A DNA stretch of 64,000 nucleotides, taken from the NCBI RefSeq assembly GCF_000023225.1, contig NC_013173.1, positions 62,001-126,000 of the forward strand, read 5' to 3'. Below are positions 1 through 64,000 of the stretch, piece after piece. Both the position numbers and the translations under genes were made by a program. Under the pieces are notes generated by a model. It searched no databases. It had not been told where the DNA came from and was given only the letters and a program-made list of their open reading frames with translations. This DNA is from Desulfomicrobium baculatum DSM 4028 (GTDB lineage: Bacteria > Desulfobacterota > Desulfovibrionia > Desulfovibrionales > Desulfomicrobiaceae). Numbering within the stretch: the stretch's first letter is position 1; every line of letters starts with the position of its first letter.

Positions 1-924
1 ATCCAGGATCTGCGCGGTCTCGGTCTGGGTGCGTTCGACGATTTTGACCATGGCTCCGATATTGTTGGATATTTCTTCCGTGGCGGGCTTGATCCTGCGC
101 GAGAGTTCGCGCACTTCTTCGGCCACCACGGCAAAACCCTTGCCGTGTTCGCCGGCCCGGGCCGCCTCGATGGTGGCGTTCAGGGACAACAGGTTGGTCT
201 GTTCGGAGATGCCGTTGATGATGGTCACGATGCTCAGGATGTTGGCGGAGCTCGCGCCTAGGTCGTCCACGGTGTTGCGGAAGGATTCGACGATGGCGTT
301 GATCTTGTGGATCTTGTCCGTGACGTCCTGGAGTTCGGTGTGCGACCGGTGGGCGGTGTTCAGGTTGCTGGTGGTTTTTTCGGCCACATACTGCGTGTTC
401 TGCGCGATTTCGGCGATGGCCGCGTTGGCCTCGTTGCTGGCCACGGCCACTTCCTCGGCGATGGAGCCCTGGGCCGCAGTCTTGTTCCTGGTGTCGAACA
501 CGGACTTGGCCATGCGCGTGCTGTCGAGGGCGATGTCGATGCCCATCCTGCGAATTCTTTCCACCAGTTCGCGCACGCTCGCCAAAAAGCCGTTGTAGCA
601 GACCGAGATGTGCTTCAAGTCCGGGTTGTCCAGGTCTTCCATGGTGCAGGACAGGTCGGCCTCCTGGCCCTGGATGTTCTGGAACACGGCGTTTATGTCG
701 GCGATGCCCCGCTGCGCCTCGCGGTGCAGAATCTTCAGCGCCGCGGCTCCGATGCCCGCAGTCACGAGCAGGATGATCCCTGCCACGCCCCAAGTCAGCG
801 GCGAGATGGCGGAGCTTGCCGTGAGGGCGATCCAGATCAGGCCTGCGGCATTGAGGGCCAGCAGGGTCAGGATTGTCGCTGTTATCTTGCCTCGCAGCGT
901 GGAGAGCATGCCTGTATTATTCAT
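1..924 (-). CDS. Methyl-accepting chemotaxis protein, 3' end cut by window edge
   Basis: Transmembrane chemoreceptor that would signal to CheA/CheW. The reading frame is open from the ATG at 924 to the window edge (308 codons). GAGG lies 6 nt upstream of the ATG. Two hydrophobic stretches (about residues 12-30 and 36-55) are separated by only a few residues, so there is no room for a periplasmic sensor domain. The cytoplasmic signalling tip is clear near the end of the visible part: [20 protein letters not shown], then [17 protein letters not shown], the MCP hairpin consensus. The C-terminal descending helix is missing. Family assignment is firm; the ligand is unknown, and it probably senses an internal or membrane-derived signal. 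Confidence 0.93.
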
Positions 925-1048
925 TTTATACCTCGTGTACATGAATTGCGTGCGCGAGTGTATAACCGACCCCTTTGCAAAAGAGAAGGAGGCACCAGCC
1001 GGAAATGTCGACCCCCTGACCTGCGGCAGCGCGCAAAGCATCTCTATG

Positions 1049-1097
1049 GACAACGCCGGGGCGATGTCGTTATCAGGTACCTCCAAACAATGGAGGT
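1049..1097 (+). promoter_or_regulatory. Structured 5' leader with Shine-Dalgarno-masking hairpin before MTA/SAH deaminase
   Basis: Two inverted repeats lie just before the TTG start at 1104. The first (1049-1068) pairs GACA with TGTC and CGC with GCG around a CGGG loop. The second pairs ACCTCC (1079-1084) with GGAGGT (1092-1097) across a 7-nt loop. Its right arm is the ribosome-binding site, so folding would hide it. CCTGA (1015-1019) can also pair with TCAGG (1073-1077). I see the pairing; regulation is inferred. It did not match the SAH riboswitch as I remember it. Confidence 0.4.
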
Positions 1098-1103
1098 GGC
1101 CTC

Positions 1104-2384
1104 TTGAGTATCTTGATAAAAAAAGTGCGCCTGAATGGAGAGCTGGTCGATGTGCTCATCAAGGGCAATCGTTTCGACTCCATCGGAACGGACGTGGACT
1201 CGTCCGCCGACGTGGTGATCGACGGGTCGGGCAAGGCCATCCTGCCATCCTTCCACAATGCCCACACCCATGCGGCAATGACGCTTCTGCGCGGCTATGC
1301 CGACGATATGGATCTGCATACATGGCTGGCCGATCACATCTGGCCCTTCGAGGCCCGGCTGACGGAGGATGACATCTATTGGGGCGCGAAGCTCGCCTGC
1401 CTTGAGATGATCAAGTCCGGAACGACCTTTTTCGCCGATATGTACTGGCATTGGAAGGGCACGGCCCGGGCCGTGACGGACATGGGCATGCGTGCGGCGC
1501 TGTCCGCGGCATTTTTTGATTTCGACGATCCGGTCCGTGCCGAAACCATGAAGCGGCAGGTCATGGATCTGCACGCCGCCAGCGTCGCGTTTCCGGACCG
1601 GATTCAGTTCATTCTCGGGCCTCACGCCATCTACACCGTGTCTTCGGACTCCCTGCGCTGGCTGGGGGAATACGCGAACCGGCACGGTCTTCTGGTGCAT
1701 CTGCACCTTTCCGAGACGCAAAAAGAGGTTGAGGACTGTTTGGCCAAACATGGCAAAAGGCCGGTGGAGTATCTGCACGAGCTGGGTCTTTTGGCCCCGA
1801 ACCTGATCCTGGCGCATGCCGTGTGGATGACCGGGAAGGAGATGGAGCTGCTGGCCGGGCACGGGGTGCAGGTCGTGCACTGCCCGGTCTCGAACATGAA
1901 GCTGTGTTCCGGGCAGTTCGACTACGCCGCCATGCAGGCTCATGGCGTCACCGTGGCCCTGGGTACGGACGGCTGTTCCTCGAACAACAATCTGGACATG
2001 ATCGAGGAAATGAAGATCGCCTCTCTGCTGGCCAAGGTCACGTCCATGGACCCCACCGTCTTTCCGGCCCAGGAAGCTCTCGACGCGGCCACCGTGAACG
2101 GGGCGCGCATGTACGGCCTGGATGCGGGGTGCATTGCCTCGGGCAAGCTCGCGGATTGCATTCTGGTCGATCTGGAGCATGTGCGCATGGTCCCGAACCA
2201 TCACCTTGTGTCCAACCTGGTCTACAGCGCGAACAGCTCCTGCGTGGACACGACCATCTGCGACGGCCGGGTGCTCATGCTCGGCGGCAAGGTCGAAGGC
2301 GAGGAAGAGATCCTGGCCCAGGTCCGCGCGACATTGGCCCGTCTGAATGCTCCGCGTGAGCCTGAGGGGGACGCATGCTCCTGA
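1104..2384 (+). CDS. mtaD: 5'-methylthioadenosine/S-adenosylhomocysteine deaminase
   Basis: Amidohydrolase of the MTA/SAH deaminase family, deaminating S-adenosylhomocysteine or methylthioadenosine to the inosyl compounds during SAM by-product recycling. The 426-aa length is typical. Metal-site signatures are visible: HNAHTH (H54 and H56), HLHLSE near residue 200, HAVW near 230, and [13 protein letters not shown], which contains the catalytic Asp near 280. The start is TTG at 1104 because GGAGG lies 7 nt upstream and no better start exists. The next gene overlaps its last 10 nt, so the two are translationally coupled. The substrate among related nucleosides cannot be settled from sequence. 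Confidence 0.9.
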
Positions 2385-2878
2385 TCTACACCGGCAACGG
2401 CAAGGGCAAGACCTCTGCCTGCGTGGGGCAGGCCATCCGCGCCTTGGGGCAGGGGCTTGCCGTGGCCTTCGGGCAGTTCATGAAGCGGGGCGATCTGGCT
2501 GGTGAACAGACCATGCTGGCCGAATTGCTCGGAGAGGATTTTCTGGCCTCGGGAGCGGGCTTCTTCCGGGACAACGACTTTGACACGCATCGCGAAAAGG
2601 CGGCGCAGCTTTTGCGATGGGCGGATGCGCGCGTGGAGCAGGGCGTTGACATGCTTATCCTCGACGAGACCCTTTACGCCCTGCACCATGGCCTGCTCCT
2701 GGAAGAGGAGGTGCGGGGGCTCGTTCAGCGTTGTCAGGACCGAGGCTGCCATCTGGTCCTGTCCGGGCGCGGCGCTCCGGCCTGGATGGTGGAGCTTGCC
2801 GACATCGTCTCGGACATCACCGAAGTCAAGCACGTCTACGCTAAAGGCGGCAAAGCCCGGCGGGGAATTGAATTTTAA
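2375..2878 (+). CDS. cobO: Cob(I)yrinic acid a,c-diamide adenosyltransferase
   Basis: CobO/BtuR-family ATP:corrinoid adenosyltransferase, adding the 5'-deoxyadenosyl group to cobalt in coenzyme B12 synthesis or salvage. The 167-aa protein starts with the P-loop GNGKGKT (residues 7-13), diagnostic for this family, and carries LDETLYALHHGLL in the middle, the conserved Asp-Glu segment. The ATG at 2375 follows GAGGGGG and overlaps the deaminase gene by 10 nt. Corrinoid-dependent enzymes are abundant in sulfate reducers. Whether it serves de novo synthesis or salvage is open. Confidence 0.93.
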   Translation: MLLIYTGNGKGKTSACVGQAIRALGQGLAVAFGQFMKRGDLAGEQTMLAELLGEDFLASGAGFFRDNDFDTHREKAAQLLRWADARVEQGVDMLILDETLYALHHGLLLEEEVRGLVQRCQDRGCHLVLSGRGAPAWMVELADIVSDITEVKHVYAKGGKARRGIEF

Positions 2879-2900
2879 AGGACGCGCGCCGGCTGTTTTT

Positions 2901-3932
2901 TCAATCGCCTTTCCCCAGATTCTCCGCTCTGATGACGACATTTCCGCACCCCGGACATACGCCCCGGCGCAGCCTGTTGCGCAGGATCGTGAAGCCGTTG
3001 CGCTCCACGACCATCTGGCCGCAGCCGGGGCAGATGGTGTTCTCCAAATCCGATCCAGGCACGTTGCCGACAAAGACATGAGAGAGCCCTGCGGCTCGTC
3101 CGATATCGTAGGCCCGCTTCAATGTATCAAGAGGCGTGGGAGCATGCCCCTGCATCTGATGGCAGGGGTGGAAGCGCGAGACGTGCCAGGGCGTATCCTG
3201 GCCCAGTTCGTCGTGCACGAAACGGGCTATGTCGCTCAGTTCCCCGTCCGAGTCGTTAAGCTCCGGGATGATCAGGGTTGTCACTTCGATGTGCCAGCCC
3301 AGTTTTTTCATGTGGACAAGGTTCTTCAGCACCGGCCCAAGGCGCGCGGCGCAGATGTCGCGATAAAAATCGTCGCGAAAGGATTTGATGTCGATGTTGA
3401 CGGCCTGGATCAGGCCACCCAGCGCATCCAGGCATTGCGGGCTCTGGAAACCGTTGCTGACCATGATGTTGGCCAGCCCCGCCTCTTTGGCCAGGGTCGC
3501 GGTTTCGAGCATGAGTTCGAAGAAGATTGTGGGCTCGGAATAGGTATAGGCGATGGACGCGGCTCCCGACGTCTGCGCCATGCGAACGATCTCCCGTGGG
3601 GGGATTTTCTCTCCGGTCAGCGCCTTGCCCTGCCTAGGGGGCTGCGAGAGGCTCGCATTTTGGCAGAACGCGCAGGCCAGATTGCAGCCCTGGGTGCCAA
3701 GAGACAGGGTCTTGGTTCCGGGCAGGAAATGAAAGAGAGGCTTTTTCTCCACCGGATCGAGGTTTAGGGCCGCGACCTTGTCGTGCGACAGGGAGAAGAG
3801 CGTGCCGCCTCTGTTCTCGCGTACCCCGCACTGGCCCCGGGCGCCTTCCTCGATGCGGCAGAAATGGGCGCAAAGCTGACATTGCAGCGTATTTCCTTCC
3901 AGGGGGCGCCAAAGCAGCGCGGGCGTGTCCAT
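2901..3932 (-). CDS. amrS: AmrS-type radical SAM protein (AmmeMemoRadiSam system)
   Basis: Radical SAM enzyme of the AmrS group, related to pyruvate formate-lyase activating enzymes. The 4Fe-4S/SAM motif is C83-x3-C87-x2-C90 (CNLACAFC). Before it lies a cysteine-rich N-terminus (C18, C21, C25, C35) typical of the family. The last ~60 residues hold two CPGCG knuckles, a zinc-ribbon-like tail. The AmrA and AmrB partners usually named with this family are not next to it. The biochemical reaction of the family is not settled as far as I know. The gene starts 4 nt after the upstream small secreted protein gene, with AAGGAG spanning the junction. Confidence 0.85.
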   Translation of the reverse strand: MDTPALLWRPLEGNTLQCQLCAHFCRIEEGARGQCGVRENRGGTLFSLSHDKVAALNLDPVEKKPLFHFLPGTKTLSLGTQGCNLACAFCQNASLSQPPRQGKALTGEKIPPREIVRMAQTSGAASIAYTYSEPTIFFELMLETATLAKEAGLANIMVSNGFQSPQCLDALGGLIQAVNIDIKSFRDDFYRDICAARLGPVLKNLVHMKKLGWHIEVTTLIIPELNDSDGELSDIARFVHDELGQDTPWHVSRFHPCHQMQGHAPTPLDTLKRAYDIGRAAGLSHVFVGNVPGSDLENTICPGCGQMVVERNGFTILRNRLRRGVCPGCGNVVIRAENLGKGD

Positions 3933-3935
3933 GTC

Positions 3936-4250
3936 TTACTCCTTGATGTGGATCTCCGGAACGATGATGACGGGGCCAAGCTCGGAATCTTCCTCCGGGG
4001 GCGCCGGCGGCGGAGTGACCAGCATCAGCGAGCCGTTGTCCGGGTCTGACTGGATGAGTATGCTTCCGGCATCGTTTTGGTTTCCTGCGCCGCCGACCTG
4101 CATCACGGTATCCTGTCCCTCGCCGGAATCAATGATGATGCCTGCCAGGGCCGCCTGGGCGATGAAAAGGAAAAGAAAGCCAGGCACAAGAACCGACCTT
4201 GCCAACGACGTGTTTTTTGCTTTACTTGGTCCATCCGTGAGTTTATGCAA
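3936..4250 (-). CDS. Small secreted proline-rich protein of unknown function
   Basis: I do not recognise this 104-aa protein. I place the start at TTG 4250 because GGAGG lies 5 nt upstream, and this gives a proper signal peptide: a basic N-terminus, a hydrophobic core (VLVPGFLFLFIAQAALA) and a likely cut after ALA. The mature part is short and acidic, with a DSGEG segment, a VGGAGNQND stretch, a TPPPAPPEEDSE proline/acid-rich run and a beta-like VIIVPEIHIKE tail. It lacks a lipobox cysteine. It lies 3 nt upstream of amrS, so the two are probably co-transcribed. A longer ORF from 4337 would overlap purM and is unlikely. Confidence 0.6.
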   Translation of the reverse strand: MHKLTDGPSKAKNTSLARSVLVPGFLFLFIAQAALAGIIIDSGEGQDTVMQVGGAGNQNDAGSILIQSDPDNGSLMLVTPPPAPPEEDSELGPVIIVPEIHIKE

Positions 4251-4320
4251 CGTGGCCTCCAGATGAAGAACGATTTGCAGCAACGTAGCTGGTTGAAGGC
4301 GAAGAAACAAGGAGTTGTAC

Positions 4321-5382
4321 ATGTCCCAGCGAGACAAGGCCTATAAGGATGCCGGAGTTGATATCGAGGCGGGCAACACGTTCGTTTCCCGGATCAAGTC
4401 TCTGGTAGCATCGACCTATACCAAAGGCGTTGTCAACGATATCGGCGGTTTCGGCGGTCTTTTCAAGCCGTCCATGTCCATGGTCAACGAGCCGGTGCTG
4501 GTGGCGTCCACCGACGGCGTGGGCACAAAGCTCAAGCTGGCCTTCATGTTCGACAGGCATGACACCGTCGGCATCGATCTGGTGGCCATGAGCGTCAACG
4601 ATATCATTGTCCAGGGTGCGCGGCCCCTGTTCTTTCTTGATTATTTCGCCACGGGCAAGCTCGACATCGACAAGGCCGAAGCGGTCATAAAGGGCATAGT
4701 AGACGGCTGCAAGGAAGCCCAGTGCGCCCTCATCGGCGGCGAGACCGCCGAGATGCCGGATTTCTACGCCGACGGGGAATACGACCTGTCGGGGTTCTGT
4801 GTCGGCATGGTCGACAACGACAAGGTCGTGGACGGCTCCAGCATCGGCGTGGGCGACATCATCATCGGTTTGGCCTCCTCGGGCGTTCATTCCAATGGGT
4901 ATTCCCTGGTGCGCAAGCTTTACGCCCAGTCGGGGATGCAGCCAACGGACATTTTTCCCGGCACGGACCAGACCGTGGCCGAGGTTCTGCTCACGCCTAC
5001 CCGCATCTATGTCGAAGCCGTGCGCAACGTCATGCGGGACTGGGAGATTCATGGCATGGTCCACGTCACCGGCGGCGGGTTCTATGACAACATCGTGCGC
5101 ATCCTGCCCAAGGGCGTAACTGCGCAGATCCGTTTCGGCTCCTGGAGCATCCCGCCCGTGTTCGAGTGGCTGCGGACCCAGGGGGATCTGAGCTGGGAGG
5201 AGATGCTGCAGATCTTCAACAGCGGCATCGGCTACATCATGGTCGTCAAGAAGGATGTGGCCAAGGATGTGGTGCACCGGCTGGGCGCCCTGAAGCAGGA
5301 CGCCTGGATCATCGGCGAGATTGTCGAGCGGGCCGAAAGCGAGGAGCAGGTCCGCATAGATTTTCCGGTCGCCGACGCCTAG
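4321..5382 (+). CDS. purM: Phosphoribosylformylglycinamidine cyclo-ligase (AIR synthetase)
   Basis: Fifth step of purine synthesis: ATP-dependent ring closure of FGAM to aminoimidazole ribotide, in the cytoplasm. The 353-aa length matches PurM. Family landmarks are STDGVGTKLKLA (near residues 60-72), GIDLVAMSVNDI, LIGGETAEMPDFY and GLASSGVHSNGYSLVR. The ATG at 4321 has AAGGAG 6 nt upstream; an in-frame TTG at 4315 is inside that ribosome site and is rejected. It is a single gene, divergent from the amrS pair and closed by a terminator. Confidence 0.97.
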   Translation: MSQRDKAYKDAGVDIEAGNTFVSRIKSLVASTYTKGVVNDIGGFGGLFKPSMSMVNEPVLVASTDGVGTKLKLAFMFDRHDTVGIDLVAMSVNDIIVQGARPLFFLDYFATGKLDIDKAEAVIKGIVDGCKEAQCALIGGETAEMPDFYADGEYDLSGFCVGMVDNDKVVDGSSIGVGDIIIGLASSGVHSNGYSLVRKLYAQSGMQPTDIFPGTDQTVAEVLLTPTRIYVEAVRNVMRDWEIHGMVHVTGGGFYDNIVRILPKGVTAQIRFGSWSIPPVFEWLRTQGDLSWEEMLQIFNSGIGYIMVVKKDVAKDVVHRLGALKQDAWIIGEIVERAESEEQVRIDFPVADA

Positions 5383-5413
5383 CATCGCCAAAGATCTTTC
5401 AAGAACAAGCAAA

Positions 5414-5447
5414 CCCCCGCAACGGATTCCGTGGCGGGGGTTTTTTT
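5414..5447 (+). terminator. Intrinsic terminator after purM
   Basis: CCCCCGC (5414-5420) pairs with GCGGGGG (5434-5440). The stem continues inward as ACGGA/TCCGT after one mismatch, and seven T follow. It separates purM from the convergent radical SAM gene. Confidence 0.88.
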
Positions 5448-5487
5448 CGGGGCGCGGAAAGCGGATTTTCCGGGTTCGGCCGGGTGT

Positions 5488-6768
5488 CTAGGTCCAGAGC
5501 AGCGGCGTGCCGTTTTCGAGATAAGGATTGAAATAGCCGTAATTGATCCAGGGGCAGGCCTTTTTGAGTCGCTTCATGAAATTCCCCAGACCCATGGACG
5601 GTTCTGTCGGATCTCCCACGCAACCCAGGTACAGTTCGGGGTCAAGACTGAGGTTGCGCATCTGGATATAGTCGGGGCGGGCCGAAGAGACGAGGCCTGT
5701 CAGGGCTTCAAGCTCGCTCTCCACGTCATTTACGCCGGGGAAGAACAGGTAGTTGAGCGACACGAAAAGTCCGTGTTCCTTGGCCGTTGCGATGGTGCGG
5801 CAGACATCGGCGAAGGTGTAGCCGTGCGGGCGGTAGTAGCTGTTGTAGACGGATTCGCGCGCGCTGTTCATGCTCACCCGGATGGAATCAAGGCCGGCTT
5901 TGGCCAGGCCGGGGATGGTGTCCGGCAGGCTCGCGTTGGTGTTGATGTTGACCGTGCCCCGGCCCCCGCTGCTACGGAAGAGGGCGATGGCATCGGTCAA
6001 CAGCGCGGCCTCGGTCAGGGGTTCGCCTTCGCAGCCCTGACCGAAAGACATGACCGGATTCTTGGCCCGCTTGGAGTGCAGTTGCATGATCTCGACAATT
6101 TCTTTGGCCGTGGGTGTGAAATCAATGCGATTCTGAGAGGACGGAAACCCCGAGTCCACCGGCTGATGCGAGATGCAGCCGTAGCAGCGGGCATTGCAGG
6201 TTCTGGCCGTGGGCAGGGGCGCTTCGAAGCGGCCCAGGGCCAGGTTTTTGGCGGCGGGGCAGCAAAAGGTCAGGGCGCAGCGCGAAAGATGCGCGATCAG
6301 GCGGTTTTCGGGATAGCGCTTGAGCAGATCCTGGGCACCCTTGGTGATCCGTTCCGGAGCAACCTGGGTGAAGACCTGCCTTCTGTCCTTATCGACCTGG
6401 GTGGCCGCGACCCAGAATCTGTCCTTGGCAAAGCCGATGGCTCCGTAGGCGAACAAGGGCAGTTTGGGGGCATCCGCGTCCGGCAGGTAGGCCGCCGAGG
6501 CCGACAGGGTATAGGACGGACAGACAAAGGCGGCCACGGCTCGCTCTTCCATGGCCTCGGCCTTGCCCGTCTCGGGGTCGAGTCCCAGAGCATGGCGGCC
6601 GGGCAGGAGATACACGTCGCTGCCTTCGGGCAGGGGAATGAGCTCGTCCGGGCGGGGCAGGGTCAGTTCGCGGCCTCGGCGCACGAGCATGAGCAGGTCG
6701 GGATGGTCGTACACATTGCCGTCCGCATCCGCGAAAACCATGACGGGCTGGATTTTTTTGCTGCTCAA
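5488..6768 (-). CDS. Radical SAM protein with long N-terminal domain
   Basis: The 426-aa protein has its SAM/cluster motif unusually far in: C191-x3-C195-x2-C198 (CNARCYGC). The core continues with SFGQGCEGEP, NINTNASLP and GLDSIRVSMNSA, the usual radical SAM barrel strands. The ~185-residue N-terminus is not radical SAM-like; it carries C164, C169 and C170 (SRCALTFCC), perhaps an additional metal site. The start is TTG at 6768, with AAGGAG 6 nt upstream. It lies just after the rpsI terminator, so it needs readthrough or its own promoter. I do not know its substrate; my impression is that it is conserved in Desulfovibrionales. Confidence 0.8.
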   Translation of the reverse strand: MSSKKIQPVMVFADADGNVYDHPDLLMLVRRGRELTLPRPDELIPLPEGSDVYLLPGRHALGLDPETGKAEAMEERAVAAFVCPSYTLSASAAYLPDADAPKLPLFAYGAIGFAKDRFWVAATQVDKDRRQVFTQVAPERITKGAQDLLKRYPENRLIAHLSRCALTFCCPAAKNLALGRFEAPLPTARTCNARCYGCISHQPVDSGFPSSQNRIDFTPTAKEIVEIMQLHSKRAKNPVMSFGQGCEGEPLTEAALLTDAIALFRSSGGRGTVNINTNASLPDTIPGLAKAGLDSIRVSMNSARESVYNSYYRPHGYTFADVCRTIATAKEHGLFVSLNYLFFPGVNDVESELEALTGLVSSARPDYIQMRNLSLDPELYLGCVGDPTEPSMGLGNFMKRLKKACPWINYGYFNPYLENGTPLLWT

Positions 6769-6781
6769 GGGGTTCTCCTTT

Positions 6782-6820
6782 AAAAAAAAGAAGGCAGAGG
6801 TGCGCGTGCACCTCTGCCCC
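6782..6820 (-). terminator. Intrinsic terminator of the rplM-rpsI operon
   Basis: A perfect 11-bp inverted repeat GGCAGAGGTGC/GCACCTCTGCC (6793-6803 and 6808-6818) with a 4-nt loop is followed on the minus strand by a run of eight T after TTC. It sits 25 nt past the rpsI stop and immediately before the ribosome site of the downstream radical SAM gene. Confidence 0.92.
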
Positions 6821-6845
6821 AGTGTGTTCGAAAACCAGAGGGCGA

Positions 6846-7238
6846 TTAACGCTTGGAGTACTGGAACCGGGCACGGGCAGCGCGCTGGCCGTACTTCTTT
6901 CTTTCCTTGACGCGGGAATCGCGGGTCAGGAAACCGGCGCGCTTGAGGACGCCGCGCATTTCCGGATCGAATTCGAGCAGGGCGCGGCTGATGCCGTGGC
7001 GCACGGCCTGAGCCTGTCCGGAAAGACCGCCGCCGGTGACGCGGCAGGCGATGTTGAATTTTTCGAGGGTCTTGGTCAGCTTCAGCGGCTGACGAATGAT
7101 CATCTGCAACGTGGCCCGGGGAAAGTAATCACCCAGTTCGCGACCGTTGACAGTGATGGTCCCTGTGCCTTTATACAGTCTGGTCCGGGAAACGGATGTC
7201 TTTCTTTTGCCGGTACCGTAGAAGAAATCTTGACTCAT
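6846..7238 (-). CDS. rpsI: 30S ribosomal protein S9
   Basis: Small-subunit protein whose C-terminal tail reaches the P-site tRNA. The 130-aa product starts [18 protein letters not shown] and ends in the expected basic SKR tail, preceded by [21 protein letters not shown] use the ATG at 7238 (GGAGAAGA upstream) rather than the one 12 nt earlier, because S9 begins close to the YGTGKRKT block. It follows rplM by 18 nt, the usual L13-S9 operon. Confidence 0.97.
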
Positions 7239-7256
7239 AATCTTCTCCATCCCTGA

Positions 7257-7685
7257 TTAGATGTCCAGCACTTCAGGCTGCTGTGCCTGGTGAGGATGTT
7301 CCGTGCCGGTGTATACTTTCAGTTTCTTGATCAGCTGAAAGCCCAATGCGCTTTTGGGCAGCATGCCTTTGACCGCCTTGGTGATGACCGTTTCCGGGCT
7401 TTTGACCATCATTTCTTCCAGAGTGGTCTCCCGAAGTCCGCCTACGTAACCGGTGTAACGGTAGTAGGTTTTCTGGGTAGCCTTCTGGCCGGTTACCTTG
7501 ATCTTGTCCGCGTTGATGACGATGATGAAATCACCGTTATCCATGTGCGGGGCGAACTCGGCCTTGTGCTTGCCGCGGAGGCGGGTTGCTATTTCCGTTG
7601 CAAGTCGGCCCAGGACCTTGTCCTTGGCGTCGACAAGGTACCATTTGTGGGTCAGTTCGCTTGCTTTGGGACTGTACGTCTTCAT
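7257..7685 (-). CDS. rplM: 50S ribosomal protein L13
   Basis: Large-subunit assembly protein and first gene of the L13-S9 operon. The 142-aa product starts [20 protein letters not shown] and has the L13 signature [17 protein letters not shown] plus [11 protein letters not shown] near the C-terminus. AGGAG lies 8-9 nt before the ATG at 7685; an upstream in-frame extension to 7805 has no ribosome site. A large leader hairpin lies about 60 nt upstream of the start. Confidence 0.97.
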
Positions 7686-7742
7686 TTCTGTGGCTCCTGC
7701 CTGATAAACCCGAGTCGTTGCGGGTGCTTTCAACCTTGAGAT

Positions 7743-7780
7743 CGGTGGTAACATGCACAAATGGTTGTGCTTTACCGCCG
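7743..7780 (-). promoter_or_regulatory. Long hairpin in the rplM 5' leader, candidate L13 autoregulatory element
   Basis: The outer stem pairs CGGTGGTAA (7743-7751) with TTACCGCCG (7772-7780), nine pairs including one G-U. An asymmetric internal loop (CAT against T) follows, then GCACAA/TTGTGC (7755-7760 and 7765-7770) closed by a 4-nt loop. L13 binding its own leader is known in other bacteria; the link here is inferred from position and stem quality. Confidence 0.5.
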
Positions 7781-7927
7781 TAACCGCTACAACGTAACGA
7801 AACAATGCATGTGGGATAAGGGAAGAAACAGCTATCTGTCCTGCGGCGGCTTGTAAAGTATTTTTCTTGAATTTCGAAGAAAAAAATTCATCCGCCGATC
7901 ACGTTCGGCACGAGCGGGAGGTTTACG

Positions 7928-9178
7928 GTGGCCAGTATACGCAAGGGTCTGCTTCAGCTTGTCTTTTCCGGGAGTTTCATGAAACGCTGGAACGACAAGA
8001 TGCGCCCTATGGAACTTGTGGAGGTCGACAAGCAGGCCCACAAGATGATCGTCGCATGGCTCCTTTTCGAGCTCAACTCCCAGAATCTTTCGGCGGGCGA
8101 ACGCGGTGCCCTTGGCGAGGACATCGTGCGCGGAGGGATCTACGATTATCTCTACCGCCTGGTCATTACCGATATAAAGCCGCCCATCTTCTACCAGATC
8201 AAGTCCAACCCGGCCCATTATCAGAAACTCACGGCCTGGGTTCTCAATGAATTGCAGCCGCGTGTCCAGCCGCTGGGCAAGGACTTCTGGGACGGCATGA
8301 AGGATCATTTCGAGCGGCAGGTCAGCGGCGACGCGAGCTTGGCCTCGCGCATCCTCGACGCCGCGCATCTTTTCGCCAGCAGATGGGAATTCCATCTCAT
8401 CCGGGACATGAACAAATGGGATGAGGAAATGGACGACATCGAGGACAACTTCAGACGCGGTCTGGAGGCGCATCTGGATCTGACCGGCGTACGTCAGTTG
8501 ATCGAGGGGCCGAGCACCCGGCTCGGCAAGTTCGCCTTCATGTGCGGACAGCTCAGGTTCCAGAAGCGATGGTCCCAGACCCCGCGCATCCCTGAGACTT
8601 CCGTTCTGGGGCACATGTTCATCGTGGCCTGCCTGGCCTATTTTTTCAGCATCGCCGTGGGCGCGTGTCCGGTGCGCAGAAAAAACAATTTCTATGCGGG
8701 ACTTTTTCACGATATACCGGAGCTTCTGACCCGGGACATCATCTCTCCGGTCAAGAGTTCGGTCCAGGGCATCGGGGATCTGATCCGGGAATACGAAGGC
8801 CGGGAACTTGAGCGCCGCCTCTTTTCCATCCTCGACAGGTCGGTGTATGGGGGGCTTGTGGATCGGCTGGAATATTTTCTGGGCATTGAGGTCGGCTCGG
8901 AGTTCGAGTCCACCATCATGCGGAACGGCCGGGCTGAAATCGTGAGCTGGGACCAGCTGCAGGGGCCGTACAATCGGGATGAATTCTGTCCCAAGGATGG
9001 CCGGATGCTGAAAGTTTGCGATCACCTGGCCGCGTTTCTCGAAGCCTACACGGCCTTGTCCAACGGCATCACCAACGCCCATCTGCAACAGGCATCGTGG
9101 CGGATCAGGACATTGTACCAGAATCAGTCCCTGACCGAGGAACTGCACATCGGCGCGCTGCTGGCCGATTTTGATTGA
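7928..9178 (+). CDS. HD-domain protein, predicted phosphohydrolase
   Basis: A 416-aa cytoplasmic protein with an HD-type metal phosphohydrolase domain in its middle. It has PETSVLGHMFIVA (upstream metal His), then GLFHDIPELLTRDI with H261-D262, the helix of the YfbR-like HD group, and a later VCDHLAAFLEAY segment that could supply the last Asp. The N-terminal ~200 residues are helical and unrecognised. The start is GTG at 7928 with GGGAGG about 6 nt before it. It lies 57 nt upstream of the CBS-pair gene and is likely co-transcribed. A nucleotidase or a cyclic/alarmone nucleotide hydrolase are options; the substrate is not known. Confidence 0.75.
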   Translation: MASIRKGLLQLVFSGSFMKRWNDKMRPMELVEVDKQAHKMIVAWLLFELNSQNLSAGERGALGEDIVRGGIYDYLYRLVITDIKPPIFYQIKSNPAHYQKLTAWVLNELQPRVQPLGKDFWDGMKDHFERQVSGDASLASRILDAAHLFASRWEFHLIRDMNKWDEEMDDIEDNFRRGLEAHLDLTGVRQLIEGPSTRLGKFAFMCGQLRFQKRWSQTPRIPETSVLGHMFIVACLAYFFSIAVGACPVRRKNNFYAGLFHDIPELLTRDIISPVKSSVQGIGDLIREYEGRELERRLFSILDRSVYGGLVDRLEYFLGIEVGSEFESTIMRNGRAEIVSWDQLQGPYNRDEFCPKDGRMLKVCDHLAAFLEAYTALSNGITNAHLQQASWRIRTLYQNQSLTEELHIGALLADFD

Positions 9179-9235
9179 GGAAGCGTCTTAAGGGGCCTTT
9201 TGAGCCTGTTACTCATTACCATAGAGGAAAGAATC

Positions 9236-9712
9236 ATGATGTTACGTAAACGGGTCTGGGATATCATGCGTGAGGATTTCGCCTCTGTCCGCGAGGATTC
9301 GACACTTTCCGAGGCCATCACGGCCTTGCGCGAAATCCGTTCCCGGCAGGCGGACACAAGCTTCGTGCTGGTCTTTTCGAAGAACGACAAATTCATGGGC
9401 GTTCTGTCCATGTGGAATCTGATCCAGGGCATCGGCCCCTGCCTGCTCAAAGGGTCGGTCCTCGACGGCAACGAGGTTGACTGGGACAGCGCCTTTGCCT
9501 CGGCCTGCCGCAGCTGCTCGCAGGTGCGCATCTCGGACTGCCTGCAGCATGACATCCCCATGCTAAGGCCCAACGACCCGCTGGCCAGGGTGCTTGAGGT
9601 CTTTCTCGACTACCGCCGTGGACGGGCCGTGGTCGAAGAGGGCGGGCGCATCATCGGCGTGGTCTGCATGGCCGATCTGTTCAAGGAAATCAGCGATTCG
9701 CTGATGCCGTAG
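9236..9712 (+). CDS. CBS-domain-pair protein
   Basis: A 158-aa protein made of two CBS repeats: one around VWDIMREDFASVREDSTLSEA to FMGVLSMWNL, the other around RISDCLQHDIPMLRPNDPL to IIGVVCMADLFKEI. CBS pairs bind adenine nucleotides and regulate partner proteins. I use the ATG at 9236 (GAGGAAAG upstream) over a TTG at 9200. The adjacent HD-domain protein is the obvious candidate partner, giving a nucleotide-sensing plus nucleotide-hydrolysing pair; this is inference from adjacency. Confidence 0.85.
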   Translation: MMLRKRVWDIMREDFASVREDSTLSEAITALREIRSRQADTSFVLVFSKNDKFMGVLSMWNLIQGIGPCLLKGSVLDGNEVDWDSAFASACRSCSQVRISDCLQHDIPMLRPNDPLARVLEVFLDYRRGRAVVEEGGRIIGVVCMADLFKEISDSLMP

Positions 9713-9719
9713 ATTATCT

Positions 9720-9760
9720 GCGGTGAACCGTCCAACCGGCTCACCGCGATCTCTTTTTTT
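9720..9760 (+). terminator. Intrinsic terminator after the HD/CBS pair
   Basis: GCGGTGA (9720-9726) pairs with TCACCGC (9741-9747). The inner ACCG/CGG pairing continues after one mismatch, and a T-run (9754-9760) follows. It separates the HD-CBS pair from the kinase gene. Confidence 0.85.
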
Positions 9761-9819
9761 GCCGGAGGATCTCGATTCGCGGGGCCTGCGCGAGGCGTTT
9801 TCTCCGAAAGTGAGCTGCA

Positions 9820-12800
9820 ATGAGCTGCAATAAAAAGGACTGGAGATTCGCGCCCTGCCTCCTGGTGGGCGCAGTTCTCGTCCTCTTCCTTCAGATGGTT
9901 CTTGCCTCGGGCGCGCTGGCCGCTCCCGAGAAAATCGTCGTGGCGGACGACAAGGATTATCCACCATACATGTTTCTTGACGCCTCGGGCGAGCCCAAGG
10001 GGATTCTGGTTGACATCTGGCAATTGTGGAGCAGGAAGACCGGTATCGCCGTCGAGTTTCAACTCATGGAGTGGAATGAGGCCCTTGCCGCGGTGCGGGA
10101 CGGACGGGCCGACGCGGTGGGCGGGGTGGCCCGTACGCCGCAGCGTGAGGAAATGTTCGAGCTGACGACGCAGATCGCCGTCATCCCATCGGCCATATTC
10201 TTTCACGACCAGCTCGGAGGAATCAAAGACGTCAAAGATCTCACCGGATTTTCGATAGGAATCGTCAGCGGGGATGCGGCCCGGGACGTGGTCCTGTCCC
10301 GTCATCCGCAATTGCGGTTCGCGACCTTTCCCGGTGCGGGTGATCTTGTCGCGGCGGCCATTTCAGGCGAGATCAAGGTGTTTATCTCGGACGTGCCCGT
10401 GGCGCGGCATTATCTGGCCCGGCATGAGGGCGGTTCCGATTTTCGCCAGGCCATGGAGCTCGTCTCGACGGATTCTATGCACGGGGCGGTTCGCAAGAAT
10501 AACAGCGAACTTCTGCACGTCGTGCAGGGCGGATTCGACCAGATCACGGAGTCCGAAATCAGCGCCATCATGAACGATTGGTCGGGCCTGCCCGTACATT
10601 CCGCTTTGCCTTGGCGCATGATCATTGTCGGATTTTGTTTTTTGACTGCGGTACTGCTGGGCGTTTTTTTATGGAATTTCTTTCTGCGCAGACGGGTTCA
10701 GAATAAAACGGCCGAATTGGCCGACTCTGTGCGCGAGGCGAGCGCGCGCGAGGAAGAATACAGGCTTCTGGTGGAGCATCAGACCGATCTGGTGGTCAAG
10801 GTCGATGTGGAAGGCCGTTTTCTCTACGTGAGCCCTGCATATTGCAAGACTTTCGGGAAGACCGAAGACGAGTTGCTGTGTTCGACCTTCATGCCGCTTA
10901 TTCATGCAGATGATCTGGCCGCGACCGAAGAGGCCATGAAGGCGCTTTTCGTCCCGCCGTACACGGCCCACATGGAACAGCGCGCCATGACCGTTGACGG
11001 CTGGCGCTGGTTGGCCTGGAGCGATTCAGCCATTCTGGGGCCCGGCGGAGAAATCGAGGCCATCATCGGTGTGGGTCGGGACATCTCCGAGCGCAAGCAG
11101 ACCGAGGAACTGCTGCGCCAGAGCGAGGAGCGCTTCGCCAAGGCCTTCCACTCCAGTCCCGCGCCGCTGATCATCTCCGACATCGCCACCGGCCGCTTCA
11201 TCGACGTCAATGCGCGCTGGGTGGACATGCTCGGCCACGCCAAGGAAGAGCAGATCGGCCGGACCTCCAAGGAGGTCGGTATCTGGGCCGATCCGCGCCA
11301 AAGGGACGAAGCCATACAGATTCTGCGCAAGGAAGGTTCCTTCAAGGAGTTTCCCATCGAGTTTCTGACCAAGACGGGAGAAATCCGTTCGGCCCTCTGG
11401 TCAGCCGAAATCATCATTCTTCAGGATCGGGAGGTCATGCTGTCCCTGATTCTCGACTACACGGAGAGAAAAAGGGCCGAAGAGGCCCTGCGCAAAAGCG
11501 AGAAATTGTATCGCTCCGTCATCGACAACATACACGACGTATTTTACCGCACCGACGCCGAGGGGCGTCTGATCATGGTCAGTCCTTCGGGAGTCCGCCT
11601 GCTCGCCTACGAGCACGCGGAGGAGATGCTCGGGAGACCCAACGAGGAATTCTGGTTTGCCCCTGCAGCCCGTCAGGCATTTTTGGAGCGCATCCAAAAG
11701 GACGGGTTTGTCGCGGATTTCGAGGTGGTGCTCAAACGAAAAGATGGCGAGCCCGTGCTCGTGGCCACGTCGAGCGGGCTTTATCGTGATGAGGCGGGGA
11801 TCGTTCTCGGGGTGGAGGGGATTTTTCGCGACATCACCGAACGCAAGCGCACAGAGGAACGGCTGCGCCAGTCCGAGGACAAATTTTCTCGCCTCTTCAA
11901 ACTGTCCCCGGACGCCATTTCCCTCTCGGACCCGCAGAGCGGTTTGCTGGTGGAGATAAATGACGCCTATGCCGACCTGACCGGATACGGGCAGGCGGAG
12001 CTTATCGGCAAGACTTCCGTGGAACTGGGCCTGTTCGTCAATCCGCAGAGCCGCAGGCGGGTGGTTGAAGAGCTTGAGCGCACCGGCCATGTCAAGAACA
12101 TGGAGGTCGAATTCAGGCGCAAGAACGGCAGCCACGTGCTGTGCAGCGTTTCGGGCCAGCTCATGACCATCGGGCAGGAGCGTTTTCTTCTCGCCGTGAT
12201 ACGGGACGTGACGGAGTTGAGGCGCATGCAGGAGATGATGATCCAAAGTGAGAAGATGGTCTCGGTGGGCGGGATCGCGGCCGGGATCGCCCATGAGATC
12301 AACAACCCCTTGGGGATCATCGTGCAGACGGCGCAGAATCTGGTGCAGCGCACGCGGCCGGATTTTCAAAAGAATATCGAAGTGGCCGAGAGTATCGGCC
12401 TTGATATGGCCTTGCTGGAAAGATACATGCAGGCCCGCAAGATTCTGTCCTTTGTGCAGGACATGCAGGCTGCGGCGCTGCGGGCAGCGGACATTATCCG
12501 CCACATGCTCGATTTCAGCCGCCGCAGCGAATCCAGACGCGCCAGTTGCGCAGTGCCGGCAATTGTGGACCGCGCCGTTGCCCTGGCGCAAAACGACTAT
12601 GACCTCAAAAAGAGCTTCGATTTCAAAAGAATCCGCATCGTCAAGGAGTATGCGCCGGATCTTGCGGGGGCCGAGTGCACGGAGACGGAACTCGAACAGG
12701 TGTTTTTGAATCTGTTGCGTAACGCGGCCCAGGCCATGAGCATGGATGATTCTGTGCCCGTCGATCCCATGATCGTAATCCGTTTGTCGAACGTGGCCTC

Positions 12801-13062
12801 GGGCGTGCGCTGCGAGTTCGAGGACAATGGCCCGGGCATGACGGCCGAGGTTCGCCGCAGGGTCTTCGAGCCGTTCTACACCACCAAGCCTCCGGGAATC
12901 GGGACCGGGCTCGGGCTTTCCGTGTCCTATTTCATCGTGACCCGAGGACACGGCGGCAAGATGTGGGTGGAGTCGGCTCCCGGCGCCGGGACCAGATTCA
13001 TCATCGAACTGCCCGGCAACGGATTGCGAAGCGAAGGGGGGCAGGACGAAAATTCCGCATGA
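9820..13062 (+). CDS. Periplasmic-sensing multi-PAS histidine kinase
   Basis: A 1080-aa membrane sensor kinase. The order is signal peptide (1-35, cut near LAA), SBP_bac_3-type periplasmic binding domain (about 38-255, starting EKIVVADDKDYPPY), transmembrane helix (267-288), four PAS/PAC units (about 315-805, several ending RDITERKR-like), HisKA with AHEINNPLG (phosphorylated His near 825), and HATPase with NLLRNAAQAM, DNGPGM and GTGLGLSVSYFI. The amino-acid-binding-like sensor suggests a small polar ligand. No response regulator or receiver domain lies within about 3 kb, so it is an orphan kinase here. The ATG at 9820 lies in a 10-bp tandem repeat (TGAGCTGCAA twice, 9811-9830) and has only a weak ribosome site. 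Confidence 0.92.
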   Translation: MSCNKKDWRFAPCLLVGAVLVLFLQMVLASGALAAPEKIVVADDKDYPPYMFLDASGEPKGILVDIWQLWSRKTGIAVEFQLMEWNEALAAVRDGRADAVGGVARTPQREEMFELTTQIAVIPSAIFFHDQLGGIKDVKDLTGFSIGIVSGDAARDVVLSRHPQLRFATFPGAGDLVAAAISGEIKVFISDVPVARHYLARHEGGSDFRQAMELVSTDSMHGAVRKNNSELLHVVQGGFDQITESEISAIMNDWSGLPVHSALPWRMIIVGFCFLTAVLLGVFLWNFFLRRRVQNKTAELADSVREASAREEEYRLLVEHQTDLVVKVDVEGRFLYVSPAYCKTFGKTEDELLCSTFMPLIHADDLAATEEAMKALFVPPYTAHMEQRAMTVDGWRWLAWSDSAILGPGGEIEAIIGVGRDISERKQTEELLRQSEERFAKAFHSSPAPLIISDIATGRFIDVNARWVDMLGHAKEEQIGRTSKEVGIWADPRQRDEAIQILRKEGSFKEFPIEFLTKTGEIRSALWSAEIIILQDREVMLSLILDYTERKRAEEALRKSEKLYRSVIDNIHDVFYRTDAEGRLIMVSPSGVRLLAYEHAEEMLGRPNEEFWFAPAARQAFLERIQKDGFVADFEVVLKRKDGEPVLVATSSGLYRDEAGIVLGVEGIFRDITERKRTEERLRQSEDKFSRLFKLSPDAISLSDPQSGLLVEINDAYADLTGYGQAELIGKTSVELGLFVNPQSRRRVVEELERTGHVKNMEVEFRRKNGSHVLCSVSGQLMTIGQERFLLAVIRDVTELRRMQEMMIQSEKMVSVGGIAAGIAHEINNPLGIIVQTAQNLVQRTRPDFQKNIEVAESIGLDMALLERYMQARKILSFVQDMQAAALRAADIIRHMLDFSRRSESRRASCAVPAIVDRAVALAQNDYDLKKSFDFKRIRIVKEYAPDLAGAECTETELEQVFLNLLRNAAQAMSMDDSVPVDPMIVIRLSNVASGVRCEFEDNGPGMTAEVRRRVFEPFYTTKPPGIGTGLGLSVSYFIVTRGHGGKMWVESAPGAGTRFIIELPGNGLRSEGGQDENSA

Positions 13063-13080
13063 AGCCTGTCCCGGCAGTGG

Positions 13081-13139
13081 CCTCAAAGCGAAAGCCCCCG
13101 CGACACAGGTGTCGCGGGGGCTTTCGCTTTCATTTTGAG
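13081..13139. terminator. Bidirectional terminator between the sensor kinase and lon
   Basis: A perfect 22-bp inverted repeat runs 13085-13106 against 13109-13130 (AAAGCGAAAGCCCCCG... with its complement). An outer CCTCAAA/TTTTGAGG pair adds to it. T-rich ends are present on both sides, as expected for two converging genes. Confidence 0.92.
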
Positions 13140-13145
13140 GGTCGG

Positions 13146-15560
<2,415 letters not shown>

Positions 15561-15621
15561 GAAGGTCTCCTCGTGGTGTTGTATTCGCGTAATTGTAATC
15601 CGCGAAAAGCAAATTCAGTCA

Positions 15622-15649
15622 ATTATAAGGCTCCTGGAGCCTCAGGCAA
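15622..15649 (-). promoter_or_regulatory. lon promoter with a 15-bp palindrome in the spacer
   Basis: On the minus strand, TTGCCT (15649-15644) and TATAAT (15627-15622) are separated by 16 nt. A perfect palindrome AGGCTCC-A-GGAGCCT (15628-15642) fills the spacer. The predicted transcript start near 15614 gives a leader of about 54 nt. A palindrome between the -35 and -10 boxes is a classic repressor site. It does not resemble CIRCE or the HspR inverted repeat. Confidence 0.7.
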
Positions 15650-15689
15650 GAAAAAAAATGGATTTTTTCCCTTTTGGGAATAAAAAATC
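15649..15689 (-). terminator. Terminator after radC, end of the long operon
   Basis: On the minus strand GATTTTTT pairs with AAAAAATC and CCC with GGG around an AAAA loop (15661-15689), with a 3-nt bulge, followed by eight T (15658-15651). The stem begins at the radC stop, and the T-run abuts the lon -35 box. Confidence 0.75.
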
Positions 15690-16371
15690 AGAGCAGGCCT
15701 TGGGCGCGGAAGCTGGAGTAGGTCTCGGCGGTCACGATGATGTGGTCGAGCAGGCGCAGGCCGAGGTCATCAGCCAGGCGGGCAATGGTCTCGGTCAGGG
15801 CCTTGTCCTGCGAGGAGGGGACGGGGTTGCCGCCGGGATGGTTGTGGACCAGGATCAGTCCGCCGGCATGGTGGCGCAAGGCCAGTTCAAGGATTTCTCG
15901 CGGGTAGGCCGCGGTTTGATCCACGGTGCCCTGAAAGACGCGTTCGAAGGAGATGAGCCTGTTCTGGTTGTCGACGAGGATGACCCAGAATTCCTCCTTG
16001 GTAAGATGCCCCAGGCGAGAGCAGACCATGTCCCGGACCTGGTCCGGGGAGGAGAATTTTTCTCTGCGGGCGATTGAACCGCAGGCCTTGCGCGCGCGGC
16101 ATTCGTGCAGGGTTCGCCAGAATCTGGCTGCGCCTTCGCCAAGGCCCGGTATCTCGGCTATGCGTCCGGGATCGGCGAGCAGCGCGTCGCCAAGCGATCC
16201 GAAGCGGGAGATCATCTCCTTGGCGATGGACTTGGTGTCCTTGCGGGGCAGGGCATAGGTCAGCAGCAATTCCAGAATTTCATAATCGGACAAGGCCCGG
16301 GGGTCGTTATCCAGACGCTCGCGCAGACGTTCGCGGTGCCCCAGATAGTGGGCGGTGTCCTCTTTCACCAC
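15688..16371 (-). CDS. radC: RadC/JAB-domain DNA repair family protein
   Basis: A 227-aa member of the RadC family. The N-terminal helix-hairpin-helix-like part (IPGLGEGAARFW) is followed by a JAB metalloprotease-like domain with the metal signature HNHPGG followed by SSQDKALT. The family's in vivo role is disputed; a repair function is historical. The start is one of two tandem GTG codons (16371 or 16368); the second forms a GTGA overlap with the holA stop, indicating translational coupling. It is the last gene of the long minus-strand run. Confidence 0.9.
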   Translation of the reverse strand: MVKEDTAHYLGHRERLRERLDNDPRALSDYEILELLLTYALPRKDTKSIAKEMISRFGSLGDALLADPGRIAEIPGLGEGAARFWRTLHECRARKACGSIARREKFSSPDQVRDMVCSRLGHLTKEEFWVILVDNQNRLISFERVFQGTVDQTAAYPREILELALRHHAGGLILVHNHPGGNPVPSSQDKALTETIARLADDLGLRLLDHIIVTAETYSSFRAQGLL

Positions 16372-17318
16372 AGGCGCTGGGCTTCCTTGACCAGGTTCTC
16401 CATGGCCTGAGCGGGCTTTAGCCGCCCGGTTTTGATGTCCGTGTCGGCCTGCAGCACGATATCCCAGAAACGGCTGATGCGCGCAGGTCCCAGACGCTGG
16501 GCCAGGCGTTTCTTTTCCGTCTTCAGGCTTGGATAGAGTTGCACCTTGCCGTCTTCCCCGTGCAGAAGCTGCCAGAGTTGACGGGCTTCGCGCAGCATGA
16601 GCGAGGAGACCGGGAAGACCATGTCGCCGCCGGCCATGGCGGGATCGTTCAGGAGTCGGTCCCAGGCCTTCTGGCGACCGGCGGGAGTCTGCAGGGAGCG
16701 CAGAAAGGCGAACAGATCAAAAGCCTCTTCGGCATCAAGGGCTGCGAGGTGTTCCGGCTGGATTGATTTTTCCGGGCCGGCCAGGAGCAGAATTTTTTCC
16801 AGCTCGTTGCGCAGGGCGATGGTGCTGAGCGGCAGGGATTCGGCCAGGATTTTTTTGACGCCATGGGCGTAGGTCAGCCCGTGGCGTGCGGCGAAACGAT
16901 CCAGCTCCTGGCCGATGGTGGCGCGTGAAAGTCCGGGATGTTCCCAAACCCAGCCCCTTTTTTGCGCGGCGTCCCAATATTTGCCCTTGCTCACGGTCTT
17001 TGGCACAGTGGATTTGCCGGATTTCCATTCGCCTTCAAGACAGAAAATGGGCCAGACCGAAGGCCTGGCCATGGCCAGGAGGGCTCCCATGCGGGACCAG
17101 AATTCGTCATTCTGGTCCTGCGCCCGACGCAGGACCACGGCGTTGGGCGGCCCCATCATGGAGGGAACGGTCAGGGTTTGCCAGAAGCGACCCGAAAGCT
17201 CTTCGTCTCCCCAAAAGGTGCGGACGGCAAAGCCATGGCCTTCGAGAAGTTCGCCCACGCGGTCTTTGAGAAGCTCGGGGTCCGCGCAGACGAGAAAGGA
17301 AAATCCCTGTCTGGTCAT
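16365..17318 (-). CDS. holA: DNA polymerase III delta subunit
   Basis: Clamp-loader subunit that opens the beta clamp. The 317-aa length fits, and the DNA_pol3_delta pattern is visible: an N-terminal FLVCADPELLKDRVGELL, the middle ETHP-like region replaced by LSRATIGQELDRFAARHGL, and a C-terminal helical collar with RQLWQLL and TDIKTGRL. The sequence is divergent, as HolA usually is. The leuS-lptE-holA order, shared with many proteobacteria, supports the call strongly. Confidence 0.88.
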   Translation of the reverse strand: MTRQGFSFLVCADPELLKDRVGELLEGHGFAVRTFWGDEELSGRFWQTLTVPSMMGPPNAVVLRRAQDQNDEFWSRMGALLAMARPSVWPIFCLEGEWKSGKSTVPKTVSKGKYWDAAQKRGWVWEHPGLSRATIGQELDRFAARHGLTYAHGVKKILAESLPLSTIALRNELEKILLLAGPEKSIQPEHLAALDAEEAFDLFAFLRSLQTPAGRQKAWDRLLNDPAMAGGDMVFPVSSLMLREARQLWQLLHGEDGKVQLYPSLKTEKKRLAQRLGPARISRFWDIVLQADTDIKTGRLKPAQAMENLVKEAQRLW

Positions 17319-17326
17319 GTGGCGAA

Positions 17327-17863
17327 TCAGAACTTCTGGCCCAGCTGGTCGGCCACTTTGCGCATCGCGAGGTCAATGGCTTCCTGGGTCGCTTCGCGTT
17401 TGCCGCTGGTAGACTGCAGCGTGCCGGAGCTCGACTGGGTTTCGCTGGGACCCCGATAGGACTCAGAGGCCGTGATCGGGCCGGAGGTCCAGATCAAGGC
17501 GTTGGTCTTGGTGCTGAAAAAGGTCACCACCATCTGAATGCTTGCTGCGGACTTGAGGGTTATGTCATCGCGGCCTTTAAGAGAGTCGGCGGTGCTGTAC
17601 GAGCGCACGTCGATGTTGACCGTGGCCTCGGCCTCGCTGCGGTCCACCCAGGTCACGTTGCCGCGACGGGTCAGCTCGTCGCGCAGGCTGCTCCGGAGCA
17701 TGGGTTCTATCCATGTTTCGGTGGTCGGATTGGTGACCTTGTCCAGGTAGAGGCGCGTGCTGTCCTGGGGCAGTTGAATGGGAGCCCTGGCAGTGAGCTC
17801 ATATCCGCATGCGGGCAGCGACAGGGCGATGCAAAGCACCGCCCATAGCAGGTTACCTGACAA
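17327..17863 (-). CDS. lptE: LPS-assembly lipoprotein LptE
   Basis: Outer-membrane lipoprotein that plugs LptD and inserts lipopolysaccharide. A hydrophobic stretch ends in the lipobox LSLPAC, followed by GYEL, the usual mature LptE start. The middle has [19 protein letters not shown] and the C-terminus is helical. The start is uncertain: TTG 17863 gives a normal signal peptide and overlaps leuS by 11 nt, while the frame could extend to TTG 17905; neither has a strong ribosome site. It sits between leuS and holA as in other Gram-negatives. Confidence 0.8.
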
Positions 17864-20342
17864 CCACGTTGACCAGTTTTCCGGGAATGACGATTGTTTT
17901 GACAATTGTTTTGCCCTCGATGTGTCGTGAGACGTTTTGATCGTTCATGGCCTGAGTCTCTATCTCTTCCGAGGTCGCATCCGCCGCCACGGTGATCTGG
18001 CTGCGAAGCTTGCCGTTGACCTGCAGAACCACGGTCACCTCGCTCGTTCTGAGGGCTTCCGGGTCGTGGGCAGGCCATGGCTCGGCGGCCAGGGTGCGGG
18101 TGTATCCCATGCGGTCCCAGACCTCTTCGCAGACGTGCGGAGCGATGGGCGACAGAGTCACCAGGAGGGAGGAGATGGCCGATGACAAGAGGCGCGGGCC
18201 GTTTTTGCTTGCGCGCAGGTCGTCCTTGGTCGCGTAGAGGGAGTTGACCAGCTCCATCATGGCGGCAATGGCCGTGTTGAACTGGAATTTGTTTTCGATG
18301 TCGCGCTCCACCCGGCGCACGGTATCGTGCTCCTTGCGGCGCAGTTCAGCTTCGCTCTCGCCGAGCGTTCCCTCCACGCTTACGCACGTGCCGACAGGGG
18401 AGAGGACGTCATCGAGCTCGTCCACCAGACGCCAGAGACGGTTCAGAAAGCGGCTCGCGCCTTCGATGCCCTTGTCGTTCCATTCCAGATCTTTTTCCGG
18501 CGGAGCGGCGAAAAGACAGAACAGGCGGACCGTGTCCGCTCCGTACTTGGCGATCATCTCGTCGGGATCGACCACGTTGCCCTTGGACTTGGACATCTTG
18601 GAACCATGCAGCAGGACCATGCCCTGGGTCAGCAGGTTCTTGAAGGGTTCGTCATGGGTGAGGTAGCCCTCGTCGCGCAGAGCCTTGACGAAAAAGCGCG
18701 AATACAAAAGGTGCAGGATGGCATGCTCGATACCTCCGATGTACTGGTCCACGGGCATCCAGTAGGCGACCTCGGCCGGGTCGAAAGCCGTGGTCTCGTT
18801 GCGGGCGGAGGTGTAGCGGGCGAAATACCAGGATGACTCGACGAATGTGTCCATGGTGTCCGTCTCGCGCCGGGCGGGCTTGCCGCAGGTCGGGCAGGGT
18901 ACGTTCACGAAGCTTTCGCACCCGGGCAGGGGCGAGCGTCCGTCGGCGTTGACCTTGACGTCCAGGGGCAGCTCCACCGGGAGCTGGCTGGCGGGCACGG
19001 GCACGATGCCGCAGTCGTCGCAATAGATGACCGGGATGGGCGCGCCCCAGTAGCGCTGGCGTGAAATATTCCAGTCGCGCAGCCTGTAGTTGACCGTGGG
19101 CTTGCCCAGACCGCCTGCGGCGAGATGGTCGATGATGGCCTTCTTGGCGGCCTCGCTGTCCATGCCGTCGAACTCGCCTGAGTTGGCCATGACGCCGGGG
19201 TCGGTGAAGGCCTCGGTCATGGTCGCAAGGTCAAGGGCGCCCTCCCGGGGCATGATGACAATCTGTTTGGGCAGGTCGTACTTGGCCGCAAATTCAAAAT
19301 CGCGCTGATCGTGGGCCGGTACCGCCATGACCGCGCCCGTGCCGTAGCCCATGAGCACGAAATTGGCCACATAGATGGGCATTTCGCGGCCCGTAAGGGG
19401 ATTTATGCAGTACTGTCCGGTGAAGACGCCTTCCTTTTCCAGGTCATCGGCGGTGCGGACGATGCGGTCCATTTTGGCGATGCGGTCCACGAATTCGCCT
19501 ACCGCGGCTTCCTGGGCGGTTCCGGCGACAAGCTTCTCCACCAGAGGATGTTCCGGAGCCAGGCTCATGAACGTCGCGCCGAAGAGCGTGTCGGGCCGGG
19601 TCGTGAACACGGGGATCGCTTCGTCCAGATCTTTGACCTTGAAGGAGATCTCGGCACCGATGCTTTTGCCGATCCAGTTGCGCTGCATGGTCAGCACCCG
19701 TTCGGGCCAGCCGTCGGTCAGCTTGTCCAGATCCGCCAGAAGCTCCTCGGCATAGTCGGTGATGCGCAGGAACCACTGTGAGAGCTGCTTCTGCTGCACC
19801 TCGGAGTCGCAGCGCCAGCACAGCCCTTCCTCGACCTGCTCGTTGGCCAGCACGGTGTGGCAGCTCGGGCACCAGTTGACCGGCGCGTTCTTGCGATAAA
19901 CCAGTCCTTTTTCCAGAAATTTGAGAAAGAATTCCTGCTCGAAACGGTAGTATCCCGGGTGGCAGGTCGCGATTTCCCGGTCCCAGTCATAGGAGTAGCC
20001 CAAACGTTTCAGCTGGGCGCGCATGTAGGCGATGTTTTCGTAGGTCCACTTGGCGGGGTGGGTGTTGTTCTTGATGGCCGCGTTCTCGGCGGGCAGGCCG
20101 AAGGCGTCCCAGCCCATGGGATGGAAGACGTTGAAGCCCTGCATGCGCTTGTAGCGGGCGACCACGTCACCGATGGAGTAGTTGCGCACATGTCCCATGT
20201 GGATGCGTCCCGACGGATAGGGGAACATTTCCAGGACATAGTATTTTTCGCCGTCCCGGGACATGTCGGTCCGAAAACAGGCCTTCTCTTCCCAGGCCTG
20301 CTGCCATTTTTCCTCGATCTGCTTGAAATCGTAATGCCTCAT
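17853..20342 (-). CDS. leuS: Leucyl-tRNA synthetase
   Basis: Class I aminoacyl-tRNA synthetase charging tRNA-Leu. It is 829 aa from the ATG at 20342 (GAGGAAAGC upstream). The HIGH-type motif appears as [17 protein letters not shown] near residue 45 and the KMSKS motif as [14 protein letters not shown]. The CP1 editing domain (residues about 220-420) and a four-cysteine zinc segment (CPSC...CWRC) are present. A longer frame to 20435 overlaps nusB and is rejected. Confidence 0.98.
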
Positions 20343-20349
20343 GCTTTCC

Positions 20350-20814
20350 TCAAGATTCCGTGTTGCCGGACTGAATTGTCTTGTGTTCGTTACGCTGGGC
20401 ACCCTTGGCTGCGGCGTCGAGCACTCCGTTGACAAAAGTCTTGGAGTTGTCGTCTCCGAAATCCTTGGCCAGTTCGATGGCCTCGTTCATGGCCACCTTG
20501 ATGGGGATGTCGGGACAGAAGAGCATCTCAAAGAGGGAGAGCCGCAGGATGGTCAGTTCGACCTTGGCGATGCGATTGAGTTTCCAGTGCTGCGAGTGCT
20601 GGGTGATGATCTCGTCGATGCTGTCGTAATTGTCGAACACTCCTTCGACCAGGGTCCAGGCGTAGGAATCCTGGCGCTCCATGTCGAATTCCTCTTCGGT
20701 CCAGAAATTGTCAAAGGACTTTATGAGTGAATCCTTGGACATTTTCTGGCCGAAAACCAGCGAATAGATGACCTGAAAGGCGAAGCGGCGTTGATGCCGA
20801 CGGTTGTGCGTCAC
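20350..20814 (-). CDS. nusB: Transcription antitermination factor NusB
   Basis: RNA-binding helical protein that joins NusE on boxA for rRNA antitermination. The 154-aa product starts with GTG at 20814, giving the typical [17 protein letters not shown] start, with GGGGAG upstream. Conserved NusB blocks follow: [39 protein letters not shown] and [13 protein letters not shown]. The ribH-nusB junction is 10 nt, the common pairing of these genes. Confidence 0.95.
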
Positions 20815-20824
20815 GAAAGCTCCC

Positions 20825-21295
20825 CTAGATCTGCTGCAGTACGCGCAGGGTTTCCAGGGCCGCGGCCGCGGCTTCCACACCCTTGTTCCCGCCCTTGCTG
20901 CCGGCGCGTTCGATGGACTGCTCCAGCGTGTCCGTGGTCAGGAGGCCAAAGCCGATGGGTACGCCGGTGTCCATGGACACATGGGCGATGCCCTTGGTCG
21001 CCTCGCTGCAGACATAGTCGAAATGGGGGGTGGCGCCACGGATGACCGCGCCTACGCAGATGATGGCGTCGGCCTTGCCGCTTCTGGCGACTTTCTGGGC
21101 CACCAGCGGCATTTCGAATGCGCCGGGGACGCGGATGAGGGTGATGTTCTCGCGGACGGCGCCGTGACGAAGCAGATAATCCACGGCCCCGCCGATGAGG
21201 CGGTCGACGATGAAGTCGTTGAAGCGGCTGGCGATGATCGTGAACTTCTGGTCCTGGGCCTGCATCTGCCCTTCGATGGTTTTGACGTGCAGCAT
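20825..21295 (-). CDS. ribH: 6,7-dimethyl-8-ribityllumazine synthase
   Basis: Penultimate riboflavin step: condenses the ribityl-aminouracil with 3,4-dihydroxybutanone phosphate. The 156-aa protein has [33 protein letters not shown] and [18 protein letters not shown] (catalytic His region), all diagnostic. It is downstream of ribBA in the rib cluster and 19 nt from it. Confidence 0.97.
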
Positions 21296-21314
21296 GTCTC
21301 TACTCCCTTAAAAA

Positions 21315-22529
21315 TTATTTGTTTTCGGCTTCGAATTGCAACAGATGGCCGAGTTTTGAATGCTTGGTGTGCAGATAGCACTTGTTGTCGTCACAGGCCG
21401 GGATTTCGATGGATATCCGCTCCTCGACTTTGAGGCCGTAGCCTTCGAGGCCAATGATCTTCTTGGGGTTGTTGGTCAAAAGGCGCATGCGCTTCACGCC
21501 CAGGTCGACCAGGATCTGCGCCCCGAGGCCGTAATCGCGCAGGTCGGGGGCGAAGCCCAGTTCCAGATTGGCTTCCACGGTGTCGCGGCCTTCGTCCTGC
21601 AGGTGGTAGGCCTTGATCTTGTTGCCAAGGCCAATGCCGCGGCCTTCCTGGCGCATGTAGAGGATGACGCCCGCGCCCTCGTCGTTGACCATCTGCATGG
21701 CCCGCTGCAACTGGCTGCCGCAGTCGCAGCGCATGGAGCCGAATACGTCTCCGGTCAGGCATTCGCTGTGCACGCGCACCAGCACGGGGGTCTCTTCGTT
21801 GATCTCGCCTTTGACCAGGGCGATGTGGGTGTGGCTGTCGATGTCGTTCTCGTAGGCCACGATGGTGAACTCGCCGTAGCAGGTGGGCATGCGCGCCTCG
21901 GCCACGCGGCGGACCAGGGAGTCCTTGCGGGAGCGGTAGGCGATGAGATCGGCGATGGTGGCGATCTTCATGTCGTGCTCTTCGGCGAACTTTCGAAGGT
22001 CGGGCATGCGCGACATGCTGCCGTCATCGTTCATGATCTCGCAGATGACGGCTGCGCCCTTGAGCCCGGCCAGGCGGGCCAGGTCCACGGAGCCCTCGGT
22101 CTGTCCGGCGCGGACCAGGACCCCGCCGGGCTTGGCGCGCAGGGGAAAGATATGCCCGGGGGTGGCCAGGTCTTCGGGGGTGGTCTGGTCGGCCACGGCG
22201 GTCTGGATGGTCAGGGCGCGGTCGTGGGCGGAGATGCCTGTGGTCACGCCCTGCTTGGCTTCGATGGACACGGTGAAGTTGGTTCCGAACTTGGAGGTGT
22301 TGCGCCGGGCCATGAGCGGCAGTTCCAGCTTGTCGACCAGGGCCGGTTCCAATGCGAGGCAAATGAGGCCGCGGCCGTATTTGGCCATGAAATTGATGGC
22401 CTCGGGAGTGACCATTTCGGCGGCGATGGTCAGATCGCCTTCATTTTCCCGGTCCTCGTCATCGACCAGGATGATCATCTTCCCGGCCTTTATTTCCTTG
22501 ATGGCCTCTTCGGCCGAACATTTGTGCAT
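21315..22529 (-). CDS. ribBA: Bifunctional DHBP synthase / GTP cyclohydrolase II
   Basis: Supplies both riboflavin precursors. Of its 404 aa, residues 1-205 form DHBP synthase ([20 protein letters not shown] with the acidic metal loop, and the GHIFPLRA segment). Residues about 206-404 form GTP cyclohydrolase II, with the zinc cysteines in [33 protein letters not shown] and a C-terminal TNNPKKI. Both domains look complete, so the fusion is functional. Confidence 0.97.
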
Positions 22530-22568
22530 GCTTATCCTCTTTTATGGGCTTTTCCGACTTGGGGGGTC

Positions 22569-23225
22569 TTAAAATCCGTGTTCTTTAAGAAAATCAGGGG
22601 TGATGGCCGATGATGCGCCCGTGGAGCGACCCTCGCGCCACGGTTCGAGCATGCGCTGCACATACTTGCCGATGACATCGGTCTCCATGTTGATCCGCCG
22701 TCCCTGCGCCCAGTCCGAAATGGTTGTTTCCCGTTGCGTAGCCGGGATGATGTTTACTTCCAAATATCCCTGACCGCAATCGTTGACTGTCAGGCTTATC
22801 CCGTCCAGGGCCACGGAGCCCTTGGGGATGACCTGGCTCGAATAGGAGGCCGGGAAGCCCAGACGGTAGATCCGGGACTGACCGGCCTGACGGATGGACA
22901 GGACCTCTGCCAGACAATCGACATGCCCGGAGACGATGTGGCCGCCAAGACGGTCTCCCATGGCCAGGGCGCGTTCGAGATTGACCGACGAGGATACGCC
23001 CAGCGCGCCGAGGTTGGTTACGGACATGGTCTCGCCCGAAGCATAGGCGGTGAACCAGCCGGCACCGAACGTTTCCACGGTCAGGCAGACCCCGTTCACG
23101 GCGATGGATTCGCCAAGGGCGTAGTCGGTCAGGGCAAAGTCCGGTCGCACGGTGAAGCGGGTCTCGCTGCCGCGCCGGTCCATGGCCGCCACCCGGCCCA
23201 AACCCTGGATGATACCTGTGAACAT
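22569..23225 (-). CDS. ribE: Riboflavin synthase, alpha chain
   Basis: Dismutates two lumazine molecules to riboflavin. The 218-aa protein has the two tandem lumazine-binding repeats: MFTGIIQGLGRV with SIAVNGVCLTV in the first, and MGDRLGGHIVSGHVDC with VALDGISLTVND in the second. It is 2 nt from ribD and therefore co-translated. Confidence 0.97.
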   Translation of the reverse strand: MFTGIIQGLGRVAAMDRRGSETRFTVRPDFALTDYALGESIAVNGVCLTVETFGAGWFTAYASGETMSVTNLGALGVSSSVNLERALAMGDRLGGHIVSGHVDCLAEVLSIRQAGQSRIYRLGFPASYSSQVIPKGSVALDGISLTVNDCGQGYLEVNIIPATQRETTISDWAQGRRINMETDVIGKYVQRMLEPWREGRSTGASSAITPDFLKEHGF

Positions 23226-23227
23226 TC

Positions 23228-24352
23228 CTACTCCTTTGCTCGTAGCCGCAGATAGAGATCGGTTTCGAAAAATCCCTGCTCGACGAGCCGAAATTCCCAG
23301 CAGTCCTGCATGGACAGGGCCTTGCGGCCGGCAAAGGCCGACCTGGCCTCTTCATCGCCCAGGACCTTCATGGCCTGGAATATGCGCAGTTCGTCGACCA
23401 GTCCCTGCCTCTGCATGGATCCGGCCAGATGCCCGCCGCCCTCGGTCAGGGTGTAGTGGCATCCGCGGTCCTTGCGCAGCAGCTGCAGCCCCGCGTTCAG
23501 GTCAAGGGTTTCGGCAGGCGTCTTCAAGCAAGGCAGGCCCCAGACCGTCACGCCCAGTTCCGTCAGGCGCGTGGCGCGAATGGAACGGCTTTGCGCCTCG
23601 GTTGTCCAGAAAATGATCTGGTCCGGCCGGGTGGACAGAAGATTCGAGTCCTGGGCCGGATCCGGAAGAGAACGGGACACGATCACGGCCAGCGGCTGCG
23701 GGCCGTCGTATCCGGGCAGCCGGCAGGTCAGGCTCGGGTTGTCGGCGCGGAAAGTGCCCCCGCCGACAATGACCGCCTGGCACCAGGTTCGCAGCCTGTG
23801 CACTTCGCGGCGCGAAGCTTCGCCCGAGATCCAGGCCGCCTGGCCGTCGCGGGTGGCGATCTTGCCGTCCAGGGTGGTGGCCAGCTTGAGGATGGAATAC
23901 GGGCGGGCCGTGGTCTGCCAGACCAGAAAATCGGCGATCAGGTCGCGGCATTCCTGTTCGCGCACGCCCATGCGCACCGTAACGCCCCGGCCGCGCAGAA
24001 AGTCGGCGCCGCCTCCGGCGACCGTGGGGTTGGGATCGGCACAGCCCACGACCACCTCCGGTACCCCCGCCTCCAGGATGGCCCTGGTGCAGGGCGGCGT
24101 CTTGCCCTGGTGGTTGCAGGGCTCAAGGGTGACGTAGAGAGTGCACCCGCGAGGATCGACACCCTTGGCCTGCGCATCGCGCAGGGCTTCGACTTCGGCG
24201 TGAGGCTGTCCGCAGGCCGTATGCCAGCCCTCGGCCACGACCTCGCCGCCGCGCGTCAGAACCGCGCCGACGCAAGGGTTGGGCGCGGTGCGCCCCCGGC
24301 CTTGCTCGGCCAGGCGGATGGCCTGATCCATGAACGCGCAGTCCTCATGCAT
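23228..24352 (-). CDS. ribD: Riboflavin biosynthesis deaminase/reductase RibD
   Basis: Second and third steps of riboflavin synthesis. The 374-aa bifunctional protein has an N-terminal cytidine-deaminase-like zinc site ([10 protein letters not shown], then [12 protein letters not shown]) and a C-terminal NADPH reductase ([25 protein letters not shown]). I use the ATG at 24352, 9 nt after GGAG and overlapping the comEB stop by 8 nt. The long in-frame extension upstream of 24352 runs antiparallel in frame to comEB coding and is rejected. Confidence 0.96.
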
Positions 24353-24806
24353 CGGCTGGCTTCTCCAGTCGCGTATAGGGGATTTTTGCTTCGTCGAGCA
24401 TTTCCCGGGACATTTCGTCGGGGTAGCCCTCGGCGAAGAAAATGGCCCGCACCCGGCAGTTGATGAGCATTTTTGCGCAGAGGATGCACGGTTGGGTCGT
24501 GCAGAAGATATCCGCGCCCTCGATGCCCACCCCGTGGATGGCGGCCTGGATGATGACGTTCTGCTCGGCATGCAGGGCGCGGCAGAGTTCATGGCGCTGG
24601 CCCGAGGGGATGCCGAGCTTTTCGCGCATGCAGCCCAGGTCAAGGCAATGCGTCAGCCCCGCCGGCGCGCCGTTGTATCCTGTGGCCAGAATGCGTTTGT
24701 CCTTGACGGCCAGGGCTCCGACCTTTCGCCGCAGACAGGTGGAGCGCTCGGCCACCAGGTAGGCGATGCTCATGAAATACTGCGGCCAGGGGATGCGGTT
24801 GTCCAT
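24345..24806 (-). CDS. comEB: dCMP deaminase family protein (ComEB-like)
   Basis: A 153-aa zinc deaminase with [12 protein letters not shown] (catalytic HAE) and [12 protein letters not shown] (PCxxC) near the C-terminus, plus an N-terminal [12 protein letters not shown] and an [10 protein letters not shown] zinc-like loop typical of dCMP deaminases. It would convert dCMP to dUMP for dTMP synthesis. ATG 24806 has GAGG 5 nt upstream; a GTG two codons earlier is possible. It is between glyA and ribD, an order I recall from Desulfovibrio. Confidence 0.9.
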
Positions 24807-24830
24807 GGTCACCTCTTTGGAAACGAATCA

Positions 24831-24860
24831 ACCACAGGGCCTGCAGATTGGCCCTGTGGT
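24831..24860. terminator. Hairpin between glyA and comEB
   Basis: A perfect 11-bp repeat ACCACAGGGCC (24831-24841) and its complement (24850-24860) flank an 8-nt loop. No T-run follows on the minus strand (TTGATTCG instead), so it may act as a partial terminator, an RNA processing or stability element, or a pause site rather than a full stop. Confidence 0.5.
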
Positions 24861-24889
24861 TGGAGAAAGGTGGTAGAAAAAAGCGTGGT

Positions 24890-26128
24890 CTACCAGGCGA
24901 AAAGCGGGAACTGGCCCGCGAATTTCTCCACTTCCAGCCGAATCTCGGTCAGTCTGGACTCATTGTCCAGGTTTTCCAGGATGGCGACAATCCATTTGGC
25001 AACCTTGCGCATGTCGTCGCTCTTCATGCCGCGCGTGGTCAAGGCCGGCGTGCCCAGGCGCACCCCGGAGGTGACGAAGGGGGAGCGGGTCTCGAAGGGC
25101 ACGGTGTTCTTGTTGACGGTGATGCCGCCCTTGTCGAGGCCGATCTCGGCGTCCTTGCCGGTGATGTCCTGGGCAGTCAGGTCCACCAGCATGAGATGGT
25201 TGTCCGTGCCGCCGGAGACCAGATGGTACCCGGCTGCCGTCAGTTCGGCCGCCAGAGTCTGGGCGTTGGCGACGACCTGCTGCTGATAATCCTTGAATTC
25301 CGGGCGCAGCGCCTCGGCAAAGGCCACGGCTTTGGCCGCGATGACGTGCATGAGCGGTCCGCCCTGGATGCCGGGGAAGATCTGGGAGTTGAGGGTCTTG
25401 CCGAATTCCTCGGTGCTCAGGATCATGCCGCCGCGAGGACCGCGCAGGGTCTTGTGCGTGGTCGTGGTGGTGAAGTGGGCGTGCTCGATGGGCGAGGGGT
25501 GCAGGCCCGTGGCCACCAGGCCCGCGATGTGCGCCATGTCCACCAGCAGTTTGGCCCCCACCTTGTCGGCGATGGCCCGGAAACGGGCGAAATCGAGGGT
25601 GCGCGGGTAGGCGCTGGCCCCGGCGATGATCATCTGGGGCTTGTGTTCCAGGGCCAGGGCTTCGACTTCGTCATAGTTGATCTGGCCGGTTTCCTTCTCG
25701 ACCCCGTAAAAGGCGGTCTTGAACAGGCGTCCTGAAAAATTGACCGGGCTGCCATGGGTCAGGTGACCGCCATGGGACAGATTCATGCCGAGGATGGTGT
25801 CGCCGGGCTGGATGGCCGCGAAATACGCGCCCATGTTGGCCTGGGAACCGGAGTGGGGCTGAACGTTGGCGTATTCGGCGTTAAAGAGCTGGCGGGCCCG
25901 CTCCATGGCCAGGTTTTCGGCCATGTCCACGAACTCGCAGCCGCCGTAATAGCGTTTGCCCGGATAGCCTTCGGCGTATTTGTGGGTCATGACGCTGCCC
26001 ATGGCGGCGCGGACCGCAAGGGAGGTGAAGTTCTCCGAGGCGATGAGTTCGAGTTTGGTGATCTGGCGGTTGGTCTCCAGCTGGATCGCTTTGGCGATCT
26101 GCGGATCCTGGCGGGTGAGTTCGTCCAT
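24890..26128 (-). CDS. glyA: Serine hydroxymethyltransferase
   Basis: PLP enzyme interconverting serine and glycine with tetrahydrofolate, the main one-carbon source. The 412-aa length is standard. It has [28 protein letters not shown] at the N-terminus (read as two adjoining family blocks) and the PLP lysine in [15 protein letters not shown] near residue 230. It is followed by comEB after a hairpin, so one-carbon supply is placed next to dTMP synthesis. Confidence 0.98.
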
Positions 26129-26169
26129 GGTGCCTCCACTCTGTTGAGCCGCGCGCTGGCGGCGGATCG

Positions 26170-27411
26170 TTATTTGAAACTGCGCAGGATGATGGAGGCG
26201 TTGGTGCCGCCGAATCCGAACGAGTTGCTGATGCCGTATTCCAGTTCCATTTTCCTGCTGGCGCCCGGCGTGTAGTCAAGGTCGCAGTCCGGGTCCGGGG
26301 TGTCCTGGTTGATGGTGCCCGGAACGATGCCGTTCTGCAGACTCAAGGCTGTGAAGACCGCCTCGGCGCCGCCGGCGGCGCCGAGCAGGTGCCCGATCAT
26401 GCTCTTGTTGGCGGTGATGGGCATCTTATATGCGTGATCTCCGAAAACGGCCTTGATGGCTTTGGTTTCGGTCTTGTCGTTGAGCTTGGTCGATGTGCCG
26501 TGCGCGTTGACGAAGGTGACCTGTTCGGGAGCCAGTTCGGCGTCGCGCAGGGCGCACGTCATGGCCTGGGCCATGCCCGTGCCCGACTCTTCGGGGGCGG
26601 CGATGTGATATGCGTCCCCGGAAGCGCCGTAGCCGACGACCTCGGCGTAGATTTTGGCTCCACGCGCCAGCGCGTGTTCAAGCTCTTCGAGCATGAGCAG
26701 GCCCGCGCCCTCGCCGATGACGAAGCCGGTGCGGTCGGCGTCGAAGGGGCGACTGGCCTTGAGCGGTTCGTCATTGCGGGTGGACAGGGCCTTCATGGCC
26801 GTGAAACCGGACACGCCCATGGGCGTGATGGTCGACTCCACGCCGCCGGTGATGCAGGCCTTGACCCGGCCGAGCTTGATGTCGGAATACGCGTAGCCGA
26901 TGGCGTGGGTGGCCGAGGCGCAGGCCGAGGTGGTGACCAGGTTCGGGCCCTTGGCGCCGGTGTGGATCGAAATCTGCCCCGAAGCCATGTTGGCGATGAG
27001 CATGGGGATGTAGAAGGGTGAAACCCGTCCCGGCCCGGATTTGAGCAGCTTGCTGTGAAAATCCTCGATGGTGGACAATCCGCCCAGGCCGCAGCCCAGG
27101 AGCACGCCGACTTCGGGGGCGGTGGCCTCGTCCATGACCAGGCCGCAGTCTTCCATGAGCTGCTTGCCGGTGGCCACGGCGATCTGGACAAAGCGGTCCA
27201 TGCGCTTGGCGTCCTTGACCCCGACATAATCCGTCGGATCGAAATTTTTCAGTTCCCCTGCGATCTTCGCATCGAATTCGCAGCAGTCGAAAAGAGTGAT
27301 GGGGCCAATGCCGCAAACTCCTCCGACAAGGTTGGTCCAGCTTTCCTGCAGGGAATTGCCAATGGGGGTCATGGCCGCAAGGCCTGTAATGACAACGCGT
27401 TTTCCAATCAT
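26170..27411 (-). CDS. fabF: 3-oxoacyl-ACP synthase II
   Basis: Elongating condensing enzyme of type II fatty acid synthesis. It is 413 aa long, with the Cys-His-His triad: [13 protein letters not shown] (Cys near 165), [12 protein letters not shown] and [13 protein letters not shown]. The C-terminus is [16 protein letters not shown]. It is separated from acpP by an intrinsic terminator, so its expression depends partly on readthrough. Confidence 0.98.
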
Positions 27412-27467
27412 GATCTTCTCGAAAATTTAGGACGTGCCTGACGGAACATTCCATCCGGCTGTGCATG

Positions 27468-27500
27468 AAAAAAAAGGTACCCCAGACGGACCGGGGTACC
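27468..27500 (-). terminator. Intrinsic terminator between acpP and fabF
   Basis: On the minus strand GGTACCCC (27500-27493) pairs with GGGGTACC (27483-27476) across a 9-nt loop, followed by eight T (27475-27468). Placed inside an otherwise continuous operon, it probably makes acpP mRNA more abundant than the downstream message. Confidence 0.88.
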
Positions 27501-27523
27501 GTGTCATGGCGACGATACGGGTC

Positions 27524-27754
27524 CTAGGACTTGGACTTGATATAATTGATGGCGTCCTGGACTGTGGCGATCTTCTGTGCGTCTTCGTCATCGATCTCGA
27601 TGTCGAATTCTTCTTCCATGGCCATGATCAGTTCGGTCAGATCCAGGGAATCGGCGCCCAAGGACTCCACAAAGGAGGACTCAAGCTTTACTTCTTCCGC
27701 GGATACGCCCAGCTGCTCGACAACCAGTTCTTTGACTTTTTCTTCAATAGACAT
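27524..27754 (-). CDS. acpP: Acyl carrier protein
   Basis: A 76-aa acidic carrier of growing acyl chains. The phosphopantetheine Ser is in [19 protein letters not shown], the invariant motif. Two ATGs are possible (27760 and 27754). The second has GGAGG at proper distance and yields the usual [17 protein letters not shown] start; at the first the ribosome site would touch the start codon. It lies between fabG and fabF as usual. Confidence 0.97.
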
Positions 27755-27798
27755 TTTCATCCTCCAAAGTGTGTATTCGTACGTAATGTGGAATCAGG

Positions 27799-28542
27799 CT
27801 ACAGATACATGCCGCCGTTGATTCCGAGCACCTGACCGGTGATGTATTCAGCCTGGTCGGATGCAAGATAGGCCACGGCATCGGCGATTGCCTGCGCCGA
27901 ACCGAGGCGTCCCAGAGGAATGCGTTCAAGATATTTGTCCCGCACGTCCTGGGGGAGAGTTTCAGTCATGTCGGTCTCGATGAACCCCGGCGCGATGGCG
28001 TTGACGGTGATGCCGCGTGATCCGAGCTCAAGAGCCGCGGCCTTGGTCAGCCCGATGAGGCCGGCCTTGGATGCGCAGTAATTGGCTTGCCCTGCATTGC
28101 CCATCTGCCCCACGACGGAGGAAATATTGACGATACGCCCTTTTCGCTGCTTGAGCATGATCTTGGCGGCCTGCTGCAGACAGACGAAGGCCCCGGTCAG
28201 ATTGATCTGGATCACCTGCTCCCACTGCTCGCGCTTCATGCGCATGATCAATCCGTCCTTGGTGATGCCGGCATTGTTGACCAGGAGTTCAAGGCTGACC
28301 TTGTCCTTGATCTCGGTGGCAAAAAAATCGGCGACGGCGTCCCAGTCGCTGGCGTCAAGCAAAAAACCCCGGGCTGCGCCACCATCGGCCATAACTTCAG
28401 CGCATACGGCTTCAGCCAGTTCCGGCCTGCTGACGTAGGTGAAATAAACCTGGTACCCCAAGCCTGCAAGTTTTTTTACGATCGCCTTGCCGATCCCTCG
28501 TGTGCCGCCTGTGACCAGGGCGGTCCTGACCAGTTCGCTCAT
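27799..28542 (-). CDS. fabG: 3-oxoacyl-ACP reductase
   Basis: NADPH-dependent short-chain dehydrogenase/reductase reducing 3-oxoacyl-ACP. The 247-aa protein has the nucleotide loop TGGTRGIGKAI at the N-terminus, the NNAG motif, and the Ser-Tyr-Lys catalytic set in NISSVVGQMGNAGQANYCASKAG. The C-terminus has SDQAEYITGQVLGINGGMYL, the FabG ending. Confidence 0.97.
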   Translation of the reverse strand: MSELVRTALVTGGTRGIGKAIVKKLAGLGYQVYFTYVSRPELAEAVCAEVMADGGAARGFLLDASDWDAVADFFATEIKDKVSLELLVNNAGITKDGLIMRMKREQWEQVIQINLTGAFVCLQQAAKIMLKQRKGRIVNISSVVGQMGNAGQANYCASKAGLIGLTKAAALELGSRGITVNAIAPGFIETDMTETLPQDVRDKYLERIPLGRLGSAQAIADAVAYLASDQAEYITGQVLGINGGMYL

Positions 28543-28574
28543 GATTGACCTCGTGGTTTGCTTGAAAAGTGCGA

Positions 28575-28599
28575 ATTGAGTGGTTACTCAATGACCACT
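28575..28599. promoter_or_regulatory. Two mutually exclusive hairpins between fabH and fabG
   Basis: ATTGAGT-GGTT-ACTCAAT (28575-28592) is a perfect 7-bp-arm inverted repeat. Overlapping it, AGTGGT (28579-28584) can instead pair with ACCACT (28594-28599). Only one can form at a time. It could be an operator (dyad with 4-nt spacer) or an RNA switch; I cannot tell which. Confidence 0.4.
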
Positions 28600-29587
28600 A
28601 AAATTGCAACAAGGCCGATGCCCAGGTAAATCCGCCGCCAAAGGCCGTGAGCAGAACTTTCATTCCGGGCTGGATACGGCCGCTGGCCTCGGCTTCGGTC
28701 AGGGCGATGGGTATGGAGGCTGCCGAAGTGTTGCCGATCCGGTCCACATTGACGTAAATTTTATCCGAGTCCACATTCAATTTTTTGCCTATGGCTTCGA
28801 TGATGCGGATATTGGCCTGATGAGGAATGATGAGGTCGATGTCGTCGGTGGTCAGTCCGTTCCGTTCCAGCAGAGTTCCGGAAATTTCGACCATGCAGCG
28901 CACGGCGTGTTTGAAGACGTCGCGCCCGTTCATCTCGACAAAATATTCCGGTCCGATGGACTGCCCAAGCACCGGCTTGCAGGCCGAACCGCCGCCATGG
29001 ATGGTCAAAAGACCGCCCACGGAGCCGTCGGCCTTGAGCATGGCGTCAACGACCTTGATCCGGCCCGGATTCCCCTGCCCGGTGACGATGGCCGCGCCCG
29101 CCCCGTCTCCGAAGAGCACGCAGGTCGTGCGGTCCTCGAAGTTGAGGCGGGAGGTGGTCACTTCGCTGCCGACGATCAGGATCCTGGCGTCCGGGTACAT
29201 GCAGGCGTAGGCCCTGGCCGTCTCCAGGCAATACAGAAAGCCGGAACAGGCCGCGGCCAGATCAAAGGCCGGCAGGCCTTTGAGACCCAGCATGTCCTGC
29301 AGCAGGCAGGACGTGGTCGGGAGGTTGTAGTCTCCGGAAAAAGTGCCGACAAAAATATGTGTGAGGTCCTGGGCGGTCATTCCCGCATTCTCCAGGGCCT
29401 TGCACGCGGCATGGTAGGCCAGCACGGAGCAGGGTTCGTCTGCCTTGGCGAAATGTCTGGTTGCGATGCCGGTCCGCGTGCGGATCCATTCGTCGGACGT
29501 GTCGACGATATGTTCGAGGTCCGAATTCGTTACAAGTGTCCGGGGCAGGTGCATACCCAGTCCCGAAATGAAGCACGGTGAAGACAT
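28598..29587 (-). CDS. fabH: 3-oxoacyl-ACP synthase III
   Basis: Initiates fatty acid synthesis by condensing acetyl-CoA with malonyl-ACP. The 329-aa protein has the catalytic Cys in DLAAACSGFLY near residue 112, His in PHQANIRIIEA and Asn in VDRIGNTSAASIPIAL. I use ATG 29587 (AGGA upstream), giving MSSPCFISGLGMHLP; the further ATG at 29626 adds 13 residues lacking family similarity. It is 47 nt after plsX. Confidence 0.97.
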   Translation of the reverse strand: MSSPCFISGLGMHLPRTLVTNSDLEHIVDTSDEWIRTRTGIATRHFAKADEPCSVLAYHAACKALENAGMTAQDLTHIFVGTFSGDYNLPTTSCLLQDMLGLKGLPAFDLAAACSGFLYCLETARAYACMYPDARILIVGSEVTTSRLNFEDRTTCVLFGDGAGAAIVTGQGNPGRIKVVDAMLKADGSVGGLLTIHGGGSACKPVLGQSIGPEYFVEMNGRDVFKHAVRCMVEISGTLLERNGLTTDDIDLIIPHQANIRIIEAIGKKLNVDSDKIYVNVDRIGNTSAASIPIALTEAEASGRIQPGMKVLLTAFGGGFTWASALLQF

Positions 29588-29634
29588 GAGAGGATTCCTA
29601 CATTCCCTTGAGGGGCGATGCGTCACGTTGCAAG

Positions 29635-30702
29635 CTAAAGGCCCGCGGCTTCCTGCCTGAGGGCGGAGGCCTTGCCGGTGCGGGAGAAGAGGCTCAGTTC
29701 CGTGTTGGCGTGCAAGCCTTCCACGAGGTAGTCGTTGGCCTTCTTTTCGACGAAAATAGCGGCTTGCTGCAGTGCGGTGGTGATGGCCCGCGCATTGGAT
29801 TTGCCATGGCAGACAATGGCGATGCCGTTCAAGCCAAGAATGGGGGCGCCGCCGTATTCGGCGTAGTCGATTTTCTTGGCGAAACGCTTGAAGGCGGGCA
29901 GGGCGATGAGCGTGCCCAGGCGTGACCAGATGGACTTCTTGAGCTCCGTCTTGAGCATGGACGCCAGGGCCGAACCCAGCCCTTCGCTCAGCTTGAGGGC
30001 CACGTTGCCCACGAAACCGTCGCAGACGATGACGTCGGTTTCGCCGGTGAAGACGTCCCGACCTTCGACGTTACCGATAAAATTGAGAGAGGAGCCTTTG
30101 AGCAGGGTAAAGGCATCCTTGGTCAGGCTGTTGCCCTTGCCTTCTTCTTCTCCAATGCTCAAAATGCCGACTTTCGGGTTGGCGATGCCCAGCACGCAAC
30201 GGGCCAGCACTTCGGCCATGAGGCCGAACTGGACCAGATTGTACGGCTTGCAGTCCGCGTTGGCGCCAACGTCGATGAGCACGATGGGCTTTTTGAGCGT
30301 CGGCATGATGGAGGCCAGCGCCGGTCTGTCCACCCCGCCGATGCGGCCGAGGATGAACATACCGCAGGCCAGGGCCGCTCCGGAGTTGCCGGCCGTGACC
30401 ACGCCGTGCGCCCGGCCTTCGCGCACAAGACGAAAGGCCACCTGCATGGAGCTGTCCTTCTTGCGCCGAAGCACGTCCGAAGGCTTTTCCGCCATGCCGG
30501 CCACCTGGGTGGTGTGAACGATTTCAAAGCGCACGTCCGCGTGGGCGTGCCGCTCCAGCTCCTTGCGGATGGACGGTTCGTCGCCCACAAGGATGAGCCG
30601 GACTCCTGTCTCACGGGCAGCCGCGAGGGAGCCCGGAATATTAATTTCCGGGCCGAAGTCTCCCCCCATGGCGTCCACGGCGAGACAGATGTCTTTAGGC
30701 AT
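29635..30702 (-). CDS. plsX: Phosphate acyltransferase PlsX
   Basis: Makes acyl-phosphate from acyl-ACP for phospholipid synthesis. It is 355 aa long and starts PKDICLAVDAMGGDFGP, the PlsX N-terminus, with later VIVCDGFVGNVALKLSEG and EYGGAPILGLNG. The ATG at 30702 overlaps the rpmF stop (shared ATGCCTAA, 8 nt), so L32 and PlsX translation are coupled. The frame runs further upstream through rpmF, but the extension is not part of the protein. Confidence 0.97.
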   Translation of the reverse strand: MPKDICLAVDAMGGDFGPEINIPGSLAAARETGVRLILVGDEPSIRKELERHAHADVRFEIVHTTQVAGMAEKPSDVLRRKKDSSMQVAFRLVREGRAHGVVTAGNSGAALACGMFILGRIGGVDRPALASIMPTLKKPIVLIDVGANADCKPYNLVQFGLMAEVLARCVLGIANPKVGILSIGEEEGKGNSLTKDAFTLLKGSSLNFIGNVEGRDVFTGETDVIVCDGFVGNVALKLSEGLGSALASMLKTELKKSIWSRLGTLIALPAFKRFAKKIDYAEYGGAPILGLNGIAIVCHGKSNARAITTALQQAAIFVEKKANDYLVEGLHANTELSLFSRTGKASALRQEAAGL

Positions 30703-30874
30703 CTGCAGCCTTGGTGTACTGGCGTCCCTTGTATTTGCCGCAACCGGGGCAGATGCAATGGGACAGGCTGGCTTCACCGCATTCGCAGTACACGACGTTG
30801 GGGATGGCGACATGGTCATGGGAGCGACGCATGTTTCTTCTGGACTTGGATGTTTTCTTCTTAGGCAATGGCAT
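30695..30874 (-). CDS. rpmF: 50S ribosomal protein L32
   Basis: A small (59-aa) large-subunit protein, starting MPLPKKKTSKSRRNMRRSHD, the standard L32 N-terminus. The zinc-binding form is indicated by CEC (C30, C32) and CICPGCG (C40, C42, C45) before GKYKGRQY. It lies in another frame from plsX, overlapping it by 8 nt, and follows yceD by 26 nt. The yceD-rpmF-plsX order is widespread in bacteria. Confidence 0.96.
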   Translation of the reverse strand: MPLPKKKTSKSRRNMRRSHDHVAIPNVVYCECGEASLSHCICPGCGKYKGRQYTKAADA

Positions 30875-30900
30875 GATGGCACCTCTATCTTGAAAGCGAT

Positions 30901-31431
30901 CTAATTGGTTTTGATTTTAAGCCCTTGCAACGCCCTGGCCAAAGGAGATTGGCTGCCGGGATTGTCGCAGGCGCATGATTCCAGGTTCCTGTTTTTTCCG
31001 CACTGCGGGCATAGCCCCAAACACGTATCGGCGCAAAGTATTTTTTCGGGCAGGGCCAGCAGGAATTCTTCCCACAAAAGACCCGCCACGTCCAACTCCC
31101 AGCCGGTGTCGACGTTGCGCAGGTGGCTCGGTTCGTCTTCGAGCAGGTCCACGTCTTCATGGGCTTCATAGGCATCGAAGTCGTGATCGATAACCACTTC
31201 GGCCTCTTCCAGACATCGGTGACACACGGTTTTGACGGTGCCGCCAAGATGGCCCTGAATCAGGTATCCGTCCTGCTGGGGGACGATGTTCAGCTTGGCC
31301 GCGAAGGGCGTGACGATATCCATATCGTACTGGAATTCTTTCCAGAATTCCCGCCAGATATCCTGGTCGTCAAATGAAAATTCCCGACCATGCGCCGGGA
31401 GATTCGTCAGTCCAATCCAATGTTCAACCAT
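30901..31431 (-). CDS. yceD: DUF177/YceD family protein (23S rRNA accumulation factor)
   Basis: A 176-aa DUF177 protein. The family is linked to 23S rRNA accumulation and almost always precedes rpmF, as here. The signature is the central CHRCLEEAEVVID and the acidic EDEPSHL...LDVAGLLWEEFLLALP; the C-terminus has CADTCLGLCPQCG, a Cys-rich ending seen in the family. GAGG precedes ATG 31431. It is the first gene after the strong promoter at 31454-31481. Confidence 0.9.
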   Translation of the reverse strand: MVEHWIGLTNLPAHGREFSFDDQDIWREFWKEFQYDMDIVTPFAAKLNIVPQQDGYLIQGHLGGTVKTVCHRCLEEAEVVIDHDFDAYEAHEDVDLLEDEPSHLRNVDTGWELDVAGLLWEEFLLALPEKILCADTCLGLCPQCGKNRNLESCACDNPGSQSPLARALQGLKIKTN

Positions 31432-31453
31432 GTGTGCACCTCGAAACGGGACG

Positions 31454-31481
31454 TGTATATGGGGATTCTTTTTCCTGTCAA
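31454..31481 (-). promoter_or_regulatory. Near-consensus sigma-70 promoter of the yceD operon
   Basis: On the minus strand TTGACA (31481-31476) and TATACA (31459-31454) are separated by 16 nt. The expected start near 31447 leaves a leader of about 16 nt before yceD. It would drive the 18-gene run down to radC. Confidence 0.75.
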
Positions 31482-31491
31482 GGATTTTTAC

Positions 31492-31520
31492 TTGCCATCC
31501 CCGGCGTCCGGATATATGGG
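31492..31520 (+). promoter_or_regulatory. Possible rpmB promoter
   Basis: TTGCCA (31492-31497) is followed by TATATG (15-nt spacer) or TATGGG (17-nt spacer) within 31513-31520. It is about 105 nt before rpmB and divergent from the yceD promoter. The match is moderate only. Confidence 0.35.
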
Positions 31521-31626
31521 TCCAAATTCCTCTGGCGGCAAATCATGATCATGGCCGGCCGGAACGTCTCGGAGCTGCCAGGCCATGACAGCTTAAGATA
31601 TCAAAGCACTATTTTAGGAGGACGTT

Positions 31627-31827
31627 ATGTCAAAAGTTTGCGATATTTGCGGGAAGGGCCCCCAGGTCGGCAACAATGTCAGCCATGCCAACAATAAGAC
31701 CAAGCGGCGCTTCATGCCCAATCTTCAGTCCGTTCGCGCTCAGCTGAAGTCCGGCGAAGTGAAGCGGATGAAGGTCTGCACCCAGTGCATCCGCTCTGGC
31801 GCTGTGACCAAGCCCGCAGTCAACTAG
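31627..31827 (+). CDS. rpmB: 50S ribosomal protein L28
   Basis: A 66-aa large-subunit protein with the L28 pattern: [30 protein letters not shown], then [10 protein letters not shown]. The two CxxC pairs mark the zinc-binding form. TAGGAGG lies 5 nt before ATG 31627. It is a single gene with its own terminator. Confidence 0.97.
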
Positions 31828-31843
31828 GCTTCCCTCTTTTCCC

Positions 31844-31876
31844 AACAAAAAAGGCGACTCGAAGTCGCCTTTTTTG
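31844..31876. terminator. Bidirectional terminator between rpmB and sodB
   Basis: GGCGACT (31853-31859) pairs with AGTCGCC (31863-31869). A-rich and T-rich flanks (AACAAAAAA and TTTTTTTGTT) extend the stem and provide a T-run in both directions, fitting the converging genes. Confidence 0.92.
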
Positions 31877-31888
31877 TTGCCTGCCGCT

Positions 31889-32485
31889 CTACTTGGCGAG
31901 TTGCTGGTTGACGAACTCCCAGTTGATCAGCTTGCCTAAGAAATCCTGCAGGTAATCGGCCCTCCGATTCTGGTAATCGAGGTAGTAGGCATGCTCCCAG
32001 ACATCTGCGGTGAGCAGGGCCTTGGCCCCGTGCGCCATGGGCGTGTCGGCGTTGCCGGTCTTCATGATCTCGAGCTTTCCGTTTTTTTCCACCAGCCATG
32101 CCCACCCGCTGCCAAACTGGGTCATGCCGGCTTCCTTGAAGGCCTTGGCGAAATTTTCGTAGTTGCCAAATGCCTTGTTGATGCCTTCGGCTACGGCTCC
32201 GGTGGGTGCTCCGCCACCGCCGGCCTTCATGCAACGCCAGTAGAAAGAGTGGTTCCAGACTTGGGCCGCGTTATTGAAAATGCCCGCCTTGGCCGGGTCG
32301 TTCGCCGTGGCCATGACAATTTCCCGCAGCGTCTGTCCTTCGAGATCCGTGCCCGCGATCAGCTTGTTGGTATTGTCGATGTAGAGCTGATGGTGTTTGC
32401 CATGATGAAAGTCCAAGGTCTTGGCGCTGATGCACGGACTCAAAGCGTCCTTGGAGTAGGGAAGATCCGGGAGCACGAAGATCAT
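31889..32485 (-). CDS. sodB: Superoxide dismutase, Fe/Mn family
   Basis: Detoxifies superoxide in the cytoplasm, an oxygen-defence enzyme in an anaerobe. The 198-aa protein has HHGKHHQLYIDNTNKL (first His ligand), NNAAQVWNHSFYW (second His) and DVWEHAYYLDYQNRR (Asp and His ligands). The NNAAQVWNH context and FGSGWAWLV suit the iron form better than manganese, but metal choice is not certain. No signal peptide. AGGAGG precedes the ATG. Confidence 0.95.
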   Translation of the reverse strand: MIFVLPDLPYSKDALSPCISAKTLDFHHGKHHQLYIDNTNKLIAGTDLEGQTLREIVMATANDPAKAGIFNNAAQVWNHSFYWRCMKAGGGGAPTGAVAEGINKAFGNYENFAKAFKEAGMTQFGSGWAWLVEKNGKLEIMKTGNADTPMAHGAKALLTADVWEHAYYLDYQNRRADYLQDFLGKLINWEFVNQQLAK

Positions 32486-32646
32486 ACAAGCCTCCTATTA
32501 ATGTATAGAACGTGATGCCAATTCGGGCGCGATTCCTGCCCCAAAAGCGGGCAGGGCGTGGAAATTGGAAGGTAGTTCAAAGTGAATCAATGAAGGTGAT
32601 CTGTCAACAGGAGCCCGCGAAAATGTGTGCTCACTTTTAGGTGCGG

Positions 32647-33777
32647 TCAGTACAGGACAAACTTGGCCAGACGGCCGTCAAGGCCCCCGTTTTTGAGGGG
32701 TTTTTTCCACTGCGGCTTCAGGCCGATGCATTTGAGCCACGCCCTGTCTCCAAAATAGATGTAGGCCGTGGAACCGGCGCAACGCTGTTTCAGGTGGTCT
32801 CCGAATTTCTTGAACCAGAGCGACATGTCTTCGCTTTTGCCCAGGCGGATACCGTAAGGCGGATTGCAGATGATGGTCGTGCTTGTCATGTCGCTGCGCT
32901 CGAAAAAATCCCTGCGGCCGACGATCACTTCGTCCCCGCCAGGCAGCCTGGACATATTGACCCGCGTCGCTTCCACTGCGACGGCGTCGATGTCGCTCCC
33001 GCGCAGATCGGCCTCAAGTTCCACCGTGGTCTCGGCGGCGAGTTCCAGATCCCATAGCCGGGGGTTGAAATCCGGCAACCGGTTGAAGCCGAATTTGCGG
33101 CGCAGCAGCCCGGCCGGGAGGTTGGTGGCATGCATGAATGCTTCGCACAGGATGGTGCCCGAGCCGCAAAGCGGATCAATGAGCGGCGATTTGCCGTCCC
33201 ATTCGCTCATGCGGATTATCGCCGCCGCCACGGTTTCGTTCATGGGCGCTTCCACGCTCTGCACGCGGTAGCCGCGCCGGTGCATGGACCCGCCGGAGAC
33301 ATCAAGGCTGATCGTGCCTACGTTTTCATGGATGTGCAGGTGCAGCCACAGGTCGGGGTCGCGGGGATCGACGCTGGGCCGGATGCCGGTGTGATCCCGG
33401 AACCAGTCCGCCACGGCGTCTTTGAGCTTCAGGCCCGCGTATTGCGAATGACCGATGGCGCTCTTGGAGACATTGGCGAAGATAGCGAAGGTCTGGTCCG
33501 GACTCAGGAAATCCGACCAGCGCAGCTCCGCGGCTGCGTCGTACAAGGCCTGGTCCGTCGGGCAGGCGAAGCGGGCCAGCGGGGCCAGGACGCGTGAGAT
33601 CAGCCGCGCGCGGTAGACGATGCGGTACAAAACCCGGGCAGTGGCCTTGAAATGCACATAGCGAAAGCCGCACGCGCAGTCGGTGGCCCCGAGTTCCTGC
33701 AGTTCGGTCCGGGCCAGGTCCTCGATGCCGTCCGCCACTTGGGCGGTGTAGGTGTGTTCTTGCTGATAGATATACAT
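32647..33777 (-). CDS. THUMP-domain class I rRNA methyltransferase (RlmL N-terminal-like)
   Basis: A 376-aa RNA methyltransferase. The N-terminal THUMP-like RNA-binding part (about 1-165) is followed by a Rossmann methyltransferase with IDPLCGSGTILCEAF (SAM loop) and the catalytic NPPYG near residue 300. The fold matches the family of 23S rRNA G2445 N2-methyltransferases (first half of E. coli RlmKL), without the RlmK half. The ATG at 33777 directly abuts a terminator-like hairpin and has no visible ribosome site, so its translation start is unusual or the start is misplaced. Confidence 0.85.
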   Translation of the reverse strand: MYIYQQEHTYTAQVADGIEDLARTELQELGATDCACGFRYVHFKATARVLYRIVYRARLISRVLAPLARFACPTDQALYDAAAELRWSDFLSPDQTFAIFANVSKSAIGHSQYAGLKLKDAVADWFRDHTGIRPSVDPRDPDLWLHLHIHENVGTISLDVSGGSMHRRGYRVQSVEAPMNETVAAAIIRMSEWDGKSPLIDPLCGSGTILCEAFMHATNLPAGLLRRKFGFNRLPDFNPRLWDLELAAETTVELEADLRGSDIDAVAVEATRVNMSRLPGGDEVIVGRRDFFERSDMTSTTIICNPPYGIRLGKSEDMSLWFKKFGDHLKQRCAGSTAYIYFGDRAWLKCIGLKPQWKKPLKNGGLDGRLAKFVLY

Positions 33778-33800
33778 GAAAAAGCCCGGTTGCCCGGGCT
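33778..33800 (-). terminator. Terminator-like hairpin touching the rRNA methyltransferase start codon
   Basis: On the minus strand AGCCCGG (33800-33794) pairs with CCGGGCT (33789-33783) around GCAA, then TTTT-C runs straight into the ATG (33777). It sits 5 nt past the gltX stop. It may terminate gltX mRNA or control the next gene. Confidence 0.6.
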
Positions 33801-33805
33801 GTGCG

Positions 33806-35200
33806 CTAAAGGGTCAGGGCCTTGCGGAAGCGCGCCAGGGTGCGGTCGCGTCCGAGAACTTCCATGGTTTCAAAGAGGCCGGGGCTCATGGTCGTGCCGG
33901 TGATGGCCACGCGGATGGGCTGGGCCAGAGCCTTGAACTTGAGGCCGGTTTCTTCCAGATAGGCGGTGACCATCTCTTCGAGGCTCTGGTGGTCAAAAGC
34001 CGGCAGGGCTTCCATGCGCTCGGCCAGGACGTTAAGATGCTCCCTGGTTTCCGGGGTGAGAAATTTGGTCACCGCCGCCTCGGCATAGGGCAGACTCTCG
34101 GCGTCGTGCAGGAAGAAGGTCGCCTGTTCGGCCATTTCCTTGAGGGTCTTGGCCCGTGGCTGGAAAAGGGGCACGATGGCCTCGAGGTAGTCCCGCGCCG
34201 GTTCAAAGTCCGTGTTTTGGCGGATCATTTCGTCCAGCAGGTTTGCCAGCCTTGGCACATCGCCGATCTTGATGAAGTGGCTGTTGGTCCAGTTGAGCTT
34301 GTCCATGTCGAAGACCGAGGCAGATTTGCCAAGGCCCCCAAGGGAGAATTTCTCCAGCAGTTCGGCCATGGTGAAGAGCTCGTCGTCGCCGTGAGACCAG
34401 CCCAGGCGCACCAGATAGCTGAGCATGGCCTCGGGCAGGTAGCCGAGGTCCTTGTACATCATGACCGAGGTCGCGCCGTGGCGCTTGCTCATTTTTTTCT
34501 TGTCGGACCCAAGGATCATGGGCACGTGGCCGAACGTGGGCAGGGGAAATCCCAGCGCCTCGTAGATGAGGATCTGTTTGGGCGTGTTGTTCTGGTGGTC
34601 GTCGCCGCGCAGGACGTGGGTCACGCCCATTTCCGCGTCGTCCACGACCACGGCCATCTGGTAGATGGCGGAGCCGTCGGCCCGGCGGATGACGAAATCA
34701 TCCATTTCCTGCACATCCCAGGAGATGGGGCCCTTGATGGCGTCGTCGAAAACCACCTTGCCCGTGAGCGGAGTCTTGAAACGGACCACCCGTCCCGGGC
34801 CGGGTCCAAGGCCCAGTTCCCGGCATTTGCCGTTGTACTTGGGCTTGAGGCCCGCTGCGCGGGCGGTCTCGCGCATGGCTTCCACTTCCTCCGACGTGCA
34901 GGAGCAGTAGTAGGCTTTGCCCGTTTCCACGAGCTTGTCCACGTAGCTGTTGTAGAGGTCGCCGCGCTCGCTCTGGAAATAGGGACCTTCGTCGAAATCC
35001 AGGCCCAGCCAGTGCATGGCGTCGATGATGGCGTCGGTCATTTCCTGGGTCGAGCGGGCCTGGTCCGTGTCCTCGATGCGCAGGATGAACTTGCCGCCGT
35101 TCTGGCGGGCGTAAAGATAGTTGAAAAGCGCCGTGCGGGCGCCTCCGATATGCAGATACCCAGTGGGGCTGGGGGGGAAACGGGTCACTATTGGGGTCAT
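33806..35200 (-). CDS. gltX: Glutamyl-tRNA synthetase
   Basis: Class I synthetase charging tRNA-Glu (and possibly tRNA-Gln if GatCAB is present). It is 464 aa with RFPPSPTGYLHIGGARTAL at the N-terminus (HIGH variant HIGG) and the KMSKS equivalent KKKMSKRHGAT near residue 237. A cysteine-bearing insertion (YYCSCTSEEVEAM) is present, common in GltX. The gene lies between the NifU-like gene and the rRNA methyltransferase. Confidence 0.97.
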   Translation of the reverse strand: MTPIVTRFPPSPTGYLHIGGARTALFNYLYARQNGGKFILRIEDTDQARSTQEMTDAIIDAMHWLGLDFDEGPYFQSERGDLYNSYVDKLVETGKAYYCSCTSEEVEAMRETARAAGLKPKYNGKCRELGLGPGPGRVVRFKTPLTGKVVFDDAIKGPISWDVQEMDDFVIRRADGSAIYQMAVVVDDAEMGVTHVLRGDDHQNNTPKQILIYEALGFPLPTFGHVPMILGSDKKKMSKRHGATSVMMYKDLGYLPEAMLSYLVRLGWSHGDDELFTMAELLEKFSLGGLGKSASVFDMDKLNWTNSHFIKIGDVPRLANLLDEMIRQNTDFEPARDYLEAIVPLFQPRAKTLKEMAEQATFFLHDAESLPYAEAAVTKFLTPETREHLNVLAERMEALPAFDHQSLEEMVTAYLEETGLKFKALAQPIRVAITGTTMSPGLFETMEVLGRDRTLARFRKALTL

Positions 35201-35331
35201 GTTGCTCTTCCAAAAAGTCGGCGCATTGCGCCGGCTGGTTCCGCATCCGGGGTTGCTCGGCCTGCCGGCGCGGGATGAGTGTTGCGATGAAAATATGCGG
35301 CCGCTCGTTCAGGCCGGGCTGCGTGGTCCGG

Positions 35332-35553
35332 CTAGACGGCTTCGACGGCCTTGATGCCGGGGACCATCTTCTTGACGGCGCGTTCGATGCTGCTCTTGAG
35401 CGTCATCTGTGCCATGGGGCAGCCTTTGCAGGCTCCGGACATGCGCACCTGCACGATGCCGCTGGGCAGGATGTTCACCAGTTCGACGTAGCCGCCGTCA
35501 GCTTGCAGAATGGGGCGCACGGTATCAAGCGCCTTTTCGACCTGTTCTCGCAT
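35332..35553 (-). CDS. NifU-like C-terminal domain protein (Fe-S scaffold)
   Basis: A 73-aa stand-alone NifU C-terminal/Nfu domain. The cluster-binding C42-x2-C45 is in GACKGCPMAQMTL, preceded by RPILQADGGYVELV, both diagnostic. It would carry or deliver a 4Fe-4S cluster. It lies 48 nt downstream of the FTR catalytic gene, an Fe-S enzyme it could plausibly serve. Confidence 0.92.
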   Translation of the reverse strand: MREQVEKALDTVRPILQADGGYVELVNILPSGIVQVRMSGACKGCPMAQMTLKSSIERAVKKMVPGIKAVEAV

Positions 35554-35601
35554 GGCTTGCTCCGGGGCCGGCGCGTCGGAAACAGCGCCGGCGGATTTCG
35601 A

Positions 35602-35955
35602 TCATTCTTCGAAAAGAAGGCCCGCCATCAGCTTTTCAGGATCGCGTCGTTCGGGGACGGTTTCCTGGGGGATGCTGCCGTCATTCCATTCTTTGGATAC
35701 GTAGAGACCGCAGTAGCAGGCTCCGAATTCGGCCACGTCGGGATCGCGGTAGACGCAGGGGCAGAAAATGTCCTTGTCCAGGTCTCGGTTGCCCGAGGCC
35801 AGGCGGCACGGGCAGGCCATGTAGCCGTAACGCTCGCGGTTGATGAGCAGGCTCTCCATGAGGTCAAGCACGAATGCCTTGTCCTTGTTGAAGAAATAGC
35901 CCTTGGCTTCCTGCAGGGGGCGCAGCTTTTCGTAAAGTTCTTCGGGAGTCATCAT
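35602..35955 (-). CDS. Ferredoxin-thioredoxin reductase catalytic subunit homologue
   Basis: A 117-aa Fe-S disulfide reductase. Three Cys pairs are visible: C48-P-C50-R, C65-P-C67 and C80-Y-C82-G, the FTR catalytic pattern (4Fe-4S cluster plus redox disulfide). Spacing between pairs differs from my memory of the cyanobacterial enzyme. No variable subunit gene is adjacent. It shares ATGA with the glutaredoxin stop (4-nt overlap), so the glutaredoxin is a likely substrate: ferredoxin electrons to FTR to glutaredoxin. Confidence 0.9.
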   Translation of the reverse strand: MMTPEELYEKLRPLQEAKGYFFNKDKAFVLDLMESLLINRERYGYMACPCRLASGNRDLDKDIFCPCVYRDPDVAEFGACYCGLYVSKEWNDGSIPQETVPERRDPEKLMAGLLFEE

Positions 35956-36206
35956 CTCTCCAGGGCTTCTTTGATCTGATCCTGCTTGAAGCCGACGATG
36001 GCTTCCTCGTCCACGAGCAGGGTCGGGAAGGACAGCTTGGGATTGATCTTCTTGATGGCCTCGATGATCTGCTTGCGTTCGTCGCCTTCGAGCTTGTCGA
36101 CAAAGACGCAGTCATATTTGGCGCCGCAGTCGTCGAGATACTCTTTGGTTTTTTTGCAATGGATACAGGTGCTTAATGCGTAGAGTGTGATGGCTTTGTC
36201 AGGCAT
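35952..36206 (-). CDS. Glutaredoxin family protein
   Basis: An 84-aa thioredoxin-fold protein with active site C14-I-H-C17 near the N-terminus, SFPTLLVDEEAIVGFK (cis-Pro and glutathione-type loop) and a closing helix. The CIHC site is not the common CPYC. It is translationally coupled to the FTR subunit gene, suggesting it is reduced by ferredoxin rather than by glutathione. GGAGG precedes the ATG. Confidence 0.9.
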   Translation of the reverse strand: MPDKAITLYALSTCIHCKKTKEYLDDCGAKYDCVFVDKLEGDERKQIIEAIKKINPKLSFPTLLVDEEAIVGFKQDQIKEALER

Positions 36207-36329
36207 GGATCCTCCTTGCTATGTCGTGGGCGTTGCGATAGCCCTTGGCCGTCTCTTTGATTGGGATGCTATAAAGATTAATCGCCCCGCCGTCCACGCC
36301 GGGATGGGGCATATCGCCGGAGAACAACC

Positions 36330-37484
36330 ATGCGCGAAAAATTTCTGGTTTTCGGATCGCCACGAATCACCGAGGATGAGATAGAGGAAGTCGTCTCCTG
36401 CCTGCGTAGCGGCTGGATCGGCACTGGCCCGCGGGTGGCCGAGTTCGAGCGGCGTTTTGCCGCATACAAGGACGCCGAGCATGCCGTGGCCGTCAATTCC
36501 TGTACCGCCGCCCTGCATCTGAGCATCCTGGCCGCCGGGATAGGGCCCGGCGACGAGGTCATCACCACGCCGCTGACCTTTTGCGCCTCGGTCAACGCCA
36601 TCATCCATGCCGGGGGCACCCCTGTTCTGGCCGACGTGGATCCGCGCAGCATGAATATTGATCCAAAGAGCGTGAAGACAAAGATCACCTCCCGCACCAA
36701 GGCCATCCTGCCCGTGCATTTCGCAGGTCGGGCCTGCGACATGGATCCGCTCTGCGCCCTGGCCGACGAGCATGGCCTGACGATCATCGAGGACTGCGCC
36801 CACGCCATCGAGACCGAGTACCACGGCCGCAAGGCCGGGTGTTTCGGGGATTTCGGCTGTTTCAGCTTCTACGTGACCAAAAACGTCATCACCGGCGAGG
36901 GCGGACTCATCCTCGCCAGAAAGCCGGAGCATGCGGCCCGGCTCAAGGTTCTGGCCCTGCACGGCATGTCCAGCGACGCCTGGAACCGTTTCGGCGATTC
37001 GGGCTACAAGCATTATCTCGTGACCGAGGCCGGGTTCAAATACAACATGATGGATTTGCAGGCGTCCCTGGGTCTGCGCCAGCTCGACAAGGTCGAAGCG
37101 TACTGGCGGCGGCGGGAGGCTATCTGGGCCCGCTACATGGACGCCCTGGCCGATCTGCCGCTGACTTTGCCCGCGCCCGTCGAAGCGGATACCCGGCATG
37201 CATATCACCTGTATTCCGTGATGGTCGACGAGACGCGAACCGGGATCAGCCGCGATGCCTTCCTGACAGCCATGACGGGGCGCAAGATCGGAGTCGGCGT
37301 GCATTATCTCTCCCTACCCGAGCATCCGTACTACCAGGAGCGCTTCGGGTGGTCGCCGCAGGACTACCCGCACGCGCGTGATATCGGCCGTCAGACCGTG
37401 AGTCTTCCTCTTTCGGCCAAACTGACGGATGAGGATGTGGATGACGTGATCACGGCCGTGCGCGGGGTGCTGGCCAAATCCTGA
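36330..37484 (+). CDS. DegT/DnrJ/EryC1/StrS-family aminotransferase
   Basis: A PLP sugar aminotransferase (384 aa). Landmarks are the N-terminal SGWIGTGPRVAEFE, AVNSCTAALHLSILAAGI, DEVITTPLTFCASVNAI, IIEDCAHAIE, and the PLP lysine in FSFYVTKNVITGEGG. The sequence is closest in feel to ArnB/WecE-like enzymes acting on nucleotide 4-keto-sugars, usually for LPS or surface glycans. No other sugar-nucleotide genes are adjacent, so the substrate is open. It has its own terminator. Confidence 0.88.
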   Translation: MREKFLVFGSPRITEDEIEEVVSCLRSGWIGTGPRVAEFERRFAAYKDAEHAVAVNSCTAALHLSILAAGIGPGDEVITTPLTFCASVNAIIHAGGTPVLADVDPRSMNIDPKSVKTKITSRTKAILPVHFAGRACDMDPLCALADEHGLTIIEDCAHAIETEYHGRKAGCFGDFGCFSFYVTKNVITGEGGLILARKPEHAARLKVLALHGMSSDAWNRFGDSGYKHYLVTEAGFKYNMMDLQASLGLRQLDKVEAYWRRREAIWARYMDALADLPLTLPAPVEADTRHAYHLYSVMVDETRTGISRDAFLTAMTGRKIGVGVHYLSLPEHPYYQERFGWSPQDYPHARDIGRQTVSLPLSAKLTDEDVDDVITAVRGVLAKS

Positions 37485-37514
37485 ATTGCGGAAGACGTGA
37501 TACTGGTTTGACAA

Positions 37515-37558
37515 GGACGGAAAAAAGCAGGTTCATCCGGCTTTTTTCCGTCCTTTTT
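37515..37558. terminator. Bidirectional terminator between the aminotransferase and rarD
   Basis: A perfect 14-bp repeat GGACGGAAAAAAGC (37515-37528) and its complement (37540-37553) is followed by TTTTT. The final T-run overlaps the stop codon of the converging rarD (37557-37559). Confidence 0.9.
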
Positions 37559-38435
37559 ACGTGAGATGGCTCAGTTTGCGCCCAAAGCTCCAGCGTTCGA
37601 TCCAGAACAGCAGCACCGCGATCCAGACCATGCCAAATCCCGTGAACTGGGTGCGGGAAAAAGGCTCGTGGTACATGAAGACGCCAATCAGGAACTGGAT
37701 GGTCGGCGCGATGTATTGCAGAATGCCGATCATGGACAGGGGGATGCGGTGTGCGGCGGCCGCGAACATGACCAGGGGGAAGGTGGTGACCACGCCCGCG
37801 CCGACCAGCAGCAGGTCCGAACCGGCACCTGCATGCAGGAACGCGCTCGTACCCGCTGCCTCGCTCCAGCCAAGCCAGACCAGGGCGGGGGCAAGCAGCA
37901 GCCCCGTCTCCAGGGTCAGGCCTTCAAAAGCGCCGAGCGGTGCCTTTTTCTTGACCAGCCCATAGAGGCTGAAGGTCGTGGCCAGGGACAAGGCGATCCA
38001 GGGCAGGCGGCCATAGTCGAAGGTCAGGTAGATCACGCCCGCCGCCGCCAGCCCCAGAGGCGCCCATTGCAGGGGGCGCAGCCTTTCGCGCATGAAAAAG
38101 ACGCCGAGCAAGACCGAGAGCAGGGGATTTATGAAATATCCCAGGCTCGCCTCCACGATATAGCCCGCGTTGACGCTCCAGACATAGATGAACCAGTTCA
38201 CGCCGATGAGCAGGCTGGCCAGGATGTAGCTGCCCCACACCGCAGGGCTCAGGCTGCTTCGCAATTTCGCGACGCGTCGGGTCAGGATCAGAAAGACGGC
38301 CAGGACCACGAAGGACCAGGTTATGCGGTGGGAGAGCAGCTGGGCTGTGGGCACGTGACCCAGAAGCTTCCAGTAGATGGGCAGCATGCCCCAGCTGACA
38401 TAGGCTCCGATGGCGGCGACAATGCCTGGGTTCAT
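37557..38435 (-). CDS. rarD: EamA-family transporter, RarD type
   Basis: A 292-aa inner-membrane protein with ten hydrophobic segments and the two EamA halves. It starts MNPGIVAAIGAYVSWGMLPIYWKLL, a RarD-type opening, with SHRITWSF and GYFINPLLSVLLGV further on. I use ATG 38435 (AAGGAG upstream). RarD proteins were named from chloramphenicol sensitivity but the substrate is not known. It lies 53 nt downstream of mtgA in the same direction. Confidence 0.88.
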   Translation of the reverse strand: MNPGIVAAIGAYVSWGMLPIYWKLLGHVPTAQLLSHRITWSFVVLAVFLILTRRVAKLRSSLSPAVWGSYILASLLIGVNWFIYVWSVNAGYIVEASLGYFINPLLSVLLGVFFMRERLRPLQWAPLGLAAAGVIYLTFDYGRLPWIALSLATTFSLYGLVKKKAPLGAFEGLTLETGLLLAPALVWLGWSEAAGTSAFLHAGAGSDLLLVGAGVVTTFPLVMFAAAAHRIPLSMIGILQYIAPTIQFLIGVFMYHEPFSRTQFTGFGMVWIAVLLFWIERWSFGRKLSHLT

Positions 38436-38488
38436 GCTCTTTTCTCCTTGGCGGAACGGATGGCGGACATGCGTAATCTCTTTGGCGC

Positions 38489-39250
38489 TCAGTGCCACGC
38501 GATGTGGTTTGGTCCCAGTTGCCTCATTTGGGTCTGCACCCACTGCGCTCTTTGCCGCAGATAGGCGGACGGACGGGATGGCGAAAATTTTCTGGGGCTC
38601 GGGAGCGCAGCGGCCAGCAGGGCCGCCTCGTGCGTGGTCAGTCTGGCGGGCGTCTTGCCGAAGAATCGTTTGGAGGCCGCCCCGACACCGTACGTGCCGT
38701 CACCGAATTCGGCAATATTCAGGTAGACTTCCAAAATCCTTTCCTTGGACCAAAGAAGCTCGATCAGCACCGTGAATCCGGCTTCCAGGGCCTTGCGCAC
38801 ATAGCTGCGCCCGGACCACAGAAAAAGATTCTTGGCCGTTTGCTGAGAGATGGTGCTAGCCCCCCGGACTCTTTGATTCTTTTTGTTATGCTCCACCGCC
38901 CGCGCGATGGCATCGACGTCGAAGCCGAAATGGTTCGGGAAGTTCTGATCCTCCGCCGCCACCACGGCCAGCGCCATGTGCCTCGGGATGCGTCGCAGGG
39001 GCGTCCATTCATGCATAACGGCAGGGCCGGGAGCTGAATCGAGCATCCGCTCCACATGGCGGGTGAGGATGAAGGCGCTGGTGGGCGGCGGCACGAAGCG
39101 CAGGAGCAGGATGACGGCCACTATTCCCGGCAGAATCCAGCCGGCCGCGCGCAGGGCACGGCGAAGCAGGCCCTTTGATGCGGCGTGCTTTTTCGCGGCA
39201 GGGCGGTGCTGGTTGCGCCGGGGGCTGGAAGTGGTTGTCTTGCGTGCCAT
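38489..39250 (-). CDS. mtgA: Monofunctional biosynthetic peptidoglycan transglycosylase
   Basis: GT51 glycosyltransferase polymerising lipid II. The 253-aa protein has a basic N-terminus, one membrane helix (WILPGIVAVILLLRFV) and the catalytic block AAEDQNFPNHFGFD with the key Glu, then GASTISQQTAKNLFLW and LEVYLNIAEFGDGTYGVGAAS. No transpeptidase domain is present, so it is the monofunctional type. The start is uncertain: ATG 39250 gives a normal length but a weak ribosome site; ATG 39295 would add 15 residues. Confidence 0.92.
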   Translation of the reverse strand: MARKTTTSSPRRNQHRPAAKKHAASKGLLRRALRAAGWILPGIVAVILLLRFVPPPTSAFILTRHVERMLDSAPGPAVMHEWTPLRRIPRHMALAVVAAEDQNFPNHFGFDVDAIARAVEHNKKNQRVRGASTISQQTAKNLFLWSGRSYVRKALEAGFTVLIELLWSKERILEVYLNIAEFGDGTYGVGAASKRFFGKTPARLTTHEAALLAAALPSPRKFSPSRPSAYLRQRAQWVQTQMRQLGPNHIAWH

Positions 39251-39359
39251 GTTGGAGCTAGTAGATGTTGCATAGAGGGCGGCGTGCCCGGCCATCGCTT
39301 GTGCGCCGCCGTCATGCCAAAGTCAATCCGCCTTGCGATCCGTAAAACAAAGGACGAAG

Positions 39360-39965
39360 ATGAATCATATCCACAATGAAACGCTGGCCACCATCCATGC
39401 ACGGCACAGCATCCGTCAGTTTGAACCCCGCGACCTGTCCGAGGACATGGTCATGGCCATGCTCGACGCCGCCAATCAGGCCCCTTCGGCTCATAACCGC
39501 CAGTCCTGGAAGTTTGTCATTCTGGAAGGGGACGCCAGGAGCAATCTGGCCGAACTGGTTTCTTCGGCTTCCAAGACGTTCCAGAAACCGGCCTCGTCGC
39601 TGTTGCGCATGGCCGCGCGCAGCATCGCCTCGGCCCCGGTGACCATCGCCGTGATCAACACCGGCGACCTGATCAGCCACGGCACGGAGCTTTTCCATGT
39701 CGACCGGGAGATGGGCTTTGATTTTTTCCGCACCATGGAGATCCAAAGCTCGGCCGCGGCCGTGGAAAACCTGCTGCTGGCCGCGACCTCCATGGGCCTT
39801 GGCGCGGTGTGGCTTGGCATTTTGTACCTGATCAAGGATGAAATCCTGAGCTTTCTGCAGGAGCCCAAGGGCGAGTTCATGGCCGTCATCCCCGTGGGGC
39901 ACCCCGTACGGCCGACCCAGGGGCCCAGCAAGAAGTCTCTTGAGAACGTGATCAAGAAAATCTGA
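39360..39965 (+). CDS. Nitroreductase family FMN-dependent oxidoreductase
   Basis: A 201-aa flavoprotein with the family start [13 protein letters not shown], the [14 protein letters not shown] flavin-binding segment, and the C-terminal [11 protein letters not shown] with AVIPVGHP. It probably reduces nitro compounds or quinones with NAD(P)H. I use ATG 39360 after AAGGACGAAG. It is 16 nt upstream of fumC and may be co-transcribed with it. Confidence 0.9.
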
Positions 39966-39981
39966 ATTTCGCGGGGGCAGC

Positions 39982-41382
39982 ATGACGAAAACGCGTATCG
40001 AGACCGACAGCATGGGGCCCGTCGAGGTGCCGCAGGATCGCTACTGGGGAGCGCAGACCCAGCGCTCTCTGAAATACTTCCGCATAGGCGGCGACCTCAT
40101 GCCCCCGGAGATCATCCATGCCTTCGGCATTTTGAAACTCGCGTCGGCGCAGGCCAATCTGGAATTAGGCAAGCTGTCCCCCCACGTGGCCGAGCCCATC
40201 ATGGCGGCCTGCCGGGAAGTCATGGACGGAAAGCTGGCCGGGCATTTTCCCCTCCATGTCTGGCAGACGGGCAGCGGCACCCAGACCAACATGAACGTGA
40301 ACGAGGTCGTGGCCAACCGGGCAATCGAGCTGCTTGGCGGGGCGCTCGGCAGCAAGACGCCCGTGCATCCCAATGATCACGTCAACATGTCCCAGTCCTC
40401 CAACGACACCTTTCCGGCGGCCATGCACATTGCGGCCGTGCTCATGCTCACGGGCACATTGATCCCGGCCGTGACGGCCATGCATGCCGAGCTTGCACGC
40501 AAGGCCAGGGAGTGGAACGGCATCGTCAAGATCGGCCGCACCCATCTGCAGGACGCCGTGCCCATGACCCTGGGTCAGGAGTTTTCGGGATACGCGGCCC
40601 TGCTGGAGGATAATCTGGAGCGGCTGCGGGGCTGCCTGCCGCATCTGTGCCGACTGGCGCTGGGCGGGACGGCGGTGGGCACGGGACTGGGCACTCCCCC
40701 GGATTTCGCCGAGCTGGCCACGAGTCGGATCGCCGCACTGACGGGGCTGGCGTTCGTGCCGGCCCCGAATTTCTTCGCCGCCCTTTCAGCCCATGACGCC
40801 GTGGTCATGGCTTCGGGAGCCCTCAAAACTCTGGCCGCCTCGCTCATGAAGATCGCCAACGACATCCGCTGGCTGGCCTCGGGTCCGCGCGCGGGGCTCG
40901 GCGAGCTTATCCTGCCCGCCAACGAACCCGGTTCGTCCATCATGCCCGGCAAGGTCAACCCGACCCAGTCCGAGGCCATGACCATGGTCTGCGTGCAGGT
41001 CATGGGCCTGGACGCGGCCATCGTGTTCGCCGGTTCCCAGGGTAATTTCGAGCTGAACGTCTTCAAGCCCGTCATGATCTTCAATCTGCTGACGGGCATG
41101 CGTCTTTTGGCCGATGCCTGCGCAAGCTTCACGGTCCACGCGCTGACGGGCCTTACGCCCGACGTGAACGTCATCGCCCGGCATGTGGGGAATTCGCTCA
41201 TGCTGGTCACGGCCCTCTCGCCGGTCATCGGCTACGACAAGGCCGCCGAGGTGGCGCACAAGGCGCACGCCGAGGGCACAAGCCTGAAAGAGGCCTGCCT
41301 TGAACTCGGCTATCTGGACGGGGAGACGTTTGACGGATTGGTCCGGCCGCTTCGGATGGCCAGGCCGCATGAGGCCGGGTGA
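39982..41382 (+). CDS. fumC: Fumarate hydratase class II
   Basis: Iron-free fumarase converting fumarate to malate. The 466-aa protein has the superfamily signature [20 protein letters not shown] near residue 315, [14 protein letters not shown] and [16 protein letters not shown] (catalytic His). A class II enzyme is oxygen-stable, notable beside the oxygen-sensitive Kor complex further on. Aspartase and adenylosuccinate lyase share the fold, but [10 protein letters not shown] with [17 protein letters not shown] favours fumarase. The 3' end runs into short tandem repeats. Confidence 0.95.
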
Positions 41383-41410
41383 GGCCGAGTGAGGCTGGGT
41401 GAGAACGGAT
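41371..41410 (+). repeat. Four degenerate 10-bp tandem repeats at the fumC end
   Basis: GAGGCCGGGT, GAGGCCGAGT, GAGGCTGGGT and GAGAACGGAT follow one another in register. The first contains the start of the fumC stop codon. It could shift the stop by slippage, or be without function. Confidence 0.75.
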
Positions 41411-41416
41411 GAGTTG

Positions 41417-41446
41417 CCCGCCATTCCTGTTTTCAAGAATGGCGGG
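41417..41446. terminator. Hairpin between the converging fumC and WaaE-like genes
   Basis: CCCGCCATTC (41417-41426) and its perfect complement (41437-41446) with a 10-nt loop. There is no T-run on either side, so it is a weak or Rho-assisted terminator at best. Confidence 0.5.
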
Positions 41447-41454
41447 TCCGGGTA

Positions 41455-42222
41455 TCAGGAGTCGCGGTGTTTCGCGGTTCCAAGCTCCGCCAGCCGGATA
41501 TACTTCTGGAACGCGTAGAAAAACGAATTGACCGCCAGCACGAAGCCGGCCTTGCCGTCCAGAAATCCGCGCCGGAAGAAATAAATCTTCATGAACCTGG
41601 CCAGCCCGTGGCCGACCGCCGTGGCCACGCCCGCCCGCTTTCCCTTGGCGTGCATTTCCTCGGCGGCGATCTGCGTGTAGTAATTTATCTTTTCCACATG
41701 CTGCTTCAGGTTTTCGTACGGGTAGTGGATGATGTCTCCGGCCAGACGCCGGGTTTTTCCTTTTGGTTCAAATCCGTAGTGCGGACCCGAAACATGCACG
41801 CCCGTGTCGGCCAGTTTGAAGACCCGGGGCAGCAGATCCGGGTACCAGCCGCTGTGACGCAGGAAACGGTCGAAATAGAAGGACGTGCGGGGGCAGAGAA
41901 AGGCGCTCATGTCTGCCGGGTCCTGCAGCGCCTGGATGACGGACGCCCGCAGTTCGGCCGACAATATCTCGTCCTGATCGAGGGAGACCACCCAGGGCGT
42001 GGTGATGCGCGCGAAGGCGAACTCGAACTGCTTCTTGGGGCCGGGCCAGGGGTTGACCAGCACGCGGGCCTTGCGGGCGGCGGCGATGTCGTGCGTCGCG
42101 TCCGTGCTGCCGGAGTCCACGACCAGGATCTGGTCGCAGAAATCAAGGGACGCGAGGCAGGCGCCCAGATGCTTCGCTCCGTTCAGGGTCAGGACCAGGC
42201 CTGTGACTTCCGGTTTAGCCAA
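41455..42222 (-). CDS. GT2 glycosyltransferase, WaaE/KdtX-like LPS core type
   Basis: A 255-aa family 2 transferase. It has [21 protein letters not shown], then [15 protein letters not shown] (first Asp motif) and [13 protein letters not shown] (DxD-like metal motif), with [18 protein letters not shown], a stretch I know from WaaE-type LPS core transferases. The start is TTG 42222, overlapping the tmk stop by 8 nt, with GGAGG upstream in tmk. Linked to tmk only by position. Confidence 0.85.
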
Positions 42223-42850
42223 GGCCTTTTTCCTCCAGGCCGCGCAGGATGGAATCAAACACGGCGTCCGGATTCCTGCCCGCGTCCACGACCAGGAAGC
42301 GGCCGCGGTGCAGGGCGGCCCAGGTCAGGTAGCCTTCGCGGATGCGGGTGTGGAAGGCCATGCTCTCGGCCTCGAAGCGGCCTTCGGTGGCGGTCTTGTT
42401 GTCCTGCATGTTGCGGGTCAGGGCGCGCCTCAGGCCGATCTCCGGCTCCACGTCCAGGAGGATCGTCATGTCGGGCCAGAGTCCCTGCACCGCCACGTCG
42501 TTCAAGTGGTGCAACAGGCTCGGGTCAAGGCCGCGTCCGTAGCCCTGGTAGACCACGGTGGAGTCGGCAAAGCGGTCGCAGATCACGGTGCGTCCGTCTT
42601 CCATGGCCGGGCGGATGACCGAGGACACGTGCTGGGCGCGGTCGGCCAGATACAGGAAAAGTTCGCTGGTGGAGGACAGGTCGCTGTTCTTGGGATCGAG
42701 CAGGATGCGGCGCAATTCCTTGCCCAGGCGGCTGCCGCCGGGCTCAAGAGTGTGCAGGACGTCGTGTCCCTGACGCACGAAATGTTCGATGAGCTTTTTG
42801 CACTGCGTGGATTTTCCGCAGCCCTCCATGCCTTCAAAAGTAAGAAACAT
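42215..42850 (-). CDS. tmk: Thymidylate kinase
   Basis: Phosphorylates dTMP to dTDP. The 211-aa protein has P-loop [10 protein letters not shown] near residues 6-15, [10 protein letters not shown], the [16 protein letters not shown] nucleoside motif, and a LID-like region ([19 protein letters not shown]). It lies 12 nt after the HD/OB gene and overlaps the WaaE-like gene, forming a three-gene run. Confidence 0.96.
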
Positions 42851-42862
42851 ACCTCCCCCTCC

Positions 42863-43948
42863 TTACGAGTTGCCGGATGTTGCGGTGATGCCCATAGCCT
42901 TCAAAAGCGATGATTCCCCGGACCTGGGCGCCGTCTTCTTCGGCGTTTTGGGCTCGGGCTCCGGCGCCCTGGCCGGGACCGGCGTGCGCATGGGCTGATA
43001 CAGGTAGCGGCCAAGAGTACGGTGATATTCGCTCCAGCCGCTGACCTCCTCACCATCGGGCGCGGTCAGGGCTCCATGCACGGTATTGATCTTGGCGTCC
43101 AGATTATCCGCGTAGTGCAGGATGAACGCCTCCACGGTCTGCGGCAGGCAGGGCGAACCAAAGGCCAGCTCCCCGTGGTGGGCGATGATCAGGTGCTTCA
43201 AATGCATGGCCAGGTCTTCAGGCAGGTCTTTGGTCTTGCGCAGAAAAGGCTCCAGGACTTCCAGGCCGATCTGGATGTGCCCCAGCAGGCGGCCGGCATC
43301 GGTGTATTCGCGGCTGATGCCGTGGGAGAGTTCGAAAGCCTTGCCCAGATCGTGGAACAGGGCGGCCACGAGCAGAATCTCCTTGTCCACCTGCGGATAA
43401 AGCTCCGACAAGGCCTTGCAGATGCGCATGATGGCCAGGGTGTGTTCCAGCAGCCCCCCGGCGTAGGCGTGATGAATGGCTTTGGCCCCGGGCGCGCTCA
43501 AAATGGACGCGCGGATGTGTTCGTCGTGCAGCACGCTCTTGCACAGGGTTTTCCAGGGCTTGAAGGTCAGTTCGGCGTGCAGGAATTCTTCCATGTCCTG
43601 CAGGAGTTCCTCCGGGGGAATGGCGGAGGACGGCACGAAGTCGGTCAGGTCCAGGCCCGCTTCGCTCGGGTCGATGACGGCCATGTCGCTTATGTTCATC
43701 TGCAGCTGGTCCTTGAAGGAGGCCACCTGTCCGTTCACGGCCACGAACTGCTCGGGCTGGAGGGCGTCGAATTGCTGGCTCTGGGGGAACCAGATCCGGG
43801 CTTCGATGTTGCCGGTGCGGTCCGTCAGGGTCAGTTGCCAATAGGGGCCGTTCTTGGCTTCCTTTCGCTGGGCCTTGGAAAGGGCAAATACCTCGGAAAT
43901 CGAATTTCCTTCATCCAAATCGCGTACGTAGGTTTTTTTGTGCTTCAT
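42863..43948 (-). CDS. OB-fold plus HD-domain protein (YhaM-like exonuclease type)
   Basis: A 361-aa protein with an N-terminal OB fold (YWQLTLTDRTGNIEARIW, VNGQVASFKDQLQMNI) and a central HD domain (GGLLEHTLAIMRICKAL, then AALFHDLGKAFEL and LIIAHHGELAFGSP). This matches YhaM/CBF1-type 3'-5' exoribonucleases. The C-terminus (about 320-361) is basic, proline-rich and probably disordered. I use ATG 43948; AGGA is 11 nt upstream. It starts the run HD-tmk-WaaE-like. Confidence 0.85.
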   Translation of the reverse strand: MKHKKTYVRDLDEGNSISEVFALSKAQRKEAKNGPYWQLTLTDRTGNIEARIWFPQSQQFDALQPEQFVAVNGQVASFKDQLQMNISDMAVIDPSEAGLDLTDFVPSSAIPPEELLQDMEEFLHAELTFKPWKTLCKSVLHDEHIRASILSAPGAKAIHHAYAGGLLEHTLAIMRICKALSELYPQVDKEILLVAALFHDLGKAFELSHGISREYTDAGRLLGHIQIGLEVLEPFLRKTKDLPEDLAMHLKHLIIAHHGELAFGSPCLPQTVEAFILHYADNLDAKINTVHGALTAPDGEEVSGWSEYHRTLGRYLYQPMRTPVPARAPEPEPKTPKKTAPRSGESSLLKAMGITATSGNS

Positions 43949-44196
43949 TAAGTTGCTATTCCTGCATGCATGGGGTAATGGCGCAAACGAGGGCGAGGTC
44001 AATATTTTCTATAATAATTGGGCAGTTGCACAATATTTAAAAGATTTTCGCGTGATCGTTTCCCACATCGTCTACAGGCAAGTTTTCAACTTTGGCAAGA
44101 GGCCGGGCGTATCCGGCCGGATTGACGACCAGAATTGGCGGGGCGTGTCCTTTTTTCATACCCACGAAAGAAACCCCAACACTTTATCGAGCGGTT

Positions 44197-44541
44197 ATGT
44201 CCAAAAAGAAAGGTCAAGCAAAGGTGACGATTTATCCGGATTGGTGTAAGGGCTGCGGAATATGCGCGGCTTTTTGCCCGTCCAAGGTGCTCGAACTCTG
44301 GCCGGATGGCAAAGCGCATGTGGTGCGCGAGGAAGACTGCGTGAATTGCGGATTCTGTGAGCTGCATTGCCCGGATTTCGCGATCTCCGTGACCCCCAAG
44401 GAGGTCAGCCGCAGAAAGACCGACGCGTTCGATGCCTCGCAAGGCGGGCCTCTGGACCCGTCCGCGGGCACCGACCCGGGGCCGGAGGAAAATGTTGGAA
44501 CACCTAACCGGGAAGACGAACATGGCGACAAAAAAGCGTAA
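44197..44541 (+). CDS. korD: 2-oxoacid:ferredoxin oxidoreductase delta (ferredoxin) subunit
   Basis: A 114-aa two-cluster ferredoxin. Clusters bind at C17, C20, C23, C27 and C48, C51, C54, C58 (CKGCGICAAFCP and CVNCGFCELHCP). The tail beyond residue 65 is acidic and disordered. It is the electron-carrying subunit of the KorDABC complex and overlaps korA by 20 nt. An in-frame extension upstream to 44092 lacks a ribosome site and family similarity. Confidence 0.92.
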   Translation: MSKKKGQAKVTIYPDWCKGCGICAAFCPSKVLELWPDGKAHVVREEDCVNCGFCELHCPDFAISVTPKEVSRRKTDAFDASQGGPLDPSAGTDPGPEENVGTPNREDEHGDKKA

Positions 44542-45670
44542 GAAAACGGAAATATTCGCCCTCGGCAACGAGGCTGTGGTCGAGGGTGCGCTCCTGGCGG
44601 GCTGCAACTTCTATGCGGGCTACCCCATAACGCCGTCCACGGAAATCGCGGAGGTCATGTCCTCGCGGCTGCCCCTGGTCAAGGACGGGGTGTTCATCCA
44701 GATGGAAGACGAGATCGCCAGCATGGGCGCCGTCATCGGTGCGTCCCTGGCCGGACGCAAGGCCATGACCGCGACTTCGGGACCTGGTTTTTCCCTCATG
44801 CAGGAGAATCTCGGCTACGCCTGCATGACCGAAGTGCCCCTGGTCGTGGTCAACGTCATGCGCGGGGGACCCAGCACCGGGCTGCCGACAAGCCCGGCCC
44901 AGGGCGATGTGCAGCAGGCCCGCTGGGGCTGTCATGGTGATCATCCCATCATCGTCCTCTCGGCCAGCGACGTGCAGGAATGTCTGGAAATGACCGTGGT
45001 CGCCTTCAATTTCGCCGAAAAATACCGCACGCCCGTTATCCTGCTTCTGGATGAGATCACGGCCCACACCCGGGAAAAGATCTCCATCCCCGGGCCGGAG
45101 GATTTTGAGATCCTGGCGCGGGTCACTCCGTCCATGCCGCCTGAATGGTACGTCTCCTACGAGGAGACCATGCGCGGGGTCCCGGCCTTGCCGCCGCTCG
45201 GCTCCGGGTACCGTTTCCATGTCACGGGCCTGACCCATGACCAGAACGGATTCCCCACTTCCAAGCCGGACGAGGTCAAGGCGCTGATGCACCGTCAGTT
45301 CCGCAAGATCGACCAGTTCTTTTACGATATTCAGCTTTTTGACGAGGTTGGTTGCGAGGACGCCGAAGTGGTCGTCGTGGCTTACGGCTGCGTGGCCCGT
45401 TCGGCCGAGCTTGCCGTGCACATGGCCCGCGAGCGCGGGGTCAAGGCGGGGCTTCTGAAGCTCAAGACCCTGTTTCCCTTTCCCAAAACCGCGGTGCAGA
45501 CCCTGGCCCGGCAGTGCAAGGCGCTCATTGTGCCGGAGATGAACATGGGCCAGATCTCGCGCGAGGTGAAGCGGGTCAACAACGGCCTGACCCACGTCAT
45601 TACCAACAACCGCGTCGACGGCCAGATCATCACCCCTTCGGAAATCTTCAAAAACATCATGCAGGCGTGA
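44522..45670 (+). CDS. korA: 2-oxoglutarate (2-oxoacid):ferredoxin oxidoreductase alpha subunit
   Basis: Oxidises a 2-oxoacid to the acyl-CoA with ferredoxin reduction. The 382-aa subunit has GNEAVVEGALLAGCNFYAGYPITPSTEI at its start (read in blocks: GNEAVVEGALLAG and YAGYPITPSTEI), MEDEIASMGAVIGASLAGRKA, TSGPGFSLMQE, and a C-terminal VVVAYGCVARSA. The architecture of separate subunits with a small ferredoxin favours 2-oxoglutarate over pyruvate. I use ATG 44522; ATG 44492 with GGAGG only 3 nt away is an alternative. Confidence 0.92.
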   Translation: MATKKRKKTEIFALGNEAVVEGALLAGCNFYAGYPITPSTEIAEVMSSRLPLVKDGVFIQMEDEIASMGAVIGASLAGRKAMTATSGPGFSLMQENLGYACMTEVPLVVVNVMRGGPSTGLPTSPAQGDVQQARWGCHGDHPIIVLSASDVQECLEMTVVAFNFAEKYRTPVILLLDEITAHTREKISIPGPEDFEILARVTPSMPPEWYVSYEETMRGVPALPPLGSGYRFHVTGLTHDQNGFPTSKPDEVKALMHRQFRKIDQFFYDIQLFDEVGCEDAEVVVVAYGCVARSAELAVHMARERGVKAGLLKLKTLFPFPKTAVQTLARQCKALIVPEMNMGQISREVKRVNNGLTHVITNNRVDGQIITPSEIFKNIMQA

Positions 45671-45672
45671 CC

Positions 45673-46509
45673 ATGGCACAGGTAACACAACTCATTCACG
45701 ACTACCTTCGGCACAACAAGAAGTTCCCCCATGTCTACTGCGCAGGGTGCGGGCACGGCATCGTGCTCGGATCGCTTATTCGCAGCGTGCACGGTCTGGG
45801 CTATTCCAAGGACGACGTCGTGCTCGTGGCCGGCATCGGCTGTTCCGGACGCATGGCCGTGTACGTGGACTTCAACACCGTGCACACCACCCACGGCCGG
45901 GCCCTGACTTTTGCCACCGGCATCAAGATGGCCAACCCTGCGCTCAAGGTCATCGTGGTCATGGGCGACGGCGACGCCATGTCCATCGGCGGCAACCATC
46001 TCATCCACGCGGCCAGGCGCAACATCGGTCTGACCGCGCTGGTTCTGAACAACAACATCTACGGCATGACCGGCGGCCAGGCTTCCCCGACCAGCCCCGA
46101 AGGGACCGTCTCCGCGACGTCGCCTTTCGGTCAGCTCGAGCGCAGCTTCGACATCGTGGACATGGCCATGGCCAGCGGCGCGAGCTACGTGGCCCGCGGC
46201 ACGGTTCTGCACGCCAATATGCTCGACGGCCTCATCTCCGACGCCCTGGAGAAACCGGGTTTCAACCTGGTCGAGATTCTGACTCCATGCCACACCCAGT
46301 ACGGTCGCAAGAACAAGTACAAGACCGTGGTGGACATGTATCAGTGGTACAAGAAAAATACCGTGAAGCTTGACCGCTATAGACAGCTCACCCCGGAAGA
46401 GCAGGCAACGTTCACACCCATCGGCGTGTTCAGGGACGAGATGCGCCCCGGCCTGGAGGTGCGATACGAGGAACTGCGCAACAAGCTTCAGGAGCAGCCA
46501 AATGCCTAA
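45673..46509 (+). CDS. korB: 2-oxoglutarate (2-oxoacid):ferredoxin oxidoreductase beta subunit
   Basis: Thiamine-diphosphate subunit, 278 aa. The Fe-S cysteines are in HVYCAGCGHG and GIGCSGR. The ThDP/Mg motif is MGDGDAMSIGGNHLIHAARR followed by LNNNIYGMTGGQ, the conserved GDG...NN pair. C-terminal CHTQYGRKNKY is typical. It follows korA by 2 nt. Confidence 0.95.
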   Translation: MAQVTQLIHDYLRHNKKFPHVYCAGCGHGIVLGSLIRSVHGLGYSKDDVVLVAGIGCSGRMAVYVDFNTVHTTHGRALTFATGIKMANPALKVIVVMGDGDAMSIGGNHLIHAARRNIGLTALVLNNNIYGMTGGQASPTSPEGTVSATSPFGQLERSFDIVDMAMASGASYVARGTVLHANMLDGLISDALEKPGFNLVEILTPCHTQYGRKNKYKTVVDMYQWYKKNTVKLDRYRQLTPEEQATFTPIGVFRDEMRPGLEVRYEELRNKLQEQPNA

Positions 46510-47070
46510 ACAGCACGAACTGAATCGATTCGAAATGCGGCTTTCCGGCACGGGCGGCCAGGGTATCCTGACCCTGGGCAAGATCATGGGCCAGGTGCTG
46601 GCCATCGATCACGGCTTTTACGTCACGCAGACCCAGAGCTACGGTCCCGAGGCCCGAGGCGGAGCAAGCCGGGCCGATCTGGTTATAAGTTCGCACAGAA
46701 TCAGCTATCCAAAACCCGTGAATCTTGACATGCTCGTGGCTCTCAGTCAGGAGGCCTGCAACCTGTATTTTCGCAACTTAAAACCTGCCGGCTTCCTGCT
46801 GGTGGATACCTCGCTCGTGACCCAGACCCCGTCCAACATATATTGGGGGTTGCCGTTCACGAGCATGGCCCGGGACAAGATCGGCATGCCTCAGACCACC
46901 AACATCATCTGTCTGGGGGCGCTGAGTCATTTTCTGCCGTTCATGAATTTTGCCAACGTGAAAAAAGCCCTGGCATCCGTCTTGCCCGCCAAGATCCTGG
47001 ATGTGAACGTCAAGGCGCTGACCCTTGGCCATAGCCAGGCCAAGAAACTTTATCCGGACGCACCCGAAAA

Positions 47071-48776
<1,706 letters not shown>

Positions 48777-48794
48777 GCGCAAGAGGAAGAGAAC

Positions 48795-49790
48795 ATGGCT
48801 GTCAAAATCGCACTTAACGGCTTTGGTCGCATCGGACGCTACCTGGCCCGCATTCTGGCCGGAAACACGGATGTCGAACTGGTCTGCGTCAACGCGCGCG
48901 GCGACAACGCGTCGCTGGCGTATCTGCTCAAATACGACTCCGTCCACGGCACCTTTGCCGGTGAGGTCGAGCCCAACGAACAGGGTTTTCTGCTGAACGG
49001 AAAGCAGGTGCTGGTCACCCGCAACGCTCCCGACGCCTGGGACTGGAAGGGCATCGACATCGTGGTCGAATCCACCGGCAAGTTCACGGACCGCGAAAGC
49101 TGCGAGAAGCATCTGGCCGCCGGCGCAAAAAAGGTGCTGATCTCCGCCCCCGGCAAGAACGCCGACCTGACCGTGGTCATGGGCGTCAATGACGGCCTCT
49201 ACGATCCGGCCAAGCACAACATCATCTCCAATGCCTCCTGCACCACCAACTGTCTGGCACCTGCGGCCAAGGCGTTGAACGACACCTTCGGCATCAGGCA
49301 CGGTCTCATGACCACCATCCATTCCTACACCATGAGCCAGCGCATGCTCGACGGCACCCACAAGGACATCCGCCGCGGTCGTGCCGGGGCCATGAACATG
49401 CTGCCCACGACCACGGGCGCGGCCAAGGCCGTGAGCATGGTCATCCCGGCCCTGGCGGGCAAGCTCGATGGCATGGCCGTTCGCGTGCCCACGCCCAACG
49501 TGTCGCTGGTGGACCTGGTGGTGGAAGTGGAGAAGAAGGCCACCGTGGCCGAGGTCAACGCCGTCCTGAAGGCCGCGGCCAGCGGACCCGAAGGCGGGGC
49601 CATGGGCTACACGGAAGTGCCGCTCGTTTCCATGGACTACGTCGGCAGCATCTACGGCGGCGTGGTCGACGGCCTGTGCACCTCGGTCATGAACGGCACC
49701 ATGGTCAAGATCATCGTCTGGTACGACAACGAGGCCGGTTTCACCAACCAGCTGCTGCGCCTGATCAAGACGGTCGGAGCATCTTTGTAA
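48795..49790 (+). CDS. gap: Glyceraldehyde-3-phosphate dehydrogenase
   Basis: NAD(P)-dependent oxidation of glyceraldehyde-3-phosphate. The 331-aa protein starts AVKIALNGFGRIGRYLAR and has the active-site SNASCTTNCLAP (Cys near 152) and HSYTMSQRMLDG. It is 18 nt downstream of fba and closed by a terminator at 49815. Confidence 0.98.
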   Translation: MAVKIALNGFGRIGRYLARILAGNTDVELVCVNARGDNASLAYLLKYDSVHGTFAGEVEPNEQGFLLNGKQVLVTRNAPDAWDWKGIDIVVESTGKFTDRESCEKHLAAGAKKVLISAPGKNADLTVVMGVNDGLYDPAKHNIISNASCTTNCLAPAAKALNDTFGIRHGLMTTIHSYTMSQRMLDGTHKDIRRGRAGAMNMLPTTTGAAKAVSMVIPALAGKLDGMAVRVPTPNVSLVDLVVEVEKKATVAEVNAVLKAAASGPEGGAMGYTEVPLVSMDYVGSIYGGVVDGLCTSVMNGTMVKIIVWYDNEAGFTNQLLRLIKTVGASL

Positions 49791-49814
49791 TCCCTTATGA
49801 TTCCGATGCAATTA

Positions 49815-49850
49815 CAGAACGCCCGGCCAGTCCGGGCGTTCTGCTTTGAA
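49815..49850 (+). terminator. Intrinsic terminator after gap
   Basis: CAGAACGCCCGG (49815-49826) pairs perfectly with CCGGGCGTTCTG (49832-49843) around a 5-nt loop. Only a short CTTTG tail follows. The 49791-50123 gap contains this element and a decayed dnaE leader, and no gene that I can support. Confidence 0.75.
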
Positions 49851-49857
49851 GCGCGGC

Positions 49858-49960
49858 TTGCAATTCGGCCCCGCCTTTTCTAGTCTTTTTTGGCAGTGAA
49901 TCCGTTTTTTGTCCGTGAGCGTCATGGGCGGCTTCTTCCAACTGCATTGTCATTTCGCGC
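49858..49960 (+). pseudogene. Decayed copy of the dnaE promoter and first codons
   Basis: This stretch aligns with 52028-52130. The promoter frame is the same (TTGCAA, 17 nt, TAGTCT at 49881, against TTGCGA, 17 nt, TAGTCT at 52051). After a 5-nt length difference, an ATG at 49924 opens MGGFFQLHCHF, matching DnaE MSGFTHLHCHS; I count about 35 of 48 identical bases around that start. Similarity fades by about 49960. It marks an old insertion between gap and dnaE. Confidence 0.7.
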
Positions 49961-50123
49961 GCAGGCTCCCGCGATGTCAATTCTTTGGTCCCGGCTCAGA
50001 TGTCTTGCGCCAGCCCTCGTGGGACCGGAGGGCCGCCGAGGTGTCTCTCGGTGGAAATATTTCGGGCGATGCGCTTATGGACAGTGTTGAACAATGCCAT
50101 GGAAACGACGTGTGGAGGGATAG

Positions 50124-51842
50124 ATGGATCGTGCCGCTTTGGCCGCAATTCTTGACCGGCTGTGCTCCGCTTCCGAAGAGACGGGGACCGTCGAGTTCAA
50201 GTCGAATTGGGATAATCCTCACGACATCGGCGAATATATTTGCGCCCTGGGCAACACCGCTCGCCTGGACAATGAGGATCGGGCCTGGTTGCTTTGGGGT
50301 GTGGAGAACGGGACCCATCGCATTACAGGGACGGTGTTTGATCCGTTTTCGGCAAAGGGAGAGGGGAATCAATCTCTTATAATGTGGCTGATGCAGAAGA
50401 TCAGCCCAAAGCCGGATTTTCAGTTTCATCGTCTGGAGCATGCGGATGGTCCGGTTATCATGCTGGAAATCCACCCTCCGCGCATGGCACCGCTGGCCTT
50501 TCAAGGAGAGCGGTTTATTCGGGTTGACAGCCATAAGACGAAGCTTGCGAAGTATCCTGCAATCGAGGGACGCCTATGGGCCGCACTGGAGAGCCCTGAA
50601 GATTGGTCCAGTCAGATAATTCCAGGTGCCACATTTGATGATCTTGATCCTGACGCCGTGTCTTTTTGCCGGCAACGGTTTCTTGATCATCTGTTGAAAG
50701 GGGAAACCGATCCGGAACGGCAGGAGAAAATCCGGACGGATGCCCATGGTTGGGATATCACCACGTTGCTCAACAAAGCCCGACTGACTATTCAGGGCCG
50801 GATAACCCGTTCCACACTTCTTTTGTTGGGTAGAGACGAATCGGCGCATTTTCTGTCTCCGGCGGATGTCAAGATCTCGTGGATTCTCCGCGATGACCAG
50901 CACAGGATGATAAGCAGTCAGCATTTTGGCATGCCCTTGTTGCTGGCTACGGATGCCGTTTTCCGCCGTATCCGCAATGTGCCCATCGAGTACATGCCGG
51001 ACGGTAGCCTCTTTCCCGTTCCGATTCCTCAATATGACAATTGGGTTATTCGCGAAGCCCTGCATAATTGCATCGCGCATCAGGACTATCGACTCGGCGG
51101 CAAGATCAATGTGGTCGAATACCCTGACAAACTGGTTTTTTCCAATTTGGGTTCATTCATCCCGCAAAGCGTGGAATGGATGTTGGAAAATCAGTCTCCT
51201 CCCGAGCGTTACCGGAATCAGTGGCTTATTGATGGAATGATTCGACTACGCATGATTGATCAGGCGGGAAGCGGGATTCGGCGCATGTACGAAACACAAC
51301 GCGAAAGGTATTTCCCTTTGCCGGACTATGATTTCGCGGAGGAAATCGACGGGTATCCTCGGGTGAGGCTTTCTTTGAGTGGCAAGATTCTGGACTCAAA
51401 CTATACGCAATTGCTGATGCGTCGGGCAGATCTTAAACTTAGACAAGTTTTTCTCTTGGATAAGGTGCAAAAAGGACTGTCTATTTCTGCGAATGAAGCA
51501 CGCGCTTTACGGGAAGGCAAACTTATCGAAGGTCGAGCGCCGAATTATTTCATTTCAGCCAAAGTGGCGGAGTGGACAGACCAGAAGGCACGGTACATCC
51601 ATAACCGTGCTTTTGATGATGAACATTATCGGAAGATGATTATTGAATATCTTCGACAATACAAACAGGCTTCCCGGCAGGAGTTGGACGAATTGTTGCT
51701 GCCTAAGCTGTCTGATGTCCTGACGTTCAAGCAAAAGCGCGATAAGATTAGGAATCTCCTTCAAGCATTGCGGAGAGAAGGTCATCTTCAAAATCTTGGT
51801 GGGAGGCAGTCTTCTGTGTGGGCTTTGGCTTCGGAGGTTTGA
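50124..51842 (+). CDS. Schlafen-type AlbA_2 / HATPase domain protein, likely from a defence island
   Basis: A 572-aa COG2865-like protein. Residues about 15-150 form the AlbA_2 (Schlafen) nucleic-acid-binding domain (ETGTVEFKSNWDNPHDIGEY with the E-F-K motif, GVENGTHRITGT). About 320-430 is an HATPase_c_4-type domain (NWVIREALHNCIAHQDY, NVVEYPDKLVFSNLGSF, AGSGIRRMY), and the C-terminus is probably winged-helix. GGAGGG precedes ATG 50124. Base composition and codon use are clearly more AT-rich than the neighbours, a sign of transfer. A type III restriction gene relic follows 97 nt downstream. Role unproven; regulator or nuclease-associated ATPase are options. Confidence 0.85.
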   Translation: MDRAALAAILDRLCSASEETGTVEFKSNWDNPHDIGEYICALGNTARLDNEDRAWLLWGVENGTHRITGTVFDPFSAKGEGNQSLIMWLMQKISPKPDFQFHRLEHADGPVIMLEIHPPRMAPLAFQGERFIRVDSHKTKLAKYPAIEGRLWAALESPEDWSSQIIPGATFDDLDPDAVSFCRQRFLDHLLKGETDPERQEKIRTDAHGWDITTLLNKARLTIQGRITRSTLLLLGRDESAHFLSPADVKISWILRDDQHRMISSQHFGMPLLLATDAVFRRIRNVPIEYMPDGSLFPVPIPQYDNWVIREALHNCIAHQDYRLGGKINVVEYPDKLVFSNLGSFIPQSVEWMLENQSPPERYRNQWLIDGMIRLRMIDQAGSGIRRMYETQRERYFPLPDYDFAEEIDGYPRVRLSLSGKILDSNYTQLLMRRADLKLRQVFLLDKVQKGLSISANEARALREGKLIEGRAPNYFISAKVAEWTDQKARYIHNRAFDDEHYRKMIIEYLRQYKQASRQELDELLLPKLSDVLTFKQKRDKIRNLLQALRREGHLQNLGGRQSSVWALASEV

Positions 51843-51845
51843 ATG

Positions 51846-51881
51846 GCTAAGCTAAAGGGCGTTGTTTTAGCAAAGCTTAGC
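51846..51881 (+). repeat. Inverted repeat just after the AlbA_2 gene
   Basis: GCTAAGCT (51846-51853) and AGCTTAGC (51874-51881) flank 20 nt, and a run of eight T follows near 51898. It may be a weak terminator or part of the mobile segment's structure. Surroundings are AT-rich. Confidence 0.45.
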
Positions 51882-51939
51882 TAAGAAATTCAGGGATGTT
51901 TTTTTTAAAAACCTTGAAATAATAAGATAATTTGTTGCT

Positions 51940-52017
51940 ATGAAGTTTCATTTTGAGCCGGATCTTGACTACCAGTACGCCGCCATCGACGCCGTATGCT
52001 CCCTGTTTTAGGGCCGT
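51940..52017 (+). pseudogene. 5' relic of a type III restriction endonuclease (Res) gene
   Basis: An ATG at 51940 opens MKFHFEPDLDYQYAAIDAVC then SLF and a TAG (52009-52011), followed in frame by GR. Type III Res subunits start in just this way (xFxPDLDYQxxAIxAVxxLFxGQ, from memory). The rest of the gene is absent; the sequence passes into the dnaE promoter about 10 nt later. It is thus a deletion remnant of ~25 codons carrying a stop. Confidence 0.7.
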
Positions 52018-52027
52018 TTTCTGCAGC

Positions 52028-52056
52028 TTGCGAAACCAGCCAACCTTTTCTAGTCT
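52028..52056 (+). promoter_or_regulatory. Probable dnaE promoter
   Basis: TTGCGA (52028-52033), a 17-nt spacer and TAGTCT (52051-52056), 43 nt before the dnaE ATG. The boxes are only partly consensus, but the same arrangement is conserved in the decayed copy at 49858-49886, which supports it. Confidence 0.5.
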
Positions 52057-52098
52057 TCCTTTCCCCGATTCCGAAATTCCCTTTTTCCCGAGAGCACC

Positions 52099-55000
52099 AT
52101 GAGCGGTTTTACCCATCTGCATTGCCATTCCGAGTACAGTCTTCTGGACGGCGCCATTCGCCTCAAAGACCTGTGCGCCCGGGCCGTTGATTTCGGCTTT
52201 TCATCGGCCGCCATCACCGACCATGGCAATCTCTTCGGCTCCGTACCCTTCTACCTTGAGGCCAAGAAGCACGGCATAAAACCCATCATCGGCAGCGAGG
52301 TCTACATCGCCGACGATATGTTCGAGCGGGAAAACAAAAAGCGCTTTCACCTTGTTCTTCTGGCCCAGAATCTGATCGGCTATCACAATCTGGTCAAGAT
52401 CGTGTCCGCCGGTTTCCTGGAAGGGTTTTATTACAAGCCCCGGGTGGACAAGAAATACCTGCGCGCCCATAGCGAGGGCCTTATCTGCCTGTCGGCCTGC
52501 CTGCAGGGCGAAGTGCCCTATGCCTTGCGCCACGGGACCTTCGACAGCGCCCTTTTGAAGGCCCGCGAATACATGGAGATTTTTCCGGACCGGTTTTATC
52601 TGGAGCTGCAGTCCAACGGTCTCAAAGAACAGGAAGTGGTCAACGACAGGCTCATGGAACTGGCCAACGAGACCGGGCTGCCGCTGGTCGCCACCAACGA
52701 TTGCCACTACTTGGGCAAGGACGACTACGAGGCCCACGACATCCTCCTGTGCGTAGGCACAGGCAAGATCGCCTCGGAAAAGCAGCGTCTCAAATTCGAC
52801 ACCAACGAATTCTACTACAAGGCCCCGGAAGAGATGGAGGCCGCCTTTGCCCATTGCCCCGAGGCCGTGGAGAACGCGGGCCGCATCGCCGACATGTGCG
52901 AGGTGGAACTAAAGCTCAAGCAGCATTTCTTTCCGGTCTACGACGTGCCCGAGGGCGTGACCCTGGACCAGGAATTCCGCCGCCTGTCCGAAGAGGGGCT
53001 GAAGGAGCGCATCGCGGCCCTGCCTTACGAGGTGGACGAGTCCGTTTACCGCGAGCGTCTTGAACTCGAACTTGGCGTCATCATCGAAAAGGGCTTTCCA
53101 GCCTATTTCCTGATCGTGCAGGACTTTATCAACTGGGCGAAATCAAAGAATATCCCAGTCGGCCCAGGCCGTGGGTCGGCGGCCGGGTCGCTGGTCTCGT
53201 ACGCACTCAGGATCACGGATCTGGACCCCATTCGCTACGCGCTCTTCTTCGAGCGGTTTTTGAATGTGGAGCGTGCGTCCATGCCTGATATCGACGTGGA
53301 CTTCTGCTATAACCGCCGCGACGAGGTCATCAAATACGTCTCGGAAAAATACGGGGCCGACCATGTGGCCCAGATTGTGGCCTTCGGGACCATGAAGGCC
53401 AAGGGCGCCATCCGCGACGTGGCCAGGGCGCTCGATGTCAGCCTCAAGGACGCCGATCGCATCGCCAAGCTCATTCCCGACGACCTGAAGATGACCCTGA
53501 CCAAGGCCCTGGACGAAGAGCCGGAGCTGAGGAATCTCATCGACAGCGATCCGCAGTACAAGAAGCTCTACGACGTGGCCCGGCGCCTGGAGGGCCTGGC
53601 CCGGCATTCGTCCATCCACGCCGCCGGCATCGTCATCTCCCAGAAGCCCATGGTCGAGTACCTGCCCCTGCACAAGGGCAAGAACGGGGAGGTCGTGACC
53701 CAGCTGGACATGAAGAAGGTCGAGCTGATCGGCCTCATCAAGTTCGACTTTCTGGGCCTTAAAACCCTGACCGTCATCGACGACGCCCTGAAGCTCATCC
53801 GCAAGAACAACAAGCCCGTGCCGATCTTGGAAAAGCTGCCTCTCGACGACCCGCAGACTTTCGAGCTCCTCTGCCGGGGCGAGACGGACGGCGTGTTCCA
53901 GCTGGAATCCGACGGCATGCGCCGGGTGCTGCGCGGCCTCAAGCCTTCCTGCTTCGAGGACATCATCGCGCTTCTGGCCCTGTACCGCCCGGGGCCGCTG
54001 GAATCCGGCATGGTCGACGACTTCATCGGCCGTAAGCACGGCCTGCGCAAGGTCGAGTACGAATTCGAGGAACTGGCCCCGGTGGTCCACCCCATTCTGG
54101 AGGATACCTACGGGGTCATCCTATACCAGGAACAGGTCATGAAGATCGCCTCGGACCTGGCCAAGTATTCTCTGGGCGAGGGCGACAACCTGCGCCGGGC
54201 CATGGGCAAGAAGGACCCGGCGGAGATGGCCAAGCAGCGGGTGCGCTTTCTGGACGGCGCGCGCGAGAACAACATTTCCCAGGAGGCCGCCGAGTACATC
54301 TTCGACCTCATGGAAAAATTCGCGGGCTACGGGTTCAACAAATCCCACAGCGCGGCCTACGCGGTCATCTCCTACCAGACCGCCTACGTGAAGGCCCATT
54401 ACCCGGCCGAGTTCATGGCCGCCATCATCACCTCGGAGGTGTCCAACACCGACAAGATCCTGGCCCATGTCAGCGCCTGCCGGGACATGGACATCGAAGT
54501 CCTGCCCCCGGACGTGAACAGGAGCTTCAACGAGTTCACCGTCGAGGGCGAGTCCATTCGCTACGGTCTGTCCGGCATCAAGGGCGTGGGCGAGGGGGCT
54601 GTCGAGTCCATCGAGGAGGAACGGGAGAAGGGCGGGGATTTCACCAGCCTGCTTGATTTCTGCCAGCGCGTGAATCTGCGCAAGGTCAACAAGCGGGTGC
54701 TCGACTCCCTCATCAAGTCCGGGGCCATGGACAGCTTCGGATGCTCGCGCAGGGCGCTGCTGGAAAACCTCGACAAGGTCCAGGCCATGGCCCAGAAGCG
54801 GGCCAAGCGCAAAACCTCCGGCCAACTCTCGTTCATGGGCATGGTGGAAGAGAACACCTGCAACCTTACGGGGCTGGGCATCGAGGACGACGAGGCCGCG
54901 CTGCCGGAATTCGGGGATGACGAGAAATGCCGCATGGAGAAGGAGGCTTTCGGATTCTTCCTCATCGGCCATCCGTTGCAGCCTTTCCGCCAGGAGATCA

Positions 55001-55554
55001 GGCGGCTCGGCTATCCGTCCCTGGCGCAGTGCGCGGACCTGACGGAGAAGTCGCCGGTGCAGGTGCCTGTCCTGGTCACGTCGATGAAGACCATCAACAC
55101 CAAGAAGGGCGATCGTATGGCCTTTTGCGGCATCGAGGACCTGAGCGGTTCGGGCGAGGCCATTGTTTTTTCGGAGCCGTACGTGACCTACCGCGAGCTC
55201 TTGACCTGCGAGGAGCCGCTGCTCATGACCGGCGTGGTGGCCAAGCGCGAGATGAACGGCGAGGAGAGCGAGGACGGGCCCAAAAAGTCCAAGATTCTGG
55301 CCGAGTCCTTCAAGCTGCTCTCGGAGGTGGTCGGGTCGGGCACGGAGCCGGTGGTCCTTTTTGTGCGCGCCAACGGAAAGGACCCTGACTGGATCGGGCT
55401 GGGGGAGATCGTCAAGCGGTATCCGGGACAGGCCCCGGTGCAGGTCGATCTTGCTCGCGGGGAATACGTGTGCCGACTGCAGTTCGGGCCGGACTTCATG
55501 GTTGCGCCGTGCCCGGATTTCTGGCGGGATTTTGAACAGTGGCGACAGATCTGA
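52099..55554 (+). CDS. dnaE: DNA polymerase III alpha subunit
   Basis: Replicative DNA polymerase, 1151 aa, close to E. coli DnaE. It starts with a PHP domain (HLHCHSEYSLLDGA). The C-family palm follows with PGRGSAAGSLVSYAL, the catalytic PDIDVDFC (Asp-x-Asp), and KSHSAAYAVISYQTAYVKAHYP. A helix-hairpin-helix (GLSGIKGVGEGAVESI) and an OB fold near residue 1000 (VPVLVTSMKTINTKKGD) are present. The ATG at 52099 follows GAGAG. queD starts immediately after. Confidence 0.98.
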   Translation: MSGFTHLHCHSEYSLLDGAIRLKDLCARAVDFGFSSAAITDHGNLFGSVPFYLEAKKHGIKPIIGSEVYIADDMFERENKKRFHLVLLAQNLIGYHNLVKIVSAGFLEGFYYKPRVDKKYLRAHSEGLICLSACLQGEVPYALRHGTFDSALLKAREYMEIFPDRFYLELQSNGLKEQEVVNDRLMELANETGLPLVATNDCHYLGKDDYEAHDILLCVGTGKIASEKQRLKFDTNEFYYKAPEEMEAAFAHCPEAVENAGRIADMCEVELKLKQHFFPVYDVPEGVTLDQEFRRLSEEGLKERIAALPYEVDESVYRERLELELGVIIEKGFPAYFLIVQDFINWAKSKNIPVGPGRGSAAGSLVSYALRITDLDPIRYALFFERFLNVERASMPDIDVDFCYNRRDEVIKYVSEKYGADHVAQIVAFGTMKAKGAIRDVARALDVSLKDADRIAKLIPDDLKMTLTKALDEEPELRNLIDSDPQYKKLYDVARRLEGLARHSSIHAAGIVISQKPMVEYLPLHKGKNGEVVTQLDMKKVELIGLIKFDFLGLKTLTVIDDALKLIRKNNKPVPILEKLPLDDPQTFELLCRGETDGVFQLESDGMRRVLRGLKPSCFEDIIALLALYRPGPLESGMVDDFIGRKHGLRKVEYEFEELAPVVHPILEDTYGVILYQEQVMKIASDLAKYSLGEGDNLRRAMGKKDPAEMAKQRVRFLDGARENNISQEAAEYIFDLMEKFAGYGFNKSHSAAYAVISYQTAYVKAHYPAEFMAAIITSEVSNTDKILAHVSACRDMDIEVLPPDVNRSFNEFTVEGESIRYGLSGIKGVGEGAVESIEEEREKGGDFTSLLDFCQRVNLRKVNKRVLDSLIKSGAMDSFGCSRRALLENLDKVQAMAQKRAKRKTSGQLSFMGMVEENTCNLTGLGIEDDEAALPEFGDDEKCRMEKEAFGFFLIGHPLQPFRQEIRRLGYPSLAQCADLTEKSPVQVPVLVTSMKTINTKKGDRMAFCGIEDLSGSGEAIVFSEPYVTYRELLTCEEPLLMTGVVAKREMNGEESEDGPKKSKILAESFKLLSEVVGSGTEPVVLFVRANGKDPDWIGLGEIVKRYPGQAPVQVDLARGEYVCRLQFGPDFMVAPCPDFWRDFEQWRQI

Positions 55555-55571
55555 ACACGACAGGAGAGGGC

Positions 55572-55964
55572 ATGACACAAGGGCAATGGCGGCTTCGGGT
55601 GAGCTCGGATTTCAGCTCTTCGCATCAGCTGCGGCATTACGAAGGCAAGTGCGAGAACATGCACGGCCACAATTTCACGGTGGAGGTTGATGTGGTCGGC
55701 GAGAGCCTTGACCCGAAGCTCGGCATCCTCATGGATTTCAAGGCGCTCAAGCGTCTGCTCAAAGAGGTGACCGACGAACTCGATCACCGGCATCTGAACG
55801 ACCTGCCGGATTTCGCCGAACAGAATCCCTCTTCCGAACTGCTAGCCCGCTTCGTGTTCCTGCGCATGAAGAACCTCCTGGCCCCGTACCCGGTCCGCCT
55901 GACGGAGGTCATGGTTTCGGAAAAGGCGAGTTCCAGAGCCTATTACTCGGAAGTGCAGGGCTGA
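55572..55964 (+). CDS. queD: 6-carboxytetrahydropterin synthase
   Basis: Converts dihydroneopterin triphosphate to the carboxypterin in queuosine synthesis. It is 130 aa long. Zinc His residues are in FSSSHQLRHYEGKCENMHGHNF, with the catalytic Cys of GKC and HGH; LDHRHLND and VSEKASSRAYY complete the site. I use ATG 55572 (CAGGAGAGGG upstream), 17 nt past dnaE; the in-frame ATG at 55539 lies within dnaE. The stop overlaps the dtd ATG by 1 nt. Confidence 0.93.
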   Translation: MTQGQWRLRVSSDFSSSHQLRHYEGKCENMHGHNFTVEVDVVGESLDPKLGILMDFKALKRLLKEVTDELDHRHLNDLPDFAEQNPSSELLARFVFLRMKNLLAPYPVRLTEVMVSEKASSRAYYSEVQG

Positions 55965-56425
55965 TGCGGGCGGTCCTGCAGCGGGTGCGCTCGGCTTCCG
56001 TTTCCGTCAAGGGCCGCACGGTGGGCGAGATCGGACCGGGCATCGCCGTGCTGCTCGGCTTCGGCGGCAGTGACGATCCGGACATGGTCGGCGGACCGGT
56101 CTGGAACAAATTCATGCAGAAGCTCCTTGGCCTGCGGCTTTTTCCCGACGCTGGCGGTCCCATCAACGCGAGCCTGGCCGATCACGGCGGCGCCGTCCTG
56201 GTGGTCTCGCAGTTCACTCTCTATGCCGATGTCAGAAAGGGCCGTCGCCCCTCCTTTTCAAAAGCCGCCCAGCCCGAGGCCGCCTTGACCCTGTACACGT
56301 CCTTTGTGGCCGATTTGCGTCGGCAGTGGCCGCTGGTGGCCGAGGGCGAATTCGGCGCGGACATGGACGTGTCCCTGGTCAATTGGGGGCCGGTGACCAT
56401 CTGGCTGGACAGCGACGAATTCTAG
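55964..56425 (+). CDS. dtd: D-aminoacyl-tRNA deacylase
   Basis: Removes D-amino acids mis-charged on tRNA. The 153-aa protein starts MRAVLQRVRSASVSVKGRTVG and has the chiral-checking SQFTLYADVRKGRRPSF and the Gly-cisPro motif in NWGPVTIWLDSDEF. The usual motif is NDGPVT; the Asp-to-Trp change next to GP is uncommon as far as I remember. TGATG coupling ties it to queD. The stop lies in the TCTAGTCT box. Confidence 0.95.
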   Translation: MRAVLQRVRSASVSVKGRTVGEIGPGIAVLLGFGGSDDPDMVGGPVWNKFMQKLLGLRLFPDAGGPINASLADHGGAVLVVSQFTLYADVRKGRRPSFSKAAQPEAALTLYTSFVADLRRQWPLVAEGEFGADMDVSLVNWGPVTIWLDSDEF

Positions 56426-56561
56426 TCTCTTTTTGGCAGGCATGTTGCTACGAGTTTTGCGAACGTTCATTTTTTGACAGGACACAGCATGCATGCCGCC
56501 ATCTTGATTTTTTTCCTTCCGCAAGCCGCCCGTGGCGCGGCCCGTGGTGTGGTCTGAAGCC

Positions 56562-58238
56562 ATGACCGCCGAAACAGACTACTCCGCCGAACGCATCCAG
56601 TTGCCCGACGGGTCCGTGGATGTGCGCGTCCTGCGCGAAGGCCGCGTTCAGCACCTGGGCGGCAAGCGCGGAGCCGAGAACGAATTGCGCCGGACGGCGG
56701 ATATTCCTGTCAACGGCGTTTTGCCCGTCTTTCTGGGCTCCGGGCTGGGAGTTGGCCTGGCCGACGTGCTGGCCAAGGTCGCGGGCCCGGTGGCCGTGGT
56801 CGATGCCGAACCATCCATCGGCCTGTTGACCGGAGTGCTTCAGAAATGGAAGGGCGATCCCCGCGTGTTCTGGATAGTCGAGGCCGATCCGGCTGTTGCC
56901 CTGGATCACTTGACCCGCTGGCAGATCCGGCACGGCGGCCTGCCTTTCGCGCCGGTGCGCGATCCGTTTTACGCCCGCTTGCGGCCCGCTCTGTATCGCG
57001 ATCTGGCCGACCGCCTGGAGCTCAGCCGCAAGGTCGATTTCTGGAGCCGGGCGCGTTATCCCAAGTTCCGCTCCAGCGTCCCGCGCGTGCTGCTCCTGAC
57101 CAGCTCCTATTTTCTGATGGGCGAGCTTGAGGCCGCCTTCGCCCGCCTGGGCTACGCGACCTCGCTGGTGCAGCTGCCCAGCCAGGAAGTGGGCAGCCAG
57201 GAATTCGTCGAATCCATTCTTTCGGAAATTCTGGCTTTCCGTCCGGACTTCGTGCTGACCATCAATCATCTCGGCGTTGACAAGGAGGGCATCCTGACCG
57301 CGCTTCTGGCGCGCATGGAGCTGCCCCTGGCGTCCTGGTTCGTCGATAATCCGCACCTCATCCTCTACGTCTACGAGAATCTGGCCTCGGATTGGGTCAC
57401 GCTTTTCACCTGGGACGTGGACAACATCGAGTCGCTCAAAGCGCAGGGCTTTTCCCGCGTTCATTACCTGCCCCTGGCCACGGACCCGCACCGTTTCGCC
57501 TACGCGCCGGACACGACCTTTAAGCGCGATGTCGCCTTTGTCGGCAACTCCATGCTGTACAAGGTGCACGCCAAATTGCGGCATTACGACTTTCCCCCAG
57601 CCCTGCTTCGGGACTTCGAAGATCTCGGGCAGGCCTTCATGGAGAGTGGAAGCCTGTCCGTGAAGCGTTTTCTGGAAGAGGAACGGCTGGGGCATCTGGC
57701 GGCCTTCCAGGCGCTGCCCGATGTGGATACCCGGCTCGCCTTCGAGACCCTGATCACCTGGCAGGCGACCCTCCTGTACCGCTTGCGGCGGGTTCGCGAG
57801 CTCCTGCCCTTCAATCCCCTGCTGGTCGGCGATCCGGGCTGGCGCGAGCTCCTGCCCGAGGGGGGCTGGACCTATCACCGCGAACTGAACTACTACGCGG
57901 ACCTGCCCGGATTTTATCCGGCCACGCGCATCAATTTCAACTGCACCAGCCAGCAGATGAAGGGCGCGGTCAACCAGCGCGTCTTCGACGTGCCGGTCTG
58001 CGGCGGTTTTCTGCTCACGGACCACCGGCGGCAGATGGAGGCGCTTTTCGAGCCGGGCCGGGAGATCGTCTGCTATCAGGAGCCGGGCGAGATCGCGGGA
58101 CTGGTCCGCCATTACCTCCGCCTCGACGGCGAGCGGAAAAAGATCACCCAGGCCGCACGTTCCCGCATTCTGGCCGAACACACCTACGACCTGCGCTTAA
58201 AGTCCCTGGTGCGGACCATGCGCTCCATCTACGGGTAG
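56562..58238 (+). CDS. CgeB/DUF3880-type glycosyltransferase
   Basis: A 558-aa protein without a signal peptide. The first ~190 residues are an unrecognised domain (GSGLGVGLADVLAKVAG and VVDAEPSIGLL). From about 190 it resembles CgeB-like GT4-fold transferases: RVLLLTSSYFLMGELEAAF, NHLGVDKEGIL, DNPHLILYVYENL and the C-terminal NQRVFDVPVCGGFLLTD, where the donor binds. I use ATG 56562; a GTG at 56532 has no ribosome site. It is 3 nt from the GT9 gene, so the two likely build one surface or flagellar glycan. Confidence 0.8.
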   Translation: MTAETDYSAERIQLPDGSVDVRVLREGRVQHLGGKRGAENELRRTADIPVNGVLPVFLGSGLGVGLADVLAKVAGPVAVVDAEPSIGLLTGVLQKWKGDPRVFWIVEADPAVALDHLTRWQIRHGGLPFAPVRDPFYARLRPALYRDLADRLELSRKVDFWSRARYPKFRSSVPRVLLLTSSYFLMGELEAAFARLGYATSLVQLPSQEVGSQEFVESILSEILAFRPDFVLTINHLGVDKEGILTALLARMELPLASWFVDNPHLILYVYENLASDWVTLFTWDVDNIESLKAQGFSRVHYLPLATDPHRFAYAPDTTFKRDVAFVGNSMLYKVHAKLRHYDFPPALLRDFEDLGQAFMESGSLSVKRFLEEERLGHLAAFQALPDVDTRLAFETLITWQATLLYRLRRVRELLPFNPLLVGDPGWRELLPEGGWTYHRELNYYADLPGFYPATRINFNCTSQQMKGAVNQRVFDVPVCGGFLLTDHRRQMEALFEPGREIVCYQEPGEIAGLVRHYLRLDGERKKITQAARSRILAEHTYDLRLKSLVRTMRSIYG

Positions 58239-58241
58239 CCG

Positions 58242-59630
58242 GTGAAAAAGCCCATCCTGGTCATCCAGATGCAGCGCATGGGGGACCTGATCCTGTCCTT
58301 CCCCCTTTTTTTGTGGCTGGAGCGGGCATTTCCCGGCCACCCGGTCTGGGTCATGGCTGAGCCGGGTTTTGCCAGGCCGCTTGCGCGCCTGAGTCCGCAG
58401 GTGCGCTATTTCGGTTATGGGCAGGGCGGGGATGTGCGCAGCGAAGCATTCCATCTGGTCATAAATCTCAGTCACCGGGCTGAAAGCATGGCTTTGGCCG
58501 GCAGTCTGCGCTGCGACGCCCTGGTTGGCGGTTACCTTCGGGACGGAGTGACCCGCATCAAGGGAGACTGGCAGGAATACCGGGCGTCGCTGACCCACAA
58601 CAACCGGCACAACCGTTTTCATTGGGCCGATCTCAATGCCCTGGACGTGATCCCGCACGGGATCATGGACCAGACCCGCTGGCCCGCGCCGCGTCAGATG
58701 CCCCCGGACATTCGTCATGTCGGCCTGTTTCTTGGCGCAAGCGAACCGGACAAAAGGCCCAGCGCCGCGTTTTGGGTCGGACTCATCGCGGAGCTGGAGC
58801 GGCGAGGGCTCGTCCCGGTGCTTCTGGGCGGACCGGGCGAGCGGGAATTGTGCCGCGAGGTGCTTCGTCTCGCCGCGCGACCGGTGGCCAGCGCCTGCGG
58901 GTCCCTGGGACTGGATGCGTTCGCCATGTACGGGCAGAGTCTGGCCGCCATGATCACCCCCGACACCGGACCCATGCATCTGGCGGCCTGGTCCGGCCTC
59001 AAGGTGCTCAATCTGTCCATGGGCCCGGTGCATGCCTTTGAGACCGGCCCCTACCAGCCGGGGCACGTGGTGCTGCGCAGTTCAAGGGATTGCGTTGGTT
59101 GCTGGCGCTGCCGTTTTGATCTTCCGCGTTGTCATGAACGATTCAAGCCCGCACGGGTGGCCCGGGTGCTTGAGGCCATGCTTGGCTGCAAGGGCAACCT
59201 CTCAGGGTTGCGGCTTCCCGGACTTGAGATTTTTGCCACCGGCCGCAAGGGCGGCCTCTATGACCTGATACCCCTCTCCGCCCACGCCAAGGCCGGGCAG
59301 CGACTGTCCGCATACTGGCAGGCATTCTGGCTGCACGCCTTTGGGCGAGGCTCCCTGGACGACTGTCTGGCTGCGGCCGGGAAGCTGCGCGATGACCATG
59401 CCGCCCTGGTGCGCGTCATGACCGCCGGGGCTTTGCGTTTTTTCCGCATGGCCAGCAGCGCCTCCGACCCGGAGCTGCCCATGCGCGAGTGGAACCGCAC
59501 GTCTTTGGCGCTGCGCCCCTTAAGCGGGTACGCCGCCGTTCACCTGTCCAATCATGACTGCTCCGTGGCTAGCCGCAAGCGCGTGCTGGCCCTGGCCGAG
59601 GCGCACCTCGGCTTTCTTCGCCAATCGTGA
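58242..59630 (+). CDS. GT9 heptosyltransferase-like protein with C-terminal extension
   Basis: A 462-aa family 9 transferase. N-terminal QMQRMGDLILSFPLFLWLE is the GT9 acceptor-side motif; the donor site is ITPDTGPMHLAAWSGLKVL near residue 250. A Cys block (CVGCWRCRF...C) follows, as in other GT9 proteins. The last ~150 residues have no counterpart in standard heptosyltransferases. The start is GTG 58242, right after the CgeB-like gene. Confidence 0.85.
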   Translation: MKKPILVIQMQRMGDLILSFPLFLWLERAFPGHPVWVMAEPGFARPLARLSPQVRYFGYGQGGDVRSEAFHLVINLSHRAESMALAGSLRCDALVGGYLRDGVTRIKGDWQEYRASLTHNNRHNRFHWADLNALDVIPHGIMDQTRWPAPRQMPPDIRHVGLFLGASEPDKRPSAAFWVGLIAELERRGLVPVLLGGPGERELCREVLRLAARPVASACGSLGLDAFAMYGQSLAAMITPDTGPMHLAAWSGLKVLNLSMGPVHAFETGPYQPGHVVLRSSRDCVGCWRCRFDLPRCHERFKPARVARVLEAMLGCKGNLSGLRLPGLEIFATGRKGGLYDLIPLSAHAKAGQRLSAYWQAFWLHAFGRGSLDDCLAAAGKLRDDHAALVRVMTAGALRFFRMASSASDPELPMREWNRTSLALRPLSGYAAVHLSNHDCSVASRKRVLALAEAHLGFLRQS

Positions 59631-59640
59631 CTTCATTCTA

Positions 59641-59690
59641 ATCAAAGCAAAAAAGGCGGCCAGTGGCCGCCTTTTTTGCTTTGATTTTTA
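59641..59690. terminator. Bidirectional terminator after the glycosyltransferase pair
   Basis: A perfect 22-bp repeat (59641-59662 and 59664-59685, core GGCGGCCA...TGGCCGCC, arms with AAAAAA/TTTTTT) ends in TTTT. It separates the converging glycosyltransferase and efflux operons. Confidence 0.93.
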
Positions 59691-59698
59691 GGTGGTTG

Positions 59699-61117
59699 TT
59701 ATTGCGCTGAGGCCTGCAATCCGTTTTCCTGCCAGCCGCCTCCGAGGGCGGTGAAGAGCTCGACCGTGGCCAGTTTTCGGGCCAGGCGGGCATCGAGCAG
59801 GTTCTGTCTGGCCGTGAACAGGGTGCGTTCGGCGTCGTGCACGGCAAAGGCGCTCTCAAGACCTGCCGAAAAGCGCTGATCGACCAGCAGTCGGCTTTTT
59901 TCGGCGCTGGCCGCGCGACGGGCCTGGGCCTGAACCTGCCCCTCGTAGCCCTGGTTTTTGGCCAGGGCGTCGGACACCTCGCGAAAGGCGTTCTGGATGG
60001 TCTCTTCGTACTGCGCGATGCGGATCTGCTGTTCGGCCTTGGCCGCTTCGAGTTTGGCTTTGTTCCGGCCTGCGTCGAAGATGGGCAGGGTGATGCTGGG
60101 CACAAAGGTCCAGACCCGCTGGGCCGAATCGAACAGGTCGGTCAGTTCCAGACTGGCCAATCCCGCCGTGGTGGTCAGGCCGATGCGCGGGAAGAACGCG
60201 GCCCGCGCCGCGCCGATTTCGGCGCCCGCGGCCCAGAGGCGGTGCTCGGCTTCAAGGATGTCGGGGCGGCGGGTCAGGAGCTCCGAAGGAAGCCCCGGCG
60301 TGACCGCCGTGTTTAGAATCACATCATTGATGGCCTGCGCCGGGAGGTTCATATCCGAGACCGGCACCCCGGCCAGCACGGCCAGGGCGTTTTCGTCCAT
60401 GACCACCTGGGCCGTGAGCCGCGCGACCTCGGCCTGGGCCACGGCCACGACTTCCTCGGCCTGATGGCGGGCCAGTTCCGTGCTCATGCCGTGGGCCAAC
60501 TGCGCCAGGGTCAGGTCCAGGGTCGCTTGGCGGCTTTCCAGGGTTTCCCGGGCCAGAGCCAGATGCTCGCGGTCCCCGGCCAGGGTCAGGTAGCCCCTGG
60601 CGACCTGGGACACGAGGCTGATGTGCGCGGCCCGGCGGGCTTCCTCAGTGGCCAGGTAGCTCTCCAGGGCCGAGTCTTCCAGACTTTTGACCCGGCCAAA
60701 GAAATCAAGCTCGAAGGACGAGATGCCAAGGCCCACGTTCCATTGCCGATCGATCCCTTCGATCCCGCCGCGCAGATCTCCGGGCGATCGCGTGTTGGAG
60801 TTGACGCCCGAGGCGTCAACGTTCGGGACACGATCGGCGCGGGCGATGCCGAATTGCGCCCGGGCCTTGTCCATGGCCAGCACGGCCTGGCGCAGGCTTC
60901 TGTTCTGGCCCAGCGCGGTGGCGATGAGTTTCTGCAGGGCCGGATCGGGAAAGGCGTCCCGCCAGCCGAGTTCGTCGATTCCGGCCTGGACTGGGCCGGA
61001 CTGGGCCGGTGCGTTCCACGCTTCGGGTACGGGCATGGCCGGGCGTTCCCGTTCAGGGGCGAGCGTGGCGCAGCCGCCAAGCGCGACGAGCGCGATCACG
61101 AGTATCAATCTTCGCAT
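59699..61117 (-). CDS. NodT-family outer membrane efflux lipoprotein
   Basis: TolC-like outer-membrane channel of an RND efflux pump, 472 aa. The signal ends in the lipobox [11 protein letters not shown]. Two internal repeats rich in coiled coil follow, with [25 protein letters not shown] and [15 protein letters not shown] in the usual NodT places. The start is ATG 61117 (GGAGG upstream), overlapping the RND pump stop by 13 nt; the frame runs on upstream, but as a shadow of the pump gene. Confidence 0.93.
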
Positions 61118-64000
61118 GGGTGGCCTCCGGGGATTATGGCGCGAGTGGTCGCGTTTTTGGGTTCCTTGCGGGAGAGTCCCCTCTTGGCCACGATGACGAA
61201 GAAGACCGGGATAAGCAGGGAGCCGATGATGGTCGAGGCGATGGTGCCGCCGATAACGCCCGTGCCGATGGAGTTCTGCCCGCCGGACCCCGCTCCGGAG
61301 TTCAGGGCCAGCGGCAGAACGCCCAGGCCAAAGGCCAGGGAGGTCATGAGGATGGGCCGCAGGCGCTGTCTGGCCGCCTCGACCACTGCGGTCATGAGGT
61401 CCATGCCCGATTCGGCCAGGCTTTTGGCGAACTCGACGATGAGGATGGCGTTTTTGGCTGCCAGGCCCATGGTCGTGAGCAGACCGACCTGGAAGTAAAC
61501 GTCGTTGGTCAGGCCGCGCAGACTGACGGCGGCCAGTGCCCCGACGACGCCGATGGGCACGACCAGGATGACCGATGCCGGCAGGCTCCAGCTTTCGTAC
61601 AGGGCCGCGAGGCAAAGGAAGACCACGAGGATGGAGAGACCGTAGAGCAGGGCGGTCTGGGAACCGGCCTGGCGTTCCTGGAAGGACAGGCCCGTCCAGG
61701 AGTAGCCGATGCCTTCAGGCAACTGGCCGGCCAGGTTCTCCATGGTCGCCATGGCCTGGCCCGAGCTCTTGCCCGGTGCTGGCGCGCCGAGGATCTGCAT
61801 GGCCGGGACGCCGTTGTAGCGCTCCAGACGGGGCGAACCCGAAGTCCAGTGCGCCGTGGCGAAGCTCGACATTGGTACCATCTGGCCGGATTTGCCGCGC
61901 ACGTGCCAGCGGGCGAGGTCTTCGGGCATCATGCGGTAGGGCGCCTCGCCCTGCATGATGACCTTCTTGACGCGCCCCTTGTCCAGGAAGTCGTTGACAT
62001 AGGAGCTGCCCCAGGCCGTGGCGATGACGCCGGTCACGTCGGACACGGCCAGACCCAGGGCGCCGGCCTTGTCCCAGTCGATGTCGATGCGATACTGCGG
62101 CGTGTTGTCCAGGCCGTTAGGGCGGACCATGGCCAGATCCGGATGCTGGCTGGCCATGCCGAGAAGCTGGTTGCGGGCGGCGGTGAGCTTTTCGTGGCCG
62201 AGGCCTGCCATGTCTTGCAACTCGAAGTCGAAGCCGGCCGCGTTGCCCAGTTCCATCACCGCCGGCGGGGCAAAGGCGAAGACCTGCGCGTCGCGGTACT
62301 GCGAGAAGGCGGCCATGGCACGTCCGGCAATGGCCTTGACGTGCGTGTCGGGACCCTTGCGCATGCTCCAGTCCTTCAGACGTACGAAGCACATGGCCGT
62401 GTTCTGGCCGCTGCCGGCGAAACTGAAGCCCGCCACGGCCATGAGCGATTGCACGGAGTCCTTCTCGGCTTCCAGGAAGTGGGTTTCGATGCGTTCCAGC
62501 ACATTCAGGGCGCGGTCCTGGGTCGCGCCGATGGGCAACTGGACCTGCACGAAGAGCATGCCCTGGTCCTCGTCCGGGAGAAAGCCCGTGGGCAGCCGCT
62601 GGAACAGGAACATCATGGCGGCCAGGATGAGGGCGTAGAGGATCATCGATCGCCCCCAGCGCCGGGTCATGGACCCGACCAGCTTCTGATAGCCGTTCGC
62701 GGTGCGGTCGAAGCCACGGTTGAACAGGCCGAAGAAGCCGCGCTTGCCTTGGCCGGGCTTGGCAGGCCTGAGCATGGTGGCGCACAGGGCCGGGGTCAGG
62801 ATCAGGGCCACCAGGACGGAGAGGACCATGGCCGAGACCACGGTGATGGAGAACTGGCGGTAAATGACGCCCGTGGAGCCGCCGAAGAAGGCCATGGGTA
62901 CGAAGACGGCGGACAGCACCAGGGCGATGCCGACCAGGGCCCCGGAGATCTGGGTCATGGACAGGTGGGTCGCGTCCCTGGCCGACAAGCCGTCTTCATG
63001 CATGATTCGTTCGACGTTTTCGACCACGACGATGGCGTCGTCCACCAGCAGGCCGATGGCCAGGACCATGGCGAACATGGTCAGGGTGTTGATGGAATAG
63101 CCGAAGGCCGCCAGCACCCCGAAGGTGCCGAGCAGAACCACGGGCACGGCGATGGTCGGGATGAGCGTGGCCCGGAAGTTCTGCAGAAAGAGGTACATGA
63201 CCAGAAAGACCAGGACCACGGCCTCCAGCAGGGTGCGGACCACCTCTTCGATGGAGATGCGCACGAAGGGCGTGGTGTCGAATGCTTCCACGACCTTCAA
63301 TCCGGCGGGGAAGGTCGAACTGATGCTGTCCGTGTATTCGGCGATGGCCTCGACGGTCTTCAGCGCATTGGCACCGGTGGCCAGCTTGATGGCCAGGGCC
63401 GCCGAGGGTTGACCGTTGTATCGGGAGACGACCTGCGAATTTTCCGCCCCCAGTTCCACCTTGGCGACGTCGCCCAAACGCACCGTGGATCCGTCGGTGT
63501 TGGTCTTTAAGAGGACGTTCCGGAATTGCTCGGGAGTCTGAAGACGGTCCTGGACGCTGACCGTGAAGTTGATGCGCTGTTCCGCAACCGAAGGCAGTCC
63601 GCCCAGTTGACCGGCGGAGATCTGGGCGTTCTGGGCCTTGATGGCGGCGGCGACGTCCGCCGGGGTGAGGCTGTAGGTATGCAACTGGTCAGGATTGAGC
63701 CATATGCGCATGGCGTGCTGCGAGCCGAACAGGGTGACCTCGCCGACTCCTTCCACGCGGCTCATGCCGTCAAGAACATTGGCGGCCACATAGTCGGCCA
63801 GCTGCGCCCTGGCCATGGACCCGTCTTCGGAAACGAAGCCGAGCACCTGTACGAAGTTCCTGACCGCCTTGGTGACCTGCACGCCCTGGGCCTGCACTTC
63901 CTGCGGCAGCAGCGCCATGGCCAGTTGCAGCTTGTTCTGGACCTGTACCTGGGCAATGTCCGGGTTGGTGCCGGCCTTGAAGGTCAGGGTGATTTCGGCC
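61105..64000 (-). CDS. RND efflux pump inner-membrane subunit (AcrB type), 5' end cut by window edge
   Basis: Proton-driven drug exporter of the HAE1 group. The frame is open at the window edge: the visible N-terminus begins [20 protein letters not shown], corresponding to about residue 85 of AcrB, so roughly 85 residues lie outside. The 965 visible codons include the proton-relay pair in [31 protein letters not shown], and the C-terminal [13 protein letters not shown]. The C-terminus ([17 protein letters not shown]) overlaps the NodT gene. The membrane-fusion subunit is presumably further right. Confidence 0.96.

What the first reader, a model, noticed from the sequence alone, without database searches (positions are those of the whole stretch)
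51940..52030. Stub of a type III restriction (Res) gene fused to the dnaE promoter
An ATG at 51940 opens a 23-residue peptide with the DLDYQ-x3-AI-x-AV-x2-LF pattern of type III Res N-termini, stopped by TAG, with the next in-frame residues (GR) still matching the family's LF-x-GQ. About 10 nt later the dnaE -35 box begins. The rest of the restriction gene has been lost by a deletion whose right end sits at the dnaE promoter. No annotation pipeline would call a 25-codon fragment, yet it identifies the neighbouring AlbA_2 gene as the survivor of a restriction-modification island.
Basis: partly seen in the sequence, partly recalled or inferred. Interest (0 to 1): 0.72.

Follow-up and report, generated by a model that had tools for sequence, protein, structure and literature searches.

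The report
Restriction gene stub beside dnaE promoter
A short leftover of a bacterial DNA-cutting defence gene sits just before the gene for the main DNA polymerase, showing that a defence cluster once stood there and lost its enzymes while one partner gene survived.

Summary
The stub is real. Window 51940-52008 encodes the first 23 residues of a type III Res, then TAG. PADLOC REase_III matches it at profile positions 1-22 (E=7.5e-4). Part of a longer res stub from sister genome G012, at the same gap-dnaE site, finds it at E=1.3e-9. Its DNA is 73.5-76% identical to three intact res genes and beat all 300 shuffles against each of four. Seven of 80 fetched loci read mod - AlbA_2 relative - res, so the neighbouring AlbA_2 gene is the likely survivor. 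The genome has no full-length Res and no N6_N4_Mtase match. AlbA_2 has dN/dS about 0.08 against G013.

New here: the remnant lies between two copies of the dnaE 5' region. The native promoter and a decayed dnaE start stay beside gap (49858-49969). dnaE follows a second copy whose -35 to -10 stretch resembles those of G012 and G013, not the native ones. Thirteen of 17 family genomes with gap seen beside dnaE have no insert.

The parts
48795..49790 (+). gap (glyceraldehyde-3-phosphate dehydrogenase), left flank gene
   Evidence: ORF; Pfam Gp_dh_C 7.4e-61 and Gp_dh_N 5e-30; seen upstream of dnaE in 17 of 22 family genomes
49815..49843 (+). terminator-like hairpin after gap, shared with empty-site relatives
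   Evidence: by eye; aligned with G005 and G003
49858..49886 (+). LEFT (native) copy of the dnaE promoter-like sequence: TTGCAA-17-TAGTCT
   Evidence: first 30 bases 90-97% identical to those of the 7 remnant-free genus genomes compared, of 13; promoter role inferred from position and conservation
49898..49969 (+). decayed duplicate of the dnaE leader and first codons (ATG at 49924)
   Evidence: local alignment scores 25-35.5 versus shuffle means of 9.2-9.5 and maximum 16, 0 of 300 in each of 5 comparisons
50124..51842 (+). SLFN_AlbA_2 / HATPase_c_4 protein, 572 aa, intact frame
   Evidence: Pfam 9e-16 and 2.5e-12; 90% identical to the G013 copy; dN 0.060, dS 0.779
51904..51931 (+). AT-rich stretch before res, promoter-like TTTAAA-16-GATAAT
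   Evidence: 1 match found, 1.3 expected by chance; the stretch aligns with G012
51940..52011 (+). res stub: codons 1-23 of a type III Res, then TAG
52028..52056 (+). RIGHT copy of the dnaE promoter-like sequence: TTGCGA-17-TAGTCT, divergent type
   Evidence: first 30 bases 90% and 80% identical to the G012 and G013 right copies, 67-73% to 7 native ones; over the whole leader the separation is weaker
52099..55554 (+). dnaE, intact frame
   Evidence: ORF; Pfam DNA_pol3_alpha 1.1e-103, PHP, finger and HHH_6 domains; relatives in 22 of 22 family genomes

Best explanation
[quoted passage not shown] Shown: res is reduced to its first 23-25 codons ending in TAG, no mod is found, AlbA_2 has an intact, conserved frame, and the remnant lies between two diverged copies of the dnaE 5' region. 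Inferred: the incoming DNA carried a dnaE promoter and start of a related strain and recombined by homology on the dnaE side and illegitimately on the other side, leaving the native promoter and about 15 native codons as a dead copy next to gap. The deletion that removed res could not run further right without destroying the promoter that dnaE now uses. AlbA_2 was left behind the former dnaE promoter and, given its low dN/dS, still does something for the cell, probably as a stand-alone nucleic-acid-binding regulator or defence protein.
For: Res homology at protein and DNA level. G012 has a longer res stub (about 72-74 Res codons, open frame running into the TAG of the dnaE -10-like box) at the same site. 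Mod - AlbA_2 - res in L066, L067, L070, L074, L093, L105, L120 (7 of 80 loci). No full-length Res and no N6_N4_Mtase at E<=0.001 (control rang in 11 of 14 genomes). Thirteen of 17 family genomes with gap seen beside dnaE have no gene-sized insert. Duplicate dnaE 5' region. The three genomes with res or AlbA_2 remnants share a TTGCGA-type promoter although G013's dnaE body goes with G002 and G006 (95%), not with G000 (87%). No tyrosine or serine recombinase match lies in the window.
Against: No genome in hand has an intact mod - AlbA_2 - res at gap-dnaE. G012 has a different gene pair (PDC-M59A/B) before its stub, and that pair had no type III res within the about 1.5 kb of flank fetched in 0 hits of 5 other genomes, so the G012 and G000 islands differ. 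The res stubs of G000 and G012 differ at 7 of 13 synonymous sites while dnaE (first 286 codons) has dS 0.17, so they are not simple vertical copies. After AlbA_2 in G013 a res trace is only marginal: 9 of 500 shuffles against G012, 7 of 500 against G000, and against intact res genes 8, 38, 97 and 297 of 300, with unrelated controls at 37 and 96 of 300. Over the whole -35 to ATG leader G000's right copy is as close to native G001 and G003 (0.82) as to G013's right copy (0.82), so the separate promoter type rests on the 30 bases from -35 to -10. Promoter activity is not measured.
Confidence: 0.85

Rival explanations
1. The insertion was made by a site-specific integrative element that targets the 5' end of dnaE and carries a replacement promoter and first codons, so that the essential gene stays on; the R-M genes were its cargo.
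For: A direct repeat of promoter plus start codons flanks the remnant; three genomes share the TTGCGA right-hand promoter; different cargo at one site (AlbA_2 in G000 and G013, PDC-M59 in G012).
Against: No Phage_integrase or Resolvase match lies in the window: the nearest are about 0.43 Mb and 0.84 Mb away. The left ends differ in G000, G012 and G013. G015 has a DUF4123 gene at the site with a native-type promoter. For G012 and G013 recombinases were looked for only by eye in the ORF lists.
Confidence: 0.15
2. The 23-codon frame is a functional leader peptide or regulatory small ORF for dnaE rather than a dead fragment.
For: It has an ATG and lies directly upstream of the dnaE promoter-like sequence.
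Against: It lies upstream of the presumed -35, is absent from empty-site relatives, and in G012 the frame has another length and continues as Res.
Confidence: 0.03
3. Chance resemblance of a short frame to Res.
For: Only 23 residues; Pfam, NCBIfam and PDB sequence searches were silent, and the whole-genome PADLOC profile run missed it.
Against: E=1.3e-9 with the G012 fragment, DNA-level identity to intact res genes, 0 of 300 shuffles in four tests, and the right gene order beside AlbA_2.
Confidence: 0.01

Closest known systems
Type III restriction-modification systems (mod-res), such as EcoP15I and the systems of PMC8259958 (passages seen)
   Same: N-terminus of Res; gene order of intact relatives mod - AlbA_2 - res
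   Different: Only 23 codons of res remain and no mod is found; not a working system
Accessory genes in R-M loci (prrC within EcoprrI, PMC12707154 passages; helicase-like ATPase 5' of mod, PMC8259958 passages)
   Same: An extra gene carried with the R-M genes
   Different: Here the accessory gene is a Schlafen-AlbA_2/HATPase_c_4 protein that outlived the R-M genes
Transformation-made merodiploids with tandem duplications (PMC3784515, passages) and homology-facilitated illegitimate recombination (PMC3240628, start of abstract in the listing)
   Same: Unequal or one-sided homology leaves a partial duplicate, here of an essential gene's 5' region, beside imported DNA
   Different: No experiment here; the duplicate is about 110 bp, old, and inferred from sequence only

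Membership tests
Type III Res (as origin of the fragment) | Res N-terminal sequence | tested here: met
Type III Res (as working enzyme) | Helicase motifs and PD-(D/E)XK endonuclease domain | tested here: not met
   reading frame stops after 23 codons; no full-length Res elsewhere in the genome
Type III R-M system | Cognate mod methyltransferase gene | tested here: not met
   no N6_N4_Mtase match at E<=0.001 in the genome; control rang in 11 of 14 genomes
mod - AlbA_2 - res operon type | AlbA_2 gene directly before res | tested here: met
   97 bases lie between the AlbA_2 stop and the stub ATG; same order in 7 of 80 loci
SLFN_AlbA_2 / HATPase_c_4 protein | Pfam domains above cut-off | tested here: met
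   58.9 bits (cut-off 25.3) and 47.1 bits (cut-off 26)
Integrative element with replacement 5' end of target gene | Recombinase gene in the element | tested here: not met
   no Phage_integrase or Resolvase match at E<=0.001 in the window; the remnant is decayed, so an original recombinase gene may be lost
Integrative element with replacement 5' end of target gene | Defined attachment core shared by both ends | tested here: inconclusive
   the repeat covers promoter and first codons in G000 only; left ends differ in G012 and G013

The most novel reading that the evidence does not exclude
The gap-dnaE junction of Desulfomicrobium is a landing site where imported defence DNA brings its own dnaE promoter and first codons: the essential polymerase gene is handed to the imported promoter, the old dnaE promoter is captured by the defence cargo, and when the restriction genes decay the cargo gene persists under the captured promoter.
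Probability: 0.25. Interest if true: 0.6.

Novelty: new member of a known kind. Interest (0 to 1): 0.42.

Why it matters
It shows that a fragment far below the usual gene-calling thresholds can identify a lost defence system and explain an orphan gene. It also documents an essential replication gene (dnaE) whose presumed promoter appears to have been replaced by a divergent copy beside a defence-island remnant, and an accessory gene that outlived its restriction-modification operon with signs of purifying selection, which makes AlbA_2 a candidate for an independent function.

Tried and rejected
Pfam, NCBIfam and PDB sequence searches with the 23-mer were silent. Remains of mod between the left dnaE copy and AlbA_2 were sought by six-frame tblastn against the loci held at that point: only self matches and weak, unrelated ones. 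The 306 bases after AlbA_2 in G013 were tested as a decayed res: marginal, not claimed. PDC-M59A/B was tested as a recurrent mod-res cargo: no type III res match in the about 1.5-kb flanks of 5 other genomes. A single ancestral res truncation shared by G000 and G012 was considered; the stub divergence and the different cargo speak against simple descent, so it is left open. Recombinases were sought by profile in this genome only: 7 Phage_integrase and 2 Resolvase places, none in the window. Literature: in the listings I saw no paper on AlbA_2 genes between mod and res or on this locus in Desulfomicrobium; the library is open-access only, four listings were capped (43: 15 of 63; 49: 10 of 449, mostly padlock-probe papers; 50: 12 of 751; 55: 10 of 20), and no listed paper was read whole. 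Structure prediction was not used, as it would not decide the question.

Full report
WHAT IS THERE. The window is bases 62001-126000 of a single-contig 3.94-Mb genome. Its genus is Desulfomicrobium by inference: the closest AlbA_2 relative lies at bases 25128-26843 of a 29,525-base contig of genome G013, same genus, and the public record JANJWV010000040.1 with the same length and place is a Desulfomicrobium sp. MAG (locus L065). In order, the region holds gap (48795-49790), an AlbA_2 gene (50124-51842), the stub (51940-52011) and dnaE (52099-55554); gap and dnaE have the expected Pfam domains.

THE STUB IS RES. The frame MKFHFEPDLDYQYAAIDAVCSLF-TAG is exactly as described. PADLOC's REase_III profile matches residues 1-23 at profile positions 1-22, E=7.5e-4. 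A profile built here from six intact Res proteins gives E=1.1e-5. At DNA level bases 51934-52008 match the intact res of G021 (L058) at 76% (E=5e-9), and 68-base stretches match L066 (75%) and L105 (73.5%). Against the 5' ends of four intact res genes the stub scores 29-40, where 300 dinucleotide shuffles each never exceeded 19. Pfam, NCBIfam and the PDB sequence search found nothing for so short a query, and the long PADLOC profile run over the whole genome did not list it.

THE SISTER GENOME SETTLES IT. G012 (dnaE 96% identical over codons 21-286) has at the same site gap - PDC-M59A (1.1e-102) - PDC-M59B/Doc (1.2e-35) - a res stub of about 72-74 Res codons - dnaE. Its frame continues through LFQGQETCQTEF...NRLTLLDDEIL and ends in the TAG of the dnaE -10-like box. 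The window has TAG where G012 has CAG and lacks most of the rest of that stub. A search with 72 residues of it in 297 genomes of the order hit 16 genomes at E<=0.01; among the 16 genus members only G012 and the window, the latter at 1.3e-9. G012, G011 and G001 also have a full-length, more distant Res next to a mod at another locus.

THE PARENT OPERON. The best 80 of 378 AlbA_2 relatives in GTDB species genomes were fetched (L065 is G013 itself). A full or nearly full mod ends within about 150 bases upstream and a long res starts within about 250 bases downstream in 7 of 80 (L066, L067, L070, L074, L093, L105, L120); L116 has mod and only a C-terminal res piece; L087, L094, L102 and L128 have only partial or weak matches to one or both profiles. 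Among the 14 loci at 55-64% identity other than L065, 5 have this order; of the rest, L068 and L077 have a type I-like methylase gene nearby, others stand among other genes, and some contigs are cut short upstream. The profiles came from six related systems and may miss distant ones. AlbA_2 is therefore a recurrent but not exclusive type III companion, and it is the stub that makes the case here. The window genome has no full-length Res (one search lists only a 55-residue match inside a 1,079-aa frame; one search lists 14 places with the general ResIII helicase domain) and no N6_N4_Mtase match.

THE SURVIVING GENE. AlbA_2 has SLFN_AlbA_2 and HATPase_c_4 domains. Against the G013 copy dN is 0.060 and dS 0.779, near the dS of dnaE between these genomes (0.729 over the first 286 codons) and above that of gap (0.384). 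In both genomes a similar non-mod sequence of about 60 bases precedes its start (by eye), so mod was probably already missing in the common ancestor of the two copies, and the low dN/dS then suggests selection on the orphan gene. This last step is inference.

TWO COPIES OF THE dnaE 5' REGION. gap was seen upstream of dnaE in 17 of 22 family genomes (12 of them in the genus). In 13 of the 17 the two genes are separated by about 40-310 bases; the four with a gene-sized insert are G000, G012, G013 and G015; in G007, G008, G009, G010 and G018 gap was not seen in the stretch held. In the window the native arrangement (gap terminator, TTGCAA-17-TAGTCT) is still next to gap at 49815-49886, followed by a decayed dnaE leader and start (49898-49969; scores 25-35.5 against a shuffle maximum of 16, 0 of 300 in each of 5 comparisons). 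dnaE itself follows a second copy, TTGCGA-17-TAGTCT at 52028-52056. TTGCGA stands at that place in G000, G012 and G013 and in none of the other 13 genus genomes. Over the first 30 bases the right copies of these three are 77-90% identical to one another and 60-73% to the 7 native promoters compared, while the left copy of G000 is 90-97% identical to the native ones. Against this, over the whole leader down to ATG the picture blurs: G000's right copy is 0.85 identical to G012's, 0.82 to G013's and also 0.82 to native G001 and G003; G013's right copy is 0.78 to G012's and 0.77 to native G002. G013's dnaE body goes with G002 and G006 (95%) and not with G000 (87%), so the shared -35 to -10 stretch does not follow the species. 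G000 and G012 are sisters, so these are at best two independent lines. G015 has an unrelated DUF4123 gene at the site and a native-type promoter. That these sequences are promoters is inferred from spacing, position and conservation.

HOW IT PROBABLY AROSE. I favour import of a donor stretch carrying [R-M operon - donor dnaE promoter and start], joined by homology inside dnaE and illegitimately on the other side, which leaves the recipient's promoter and about 15 codons as a dead duplicate. Precedents for such one-sided events and for merodiploids formed by transformation exist (PMC3240628, start of abstract in the listing; PMC3784515, passages). Deletions then removed mod and most of res, stopping short of the promoter dnaE now needs. 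A site-specific element that supplies a replacement 5' end is possible, but this genome's 7 Phage_integrase and 2 Resolvase places all lie outside the window, and no common attachment core was recognised. The order of events is inferred: the G012 stub differs at 7 of 13 synonymous sites from the window's although dnaE has dS 0.17, and the cargo differs, so at least one of the two islands was probably exchanged after the species split. In G013 a res trace after AlbA_2 is only marginal (9 of 500 shuffles against G012, 7 of 500 against G000, 8 to 297 of 300 against four intact res genes, controls 37 and 96 of 300).

WHAT IS KNOWN. Type III systems with an additional helicase-like gene 5' of mod are described (PMC8259958, passages), and so is prrC embedded in a type IC locus (PMC12707154, passages). 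The listings showed no paper on AlbA_2 in type III operons or on this locus in Desulfomicrobium; several listings were capped. Decay of R-M systems is a familiar kind of event (general knowledge), so I class this as a new member of a known kind; the promoter duplication and possible exchange at an essential gene is the part a specialist would find new.

Noticed in passing
L033:5238-6032 (G015): A DUF4123 gene (1.5e-13) sits between gap and dnaE in G015, a second kind of insertion at the same junction, with a native-type dnaE promoter after it.
   Followed up: partly
L031:17237-18735 (G012): PDC-M59A/PDC-M59B (Doc-like) pair, a candidate phage-defence pair of PADLOC, lies between gap and the res stub in G012.
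   Followed up: partly
L061:5508-12478, L062:4461-10212, L063:2269-8050: In other genomes of the order different genes lie between mod and res: an ATPase-like and a further gene in L061 (by eye), a Bro-N protein in L062 and a very similar gene in L063; a helicase and a DUF4391 gene precede mod in L062.
   Followed up: partly
L060:5044-9083: Two similar mod genes in tandem before res in G167.
   Followed up: no
window 51845-51890: TTAGCTAAGC-like palindromic repeats between AlbA_2 and the res stub, also seen before the res stub in G012 and, more loosely, after AlbA_2 in G013 (by eye); possible operator.
   Followed up: no
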